A stretch of 24,203 bases of DNA. It comes from a virus. The notes below the pieces were generated by a model. That model was given only the letters and a program-made list of their open reading frames with translations. It did not search any database and was not told where the DNA came from. Where the stretch lies: IMG/VR virus record IMGVR_UViG_3300036835_000102, positions 1-24,203 of that record; one strand, written 5' to 3'. Position numbers and translations under genes: made by a program. This document shows, piece after piece, positions 1-24,203 of the stretch; the first letter of the stretch is position 1, and each line of letters starts with the position of its first letter.

Positions 1-8
1 TATCGGCG

Positions 9-35
9 AAAAACCGGCAACAGCCCGGCGGGCTA
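9..35 (-). terminator. Possible intrinsic terminator after the SF2 helicase gene
   Basis: On the minus strand, directly after the helicase stop codon, there is a GC-only stem (CCGG, 7-nt loop, CCGG) followed at once by five T residues. An overlapping alternative hairpin, AGCCC-GCC-GGGCT, is also possible. The stem is short and the window ends here, so this is only a plausible end of the long leftward transcript. Confidence 0.4.
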
Positions 36-1220
36 GAAAATATTTGCCGAAAATGGCCATTTTTTAGCCTCTTCTCGTTCATTAAACGACTTTTTTTGAT
101 CCAGAGCCTTTTTTATTGCTCTGTCAATTGGTGCGTCACTTATCAAAACATAGTAATAAAGTTTCGAAAAATCGGTGTCGATACGATCAATTCGCCCTTG
201 AGATTGTATATAATTTTTGTACGAATAGGTCAAAGAGTACAAAAGCATCGCGTCAGTTTCAGTGCAATTCCATCCCTCAGAGCCTGATGTATACTGAACC
301 AAGTACACCCATCGATCAGTATTTGGGACGTGTTCTTTTTTATGCCCGTTCCATTCAGCAAGTTCAACTTCATCAGAAAGTCTTCTAAGAATCTCTAACT
401 CATAATTGAACGTGTAGAACACAATCAGTTTAGAATGACACTTCATAAACGTCCTAACCGTCTCAAGACGACTTGGATCTGTGTTCGTGATTTTTCTCAT
501 AACACGAAACAATTCGCTAACATCCTTGATTGGTCTATCTTCATAAGGATGCCAACGTTTGCGAACGGCTAAGTCCCACAAATCATGATCATAATGCACA
601 TCGATATAATTCAAAATTCTTTCCGTTTGATTTTCATACGTCATCTCGACAAGAATCTCATTACGAAGTCGCTCAAGTTTTTTAATTCCAACATACCGAA
701 GAATTATCGGAAATTTTACATGTGGGGCATAAACTACGTGTTCTCGTCTGAACTCGGTGATGTTTCTATACCACCCATTTGCAATGAAGACAGGCGCATA
801 ATCAATCCACGTGTCTCCTGGTGTTGCTGTGAGCATAATCCAACGATTTTTTCTGGCAATTCTAAGGAAGGATCTGACCCAACTACCACTTCCCACGAGA
901 CGTTGTTCATCGAATATGAAGAACGCTTCAGTGACATGTGTATACTTACCAATATTGTTCCAGGAGTCGACAGTAATGCGACCAGCCACTGTCCCAGAAT
1001 ATTCAGTCCCAATTCCAAATCTGGCTCCCTCAGCCAACCAGTCGAGAGAGTCACGTTTCTTTGCTGTAGTGATGACATAGATGTCTGCGTTCCTTTCTGC
1101 TTTCATATAATAAGCCAAGGCGGTGGCAGATTTACCAACACCAACAGCTCCGTATAAAATTTTTCCATTACCTAACAAATCCACAGCAGTGGACTGATGC
1201 TCCATTAAATCAATATTCAT
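33..1220 (-). CDS. SF2 (DEAD/SNF2-like) helicase
   Basis: This encodes a 395-residue superfamily 2 nucleic-acid-dependent ATPase. It probably unwinds or remodels DNA during phage replication or recombination. Visible motifs are an N-terminal EHQ (7-9) and Walker A GAVGVGKS (24-31). Motif II is FDEQR (D104, E105), motif III is TATPGDTW (131-138), and the C-terminal arginine-finger region is QSQGRIDRI (about 339-347). The reading frame stays open upstream to an ATG at 1241. I prefer the ATG at 1220 because an excellent AAGGGAGGTGAC sits directly before it. It is the last gene of the leftward block and is separated from the membrane-protein gene at 1286 by a strong terminator. A stand-alone 395-residue helicase next to a polymerase fusion is common in phages. 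The exact subfamily is not resolved. Confidence 0.85.
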   Translation of the reverse strand: MNIDLMEHQSTAVDLLGNGKILYGAVGVGKSATALAYYMKAERNADIYVITTAKKRDSLDWLAEGARFGIGTEYSGTVAGRITVDSWNNIGKYTHVTEAFFIFDEQRLVGSGSWVRSFLRIARKNRWIMLTATPGDTWIDYAPVFIANGWYRNITEFRREHVVYAPHVKFPIILRYVGIKKLERLRNEILVEMTYENQTERILNYIDVHYDHDLWDLAVRKRWHPYEDRPIKDVSELFRVMRKITNTDPSRLETVRTFMKCHSKLIVFYTFNYELEILRRLSDEVELAEWNGHKKEHVPNTDRWVYLVQYTSGSEGWNCTETDAMLLYSLTYSYKNYIQSQGRIDRIDTDFSKLYYYVLISDAPIDRAIKKALDQKKSFNEREEAKKWPFSANIF

Positions 1221-1245
1221 GTCACCTCCCTTCATATACAATTGT

Positions 1246-1278
1246 AAAAAGGAGAATCAATGTTTCCATCAACTCTCC
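1246..1278 (-). terminator. Intrinsic terminator with GAAA tetraloop
   Basis: Read on the minus strand, a 12-bp stem (GGAGAGTTGATG pairing with CATTGATTCTCC, three G-U pairs in RNA) is closed by a GAAA tetraloop and followed by TTTTT. It lies between the stop codon of the gene at 1286 and the ribosome-binding site of the helicase gene at 1220. The outer GGAGA/TCTCC stem resembles the terminators at 12385-12416 and 13660-13687. Confidence 0.8.
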
Positions 1279-1285
1279 ATTTTTA

Positions 1286-1687
1286 TTATACTGCGATACC
1301 TCTACGAGTAAACGATATATCTCCGTTAAAAGGATCACCATAATTTAAATGTCTTGAAAGTCTTGGCTCACTAATACCAGTTTCTCGAGCAGCATCACTT
1401 TGACTAAGCCAGTATTTGTCACTTCCATCAAGAGATACGATATAACTCAAACGTTTAGAATCATAATTGTTTGTTATTGGACCAATATGGCTATTAAAAA
1501 GAGAAGAATTGTTCACCGTTTGTGATTTGTCCACGAAGGTGGTCGCATCACGCCATTGTCCACTCAGGTGGTCGCCGAACGGTGTTCTTCTCATTATAAG
1601 GATTGTAATTCCTGCGAAGGTGATTCCTCCGGAGATAAACAGATATTTAGATTTATGTTTTTTAATATGGGTTTTAATTTTATTCAT
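1286..1687 (-). CDS. Membrane-anchored NUMOD1/HTH-like protein, paralog 1
   Basis: This 133-residue protein has a basic N-terminus (MNKIKTHIKKHK), one hydrophobic transmembrane segment (about 15-32, ending ILIMRR), a polar linker and a C-terminal helix-turn-helix-like block. The block (about 90-116, SQSDAARETGISEPRLSRHL) matches the NUMOD1 pattern of an S-x-x-xAA-x-x-x-GIS-x-x-x-ISxHL type. NUMOD1 modules usually accompany homing endonucleases, but no GIY-YIG or HNH nuclease is seen. A same-length paralog with the same architecture lies at 12423-12824. The codons for FAGITILIMR form a copy of the 29-bp promoter-like element (1589-1617). The Shine-Dalgarno (AAAGAAAA) is weak. A strong terminator follows. 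Function is unknown; a membrane-tethered DNA-binding regulator is an inference. Confidence 0.75.
   Translation of the reverse strand: MNKIKTHIKKHKSKYLFISGGITFAGITILIMRRTPFGDHLSGQWRDATTFVDKSQTVNNSSLFNSHIGPITNNYDSKRLSYIVSLDGSDKYWLSQSDAARETGISEPRLSRHLNYGDPFNGDISFTRRGIAV
1589..1617 (-). promoter_or_regulatory. 29-bp promoter-like element, copy A (inside a coding region)
   Basis: On the minus strand it begins TCGCAG, continues through TTACAAT and ends CTTATAATGAGA. It matches the eight copies at 11181-14569 at most positions. It lies in frame within the gene at 1286-1687 and encodes part of its transmembrane segment. No well-formed gene starts just downstream, so it is either an internal promoter, an operator or a remnant. 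Confidence 0.55.
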
Positions 1688-1702
1688 TAAATTTTCTTTA
1701 TT

Positions 1703-2017
1703 CTAAGGAGTAGGAAGTTTCCAACCTTCCTCTCCAGCTGCTACCCCCTGCTGATGGAAGTAATCAGCAATTATCTGCAATTCTGCTTGAATTTTCTTAT
1801 TTGGATGTTGTTGTGCTACCAAACTAATCATAGAGGCATATGTAAGAAGACATGGACTGGCAAAGAAATCTTGTCGTCGGATAACCACCGCATCTTGTAT
1901 CTCAAGTGGATCAAATCCCTCGAACAAATCAGGATTTAAGAATGAAAGGCTTTCGGTTAAAAATTTTTGAAATTCTTCACGATTAAAAGTAATGTACTTA
2001 TCATCATGTGCTGCCAC
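1703..2017 (-). CDS. Conserved phage protein of unknown function
   Basis: This is a 104-residue soluble, mildly acidic protein with no membrane segment, ending GWKLPTP. The start is GTG at 2017, five bases after AAGGGG; an in-frame ATG was not needed. The sequence looks mostly helical, with a central segment of the type DAVVIRRQDFFASPCLLTYAS. I recognise the general pattern from small proteins near replication genes in Gram-positive phages, but no function is known to me. It is followed by only 15 bp before the membrane-anchored HTH protein gene, so the two are probably co-transcribed. Confidence 0.75.
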   Translation of the reverse strand: MAAHDDKYITFNREEFQKFLTESLSFLNPDLFEGFDPLEIQDAVVIRRQDFFASPCLLTYASMISLVAQQHPNKKIQAELQIIADYFHQQGVAAGEEGWKLPTP

Positions 2018-2032
2018 AGGAACCCCTTCTAG

Positions 2033-2119
2033 TTAGACGAAATGAACAACAAGAATAACCGCGCAAACTGCTGTACAAATGTTTGCCAAAGCGTTAACGA
2101 AATGAACGTTGATCGTCAT
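2033..2119 (-). CDS. 28-residue hydrophobic microprotein
   Basis: This short ORF starts at ATG 2119, preceded by a strong AAAAAGGAG five bases upstream, and ends in TAA. Residues about 8-27 (VNALANICTAVCAVILVVHF) form one hydrophobic segment, so the product would be a single-pass membrane microprotein. It overlaps the last 26 bp of the zinc-ribbon gene at 2094-2273 and ends 16 bp before the next gene, which is typical operon packing here. Similar tiny membrane ORFs occur at 11217-11306 and 12071-12211. The evidence is the ribosome-binding site, the packing and the composition only. Confidence 0.6.
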   Translation of the reverse strand: MTINVHFVNALANICTAVCAVILVVHFV

Positions 2120-2273
2120 AATTCTCCTTTTTGTTTTTGTTTTTAGACGGCGGATGACATCTATTTCCAGTCGAACCAAAGTTATGCGCTTGAGGTTTAC
2201 CTTTTCTATTCAACGCCACTAGTTTTCCACAGTGCTGGCAACGAACTCGCTCTGGTTTAAAGTTATAGGTCAT
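2094..2273 (-). CDS. Small zinc-ribbon protein
   Basis: This 59-residue basic protein has CQHCGK (C-x2-C), then a histidine in KPQAHNF and a cysteine in GNRCHPP. These give a plausible C-C-H-C zinc-binding set, followed by a Lys/Asn-rich tail. The frame is open upstream to 2417, but the ATG at 2273 is directly preceded by GGAGGTGAT. That is the same arrangement as at the helicase start (GGAGGTGAC-ATG), so I use it. Small zinc-ribbon proteins of this type are common in phages of Gram-positive bacteria. DNA or RNA binding is likely but unproven. It lies just downstream of the GC-rich structured region at 2440-2690. Confidence 0.7.
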   Translation of the reverse strand: MTYNFKPERVRCQHCGKLVALNRKGKPQAHNFGSTGNRCHPPSKNKNKKENYDDQRSFR

Positions 2274-2439
2274 ATCACCTCCATAAAAACAATAGGGGGC
2301 AGTTTTTGCACTTACCCAGGTGCATCCATCCGATATTACGATCTTGCTTCGTAATACTTCCGTAGGCATTTCGCAAGAATAAACGCCCATACACGTCGAG
2401 GATGTAAGTTCATCCAACGGATGTGGTTTTTTGTTTACC

Positions 2440-2695
2440 TAAACATTGGTGATCAACCAAATGCGCTCTGTGTGGCCTTCACAGTCAACTAGGGCGGTCT
2501 GACTCATACGGACACGGGGCGGTGTGTCCAGAGGTGTATGCCCAGACAGTAAGAGTATTGGGCGGCGGGTGCCCGTATCTTAGCGCCCTACGCACTGAGC
2601 TTAAAGCCTATTTAAAGTCGCTCAGCCGACTTGTGTTGTGGGCTGATGCTGTGACTTCCAGCCATTTAACTCCTCCTTTTGCAAGTCACAATAGT
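2440..2695 (-). ncRNA. Candidate structured non-coding RNA in a GC-rich island
   Basis: This gene-poor stretch is clearly richer in G+C than its surroundings and holds many perfect inverted repeats. They are TAGGGCG 2490-2496 with CGCCCTA 2584-2590; ATACGG 2506-2511 with CCGTAT 2573-2578; GGACAC 2510-2515 with GTGTCC 2524-2529; CTGTG 2468-2472 with CACAG 2480-2484; and TGTGACTT 2650-2657 with AAGTCACA 2683-2690. The first two are properly nested, giving a long-range helix around a 3-way or larger junction. High GC with nested stems in an AT-rich genome is typical of structured RNAs. No known family (tRNA, tmRNA, group I intron) was recognised. The minus strand is assumed from the neighbours. 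An origin of replication or a transferred fragment is possible. Confidence 0.4.
2612..2665 (-). CDS. Possible 17-residue leader peptide
   Basis: An ATG at 2665 sits four to five bases after AAAAGGAGGAG, one of the best ribosome-binding sites in the window, and opens a 17-residue reading frame (MAGSHSISPQHKSAERL). The site is in the loop of a perfect 8-bp stem (2650-2657 with 2683-2690), which could limit access to it. The peptide resembles nothing I know. It may be a leader peptide, or the SD-like purine run may belong to a structured RNA instead. Confidence 0.3.
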   Translation of the reverse strand: MAGSHSISPQHKSAERL

Positions 2696-2753
2696 CCCGC
2701 TCCGCATGAGTTGGGGTTCTATTGCCGCTATGTGAGAGAAGCACCCACAATAT

Positions 2754-3074
2754 TCAACTAATAGCAGGAGAACGCTCTCCATTATTAGCCATGAAATCTA
2801 CCCAAGGTTTGATTTCGTCTGTTTGAATTATGAATTGTTCTTTAAAAATCTTCCTCGAATAACATCTTACATTTTCGCCCATTTTAGTCATAAAGAAACC
2901 AGGGAATACACGATCTACGTTTGGAACAAGGCGCCTATCCACCAAGATATAAGGAGTCCCGTCTTCCTTTTCCCGCAAATCTCCAACGTACTTAGACACT
3001 TCGGCTATGTTATCGGTTGTTACCTCGATCGCATCAACTACGAATGGCTTACGAACAAACGTCGTAAAGTTCAT
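2754..3074 (-). CDS. Small conserved phage protein
   Basis: This 106-residue soluble protein begins MNFTTFVRKPFVVDAIEVT, followed by a beta-rich middle (PYILVDRRLVPNVDRVFPGFFMTKMGENVRCYS) and IFKEQFIIQTDE. The pattern FVVDAIEVT...PGFFMTKMGE...F resembles small phage proteins related to the PGD-type fold found near replication genes. I have no functional assignment. The Shine-Dalgarno is weak (TGGAA about 11 bases upstream). It follows the ssDNA-binding-protein candidate with a 29-bp gap, so it is probably the last gene of the replication operon before the GC-rich island. Confidence 0.7.
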   Translation of the reverse strand: MNFTTFVRKPFVVDAIEVTTDNIAEVSKYVGDLREKEDGTPYILVDRRLVPNVDRVFPGFFMTKMGENVRCYSRKIFKEQFIIQTDEIKPWVDFMANNGERSPAIS

Positions 3075-3103
3075 TTAGTCGGGTTCCAATCTACTATTTG
3101 AAA

Positions 3104-3559
3104 TCAATCGTCATGAATAGCATATTTCCGTTCGAGGGCGTCTTCTTCTATTGTAACAAATAACGATTGTAAATACGCCTTAATCCCGCTTTTACCATTT
3201 ACGTTCCACTCATAGCCTCTGGCTATAAGATCTGCGACCTTAATGTCTGACCAATCAAGAACCTCAACAGAATTTTCATCCAATTGCGTCCTGGTTGTAC
3301 TTGTCAGAAGAACTACTCTGGGGGGTCTATTATTGAAATTTACCGAGACTGAAACATACGGCGTTGGGGAATCGCCTTCTTCACGAGGCTCTAAATATCT
3401 AACATTCCATCCATCAGCTGCCAAATTTTGAGCATCTGGTTCCGGAATAATTACAGCGAAGTTACGATCCCCTTCTCTGTTATACTGCCCTTCTTTTCCT
3501 GAAAAATTACGAAATATGATGGTTGCGTTTTCAATCATGAATGTTTTAATATCGGACAT
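3104..3559 (-). CDS. Probable single-stranded DNA-binding protein
   Basis: This 151-residue protein begins MSDIKTFMIENATIIFRNFSG. It then shows GKEGQYNREGDRNFAVII, the segment AADGWNVRYLEPREEGD, and NGKSGIKAYLQSLFVTIEED near the end. These blocks match a family I know from siphophages, encoded next to replication proteins and usually taken to be an OB-fold ssDNA-binding protein. The acidic C-terminus (IEEDALERKYAIHDD) would suit protein-protein contacts, as in SSBs. The ATG at 3559 follows GAGAGG by six bases. The longer frame would need a TTG at 3589. The gene starts one base after the stop of the preceding small gene. Function is an inference from family pattern and context. Confidence 0.65.
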   Translation of the reverse strand: MSDIKTFMIENATIIFRNFSGKEGQYNREGDRNFAVIIPEPDAQNLAADGWNVRYLEPREEGDSPTPYVSVSVNFNNRPPRVVLLTSTTRTQLDENSVEVLDWSDIKVADLIARGYEWNVNGKSGIKAYLQSLFVTIEEDALERKYAIHDD

Positions 3560-3560
3560 G

Positions 3561-3836
3561 CTATTCCTCTCTTGCTTTTCTGAATTCAATCATGAAATCG
3601 GAAACAGCATCATCATCCAAGTCAAGTATGTTTTTCAACAATTCATAGACTAAAACTTCCGTATCTGCTACTTCTGCTTGTCTAAAAACAGATCGCCCAA
3701 GATCCCTTGCTTTATCTATAGGCAATAATCCGGTTAATATATCCCCCTCATTTGAAGAAGCACAAATACGAACAAACCCTACCCCAGCATAATTAATAAC
3801 TGCTTCAACATCTAATTTATCAAGATTTCCCATCAT
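3561..3836 (-). CDS. Small protein translationally coupled to the polymerase
   Basis: This 91-residue acidic protein has no membrane segment and is probably helical at its C-terminus (VLVYELLKNILDLDDDAVSDFMIEFRKAREE). Its ATG overlaps the stop codon of the polymerase gene (ATGA), so it is almost certainly translated by coupling. Its own stop lies one base from the SSB-like start. It has no recognisable catalytic motif. Sitting between a polymerase and an SSB candidate suggests a replication accessory role, but this rests on location only. Confidence 0.7.
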   Translation of the reverse strand: MMGNLDKLDVEAVINYAGVGFVRICASSNEGDILTGLLPIDKARDLGRSVFRQAEVADTEVLVYELLKNILDLDDDAVSDFMIEFRKAREE

Positions 3837-6800
3837 GATACGAGTTCATCAAATGGAACAAATCTCTCGATGGATCTAATAGCATCATTCTTGAGCTTAT
3901 TGAAATAATCCATATCAGTATGGAGGTCGTCTATAGACTCTCGATATTTAGCGACATCTCTTTCAATCCACTGATATCCCTTAGTTCCAGATACATGATA
4001 TTTCTTACCATCTTTGACTCTCCATAACGATTTACCATCATATCTAACCGGCATGAAACTTCCGGCACGTCCAACATGCTTGAGATTTGACAAATCGGTT
4101 GGATCATCATTTCCACCAAGATACATAGATCCTTGGGTTACACTCTTTACTTCGCAGAGGTCGTCGAATTCCAACTCTTCGTGGGAGAAGAGTTCTTTGA
4201 AGACGTAAGGATTTTGGAATTGAGCGCCCACAGCAGTCCACTTGTCGCCGACACGAGCGACATATACCGCATCGTTGATGAGAACGAACTTCTCGTACGT
4301 AGTTTCATGTTCAAAACTATACCCGTAACCTCTCCCGAATTCGATAACATAATCGATAATGTCTGAGGTTGCATTCGGAATTTTGATGGAGTCCGTCTTA
4401 ATGTGAGCAACGATAAATCCCCTATCTTGAATTTCGTGTTTTAGGTTGATCATAAATAAAGCACCACGTTTAGCTACTATGTTGTCTTTGTTTCGAATGT
4501 CTCGGAATTGATTGTCGAAACGAGCGCTTGTAAGGCCGTATACGATATTGATGACAATCTTGAGGGCGTAAGCAAGCGCCTCACCACCATTAGGGTCGTC
4601 TTCAGCATACTCAAGAAATTTAGCGAGTCTACCGTTAAGTAAACTGCGGGCTTTGTCGTAATCTTTATGCTTGATCGCCATGCGAGCTTCTTTAAGGGCA
4701 CTGAAGTTCTCGGTATAAGGTCCGAAGAGATTGAGCTGCTCGATACTGGTCGGATGCATACTCGCAACATCCAAAAGCGCAACCTGGGTATAAAAACCGG
4801 GTTCCGAATAAACGTACCCACCTTCACCTGTGACTTCGTCACAATAAATGCTTTCCTTTCCATCAAATTTATACCCAGGGAACATTTTACTTAAATCAGT
4901 ATAAACAAATTTACTCTGCGGGTTTTTATCATCACCAAATATAATTTTTGCAGTGTGTTGCTGTGTGGTATGATTTACTGAAAGCCCAGATAATTCTGCC
5001 AAAATTTGACGAGCTACAAAATCTTGTCTTCTGGATTCGAACACTGCTTCGGTTGCTACAACATCATTTACACAATACTCTTCTACTTTTTCCCAAACTC
5101 CCTCGGGGACATCTTGGTCCCACGGTAAGTCCAATTCAAGATGATGAATTCCAAGTTCAAGTTGGAATCGTTTTAAACTTTGCTTCTTAGAACTGAAATC
5201 ATAAATATCAGCGTAGGAAATGTTATAAGCTTCACCAAACAAACCGTTTTGAATATTCGTACCTTGAAAGATAATCCTCTGGCTTAAGTCAAACAATTCT
5301 TCGAGACTATAGCCCATATATCTAGCATAGAGAATATGATTGTCGTATCGACGATTGTTAAACCCAACAAGTTTTTGATTTAGCAAGGGTGCGATATCTT
5401 CGGCTTTTGGATTAATCATTCTAACGACAGCTGGTGAACCTTGATATTTCCAACAAACAACGAATAGATTAGGATATACTTCAACGTCAAAGAAGATTAG
5501 TGGCTTATCGTTACCTTCAACCTCTGGCATGTTGTTCTTTCCAACAAATTTCATTGTTTGAACAGTTTTGATACATGCCAAAGCGTGATTTGTGCTACGT
5601 GCTGCAAACGCCAAGATAACCGGTCTCATATCTTGGATATCATAACTCAAGCCGTTTTCGTATGATTCTTCTAGAATGTGATGAATGAAGTCAATCGAAG
5701 GTTTTGTCCCAGGATGGATTTCCTTACGAAGATTCCTTTCTATTAATTCACGAAGACCACGCTCGGTTTGAATACTTTTAGTTTCTATCATCGGCCGATC
5801 TTTCTTTGGAAGCCCGCTAGTAAGAACCGCCACATCAAGATTGTTACATTTAGTCAATTGTCTGCGGAGCGAACTATCACCTAAAAGAGTTTTGATTTCA
5901 ATTCCAACGTCAAGAATCGAACTTAAATCATGAACATCACCTGCGTAAATATAATGAAGATGTAAACCCTTACCACTTTTACTGAGTTCTGTGTAAGTGG
6001 GGGGTAATTTTGAAGCTTCTTGAATGTTTCGTTCAAGATCCTTCTCTCCATCTTCATCAACTAGATCGAAATCAATAACGATATGCTGTTCAGGAATCTT
6101 AACAAAATGCAAAGTAGTCGGATCTATATCATTCAGGGTTGTTTTTACCTTCTCCCATTTATAACCTGGATATCCGCTAGGCTTTGCTTCTTGTGCTGGT
6201 TGATCTAAATATAGATTGTTAAACGCAGAAGGATGAGTAACAGGATCATAATCTGCTAGCTCAATTACGTATGAAGTATCTGGAACAAACGGAGTCGGTC
6301 CTTGTTCAGGTAAACCTTTAAATCCAAGATATACACTTCGATATTCTTTATCCCCCATAAAATGTCTATCCTTGAATTCTTCGAAATAACTTCCTAATTC
6401 ATCACGAACTTCATGATATTGAAGTCGTTTGTTAATGTTTGCTTCTTCGCAATATTGCTTGTACAAATCCCAAGCATACTTCAGTTGAATTCCATTTTGA
6501 GACTTGAAGATATCGAAATATGCTTCTATGAAATTATAGAAAGTATCCGTGAGCATCATCATCTTTGTAGGAATATAATTCTCATAATAGAACTTGCCCA
6601 TCTCACGATACCGATGTAAACATTTGTAAGCTATGGCACCAAGTTCATAATTAACATTCTCTACAAGAATATGATAACGCCCAGGTTCAATCTTAACTCC
6701 AGTTGGATGTACATCAATTAGTCGTCTTGTGTTACCAGCTTTTGCATCAGAAATCTTCACTGGTTTATTTGTTCCAACTATCACAAAGGCGTTTGGTCTA

Positions 6801-7594
6801 ATTGTAAAGGCTGACCGATATTTAACATTAATCGACATCGAGTCATGCCCAACTATCGAATTAAGTTTAGTATTATCTTCAACCCTTGACAAATCACCAT
6901 CATGTTGAATTGCAACTAGCGGGTTGCCTTCAAAAGATTCCATGGCAAATGTTCCGCTACTACTAGTCAAAGCTTTAGCTTCAAACGTAGAAACGTAACC
7001 AGCAAATAACTTCTCTATTATACTAATTACAGTAGATTTTCCAGTTCCTGGTGGTCCGTAGAAAACCAAGAACTTTTGAATCCATCGAGAATCTCCTGAT
7101 ACAATTGCTCCAATTGCCCATTCTATTTTATCACGTTCATCTGGAGAATATAGAACACCGAGTAGTTCATCCCAAGCATCTGTTTTACCTGGTTCCAAAG
7201 AATATGCTAATCTTTTACTTACATAATCCTTCTTTTTAAGTTCTGTATTAGCAAATGTTATACATTCATCTAAAGGATGATAATTACCATTATCGGGTAG
7301 GTTCCTTACATATTTCTGGAACCGTTCCCAACTACCTGTACTGAAATCCCTGGTATAAAGTGGATCTATAATAATACCCTTAGCCCTAGAATTTTCAATA
7401 AATTCATGTAGTTCCTTATCTACGAGTCTACGGACATCAAATTCATCCTTAGACCACATTTTGGTATTATCATCCCACACAGCATAGAAGGCACCACCTC
7501 TGACCATTAAATCATCGAAATTATCCACAATCCAATCGGGGTATGCTTGTGGAACACCTTTAGCTTCTTTCACCTTAATCTTGTAGAAGTCCAC
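3833..7594 (-). CDS. SF3 helicase - AEP primase - family B DNA polymerase fusion
   Basis: This single 1253-residue chain appears to carry three replication activities. Domain 1 is a D5/SF3-type helicase with Walker A GPPGTGKST (180-188), an acidic Walker B-like AIQHDGD (D232, D234), sensor VIVGTNKP (271-278) and an arginine pair (R290, R291). Domain 2 is an archaeo-eukaryotic-type primase core with IDFD (D508, D510), SGKGLHLH (540-547), E566 and LTSG. Domain 3 is a family B polymerase with exonuclease DVE (D703, E705), GFNNRRYDN and YCVND for exo II/III, motif A DVASMHPTS (D942), motif B KIVINIVYG (K1012, N1016, Y1019) and motif C KTDS (D1068). All catalytic residues I looked for are present; motif C has Lys in place of the first Asp. 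The start is GTG, eight bases after GGGGG. Confidence 0.9.
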   Translation of the reverse strand: MDFYKIKVKEAKGVPQAYPDWIVDNFDDLMVRGGAFYAVWDDNTKMWSKDEFDVRRLVDKELHEFIENSRAKGIIIDPLYTRDFSTGSWERFQKYVRNLPDNGNYHPLDECITFANTELKKKDYVSKRLAYSLEPGKTDAWDELLGVLYSPDERDKIEWAIGAIVSGDSRWIQKFLVFYGPPGTGKSTVISIIEKLFAGYVSTFEAKALTSSSGTFAMESFEGNPLVAIQHDGDLSRVEDNTKLNSIVGHDSMSINVKYRSAFTIRPNAFVIVGTNKPVKISDAKAGNTRRLIDVHPTGVKIEPGRYHILVENVNYELGAIAYKCLHRYREMGKFYYENYIPTKMMMLTDTFYNFIEAYFDIFKSQNGIQLKYAWDLYKQYCEEANINKRLQYHEVRDELGSYFEEFKDRHFMGDKEYRSVYLGFKGLPEQGPTPFVPDTSYVIELADYDPVTHPSAFNNLYLDQPAQEAKPSGYPGYKWEKVKTTLNDIDPTTLHFVKIPEQHIVIDFDLVDEDGEKDLERNIQEASKLPPTYTELSKSGKGLHLHYIYAGDVHDLSSILDVGIEIKTLLGDSSLRRQLTKCNNLDVAVLTSGLPKKDRPMIETKSIQTERGLRELIERNLRKEIHPGTKPSIDFIHHILEESYENGLSYDIQDMRPVILAFAARSTNHALACIKTVQTMKFVGKNNMPEVEGNDKPLIFFDVEVYPNLFVVCWKYQGSPAVVRMINPKAEDIAPLLNQKLVGFNNRRYDNHILYARYMGYSLEELFDLSQRIIFQGTNIQNGLFGEAYNISYADIYDFSSKKQSLKRFQLELGIHHLELDLPWDQDVPEGVWEKVEEYCVNDVVATEAVFESRRQDFVARQILAELSGLSVNHTTQQHTAKIIFGDDKNPQSKFVYTDLSKMFPGYKFDGKESIYCDEVTGEGGYVYSEPGFYTQVALLDVASMHPTSIEQLNLFGPYTENFSALKEARMAIKHKDYDKARSLLNGRLAKFLEYAEDDPNGGEALAYALKIVINIVYGLTSARFDNQFRDIRNKDNIVAKRGALFMINLKHEIQDRGFIVAHIKTDSIKIPNATSDIIDYVIEFGRGYGYSFEHETTYEKFVLINDAVYVARVGDKWTAVGAQFQNPYVFKELFSHEELEFDDLCEVKSVTQGSMYLGGNDDPTDLSNLKHVGRAGSFMPVRYDGKSLWRVKDGKKYHVSGTKGYQWIERDVAKYRESIDDLHTDMDYFNKLKNDAIRSIERFVPFDELVS

Positions 7595-7610
7595 AAATAG
7601 CCCCCACTCT

Positions 7611-8153
7611 TTATAGTCTATTTTGATCTAACAAATAGTTATAAAATTGGTGCCATATTTCGATACGTCTTTGATCTCCGTACTTATGAGGATCACTAAT
7701 TGGTAATATACCACCCTCACCTTTTACGTTATACGTTCGCCAAATAAACGTATCAAGAATTATTTCAACATCATCAACCTTGAATTCTGAACCATCGTTC
7801 AATTCTTTAAGGCCCAGGTTATCTAGAAACTCCCAAAACCATACCCTTAACGGAACTTCAGTCATAAATTCTGCTCTTCTAGAAAATGCTATAAGCATTT
7901 CTAAAACTGAGCAACCTAACTCTCTTTTCCATTCTGGATCACGTGGTAAATCACATTCAAATATGAAATCGTCACGTAATTCTAATCCATCTGCAGCTCT
8001 GTTATCATCACCTATTAATAGCCATACAAATTCTGTAGTATGAAGAACGTTAAGTAGTTTCCAATATGTTAACGATGGAGTTCTTGGGTATTTATCCTGT
8101 ATAACTTTCGCACAGAGCCACTTAAAATATGCGTTTTCAAGAGGCCCATCCAT
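7611..8153 (-). CDS. Conserved phage protein of unknown function
   Basis: This 180-residue, tryptophan-rich, acidic protein begins MDGPLENAYFKWLCAKVI. Other blocks are SLTYWKLLNVLHTTEFVWLL, GDDNRAADGLELRDDF, GCSVLEMLIAFSRRAEF and WFWEFLDNLGLKELND. It has no signal peptide or clear membrane span. I recognise this set of blocks as a widespread phage hypothetical encoded beside the coiled-coil membrane protein at 8156-8956, but no function is known to me. The start codon lies two bases after the stop of that upstream gene, with AAGAAAG as a modest ribosome-binding site, so translation is probably coupled. It ends 16 bp before the polymerase start. Confidence 0.8.
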   Translation of the reverse strand: MDGPLENAYFKWLCAKVIQDKYPRTPSLTYWKLLNVLHTTEFVWLLIGDDNRAADGLELRDDFIFECDLPRDPEWKRELGCSVLEMLIAFSRRAEFMTEVPLRVWFWEFLDNLGLKELNDGSEFKVDDVEIILDTFIWRTYNVKGEGGILPISDPHKYGDQRRIEIWHQFYNYLLDQNRL

Positions 8154-8155
8154 AA

Positions 8156-8956
8156 TTATTCTTTCTTAAATTTTGGTACCCGACGAGCATGTTTAAATTC
8201 TTTAACTTCTGAATTAGGCGGAGTACCTAGAACTTCTGTTTGATAAAAACCATGGTCGACGATAATTTCATACTCAGCCTGCAAGTATTCATTTCTAACA
8301 TAACAAATGCTTGGATCCTTTGAGCCATGACCAAATATAATTTTACCAGCAACCTTTTCTGGATTGTAAACAGGCACATCTTGTTCATCGCACAAGATGT
8401 TATCCCCTTCATAATAAGTTAATGATGATTGACTGAAATCCATTTCGTTAGAGAAATATTCATCTCTATGGATTATGTATGGATGATCCGGGCTACGAGT
8501 TTTACATTCTTCATCATAGTCCCAGTCATCATCGTCGTCTGGGAACACATTTATCACAATATTTTCGTTTTCTTTGATATTGGCCGGAGCCACAGTTATT
8601 TTTCGTTTTTCATTACTTGGATGGGTTTTTACTGATTCTTCTATTGAATCTTCTATTGCTCTATCTACTGCTTCAGAATCATTTTTCCAATCTAATAGAA
8701 ATTTACCAGCTTCCTTAAGTTCTCTGATTACAATAATTGATTGTTGAATCTGCTGATTAAATTCCCGATCCATCTCAACTCTTTTGAAATCGAGCTGAAG
8801 TTGCTCAGATTCCATCTCTTCAATTTTAAGTTTTGATTCCTCGAGTTGAGTGGTTGTTCTGCGTTTTGCTAGGAAATATCCAACACCGACACCGGCACCA
8901 AATCCTGCAATGCCGATGCCAGTTTGGATAACCCAGCCCTTGAGTTGTATTCTCAC
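8156..8956 (-). CDS. Membrane-anchored coiled-coil phage protein
   Basis: This 266-residue protein has an N-terminal transmembrane segment (about 8-30, glycine-rich GIGIAGFGAGVGVGYFLAK) followed by a charged coiled coil (about 33-95). A very acidic linker (DDDDDWDYDEE) comes next, then a globular C-terminal block starting HPYIIHRDEYFSNEMD and including LTYYEGDNILCDE and FGHGSKDPSICYVRNE. The C-terminal block is a conserved phage motif set that I recognise but cannot assign a function. The start is GTG at 8956, four bases after TGGAGG. It lies between the DUF6353-like protein and the 180-residue protein in a compact operon. The topology suggests a protein anchored in the host membrane with a cytoplasmic rod and head. 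Confidence 0.8.
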   Translation of the reverse strand: MRIQLKGWVIQTGIGIAGFGAGVGVGYFLAKRRTTTQLEESKLKIEEMESEQLQLDFKRVEMDREFNQQIQQSIIVIRELKEAGKFLLDWKNDSEAVDRAIEDSIEESVKTHPSNEKRKITVAPANIKENENIVINVFPDDDDDWDYDEECKTRSPDHPYIIHRDEYFSNEMDFSQSSLTYYEGDNILCDEQDVPVYNPEKVAGKIIFGHGSKDPSICYVRNEYLQAEYEIIVDHGFYQTEVLGTPPNSEVKEFKHARRVPKFKKE

Positions 8957-8968
8957 AAGGCCTCCATT

Positions 8969-9868
8969 CTAAATTTTATCGTAAATGATTCCATCAACGT
9001 TAAAATCAAGCAATATACTTTGCTCAGACCCGTTTACAAATCTAGAATTAAAGGCCTCAAATATACCAAAATCGATATAACCATCTCCATCGCCATCAAG
9101 CAGCCATCCGACAACTGATCCGGCTCTGGATCGTTCAATTCCCAACCCATCGTATACTTCATTCAAAAATACATGTCCATAAGCTCTAAGCCTATGATTG
9201 AAATAATTTTGCTGACATTGAACAAATATACGATTATATTCTGGATCTCGCTCCCAATGCCGAGAATATTCGTCAAAGAATTTTGCATATGGGGAATATT
9301 TATTTGGATCAGCAACTTTCACCAAAAATTCATTTCCCTCAGCATCTTTAGCTATCTCAGTTTTAGTGGCATGATAAATTTCGAGCTCTTTATCAGCGCC
9401 AATTTCAGCACGAACTCGATCCCGATAATCAGAATATGCCTTTTCAACAGCAGCATAAGCTGCCATCAATGCACTATTACGACGAACTAACGTTATGTGT
9501 GAATTAGTTAGCAATCCAATTGAAGCGGCTCCAATAAGAACCGACGGACCATAAAGCTTAACGATTCGAAGACTTGCCCGTCCGTAAACATAAAGTGTCT
9601 TAACATGTTCTGCAACTACTTCATCCGTAACAACTTCAGTAGTTAATTCTGGATGATTAGATTTATTAACTTGAGGCTTTAATACCTGAATATCTTTTTG
9701 AATTTCGTCAAGGGTGGCAGAAAGTTTCAATGTTGCACGGCAAGCTAAAACGGTACTTGCCACGGTTCCTGCTATTCCTGCTGCAAAGAAGATATGTGGT
9801 GAATTCTTTTTTGCGATTAACAATTGCCTACTAAGTTTACCAACTACTGATGCTGGTACTAGTTTCAT
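8969..9868 (-). CDS. DUF6353-like membrane protein, paralog 1
   Basis: This 299-residue protein has two likely membrane segments: about 25-45 (SPHIFFAAGIAGTVASTVLA) and about 105-130 (YGPSVLIGAASIGLLTNSHI). A helical region with KAYSDYRDRVRAEIG follows, then a C-terminal soluble domain. The arrangement and blocks match the phage DUF6353 group; a second, diverged copy is at 11319-12074. A loop in the C-terminal domain, DGDGDGYIDFG, resembles a calcium-binding EF-hand loop but lacks the usual Glu at position 12. The start has GGAGG nine bases upstream, overlapping the end of the preceding gene. Function is unknown. Membrane location during infection or in virion assembly is an inference. Confidence 0.75.
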   Translation of the reverse strand: MKLVPASVVGKLSRQLLIAKKNSPHIFFAAGIAGTVASTVLACRATLKLSATLDEIQKDIQVLKPQVNKSNHPELTTEVVTDEVVAEHVKTLYVYGRASLRIVKLYGPSVLIGAASIGLLTNSHITLVRRNSALMAAYAAVEKAYSDYRDRVRAEIGADKELEIYHATKTEIAKDAEGNEFLVKVADPNKYSPYAKFFDEYSRHWERDPEYNRIFVQCQQNYFNHRLRAYGHVFLNEVYDGLGIERSRAGSVVGWLLDGDGDGYIDFGIFEAFNSRFVNGSEQSILLDFNVDGIIYDKI

Positions 9869-9869
9869 G

Positions 9870-10511
9870 TTATACAGCCTCCAATGGCGGAAGATCGATC
9901 AAATACCCATCACGAACTTGACGAACTTCAACATTATTCAAATATGTCCAACCCCATTTATTATCTACATGCTGAGTTGGCCAGCCAAGCAAATCGTATA
10001 AATCAGCTAATGAAGCAACTTCATATTTCTCAATAATATCAAGAAGTCTTTCTACTACCAATTCAGCATCTGATCTCTGAGCTAAAACAATATCGTTATG
10101 TTCACGTCTTTCTCGTCTATAGGGATTCGGTTGATCTGGTAAATTAGCCCTATATCTTGGATCTCTAGGATCTCTAGGATAATCTGCATAAGTAGGTCTT
10201 GATAGAGGGCTATTATAAGATACTCTTGGGCGATAATCTACTGGCCTATTACGACGATACATAGACTCGCCATATACGGCACGTCTTGCCCCTGCTGTTA
10301 TCCCATCTACAAGTGCATCTCTTAAGGCTGGAAGAATTACATCTGCAGTTACGAATCTTGCAGACGATTTAAAATCTCCACCGAAGAATATCTCTTTGAA
10401 TTTCCGTCCAATAGATTTGGGTTTTTGGATAGCCTCTCCGGTAACAACCTTTTCGATTTGTTTTTCAGGTCTAATATTTTTCTCTTTATTCGGGTTACCT
10501 TGATAATCCAT
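9870..10511 (-). CDS. Conserved basic phage protein of unknown function
   Basis: This 213-residue protein has three parts. The first is a basic, disordered N-terminus (1-50). The second is a helical block (about 52-80, FVTADVILPALRDALVDGIT). The third is a Pro/Arg/Tyr-rich low-complexity middle (YRRNRPVDYRPRVSYNSPL..DPRDPRYRA), and a folded C-terminus follows with LLDIIEKYEVASLADLYDLLG. The block VILPALRDALVDGI...AVYGES is a pattern I have seen in gut and Gram-positive phages directly downstream of the chaperone-like gene, always without a function. It starts two bases after the previous stop with no clear Shine-Dalgarno, so it probably depends on coupling. Confidence 0.75.
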   Translation of the reverse strand: MDYQGNPNKEKNIRPEKQIEKVVTGEAIQKPKSIGRKFKEIFFGGDFKSSARFVTADVILPALRDALVDGITAGARRAVYGESMYRRNRPVDYRPRVSYNSPLSRPTYADYPRDPRDPRYRANLPDQPNPYRRERREHNDIVLAQRSDAELVVERLLDIIEKYEVASLADLYDLLGWPTQHVDNKWGWTYLNNVEVRQVRDGYLIDLPPLEAV

Positions 10512-10512
10512 T

Positions 10513-10941
10513 TTATACCCGTGGGACTGAAGGCATCACATCCGGTGTAGAACCGTTTTGAGCCTTCTCCAACTCCTTTGCAAAATCTTTAGGGACTATT
10601 CCATTAACAAAAGCTGCCGCAGAGTTTTCATTTGTGGCAAGCTCCATAAACAATGCGTCGTAAGCCGCCGTTTGAGAAAACTCTTCTCTTAGCGCATCGC
10701 TCTTAACAAAACGCCTACCATCATCTGACTTAATACCATACGACAAAAGAACAATGTTCTTGAACTCGGCTATCAACTGCTTATGATCTTGTGCCTTGAT
10801 AATCCTCTGGAGAGCTTCTTTCAAACCTTCTTTGTAATTCACCTCAAGTTCTACAAGTTCACTCTTTGTAAGATTGAAGTAAAACGTCTCGGTTACTTTC
10901 TCTCCGTCAAAATCCTCATATGTAACGTCTCGCTTGAACAT
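10513..10941 (-). CDS. Tail-assembly-chaperone-like protein
   Basis: This 142-residue protein begins MFKRDVTYEDFDGEKVTETFYFNLTKSELV. It continues with an amphipathic helical region (EGLKEALQRIIKAQDHK), then LSYGIKSDDGRRFVKSDALREEF and MELATNENSAAAFVNGIVP. These blocks match siphophage proteins usually annotated as tail assembly chaperones, which bind the tape measure during tail building. Such genes normally sit between the major tail protein and the tape measure and are extended by a -1 frameshift. Here the gene lies about 6 kb downstream of the tape measure, and I see no slippery sequence or extended overlapping frame. The ribosome-binding site is GCGAGG four bases upstream. The name rests on recognition of the blocks, not on context. 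Confidence 0.6.
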   Translation of the reverse strand: MFKRDVTYEDFDGEKVTETFYFNLTKSELVELEVNYKEGLKEALQRIIKAQDHKQLIAEFKNIVLLSYGIKSDDGRRFVKSDALREEFSQTAAYDALFMELATNENSAAAFVNGIVPKDFAKELEKAQNGSTPDVMPSVPRV

Positions 10942-10960
10942 TTTACCTCGCTAGTAAAGA

Positions 10961-10993
10961 AAAAGGAAAGAGCCCGTTTGGGCTCCGTCCTTT
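10961..10993 (-). terminator. Intrinsic terminator ahead of the replication operon
   Basis: The minus strand carries a GAGCCC-(4-nt loop)-GGGCTC stem extended by AAAGGA/TCCTTT and followed by TTTCCTTTTTC. It overlaps the stop codon of the 55-residue microprotein gene and sits 20 bp before the chaperone-like gene. No new promoter is visible between it and that gene, so some read-through seems required. Confidence 0.75.
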
Positions 10994-11160
10994 CATTGAG
11001 TTACTGTTACAAGTTTCTTATTTTTGATACAATCAAGAACTGACACGTATGCCTTATTCGTCAGTTGTTGTGCTGCAAAGCCGACAATTGTGCCGACAAC
11101 GAGCATTCCAACTTGATGCTTCATAGGCAACGCGTTTATATCGTTCTTTTTAACCATCAT
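10993..11160 (-). CDS. 55-residue membrane microprotein
   Basis: This ORF starts at ATG 11160, five bases after AAGGAG, and ends TGA. The product begins MMVKKNDINALPMKHQVG, then has one hydrophobic segment (about 17-30, VGMLVVGTIVGFAA) and a polar tail with NKAYVSVLDCIKNKK. It lies 20 bp downstream of copy B of the 29-bp promoter-like element and directly before an intrinsic terminator. It therefore looks like a complete one-gene transcription unit. Its layout (short basic start, glycine-containing TM, short tail) resembles the products at 13378-13605 and 13698-13907. Function is unknown. Confidence 0.7.
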   Translation of the reverse strand: MMVKKNDINALPMKHQVGMLVVGTIVGFAAQQLTNKAYVSVLDCIKNKKLVTVTQ

Positions 11161-11180
11161 AATTACTCCTTAAATAGGTC

Positions 11181-11209
11181 TCTCATTATAATGGTTGTAA
11201 TTCTTGCGA
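11181..11209 (-). promoter_or_regulatory. 29-bp promoter-like element, copy B
   Basis: Read on the minus strand it starts TCGCAAGAATTACAAC and ends ATTATAATGAGA. The TATAAT core, a purine start region and AAGGAG follow at natural spacing, with the ATG of the 55-residue gene 20 bp beyond the element. This layout fits a -10 box with an unusual upstream recognition block. Confidence 0.7.
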
Positions 11210-11216
11210 CCTACTC

Positions 11217-11306
11217 CTAATCCCTCAAATTCTCCCAAATGGCGAGACCCAAAGCAGCCAAGATGAGAGTAATGATGACAATAATAGCCTTCGTCTTATT
11301 ATTCAT
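11217..11306 (-). CDS. 29-residue membrane microprotein
   Basis: This short ORF starts at ATG 11306 with AAAGGA eight bases upstream and ends TAG at 11217, eight bases before copy B of the 29-bp element. The product begins MNNKTK and is then one continuous hydrophobic segment (about 7-24, AIIVIITLILAALGLAIW) with a short charged end (ENLRD). This is a typical single-pass membrane microprotein. It starts 12 bp after the end of the DUF6353-like gene at 11319 and is probably co-transcribed with it. Function is unknown; phage microproteins of this shape include holin-like and inner-membrane regulators. Confidence 0.6.
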   Translation of the reverse strand: MNNKTKAIIVIITLILAALGLAIWENLRD

Positions 11307-11318
11307 GACAAATATCCT

Positions 11319-12074
11319 TTACAGAGTCTTTGTGTAATTATACTCAAATGTGATACATGGACGCCCATCTTCAGACAACGTCGTTGAGAATATGAGCTCC
11401 ATTAACTTGTCTGATGTCCAACCGATATTATTAGATGCAGTAGTCGGTGCGAGTCCTATCATGTAATAGAAATCGTCTAGTGTAGCGTAATCATGTTTTA
11501 ATAACTTAGAATTTAAATCGTTCTGAGCCCTCCTTAACTTTTCCATATCACAAGCGAAATATCGCATCGTGAATAATTCACAGCATAAAACGTTACCGGG
11601 GCCTGTTACCAAAACGTCCTGAGACGGTGGAGGATTCTTTGTTACCTGTTCGGCGACCACCTTATCTCGAATGGACTGATCCTTACGAACACCGAACTCC
11701 TCAATGACTTTGTCTCGATATTCAGAATATGCTCGTTCTGTGAAAGCGAGTGCAGCATGAGCGGCGATGGTCTTTTGGGCCTCCATTCGCTTAGCACCAA
11801 TGATGCACACAATTGTAGAAACGGTGGAAATTGTCGACGGAATATAGAGTTTCCATACAAGTCTTGTTCGATCCTTTAGACGTTCCTTTGGATTAATAGC
11901 GGGAGCATTATTTTCTTCATACTCCCGTATAGTATTAGCTGCATCGAACGAAGCCTTACCTACCAAAAATGCAGTAGTTAATGTCCCAACGCCAGCAGCA
12001 ACAGAGAAAATAAGAGGGGAATTAGCCTTTATTGTCTTTAACAAGCTTCCACTGAATTGAGACAATTTATTCAT
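11319..12074 (-). CDS. DUF6353-like membrane protein, paralog 2
   Basis: This 251-residue protein has two likely membrane segments: about 20-45 (NSPLIFSVAAGVGTLTTAFLVG) and about 75-98 (LYIPSTISTVSTIVCIIGA). A helical stretch HAALAFTERAYSEYRDKVIEEFG follows; the same FTERAYSEYRDKV/VEKAYSDYRDRV block is in the protein at 8969-9868. The C-terminal soluble domain has DDFYYMIGLAP. The frame extends to an ATG at 12134, but the ATG at 12074 overlaps the stop of the 46-residue microprotein as ATGA. I choose it because the protein then begins just before the first membrane segment, as in the paralog. The gene is the second cistron behind copy C of the element. Function is unknown. Confidence 0.75.
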   Translation of the reverse strand: MNKLSQFSGSLLKTIKANSPLIFSVAAGVGTLTTAFLVGKASFDAANTIREYEENNAPAINPKERLKDRTRLVWKLYIPSTISTVSTIVCIIGAKRMEAQKTIAAHAALAFTERAYSEYRDKVIEEFGVRKDQSIRDKVVAEQVTKNPPPSQDVLVTGPGNVLCCELFTMRYFACDMEKLRRAQNDLNSKLLKHDYATLDDFYYMIGLAPTTASNNIGWTSDKLMELIFSTTLSEDGRPCITFEYNYTKTL

Positions 12075-12211
12075 CGTGCTTTTCGCATCTCCCTTACAAA
12101 CACCCAAATCAACCAGAACCCTGACGTTATGCAAGTCATGAACACGTCAAGCATGAACTTCCAGAATCCGTAACTCTTACGCTTTGGATAAACATAATAA
12201 TTAGTTGTCAT
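12071..12211 (-). CDS. 46-residue membrane microprotein
   Basis: This ORF starts at ATG 12211 after AAAAGGAG (five-base spacing) and ends TGA, overlapping the start of the DUF6353-like gene. The product begins MTTNYYVYPKRKSYGFWKF, continues as one aromatic hydrophobic segment (about 20-38, MLDVFMTCITSGFWLIWVF) and ends in a basic tail (VREMRKAR). It is the first gene after a leader of about 140 nt that contains three identical hairpin repeats (12257-12339) and copy C of the promoter-like element. Tight coupling to a larger membrane protein suggests that the two act together. Function is unknown. Confidence 0.65.
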   Translation of the reverse strand: MTTNYYVYPKRKSYGFWKFMLDVFMTCITSGFWLIWVFVREMRKAR

Positions 12212-12256
12212 TATTCTCCTTTTAAAAAATTAGATGAGAAGATACATTGTTCTAAT

Positions 12257-12339
12257 GTCCTCGTAGTCGAGATTTTCACTAGAATTAGGTGTCCTCGTAG
12301 TCGAGATTTTTCACCGCAATGTCCTCGTAGTCGAGATTT
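12257..12339 (-). repeat. Three identical hairpin-forming direct repeats in a leader
   Basis: A 19-bp unit (plus strand GTCCTCGTAGTCGAGATTT) occurs three times, at 12257-12275, 12291-12309 and 12321-12339, with unrelated spacers of 15 and 11 bp. Each unit contains CTCG-TAGT-CGAG, a 4-bp stem with a 4-nt loop, so the transcript would hold three small hairpins in a row. They lie between the promoter-like element (12353-12381) and the microprotein start (12211). The spacers are too short for a CRISPR array. Protein-binding operators or an RNA-level switch are likelier. Confidence 0.8.
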
Positions 12340-12352
12340 ACATTGACTATCC

Positions 12353-12381
12353 TCTCATTATAAGCGTTGTAATTTTTGCGA
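12353..12381 (-). promoter_or_regulatory. 29-bp promoter-like element, copy C
   Basis: The minus-strand copy starts TCGCAAAAATTACAACG and ends CTTATAATGAGA. It follows directly on a terminator (12385-12416) and would transcribe the three-hairpin leader, the 46-residue microprotein and the DUF6353-like gene. Confidence 0.7.
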
Positions 12382-12384
12382 ACT

Positions 12385-12416
12385 GAAAAAAGGAGAACCA
12401 TTGCTGACTCTCCTTT
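12385..12416 (-). terminator. Intrinsic terminator with GGAGA/TCTCC stem
   Basis: On the minus strand an 8-bp perfect stem (AAAGGAGA with TCTCCTTT) is followed by a run of T residues. It begins seven bases after the stop of the NUMOD1-like gene at 12423 and lies next to promoter copy C. Its stem and loop (GCTGACTCTC) resemble the terminator at 13660-13687. Confidence 0.8.
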
Positions 12417-12422
12417 AATGTT

Positions 12423-12824
12423 TCATTGTGAAATAGCAACACGCTCGAAATGCATACCGTCAACATTCGGTATTTTTCCTGTTAAATGTTTTGACAGAAA
12501 CGTTTCTGAAATGTTGAAAACTCGAGCAGCTTCTCGTTGTGAAGAGAAATATTCGTTGGTATCTAAATTTCTAATCAAGTACCCGGGTCGTCCTTTTCCA
12601 AATTTATTAGAAACATTAACTAGATTCGTTTGCTTAGACAAAAAACATAGAGGCCGCATGGTGACCGAAGTATCTGCAGTTTTCAGTCCATAGGGCTCTG
12701 TTTGAAATCCCTCATAACGTCCTCTCATTATAAGCGTTGTAAAAGTTGCGACCCCTATTCCTGTGGCAACACAAGAATAAATGGTTTTATGTCTTTTAAT
12801 ATGTTCTCTTATTTTATTATCCAT
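12423..12824 (-). CDS. Membrane-anchored NUMOD1/HTH-like protein, paralog 2
   Basis: This 133-residue protein has the same length and order as the product at 1286-1687. It has a basic start (MDNKIREHIKRHKTIY), one transmembrane segment (about 15-32, ending TTLIMRG), a linker, and a NUMOD1-like helix-turn-helix (about 92-116, SQREAARVFNISETFLSKHL). Two promoter-like elements (copies E and F) lie upstream, and a third (copy D, 12723-12751) is inside the gene, encoding VATFTTLIMR. The Shine-Dalgarno is AAAGGAGG. Its leader holds two consecutive hairpins and a T-rich run just before the ribosome-binding site, so transcription attenuation or RBS masking is possible. A terminator follows. A DNA-binding role, held at the membrane, is an inference from the HTH. 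Confidence 0.75.
   Translation of the reverse strand: MDNKIREHIKRHKTIYSCVATGIGVATFTTLIMRGRYEGFQTEPYGLKTADTSVTMRPLCFLSKQTNLVNVSNKFGKGRPGYLIRNLDTNEYFSSQREAARVFNISETFLSKHLTGKIPNVDGMHFERVAISQ
12723..12751 (-). promoter_or_regulatory. 29-bp promoter-like element, copy D (inside a coding region)
   Basis: The minus-strand copy reads TCGCAACTTTTACAACG then CTTATAATGAGA. It is in frame within the NUMOD1-like gene and encodes VATFTTLIMR. Six bases after a GAGAGGA, an ATG just downstream opens only a ten-codon frame, so an internal promoter would have no obvious product. Confidence 0.55.
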
Positions 12825-12842
12825 TATCCTCCTTTAAAAATT

Positions 12843-12890
12843 AAAGAAAGGCTCGGTTTTACCCGAGGTAGCTGACTGCTACATGCTGGT
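12843..12890 (-). promoter_or_regulatory. Leader with tandem hairpins before the NUMOD1-like gene
   Basis: In the minus-strand RNA, GTAGC-AGTCA-GCTAC is followed at once by CTCGG-GTAAAA-CCGAG and then by CCTTTCTTTAATTTTT. The run ends next to AAAGGAGG and the ATG at 12824. The second hairpin plus the U-rich run looks like an attenuator. The CCTTT just after the hairpin could also pair with AAAGG of the ribosome-binding site. Both are inference from the sequence. Confidence 0.45.
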
Positions 12891-12899
12891 TTCGCATCC

Positions 12900-12928
12900 T
12901 CTCATTATAAGCGTTGTAATTCTTGCGA
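12900..12928 (-). promoter_or_regulatory. 29-bp promoter-like element, copy E
   Basis: The minus-strand copy reads TCGCAAGAATTACAACG then CTTATAATGAGA, matching the consensus exactly. It lies 75 bp upstream of the NUMOD1-like start and 44 bp downstream of copy F. Confidence 0.7.
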
Positions 12929-12937
12929 ACCACAACA

Positions 12938-12976
12938 GAGAGAGGCTACGGCATTAAGCACAGATGCACCTCTCTC
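12938..12976 (-). other. 8-bp inverted repeat between tandem elements E and F
   Basis: GAGAGAGG (12938-12945) and CCTCTCTC (12969-12976) form a perfect 8-bp stem, with GCAT/ATGC inside it as a possible second stem. The stem begins at the last bases of copy F, where its transcript would start. RNA from copy F would therefore carry a 5' hairpin. Confidence 0.6.
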
Positions 12977-13001
12977 ACTATAGCGGTTGTAAAAGTTGCG
13001 A
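12973..13001 (-). promoter_or_regulatory. 29-bp promoter-like element, copy F
   Basis: This is the most diverged intergenic copy: minus-strand TCGCAACTTTTACAACC then GCTATAGTGAGA, with TATAGT in place of TATAAT. It shares the CTTTTACAAC middle with copy D. It lies 14 bp after the stop of the gene at 13015 and upstream of copy E, so the NUMOD1-like gene has tandem elements. Confidence 0.6.
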
Positions 13002-13014
13002 AGTAAAATGTCCA

Positions 13015-13332
13015 TTATGGGCGGTTTGGTTTCGGATGTCTTCTTGCTGCCCTATTCGGCTTGGTCAACTCAGCGAAGGCAGCTTGCCCTTCAGGACTAC
13101 GTGCCCACTCATCAGACTCTTCTTTGGTAGCATCAAACGCTCCTGCCTCTACAGCAGCCTTGATAATCTCGAGTCCAGCAACGTGAGCATCATGATGTAG
13201 TTGCATCTCTGGAAACGCCAAAGGTGACTTGTAGTCATCGTAATAACCTTCTCGAGCCTTCTGGATCATCCAAGTAGGTGCATTGGCTACTTCCAAAGCT
13301 TGAGCAAGTCGTTCTGTGGTTGGTATAGTCAT
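13015..13332 (-). CDS. Conserved phage protein of unknown function
   Basis: This 105-residue soluble protein begins MTIPTTERLAQALEVANAPTWMIQKAREGYYDDYKSPLAFP, has a helical middle and then DATKEESDEWARSPEGQAAFAEL. It ends in a basic tail rich in Arg, Pro and Asn (NRAARRHPKPNRP). I recognise TTERLAxALE..PxWMI..AR.GYYDDYKSPLA as a widespread hypothetical family in Gram-positive, especially actinobacterial, phages. The function is unknown to me. The ribosome-binding site AAGGAG is four bases before the ATG. An intrinsic terminator (13343-13376) lies just upstream, so expression needs read-through or a promoter that I cannot see. Confidence 0.8.
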   Translation of the reverse strand: MTIPTTERLAQALEVANAPTWMIQKAREGYYDDYKSPLAFPEMQLHHDAHVAGLEIIKAAVEAGAFDATKEESDEWARSPEGQAAFAELTKPNRAARRHPKPNRP

Positions 13333-13342
13333 AGAACTCCTT

Positions 13343-13376
13343 AAAAAAGCTAGAGCCCTTGTTAGGGCTCTTGAGC
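13343..13376 (-). terminator. Intrinsic terminator, 8-bp perfect stem
   Basis: On the minus strand AGAGCCCT-AACA-AGGGCTCT is extended by GCTC/GAGC-like flanks and followed by TTTTTT. It begins directly after the stop of the gene at 13378 and ends 11 bases before the start codon of the gene at 13332. Confidence 0.8.
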
Positions 13377-13377
13377 T

Positions 13378-13605
13378 TTATTGACCAAACGCTTTCAATT
13401 CAGCGTAAGCTTCTGGGCAGTAATATTCCATCGGATCGATTCCCTTCGACTTCAAGAACGCGTAAAACTCCTTAGTAGCACTCACATGAAAGGCGCCCAT
13501 TGCAATTGCAATAGTACCTCCAATATATTTGCCTCTGTGACGAATCACATGTTCTTTAATCTTGGTAACTTTCGACTTCTTCATGGGAATAATATTTGCT
13601 TCCAC
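13378..13605 (-). CDS. Small membrane protein with KIKEHxxRHRGKY start
   Basis: This 75-residue protein begins MEANIIPMKKSKVTKIKEHVIRHRGKY, followed by a short hydrophobic segment (about 28-42, IGGTIAIAMGAFHVSA) and an acidic tail. The KIKEHVIRHRGKY block matches the N-termini of the two NUMOD1-like proteins (HIKKHKSKY, HIKRHKTIY). It therefore looks like the same membrane anchor without the HTH domain. The start is GTG at 13605, five bases after AAGGAG; a later ATG (13584) lacks a ribosome-binding site. Copy G of the element is 23 bp upstream and a terminator is directly downstream, making a one-gene unit. Confidence 0.75.
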   Translation of the reverse strand: MEANIIPMKKSKVTKIKEHVIRHRGKYIGGTIAIAMGAFHVSATKEFYAFLKSKGIDPMEYYCPEAYAELKAFGQ

Positions 13606-13628
13606 ATTAACTCCTTAATTGGGCTTAG

Positions 13629-13657
13629 TCTCATTATAATCGTTGTAAATTATACGA
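13629..13657 (-). promoter_or_regulatory. 29-bp promoter-like element, copy G
   Basis: The minus-strand copy reads TCGTATAATTTACAACG then ATTATAATGAGA. TCGTAT replaces TCGCAA while the ACAAC and TATAATGAGA blocks are kept. It lies 23 bp upstream of the GTG at 13605 and directly after a terminator. Confidence 0.65.
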
Positions 13658-13659
13658 AC

Positions 13660-13687
13660 AAAAAAGAGAATCATCGCTGACTCTCTT
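13660..13687 (-). terminator. Intrinsic terminator paired with promoter copy G
   Basis: On the minus strand GAGAGTCA-GCGA-TGATTCTC forms an 8-bp stem (one G-U in RNA), followed by TTTTTT. It starts about 10 bases after the stop of the gene at 13698 and ends only a few bases before copy G, the same arrangement as at 12353-12416. Confidence 0.75.
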
Positions 13688-13697
13688 TCGGGCTACA

Positions 13698-13907
13698 TCA
13701 GGGGGCTACTGAAGCAACCGCAACTTTGCGGACTGTGTCCAAAAGTACGTACGCACATACGGCAATCCCGATCTTTTTCACACTGTTATCGAGTAATCCA
13801 CCAATTATCTTAGCTTTATCCTCAAATCCAATATAGTTCGGGTTTGTCTCATCTTTGTTCGACTTACCTTTTTTCACTAGGTCCACCTTAACTTCGCGAT
13901 TAAACAT
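13698..13907 (-). CDS. Small conserved membrane protein
   Basis: This 69-residue protein begins with a charged N-terminal half (MFNREVKVDLVKKGKSNKDE, then NPNYIGFEDKAKIIGGLLDN), followed by a hydrophobic C-terminal segment (about 45-58, IGIAVCAYVLLDTVRK). The block PNYxxFEDKAxIIGxxLxxxVKKIG is a pattern I have seen in several phage genomes, with no function assigned. The ribosome-binding site is TTAGGAG six bases before the ATG. Copy H of the element ends 24 bp upstream, and a terminator follows, so this too looks like a single-gene unit. Confidence 0.75.
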   Translation of the reverse strand: MFNREVKVDLVKKGKSNKDETNPNYIGFEDKAKIIGGLLDNSVKKIGIAVCAYVLLDTVRKVAVASVAP

Positions 13908-13931
13908 TTCAATCTCCTAATCAAATATAGT

Positions 13932-13960
13932 TCCCATTATATGCGTTGTTTATTGTGCGA
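13932..13960 (-). promoter_or_regulatory. 29-bp promoter-like element, copy H
   Basis: The minus-strand copy reads TCGCACAATAAACAACG then CATATAATGGGA. The TATAAT core and ACAACG block are kept, while the middle has AAAC in place of TTAC. It is 24 bp upstream of the gene at 13907. Confidence 0.65.
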
Positions 13961-14160
13961 ACACTTTTCAGAAACCTTCCCCCGGGATTTTTTTGGGTAA
14001 AATAAGCTAGAATAGCTTATAGGCGTCTACAATCGATTCTAAGACGTTCAATCATATTTCTGGGAGTATTCCCCATTTATTTGCTTTAAACGGCTTACAG
14101 AGCCAAATATAGCACACTTTTTATAAAAAACAGGTTGAAAAATTATAACATTTGCGAAAA
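13961..14160 (-). other. Non-coding AT-rich region with small inverted repeats
   Basis: No gene was found in these 200 bp. They contain a perfect 8-bp inverted repeat, ATAAGCTA-GAA-TAGCTTAT (14002-14020), and CGTCT...AGACG just beyond it. There is also a run CCCGGG next to T7 (about 13981-13994). Near the upstream edge, a minus-strand TTCGCA and a TATAAT lie five bases apart, like a shortened version of the 29-bp element. No tRNA-like arms were recognised. Confidence 0.5.
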
Positions 14161-14204
14161 CACAGGAACCATGTAAGCTTTTTATGTCTTACAAGGCTCC
14201 TGTG
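14157..14204 (-). terminator. Long intrinsic terminator
   Basis: A 17-bp stem, CACAGGAGCCTTGTAAG with CTTACATGGTTCCTGTG, has one mismatch and one G-U pair and is followed on the minus strand by TTTT. It lies just after the stop of the gene at 14212 and is the longest hairpin in the window. The U-run is short, so termination strength is uncertain. Confidence 0.7.
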
Positions 14205-14211
14205 CCGTTCA

Positions 14212-14523
14212 CTATGTGTGGGACTGGATGTGTGGTTCTCTCGCTCTGATTACAAACCCCAATCCTTTCGAAACCATCACATGCTTCTGCTCATATGCCA
14301 CGATTATCAAGATTCCGAGAAGATTTCCAACTACGACCGCCATTGCGTCCGGGCTAACTCTACTAGGGCGTGACTCCGCCTTAATATGACTCAACCTTTC
14401 CAAATGTTTGATCATTGTCGAATACTCTTCGGATTCTGGATTAGTCCTGTTCATTTCAGTCAGAATTCTTGCAATTGGCTCATCAAGAACTGATGATTCT
14501 TCTCTGAACAATCTTTTTAACAT
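14212..14523 (-). CDS. Small conserved membrane-associated protein
   Basis: This 103-residue protein has an acidic, helical N-terminal half (SVLDEPIARILTEMNRTNPESEEYSTMIKHLERLSHIK). It then has a hydrophobic segment (about 64-82, AMAVVVGNLLGILIIVAYEQ) and a basic tail. The block SPDAMAVVVGNLLGILIIVAYEQKHVMVSKG is one I recognise from many siphophage genomes, without a function. The ribosome-binding site is GAAGGAG, five bases before ATG 14523. Copy I of the element lies 17 bp upstream and partly overlaps the end of the preceding gene. A strong hairpin terminator follows, giving a one-gene unit. Confidence 0.8.
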   Translation of the reverse strand: MLKRLFREESSVLDEPIARILTEMNRTNPESEEYSTMIKHLERLSHIKAESRPSRVSPDAMAVVVGNLLGILIIVAYEQKHVMVSKGLGFVIRAREPHIQSHT

Positions 14524-14540
14524 TAATCTCCTTCCATAGT

Positions 14541-14569
14541 CTCCATTATAATCATTGTTTATCTTGCGA
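14541..14569 (-). promoter_or_regulatory. 29-bp promoter-like element, copy I
   Basis: The minus-strand copy reads TCGCAAGATAAACAATG then ATTATAATGGAG. It overlaps the last codons of the gene at 14552-14788 (encoding LSQDKQ-stop) and ends 17 bp before the ATG at 14523. It is the copy nearest to the tail operon. Confidence 0.65.
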
Positions 14570-14788
14570 AAGATCCTCCTCTTCGCTTTTTACAACTTTA
14601 AAGACTATGAATTTCATTTTTTCCATTTCTTCGGGAGATTTATCTAATTCCAATGAAAAAAGCTTTTTCCCTTCATTAGTTGTTAATATTAAAATATCTC
14701 CATCTACTTTTTGATTTCGTTTTAAGAAATATATCTGGAAAATTACACTGATTACAATTACAAAACCAATTACAATAAAATAAATCAC
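14552..14788 (-). CDS. Small single-pass membrane protein ending the tail operon
   Basis: This 78-residue protein has an N-terminal membrane segment (about 3-20, YFIVIGFVIVISVIFQIYFL) followed by a short basic stretch and a soluble tail with KVDGDILILTTNEGKKLFSLELDKSPEEMEKMKFIVFKV. The DGDILI...LFSLELDKSPEE pattern is shared with small phage proteins that often follow the minor tail genes. The start codon is GTG, overlapping the stop of the Gp37-like gene (GTGA) and eight bases after AGGAG. It is therefore the last gene of the tail operon. Function is unknown. Confidence 0.75.
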   Translation of the reverse strand: MIYFIVIGFVIVISVIFQIYFLKRNQKVDGDILILTTNEGKKLFSLELDKSPEEMEKMKFIVFKVVKSEEEDLSQDKQ

Positions 14789-15897
14789 GAAGTCACTCCT
14801 GGAACAGCAAGAGTTGGATGCCCACTTTCTCCAGTTTCATCTTGAATCTCTGCATACTCTGTTACTCGCATTACACCAATTTGACCAAAGTTGGCATTTA
14901 AAGAAACTAAATCACCTACTGAAAAATCTTTTCTATACTGATATTTTGACAAATCTGAAACATCAGCTCTAGTAATAGTTATACGATTTTGATTTTTTAT
15001 AGCTTGACTGCCTCTTGTTTTCATTTTATTGACAATATCAGTTAACTGAGACCCAGAAGGAACGGCAGTTAAATTTCCATCAATATCGTCTGCAGCCACA
15101 ATCATAGTTTTACGATTATATTTTACTGGACCAGTATCCACAAACGTATTAACAAATCGCCCAATTACCATAGCTGAAGTTTTTAAAGGTTTATCACTCC
15201 ATAAATAATCAGCTGTATCAAGATCTCCCGCCTTCCAAGAGAATATAACAGTACTAGATCTATCTACACCTTTATAAACGTGAAATATAGTTTGTGTAGA
15301 ACTTCCGTTAGGCGTATTAAATGTATTTCTACGAATAACCTTAATTCCCAAATCATCAATTGCTAATAGGCTATTAACAGTTTTGTAAAGATCATCGGCC
15401 TTAATTTTACGTAATATAGATTCAACACCTGTTCCTGTAACTGACGTAGTTGCAGTTATATTCACAAGATTATCATCAGTATAAGTTGCGTTGTTAATAT
15501 GATCATTGATTAACGTTACAATTTGATTCCAAGTAGTTGCGGCGTTCAAAGTATAGTCTTGAATAATTGAATTAGCACGAATAAGATTAGTTCCGACAAT
15601 ACGATTCTCAAGATATGCTTCTAATGACCTACCAGTAATTTTTACTGTAGGATCTTCGCTTTTGTCATCATCAATCTCATAATTCTCTACAAACATAACC
15701 TCAAGGGTATTAGTATGAGAAATTAAAGTACCGATAGGTAAAAATGTCATAAGTCCTGAGCTAACTTGATCTATTATTTCAAATTCGCCAGGTTCACTAT
15801 AACGTTCAACCCACATGATGCTCTTTGGCTTAGGAATCATCTGACCTTGAGTAAGAATTGTAGCATCTGTAAAAGATATAAATTTGAAAAGATCCAT
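14785..15897 (-). CDS. Siphovirus Gp37-like tail protein (ReqiPepy6 family)
   Basis: This 370-residue protein begins MDLFKFISFTDATIL. It shows blocks of the ReqiPepy6 Gp37-like tail family: IMWVERYSEPGEFEI near the N-terminus, then a GTLISHTNTLEVMFVENYEIDDD block and ITGRSLEAYLENRIVG. A later segment is RKDFSVGDLVSLNANFGQIGVMRVTEYAE. These proteins belong to the baseplate or tail tip, downstream of Dit, and are related to Tal-type hubs. The gene follows the Dit-like gene with a 1-bp gap. The Shine-Dalgarno is a G run (TGGGGGG), six bases upstream. Family assignment is confident; a host-receptor role is an inference. Confidence 0.85.
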   Translation of the reverse strand: MDLFKFISFTDATILTQGQMIPKPKSIMWVERYSEPGEFEIIDQVSSGLMTFLPIGTLISHTNTLEVMFVENYEIDDDKSEDPTVKITGRSLEAYLENRIVGTNLIRANSIIQDYTLNAATTWNQIVTLINDHINNATYTDDNLVNITATTSVTGTGVESILRKIKADDLYKTVNSLLAIDDLGIKVIRRNTFNTPNGSSTQTIFHVYKGVDRSSTVIFSWKAGDLDTADYLWSDKPLKTSAMVIGRFVNTFVDTGPVKYNRKTMIVAADDIDGNLTAVPSGSQLTDIVNKMKTRGSQAIKNQNRITITRADVSDLSKYQYRKDFSVGDLVSLNANFGQIGVMRVTEYAEIQDETGESGHPTLAVPGVTS

Positions 15898-15898
15898 A

Positions 15899-16744
15899 TT
15901 ATACCCCCCAGTAAGCAGGATAATACGTTAAACTATTCCAGTTGAAATTAGCAATCTCTGGGAAATAAAAAGTTGTAGATCCAGGAAAGATTATAGGCCA
16001 AATAGATTGAGTGGAAATTTTATCCACCAAATATGTTACAACACCACTTCTTGTGAGATATAATTGTTTAGCTGCGTACTCACTTGAGATATTTAGGATA
16101 TCGCCATTTAAAAATCCTCCAGATGGCGTAACTTGAAACATCCAATCCGGATTAGTTAATTGATCTTGAATATGAAATGAAGGAGTAGCAGCCTTAAATG
16201 TTAGTTGCGCTTGAAAACCATGAGGAGCTGTTGACAAACTATCAGCAATAATAATTGGATTAGTTGTTTTAAGATCAGATGGCTTATAAACAACAGGATT
16301 AATACCTCTGAATATAGGATCGTCACATCGCATTGTAATTTGAACTTCAGGCAACGGAGTAAAATATGGAACTTCAAACTTAGTTATAAAACCATCAATT
16401 TGAGCTACAGTTGAGCCACTAGCTTCAAAATGTAATGTAACTACTCCGTCTCTAGAAGATGAAATTGACTTGTACAACTGATCACGAACATCAGAATATG
16501 ATTCGTCAAGACTGAAAAGTGGATTTAGAACAAATCGAATAACAATAAGTCTAGGCTTTAGTACAAAGTCATAAAATTTTGAATTTGATTGTAAACCAAA
16601 TCCATAAAATCTTGGTACTAATTCTTCAGTATCCAATCCAGCCATATCTCTAGCCATAAATCTTGCATCTGGATCTGATTTAGTCAGACTAAACGAAATC
16701 GTCTCTATTTCGCCAGAATATAAACTGATGTCTGTGACTCTCAT
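15899..16744 (-). CDS. Distal tail (Dit)-like protein
   Basis: This 281-residue, beta-rich protein begins MRVTDISLYSGEIETISFSL and contains FKFxDFVLKPRLIVIRFVL-like strands. Further blocks are VTLHFEASGSTVAQIDGFITKFEVPYFTPLPEVQITMRCDDPIF and, near the end, WNSLTYYPAYWGV. The position between the tape measure and the Gp37-like protein, and the repeated beta pattern ending in a CDDP-type motif, fit a Dit or Dit-like baseplate hub of siphophages. It overlaps the tape-measure stop as ATGA, with AGGAG further upstream in the end of that gene, indicating translational coupling. Confidence 0.75.
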   Translation of the reverse strand: MRVTDISLYSGEIETISFSLTKSDPDARFMARDMAGLDTEELVPRFYGFGLQSNSKFYDFVLKPRLIVIRFVLNPLFSLDESYSDVRDQLYKSISSSRDGVVTLHFEASGSTVAQIDGFITKFEVPYFTPLPEVQITMRCDDPIFRGINPVVYKPSDLKTTNPIIIADSLSTAPHGFQAQLTFKAATPSFHIQDQLTNPDWMFQVTPSGGFLNGDILNISSEYAAKQLYLTRSGVVTYLVDKISTQSIWPIIFPGSTTFYFPEIANFNWNSLTYYPAYWGV

Positions 16745-19700
16745 GGGATACTCAACTCCTGTTTGGCCATTGTGATCTGATTACGAGTATTCTTGTAGAT
16801 ATCACTTGTAGAAAGTTGCGTTGGCGCATAAATATTTTGTTCAAACTTTACTGTGCCTGGAGGTGTATCTGATTTAGCAGTTGAATCAGCTTGAGTTGCG
16901 GTTGTTGTTGCGGCAATAGTTTGAGCTTGCTGATATGAAAGTGTTGGTGAAATTTTTGGAACAGCCATATACTTCGCAATTTGTTTAGCTCCAGCAACAA
17001 CATTAGTCAAATCAAGAACTGGTGTTATTGTCGGAGATACTTCTGGCATATTCTCAATTTGGTTAACCATGTCAGTTATGGCGTTATTAAGAACTCCAGC
17101 CATACGATCCCCAATATTATTATCAAGTTCTGCAGCAGGATCAACTTGACTTAGCCATTTAGCAATATTATCCCATTCATCTTCAATTCCTTTTTGCAAA
17201 CCTTGCATAATCAAAGATCCATTTTCAATAAGCAATATTTTGTCTTTATCGGGAGGACCTTTAAGACTTTTAATTTTACTAGCCAGACCACCAAGAAATC
17301 CTGCAACTTTTTGCCATGATTTTACAATACCATTCAATAAACCGTCCATAAGACTTTCACCAATACCGATAAGAACGCTGCCCAAATCTCCAATAATATA
17401 TTTTGCATAATTAGGAATACCCTTAATCCAATTAGCAACGCCAGTCCACGCAGTTGTAATACCATTAAATAAACCAGCTACGAGATTACCACCAGCATTA
17501 GTAAGTGCTGTCAAAGTATTACCAATCCAACTAGCAGCACTTCTAGCTATACCACCAATATATGACGCCACTATTCCAATTCTACTAACAATACCATTAT
17601 ACAAACCACTTATAAGATCAATGCCCTTTTGTTTAATCGTATTTATAACGTTTCCTACCCACTTAAAAACGTTCCCTGCAAGTTGACCAAACCAAGTAGC
17701 TACCTTACCTACTGCTGTTGATATTCCATTATACAAACCAGTTATGAAATCAATACCCTTTTGCTTAAGCGTATTTATAACGTTTCCTATCCACCCAAGA
17801 ACTTTCCCAGCTAAGGCAGCAAACCATTTTGAAGGACCTGATTCTGATCCAACAAGTCCGTTTACAAATCCAGTCATAAACGCAACACCGATACCAAACA
17901 TTAAAGTACCAGCTACCTTACCAACAGCGGCGGCAACATTCGTAAAAAATGTAATGATAAGGTTAGCTACAGATTGCGTAATCTTAGGAATTTCAGTTGC
18001 AAATGCGTCTAGGAAATTCGTAATGATTGATCCGACAAGCTCAACCACTTTCCCAATGTTATCCGAAATACCTTTAAGAATAGCAAGAAGAATCTTAATT
18101 CCAGTATTGACAAGAGCCGGAATATAAACTCCTATCAAATGAATAACACCAAGAAGAAGTTCTTCTACAATTTTGAGAACTTGAGGAATCAATTTAGTAA
18201 GCCCATCAAGCAAATATGAAATAATTACAACCAATACTTTAACTAAAACTGGCGCAAACTGAAGGAAAACATTAGCCAAATCTAGAATTCCTTTAGCAAA
18301 CCCAGTAATAAATTTAGGAAGCGCTCTTCCAATATTCTCAAGAGCTTGTCCCATAGCTTTAGATCCAATCGCTGCATATTTTGCAAGCAATTGAAATGCT
18401 TTACCAACTAGCATTGCTCCAATGCCAAATAAAGCAAACCCAGCGCCAATTACCGTTAAGGCCACCCCAAGAGCTAACATAGCCGGTATTGCGGGCTCTA
18501 GTAGTAAAGCTGCTCCTGCAATAAGAGCGAGCATCGCAGCAATTCCAACCAAACCATGTAGTAAATCACCCCAGCTAATCCCAGCAAATGCCTTAAGAAC
18601 CTTAGAAAGAAGAAGCAAAGACGCCGCTGCTATACCAATAGCCACTGATCCTGCAATACTATCTTGCATAACAATACACGCTGCCGCTAGAAGAACTAAC
18701 GCCGCTGCCATGGTAGCAATGCCCTTACCTATTTCACCCCAAGACATTCCACCCATCATTTGCATCGCCTTAGCAATGGCGATAAGCGATATACTTACGA
18801 GAAGTAGACCCACACCAATAAGAGGCATGGTTGGCGGCATAAGTTTCATTGCAATTCCTATAGCAAGCAATCCTCCAGCTACTCCAACTAGACCTTTACC
18901 CATTTCAGTCCAAGACATAGTGGCAAATAGCTTCATTGCTCCTGCCAAAATATTCAAGCTGGCTGCTACCAACAGCAATCCAAGACCAATAAGAGGCATA
19001 GTAGGAGGCATAAGTTTCGTTGCAGCTGCAATAATAAGGAGCCCTGCTGCAACAGATAAGAAACCTTTACCCATTTCAGTCCAAGACATAGTGGCAAATA
19101 TCTTTACGGCTACAGCCAAAATAGTTATTGCATCTGCAATTGCTACCATACCAATACCAGCAGCAATAAGACTAGCACCTTTTCCAGAAATAAGAGTTGC
19201 TACACCAACCATTATCGCCATTAACGCAACAACTGCGCCTAATCCATGCTCAAGCTCTGACCACTTCATGCCAGCCAAAATTTTCACTGCTCCGGATAGA
19301 ATTAAAACTGCTGTAGAAAGAGCTATCATTCCACCAGCAATCAAATCAAATGAAGCTGCTCCCTTTGGCCCGGCTGATATTTTAGTAATAATAGCAAACG
19401 CGCCCATAAGTTCACCAAAACCAACGGCCATTGCGGTCAAAGATTTAGTTAATGCAGCAGAATCTATCAAAGAAAGTGCGACTACGGAAGCAGTTAATAT
19501 ACCAATCGCTATCGCAATCTTCATCAATGCTTCGGCTTTAATCTTTGTTTGCATCGCTTGAAGAACGCCAGTTAATTGCTCAAACGAATCACTAATTTTA
19601 CCAAAAAGACCTTTACCAATATCAACATTAATTCCGCCTTTAAGAAATCTTGCAATTAGAGCAGCTATTCCGCCAAGAAGAGCAGTATTAAGAGCGTCAA

Positions 19701-21552
19701 GAGTCGCTTTGAAATCCCCAGGTCCAATAACTGCAGCAATTTTCTTACCAAGTTCTTTAAACCAATTAGCAATTGCTTGATACGTTTTATCAAGAATATC
19801 AAATACATGTTGCATAGCATTTTCAAACGGTTTCCAAAGTTCAGGAAGTTTACTGACGCCCTTTTTCAAACCTTCTATTCTTTTATCGACTCGATCAATT
19901 CCTGGAGTAATTGCATCCTTAGCCGGTCCTTTAAAGAATGAAAGAATCTTATCTTTGACATCTTGTACTAATCCAGGTAATTTTTCTAATTCGATAGTCA
20001 AACCAAGAAAGAAATCATGAATATTCTTCCCAGAAGCAACACCTTTTTGCAAATTAGTAAAGAAATCACCAATCTTAGCAAGAAAAGCAAGAATACCGCC
20101 TTGGCCAAAACCAGTAAAAGCGTTAACCAAACCTAAAACAAATTTAGCCCCTTCTTTAAGAACATTCCAACCAATTTTTAATATAGAGAAAAGACCTTCA
20201 AATATACGTCTTATTTCATCGATTGTTTTCTTACTTGGCTTCAAAATATCAGCAAAATGTGCAAATTCTTTAGTCAAATTCATAAGACTTTTGGCGGTCA
20301 TTGGCGGAAAAATATCAGCAAAAGCCTGTTTAATTGGCTTTATAATCTCGATAACATCCTTAACTACCTTTGTTATAGAAGAAATAAGAAGCGTTCTTCC
20401 GCCAAGATCTTTCCAACCTTGAAGCAATTCATTACGAGCTTTAGCTGAGTTGTTAATCATTTTACTAATAGCGTCACTAATATTGGTAAATAAAACAGTA
20501 GCTTCTTCAAAGTTACCAAATACAATTCTAAATGAATTAGACCATCCAGATCCAATAGCTTCTTTTGTCGTATCGATAAGCTGAGTAAGTGTTCTAACTT
20601 TGGTAGCTGCTTCTACACCAGTCTTACCGAGTTCTTGAATTTGCTTTATCTGTGTTTTACTATAACCAATTGCTGCCAATTGAGCATCGGTCATTTCTCC
20701 AGTAAAACCTTTAAGAGTATTAGTTAGAACCTGACTAGTAACCCATCCATCTTGAAGAGATCCTCGAAATGTATTACCAGCTTTAGTCCATTGCTGAAAT
20801 GTTTCTCCAATTGGAACATTTTTAATCGTCTTCATTGCTTTGCCGGTCTCAAACAAAGCCTTTTGGAAAACTTCTCCACCCATACCGGCATTTACAACAG
20901 AGTTCCAGTCCTGCAGCTTCAATGTTCCAGATGCTACAGCTTGAGAAAGCTGATACATAGCACTAGATGCTTGATCAGCACTTGACCCAGATATAGCAGC
21001 TAAGTTAGAAATACCTTTAATCGATGCAACTGATGTTTTCAAATCAACGCCGGCAGCCGTAAATGTACCGATGTTATGCGTCATTTGAGCGAAGTCATAA
21101 ATCGTCTTATCGGCGTAAGTATTCAGCTCATCAAGAGCCTTATTAACATCCTTAAGATTTGTACCCTTAGATTTGGTATTAGCAAGAACTGTTTGAATAG
21201 AGTTCATATTTAGTTCATATTCTTTAAATCCAGCCATAACTTGATCCAAAGAAAGTGATTTAACAATATTAACTCCAGCACTAACTGCTTTAGACGTAAG
21301 AGTAGCTAAAGCAGTAATTCCTATAGTACTAAGTGCTAAAAACTTATTACTTACTCCTTGAATAGCATCAGTCATTCCACCAAGATGAAATTTATCAGCT
21401 GCAGCACTAACATCAGCTAAACCTTTTGAGGCGCCTTCCATTTTGAGCGCCTTATCCAATTGACCTAGGCTAGTAAGTGTTTGATCAATTTTCTTTTCGA
21501 ACGAAGAATTGTCAAACTCCATTCGAACTACACGTTCGTCTACACTAGCCAT
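16741..21552 (-). CDS. Tape measure protein
   Basis: This 1603-residue protein sets tail length and is carried in the tail tube; it fits a tail of roughly 240 nm by the usual 0.15 nm per residue rule. The N-terminus is MASVDERVVRMEFDNSSFEKKIDQTLTSLG. A TIGR02675-type tape measure region with a hydrophobic stretch follows (ISNLAAISGSSADQASSAMYQLSQAVASG). From about 700 to 1060 it is made of hydrophobic alanine/leucine-rich repeats with MSWxExxKG anchors at about 762, 822, 879, 936 and 993 (spacing mostly 57 residues). Near residue 1300 are NVINTLKQKGIDFISGLYNGI repeats, and then GPPDKDKILLIENGSLIMQGLQKGI. No peptidase or transglycosylase motif was seen. The ribosome-binding site is AGAGGTGAC. 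Confidence 0.95.
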   Translation of the reverse strand: MASVDERVVRMEFDNSSFEKKIDQTLTSLGQLDKALKMEGASKGLADVSAAADKFHLGGMTDAIQGVSNKFLALSTIGITALATLTSKAVSAGVNIVKSLSLDQVMAGFKEYELNMNSIQTVLANTKSKGTNLKDVNKALDELNTYADKTIYDFAQMTHNIGTFTAAGVDLKTSVASIKGISNLAAISGSSADQASSAMYQLSQAVASGTLKLQDWNSVVNAGMGGEVFQKALFETGKAMKTIKNVPIGETFQQWTKAGNTFRGSLQDGWVTSQVLTNTLKGFTGEMTDAQLAAIGYSKTQIKQIQELGKTGVEAATKVRTLTQLIDTTKEAIGSGWSNSFRIVFGNFEEATVLFTNISDAISKMINNSAKARNELLQGWKDLGGRTLLISSITKVVKDVIEIIKPIKQAFADIFPPMTAKSLMNLTKEFAHFADILKPSKKTIDEIRRIFEGLFSILKIGWNVLKEGAKFVLGLVNAFTGFGQGGILAFLAKIGDFFTNLQKGVASGKNIHDFFLGLTIELEKLPGLVQDVKDKILSFFKGPAKDAITPGIDRVDKRIEGLKKGVSKLPELWKPFENAMQHVFDILDKTYQAIANWFKELGKKIAAVIGPGDFKATLDALNTALLGGIAALIARFLKGGINVDIGKGLFGKISDSFEQLTGVLQAMQTKIKAEALMKIAIAIGILTASVVALSLIDSAALTKSLTAMAVGFGELMGAFAIITKISAGPKGAASFDLIAGGMIALSTAVLILSGAVKILAGMKWSELEHGLGAVVALMAIMVGVATLISGKGASLIAAGIGMVAIADAITILAVAVKIFATMSWTEMGKGFLSVAAGLLIIAAATKLMPPTMPLIGLGLLLVAASLNILAGAMKLFATMSWTEMGKGLVGVAGGLLAIGIAMKLMPPTMPLIGVGLLLVSISLIAIAKAMQMMGGMSWGEIGKGIATMAAALVLLAAACIVMQDSIAGSVAIGIAAASLLLLSKVLKAFAGISWGDLLHGLVGIAAMLALIAGAALLLEPAIPAMLALGVALTVIGAGFALFGIGAMLVGKAFQLLAKYAAIGSKAMGQALENIGRALPKFITGFAKGILDLANVFLQFAPVLVKVLVVIISYLLDGLTKLIPQVLKIVEELLLGVIHLIGVYIPALVNTGIKILLAILKGISDNIGKVVELVGSIITNFLDAFATEIPKITQSVANLIITFFTNVAAAVGKVAGTLMFGIGVAFMTGFVNGLVGSESGPSKWFAALAGKVLGWIGNVINTLKQKGIDFITGLYNGISTAVGKVATWFGQLAGNVFKWVGNVINTIKQKGIDLISGLYNGIVSRIGIVASYIGGIARSAASWIGNTLTALTNAGGNLVAGLFNGITTAWTGVANWIKGIPNYAKYIIGDLGSVLIGIGESLMDGLLNGIVKSWQKVAGFLGGLASKIKSLKGPPDKDKILLIENGSLIMQGLQKGIEDEWDNIAKWLSQVDPAAELDNNIGDRMAGVLNNAITDMVNQIENMPEVSPTITPVLDLTNVVAGAKQIAKYMAVPKISPTLSYQQAQTIAATTTATQADSTAKSDTPPGTVKFEQNIYAPTQLSTSDIYKNTRNQITMAKQELSIP
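18727..19275 (-). repeat. 171-bp tandem repeat in the tape measure gene
   Basis: The DNA encoding MSWTEMGKG (and flanking IFATxMSW / GLLxIAxAxKLMPPTMPLIGxGLLLV) recurs at a 171-bp period: the ATG codons end at 18747, 18918 and 19089. A related unit (MKWSELEHG) is 180 bp further upstream, near 19269. Plus-strand stretches around 18899-18934 and 19070-19105 are almost identical, so these units were duplicated recently. The repeats correspond to 57-residue protein repeats. Confidence 0.8.
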
Positions 21553-21922
21553 TTGTCACCTCTTTCCAAACGCTATCACTTAATTCATCAAATATAGGTC
21601 TCATTGCTGGGTTAATATAATCCCTTGCCGGAACATAACCACCAGTTCCAGTACCATGCCCATATTGAATAAGTACAGCGACGTTAGTACCACCTTCTAT
21701 ATCAGTATTATACCAATAAAGCGTATGTGTTCCTTTTTCGCTCACTACTTCATATCCCCAAGAACTTGCTGCTCTGCCAGTATCAACCGGTGTAGCCCTT
21801 GACAAAGCGTCTACTCCACGATGGCCTGCAACAGGCAAATCACGAAACATTTTGTCAGTCTTTAAAAAATCTAAGAACGATTCAGTTTTCTTAGTAGAAC
21901 CAGATGAACTGACAGAAAACAT
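21545..21922 (-). CDS. HK97 gp10-like tail/head-tail protein
   Basis: This 125-residue protein shows the HK97 gp10-like pattern: RGVDALSRATPVDTGRAASSWGYEV, then NVAVLIQYGHGTGTGGYVPARDYINPAMRPIFDEL. The TPVDTGRAA block and the HGTG..GGYVP..YINPA block are characteristic. Such proteins help complete or join the tail and are normally placed before the major tail protein. Here the gene lies after it and directly before the tape measure. It overlaps the tape-measure start by 8 bp, which places the tape-measure ribosome-binding site within this gene. Its own Shine-Dalgarno is AGGGTAGG. Assignment is good; its exact step in assembly is inferred. Confidence 0.8.
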   Translation of the reverse strand: MFSVSSSGSTKKTESFLDFLKTDKMFRDLPVAGHRGVDALSRATPVDTGRAASSWGYEVVSEKGTHTLYWYNTDIEGGTNVAVLIQYGHGTGTGGYVPARDYINPAMRPIFDELSDSVWKEVTNG

Positions 21923-21927
21923 TTTAC

Positions 21928-22266
21928 CTACCCTTCGATAGGAGTACCATCTTCATTGAAATAAACTCCCGCAACTACCTGCCAATTAGCCTGTGTTAGA
22001 GATAACAAATCAGCATCAGTTACTTTACTTTGATCAATGGTTCCGTCGCCATTATCTGCCTTATCGGCAATTCCTGGACCAGCAGCATTAAATCTAGCAA
22101 AAGCCATCAACTTATCCCCATTACCTCGCAAAACCTCATTTGAAAGCGAAACAAAAGATAGTCGTTGATCATCTTTATAAACCGTAGCTTGTTGAGTAGC
22201 ACAACTTGTTGAGCGTTGTTGAAAAGCCGCATCTCCATAAAGCTGGGCTTGAGAAATATAACTCAT
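21928..22266 (-). CDS. Small conserved tail-region protein
   Basis: This 112-residue protein begins MSYISQAQLYGDAAFQQRSTSCATQQATVY, then DQRLSFVSLSNEVLRGNGDK, and ends in GIADKADNGDGTIDQSKVTDADLLSLTQANWQVVAGVYFNEDGTPIEG. The pattern 'ADKADNGDGTID..VTDADLLxxVQxxWxxVA' is a conserved phage family seen beside head-tail and tail genes, whose precise role I do not know. The DNGDGTID loop resembles a calcium-binding loop. The ATG overlaps the stop of the collagen-like gene (ATGA), with CGGAGG five bases before it, so it is coupled to that gene. Confidence 0.75.
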   Translation of the reverse strand: MSYISQAQLYGDAAFQQRSTSCATQQATVYKDDQRLSFVSLSNEVLRGNGDKLMAFARFNAAGPGIADKADNGDGTIDQSKVTDADLLSLTQANWQVVAGVYFNEDGTPIEG

Positions 22267-23210
22267 AGTCCCTCCGTTATAGGAAGTTCTTGTATGTGTA
22301 TACCAGGATTACCACCAGCACCCCAACTATAAGATGCTGATGTATGATTTTGCGCAGCAGCCAAATCAAGAACATCTCCAGCATTACGAAGATATATTCC
22401 TACAATTGGTACTGCTGCTGGTTGTATACCAGCGGTAAGAGCAGAAACATAAAACAGAGCAGAAGCAAAAGAAGTACCATTAGCTCGTAAATAAGTAATA
22501 AATTGAAAGTTACCATTAAAAGTAGTACCAGATAAAAACCATCCAGCTCGTACCATTATTAGATAATAAGCTCGTCGAGGTAATGTTACTGAATTAGCAC
22601 CCATAACTGCACCGTTAACATTTATAACTGATGTCCATGCAAGGGTAAGAGGAGTAACAACAAGGCCATTTGGAATAGATTGTGTTCCTGGAATACTACA
22701 ACTAAACAACATTTTTGGAATAGGCCATGGCTGCCAAGCTCCAGAAATACGTCTAAATTCAACACCTGCAGGTGCTTGACAAATAGATCCATTAGGTGGA
22801 TTTACCCATCGACTATCTCTTTCGGTAGTTGATGCAAAAACTCGAACATCATTACGAGAAAACCAACCTATTTCATCTTTTTCCCATAATGTTTTTTCTG
22901 TAGTAGTTACAGCCAATGATCCAATTGGTGCAGCCGCCCATTGTGAAGATATAGACGCCAAATCAGTAAACTTGCGAGGAGAATAAACCGCCGTAGAACT
23001 TTGATCATTCACTGATTGTATTACGCCTGGAGCACCTGGTGTTCCTGCAGATCCTGTATCTCCCTTTGGCCCACGAACGTTTCCAGCATTTATTTGAGTA
23101 CCATCTCGTTGACTAAGGATAAGATTATCACCTTGAACAACGCCGTTAGTGATTGATTCATTTTCAATTACTAACATTCGATCAGAAGTAAAACCAGTTA
23201 TAGTCGCCAT
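22263..23210 (-). CDS. Collagen/C1q-like minor tail protein
   Basis: This 315-residue protein begins MATITGFTSDRMLVIENESIT, a start shared by phage tail-fibre-like proteins. It contains a short collagen-type stretch of G-x-y triplets (47-62, GPKGDTGSAGTPGAPG) and a middle region with NDQSSTAVYSPRKFTDLA. The C-terminal beta-rich domain (about 170-312) ends GIYLRNAGDVLDLAAAQNHTSASYSWG, the pattern of a C1q/TNF-like jelly roll. It is probably exposed on the virion and could bind a host surface or decorate the tube. The gene overlaps the major tail gene by 13 bp; its ribosome-binding site is GAGGAGG about 13 bases upstream. It lies in an unusual place, between major tail protein and tape measure. 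Confidence 0.75.
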   Translation of the reverse strand: MATITGFTSDRMLVIENESITNGVVQGDNLILSQRDGTQINAGNVRGPKGDTGSAGTPGAPGVIQSVNDQSSTAVYSPRKFTDLASISSQWAAAPIGSLAVTTTEKTLWEKDEIGWFSRNDVRVFASTTERDSRWVNPPNGSICQAPAGVEFRRISGAWQPWPIPKMLFSCSIPGTQSIPNGLVVTPLTLAWTSVINVNGAVMGANSVTLPRRAYYLIMVRAGWFLSGTTFNGNFQFITYLRANGTSFASALFYVSALTAGIQPAAVPIVGIYLRNAGDVLDLAAAQNHTSASYSWGAGGNPGIHIQELPITEGL

Positions 23211-24028
23211 GCTGGTATAATATCCTCCTCGTTCTTATCACTACTACTTATTGTATAGGTGTCCGGATCTAAATAAATAGCAGTATCTGAAGTAATTTGG
23301 AAAGTCGTGTCGTCAAGCATAATAATCTGACCTTCACGAGGAGAATCTGCACTCCATGTACCATCTCCATGATCGGTAATGATAAGCCGATCCCACTTTC
23401 TAATAAAAGTAGCGAGACCTTTCAAAGAAGGAAGAAACGCATCTCCATCTTCATCTCCATAAATGATTCCCTCTAAATCTTCAAGCAACCACTCATCAAG
23501 TTTAGTACTATCAAATATAACATGAACAGTAGGCCTATAGTTTTCGATATATTCTGGAATTCCACTAATAGACCATTCAAATTCCATTGGTTTTGGGTCT
23601 ACTGTTAACGTCTCATAAGTTTTTTGCGAAGGAAGTGCAGTTAGATTATACAAAAGGTGTATTTTGTAACCGTATTGTGTTCCTTCAATATCGTTTCCAA
23701 TTTTAGTTTGATATGATAAACCAAATCTACTTACTGGCTGATCAGCAACGAAAAAACCAGCTTGTTCTTCCATAATTCCTTCATATGGTAAAAATTCATC
23801 TGGGTAAGTCCAAGCTTTTAAAACCGCCGTAAAATCTCCAAGTGTTACAATATCATTAAACTTCAACCCGTCAAAATAAATAGCATCAACTTGATTGGAT
23901 ACATTTTCTTCAACCGATGTAAGACCGTTCCAAGCAGTTCCATTACCCAATGAATCATAAAAGACGCCATTACTAACTGCTGTTTCATAAAAATGTTGAC
24001 CAGTTTCATCCCAGACAAGTTTAGCCAT
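23198..24028 (-). CDS. Major tail protein
   Basis: This 276-residue protein has the blocks of the tube-forming major tail protein of Gram-positive siphophages: MAKLVWDETGQHFYETAVSNGVFY, then GTAWNGLTSVEENVSN and VTLGDFTAVLKAWTYPDEFLPYEG. Further blocks are FGLSYQTKIGNDIEGTQYGYKIHLLYN and PKPMEFEWSISGIPEYIENYRPTVHVIFD. Near the C-terminus is ITDHGDGTWSADSPR. It polymerises around the tape measure to form the tail tube. The ribosome-binding site is TTGGAGG, four bases before ATG 24028. It overlaps the collagen-like gene downstream by 13 bp. Length and block order are typical. Confidence 0.9.
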   Translation of the reverse strand: MAKLVWDETGQHFYETAVSNGVFYDSLGNGTAWNGLTSVEENVSNQVDAIYFDGLKFNDIVTLGDFTAVLKAWTYPDEFLPYEGIMEEQAGFFVADQPVSRFGLSYQTKIGNDIEGTQYGYKIHLLYNLTALPSQKTYETLTVDPKPMEFEWSISGIPEYIENYRPTVHVIFDSTKLDEWLLEDLEGIIYGDEDGDAFLPSLKGLATFIRKWDRLIITDHGDGTWSADSPREGQIIMLDDTTFQITSDTAIYLDPDTYTISSSDKNEEDIIPAWRL

Positions 24029-24040
24029 TTGGCCTCCAAA

Positions 24041-24203
24041 TCAACCTCTTGTTCCGAGTTCAGCTCGACGACGATCATTAAGTTCTCTATTTCTTTGCGC
24101 GATCTCGTTTCGAGTCATCTTTTTCGGTTTAGTGTTCTTAATGTTACAAATACGTATTAACGCAAATAATCTATTTAGATGCCATCTTTCACATTCAAAA
24201 GGA
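24041..24203 (-). CDS. C-terminal part of an unknown protein (truncated by window edge)
   Basis: An open frame runs from the window edge to TGA at 24041, giving at least 54 residues: ECERWHLNRLFALIRICN, then KNTKPKKMTRNEIAQRNRE and the end ELNDRRRAELGTRG. It is basic and helical, and the upstream ERW/CN part with a Cys could belong to a small zinc-binding or DNA-contacting protein. It stops 12 bp before the start of the major tail gene, in the same operon. The start lies outside the window, and I do not assign a function. Confidence 0.6.
   Translation of the reverse strand, partial: PFECERWHLNRLFALIRICNIKNTKPKKMTRNEIAQRNRELNDRRRAELGTRG

Follow-up and report, generated by a model that had tools for sequence, protein, structure and literature searches.

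Nine rigidly spaced repeats in a stretch of viral DNA are probable early promoters of a phage-encoded RNA polymerase

Near-identical repeated promoters that are read by a single-chain phage enzyme are familiar from T7 and N4, and T7 transcripts begin with GGGAGA, immediately after TATA. The polymerases of these two phages have a fold unrelated to the one considered below; T7 uses its enzyme for late and middle genes, while the N4 virion enzyme acts on hairpin promoters. The middle promoters of T4 possess a good -10 sequence, no -35 and a phage-specific box (MotA) near -30. In Cluster K mycobacteriophages, short repeats known as SAS/ESAS precede phage genes on the gene strand. Thermus phage P23-45 offers a further precedent: its virion carries an RNA polymerase, gp96, and its early promoters are AT-rich and conserved (PMC10770324). 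YonO, from the Bacillus prophage SPbeta, is a single-chain two-barrel RNA polymerase of about 100 kDa, and the DNA sequence that it recognises was left open (PMC5467207).

We have analysed a window of 24,203 nucleotides (the whole of the stretch taken from IMG/VR record IMGVR_UViG_3300036835_000102), for which nine minus-strand copies of a 29-bp promoter-like element had been predicted. The coordinates given for all nine are correct. A weight-matrix scan of the whole window scored these copies at 34-44 bits and returned no tenth; the best place that is not a copy reached 9.7 bits, and none on the opposite strand of the window exceeded 9 bits. Across 200 dinucleotide-preserving shuffles the top score was 19.3 bits, short of 20. 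The putative promoters and the RNAs predicted to follow them are listed here.

1589-1617, minus strand: putative promoter copy A, 38.1 bits, nested in ORF 1286-1687
1496-1592, minus strand: possible RNA of copy A, from folding; MFE -32.3 kcal/mol; stem GAGAAGAA/TTCTTCTC, opening immediately after TATAAT and followed by T5
11181-11209, minus strand: putative promoter copy B, 37.8 bits; Shine-Dalgarno and ATG of ORF 10993-11160 next
12353-12381, minus strand: putative promoter copy C, 43.9 bits; structured RNA downstream
12225-12356, minus strand: predicted RNA of copy C; three near-identical hairpin arms, T-run; MFE -37.9 kcal/mol, z -4.3; 0 of 200 shuffles fold as well; closing stem starting immediately after TATAAT
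12723-12751, minus strand: putative promoter copy D, 38.2 bits, nested in ORF 12423-12824
12641-12726, minus strand: possible RNA of copy D, from folding; stem AGAGG/CCTCT, opening at the second base after TATAAT, then T-run; inside the ORF and the weakest of the five RNAs
12900-12928, minus strand: putative promoter copy E, 43.3 bits; structured RNA downstream
12836-12903, minus strand: predicted RNA of copy E; four-way cloverleaf, then U-run; MFE -23.7 kcal/mol, z -4.4; 0 of 200 shuffles fold as well; closing stem GAGAGG/CCUUUC, starting immediately after TATAAT; directly 3' of it, Shine-Dalgarno and ATG of ORF 12423-12824
12973-13001, minus strand: putative promoter copy F, 34.3 bits; short RNA downstream
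12938-12976, minus strand: stem-loop of copy F, from folding; 9-bp stem GAGAGAGGT/GCCTCTCTC; runs from the first base after TATAGT to just short of copy E
13629-13657, minus strand: putative promoter copy G, 35.8 bits; Shine-Dalgarno and GTG of ORF 13378-13605 next
13932-13960, minus strand: putative promoter copy H, 38.0 bits; Shine-Dalgarno and ATG of ORF 13698-13907 next
14541-14569, minus strand: putative promoter copy I, 34.2 bits; Shine-Dalgarno and ATG of ORF 14212-14523 next

Copy I overlaps the end of ORF 14552-14788. As had been claimed, B, G, H and I lie upstream of a Shine-Dalgarno sequence and a start codon. The original prediction missed the nesting of A and D in ORFs. It also missed that downstream of each of the other five copies (A, C, D, E and F) comes an RNA closed by a stem, with no start codon directly after the element. 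The element reads TCGCA-N6-ACA-N5-TATAAT-GAGA with zero slack in both gaps, and the starts of TCGCA and ACA are one helical turn apart. A shared 5' box TCGCAA had been proposed; TCGCA stands, and the constant sixth base does not (TCGCAG in A, TCGTAT in G, TCGCAC in H). The TATAAT core is replaced by TATAGT in F, and the bases that follow TATAAT are GGGA in H and GGAG in I, instead of GAGA. No conserved -35 hexamer was found 16-18 bp upstream of the -10; TTCGCA sits 14 bp away, the distance originally given. Over 215 sites, TATAAT is nearly fixed at all six positions (the second is A in 91%, with G or T in the remainder), and the TCGCA box occurs at no other distance from it.

Conservation in relatives was a requirement of the promoter prediction, and the element is indeed conserved. 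It occurs in the early region of phages of Gordonia, Rhodococcus, Arthrobacter, Streptomyces, Curtobacterium and Bifidobacterium, with the copies clustered after the tail and lysis genes, and in a Lactococcus phage the layout is identical although the 5' box differs. Across the window and 22 relatives, 181 sites lie on the gene strand and 0 on the other. One copy in a Rhodococcus phage is directly upstream of a tRNA gene. A search of 257 Gb of bacterial and archaeal genomes gave 10 matching stretches versus about 7.5 expected by chance (our own calculation), and a host promoter type was rejected because the element is no commoner than chance in bacterial genomes. We found no nucleotide similarity between positions 11000-15000 of the window and named phages, and no description of this motif in the open literature. 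The element shows three of the features expected of the promoter set of a phage-encoded RNA polymerase, namely many near-identical gene-strand copies in one region, host chromosomes that carry no excess and, in the relatives, a phage-encoded RNA polymerase. The promoter reading is supported by the position of the copies, which stand upstream of genes, of structured RNAs and of a tRNA. Together with the strand bias, the conservation and the lack of excess in bacterial chromosomes, this position speaks for the proposal that recognition is phage-specific and that the promoter lacks the usual -35. These sequence comparisons support the conclusion that the nine repeats are promoters of one fixed design, common to a large group of actinobacterial phages.

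It had also been suggested that the repeats are analogous to the start-associated sequences of mycobacteriophages. The analogy is unsupported, since a ribosome-binding site is missing from the element and copies also stand before non-coding RNAs. Unlike SAS/ESAS, the element has the Shine-Dalgarno sequence downstream of it, and because a tRNA and non-coding RNAs also follow copies, a start-associated or ribosome-binding repeat was rejected.

The RNAs provide an indication of where transcription would begin. Typically, they are closed by a stem of the 5' GAGA with a pyrimidine stretch, which is followed by a U-run. In 78 of 127 units the stem opened immediately after TATAAT. The constant GAGA pairs with any pyrimidine tail, and permuted arms pair equally often; constant GAGA/TCTC pairing was therefore rejected as covariation evidence and only variable positions were used. 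The stem covaries at offsets 5, 4 and 2, and the gain in folding energy ends at offset 0. Covariation and folding energies suggest that the RNA start adjoins TATAAT, in contrast to the start about 7 bases downstream that is characteristic of a host sigma factor. Stems opening at GAGA could be mimicked by read-through terminators.

A candidate reader of the element is encoded by the relatives; the window itself ends before the position at which its gene would be expected. This protein (PHROG 4291, about 900 amino acids) is a predicted single-chain two-barrel RNA polymerase with a DFDGD motif and terminal helix-turn-helix segments. In Gordonia phage Gravy it is gp92, and the gene next downstream encodes a protein of 87 aa. 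Every complete phage with the motif that was tested has the polymerase gene, as do 22 of 23 contigs that were picked by DNA pattern alone; it was not found in contig G031, a 46-kb fragment with 16 element copies. Such co-occurrence proves nothing alone, since the polymerase accompanies the lineage in its entirety, and it was rejected as proof because the lineage core (the DNA polymerase and PHROG 2152) is linked to the element as strongly. GADFDGD is invariant in alignments of 16 and 77 sequences. An AlphaFold model reached a pLDDT of 80 and a pTM of 0.69, replacing an earlier model from 16 sequences that was too poor (67.5 and 0.36). The top Foldseek matches were QDE-1, RDR2 and P74 gp62, with a probability of 1.00 and E down to 1e-8, at TM-scores of only about 0.3; PDB sequence searches gave no polymerase match. 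The catalytic motif and the predicted fold both agree with membership in the two-barrel YonO/QDE-1 class. The orthologue is annotated as "structural protein" in the records of phages 1706 (orf75) and Poco6, and nothing was found in the literature on the phage 1706 proteome.

We consider it probable, from the sequence evidence, that the nine copies are early promoters of a phage RNA polymerase, itself probably virion-borne, and are not read by the host enzyme. The polymerase would be injected with the DNA and would contact TCGCA and ACA together with the TATAAT-GAGA segment, and RNA would begin at or beside the first base after TATAAT, presumably early in infection. Some copies would then drive small early genes and others short structured RNAs or, in a relative, a tRNA. 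We favour a polymerase on the basis of the rigid spacing, which is unlike that of ordinary -35/-10 promoters, the strand bias, the Lactococcus layout, the lack of excess in bacterial and archaeal genomes, the copy upstream of a tRNA gene, the stems that open beside TATAAT, the failure to find a phage sigma factor in 34 records, the polymerase genes and their predicted fold in the relatives, the "structural protein" label of the orthologue, and the precedent of the P23-45 virion polymerase (PMC10770324). The likeness to P23-45 extends to a siphophage that encodes a two-barrel single-chain RNA polymerase with DFDGD, to AT-rich promoters that are conserved and, by description, precede early genes in several copies, and to a motif found only in relatives that carry the polymerase (PMC10770324). 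In P23-45 the tape measure protein and the polymerase form one fusion (PMC10770324), whereas the element-bearing phages encode the polymerase on its own, at the genome end, and with helix-turn-helix segments. YonO resembles it as a single-chain two-barrel enzyme of a Gram-positive phage that serves the phage's own gene set; however, YonO transcribes the late genes as one operon (PMC5467207), in contrast to the many early-region promoters found here. With somewhat less assurance, we lean towards extending the scheme of a virion two-barrel polymerase, a rigid early promoter and RNA directly after TATAAT to an entire siphophage lineage of actinobacteria and lactococci.

The main competing explanation, which we regard as rather unlikely, is that host sigma-A RNA polymerase uses TATAAT and GAGA/GGGA as a -35-less promoter, while a phage protein bound to TCGCA-N6-ACA, at about -31 to -18, stands in for the -35 contact in the manner of MotA on T4 middle promoters. 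TATAAT is a perfect sigma-A -10 hexamer, functional in hosts of both phyla, GAGA/GGGA fits the discriminator favoured by primary sigma factors, and small core proteins with no known function could supply the factor. The resemblance of TATAATGAGA to a good host -10 with its discriminator was counted against the polymerase reading. However, the structured RNAs include the bases next to TATAAT on its 3' side, and these would be missing from a transcript begun at about +7. The spacing shows zero slack, and all six TATAAT positions are nearly fixed, whereas in host promoters it is mainly the second and last -10 bases that are fixed. No recognisable DNA-binding activator was seen among the scanned core proteins. 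The element differs from T4 middle promoters on the same grounds: no activator was found, there is no slack, and the RNA structures point to a TATAAT-adjacent start.

Two further possibilities had been raised at the outset. One-directional, intergenic repeats recall the stoperators of Cluster A mycobacteriophages (PMC5559632), and the 5' box might be a repressor site laid over host promoters. This is very improbable: the box belongs to the promoter, given its fixed distance from TATAAT and the lack of a separate conserved -35, and no repressor or integrase was found among the genes listed for the window and for stretches of Gordonia phage Gravy and Streptomyces phage Maya. The element can be explained with no built-in operator. 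TTCGCA and TATAAT are 14 bp apart, a distance out of the ordinary for host sigma factors, and this would speak for a host core directed by a phage-encoded sigma or a strongly diverged sigma-like protein. This we judge the least likely of all, for none of 34 motif-bearing or related phage records contains sigma-70 region 2, in a search that gave matches in 10 of 14 control genomes, and the helix-turn-helix that resembles sigma region 4 sits within the polymerase itself. The two-barrel polymerase is the better candidate.

If the polymerase reading is true, a recognised promoter sequence would be available for this branch of YonO/QDE-1-like polymerases, and a host-like -10 would have arisen by convergence, with no sigma factor. 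The 250 phage records that carry the polymerase, many from isolates that can be grown on laboratory hosts of the genera Gordonia, Arthrobacter and Streptomyces, and the hundreds of candidate-promoter copies make the question of recognition directly testable. How this large group of phages carries out transcription has apparently been overlooked, since the polymerase is mostly labelled "helix-turn-helix protein" or hypothetical. The element also pinpoints small structured RNAs that gene callers overlook. In SPbeta, one site upstream of yonK is a single base off ACA-N5-TATAATG and provides a weak lead.

The nine 29-bp copies of the promoter-like element that the original prediction placed on the minus strand of the window were recovered at exactly those positions:

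1589-1617 (-), copy A
11181-11209 (-), copy B
12353-12381 (-), copy C
12723-12751 (-), copy D
12900-12928 (-), copy E
12973-13001 (-), copy F
13629-13657 (-), copy G
13932-13960 (-), copy H
14541-14569 (-), copy I

Scored with a weight matrix derived from the window together with its relatives, these copies reach 34-44 bits, the rest of the window 10 bits or less, and the top chance site in 200 dinucleotide-preserving shuffles 19.3 bits. The layout is (T)TCGCA-N6-ACA-N5-TATAAT-GAGA and its gaps are rigid. Exact matches number 114 at gaps of 6 and 5, and the only other combination with any is 8 and 3, with 15; these are put down to overlapping ACACA, since the overall length stays the same. An exact 18-letter scan matched 10 stretches in 257 Gb of bacterial and archaeal genomes, where about 7.5 are expected by chance (calculated with equal base frequencies), and at least 118 in viral contigs.

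The window, a 24-kb virus record, encodes a 1253-aa primase/polymerase that is about 55% identical to homologues of Gordonia phage Gravy and Rhodococcus phage ReqiPoco6. The element is present in all 21 IMG/VR loci retrieved with a 299-aa window protein (PHROG 2152), and in the window plus 22 related loci 181 sites lie on the gene strand and 0 on the opposite strand. PHROG 2152 itself has two window members, 8969-9868 (-) and 11319-12134 (-), and two or three copies per contig in 23 of 23 related contigs tested; its homologue in Streptomyces phage Maya is DUF6353. In each named phage below, the matches are confined to one strand.

Matches to the element per whole named phage
Gravy, 13
Poco6, 14
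Secretariat, 9
Tribby, 5
Loretta, 11
Pippin15, 2
Moozy, 4
Michelle, 9
Maya, 11
contig89, 3
BitterVaud1, 2

Whole-genome pattern scans of Lactococcus P162 and Enterococcus PMBT2 gave 0 matches to the TCGCA-type element, and a reversed-pattern control gave 0 in any phage scanned. In P162, which has a firmicute host, the same layout occurs 11 times, always on one strand, with TTTTA, ATTTA or ATTCA replacing TCGCA. Where an entire genome was scanned, the sites are grouped in the stretch from the structural genes to the DNA polymerase; the actinophages have one or two more near the right end.

We consider it very likely that the element is a promoter. An ORF preceded by a Shine-Dalgarno sequence follows 131 of 215 sites, its start codon lying a median of 26 nt past TATAAT; a tRNA gene directly follows one Poco6 copy, and a P162 copy precedes a tRNA-like stretch in which ARAGORN makes no tRNA call. 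In the window, copies B, G, H and I have genes downstream, and A, C, D, E and F each open a stem-closed RNA. Copies A and D sit inside ORFs 1286-1687 (-) and 12423-12824 (-), which have similar N-terminal membrane-like segments, so that their promoter bases would also encode protein.

The non-coding units bear on where the RNA starts. In 78 of 127 such units (those in which a stem of 5 bp or more is followed by a T-rich tail) the base immediately following TATAAT, here offset 0, is the first of the stem. Because GAGA itself hardly varies, the stem was anchored at offset 6 or more and the nearer bases were checked against permuted arms; Watson-Crick covariation at offsets 5, 4 and 2 gave p = 0.005, 0.003 and 0.003, and the 3' arm reads T-C-T-C facing A-G-A-G, then plain T. 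Extending the 5' end by one base changes the folding energy by -2.22 kcal/mol at offset 0 (-1.19 with swapped arms) and by -0.30 at -1; pairing of bases 0-2 with the final 8 nt ahead of the T-run is seen in 116 of 139 units, compared with 491 of 695 with swapped arms. Were host sigma-A the reader, the bases next to TATAAT would be about -6 to -1, outside the RNA. Sigma-70 region 2 is encoded in 0 of 34 records. The conserved non-structural proteins examined include a single evident transcription enzyme, the predicted single-chain two-barrel RNA polymerase Gravy gp92 / Maya gp85 (PHROG 4291), with an invariant GADFDGD, terminal HTH segments and, in the aligned sequences, a common N-terminal motif HYG-x2-R-x-SGRYPWGSG. 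Of 30 records 26 encode it, as do 22 of the 23 large contigs picked by DNA pattern only. Since these contigs also carry the lineage DNA polymerase (22 of 23) and PHROG 2152 (23 of 23), the association of the element is with a lineage and not with the polymerase alone. RNA structure suggests a start next to TATAAT, and it is likely that the phage polymerase reads the element from there.

In Foldseek, a structure model of this polymerase built from 77 sequences (pLDDT 80, pTM 0.69) hits QDE-1, plant RDR2 and Thermus phage P74 gp62 at a probability of 1.00, but with global TM-scores of only about 0.3. In L005 (record G001), the window's nearest relative, its gene lies near the record end, and the window ends short of that point. 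Directly after it in the related phages tested is an 87-aa protein (PHROG 4303; Maya 15271-15531), a candidate partner. The orthologue is annotated as a "structural protein" in Lactococcus phage 1706 and Rhodococcus Poco6, and from such annotations it is plausible that the polymerase is virion-borne. Among systems studied experimentally, Thermus phage P23-45 comes nearest: its two-barrel polymerase, carried in the virion, has been linked to a conserved AT-rich motif of early promoters (PMC10770324). The YonO promoter was left undetermined in PMC5467207. On the SPbeta minus strand near 14882-14868, about 0.7 kb upstream of yonK and in the region said to hold that promoter, AGAAGGCTTATAATGGG is one base off ACA-N5-TATAATG, a likeness that could be due to chance.

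The RNAs of copies E and C have fold z-scores of -4.4 and -4.3. The latter, at 12225-12356 (-), has three near-identical hairpin arms with the core CTCGACTACGAG and may bind a protein or act as a decoy; units at L011 6318 and L015 19632, in two compared loci, have a similar arm layout and different sequences. Structured RNAs follow other copies too, among them one conserved family, located immediately downstream of the promoter in phages of Gordonia, of Rhodococcus and from IMG/VR, which has no Rfam match and shows two-sided (doubly compensated) changes at 9 of 21 predicted pairs. Its members in the compared loci are:

L005 7113-7225
L016 7053-7163
L018 7222-7330
L009 6785-6892
L011 7009-7119
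L020 7357-7465
L021 7300-7415
L026 44-170
L027 1239-1385

The Pistol self-cleaving ribozyme scores over the Rfam gathering score at four places:

window 2570-2631 (-), no promoter copy nearby
L005 17206-17273
L007 17597-17662
L010 17948-18004

Because L005, L007 and L010 have a promoter copy some 100-560 nt upstream of it, the ribozyme may there trim promoter-made RNA.
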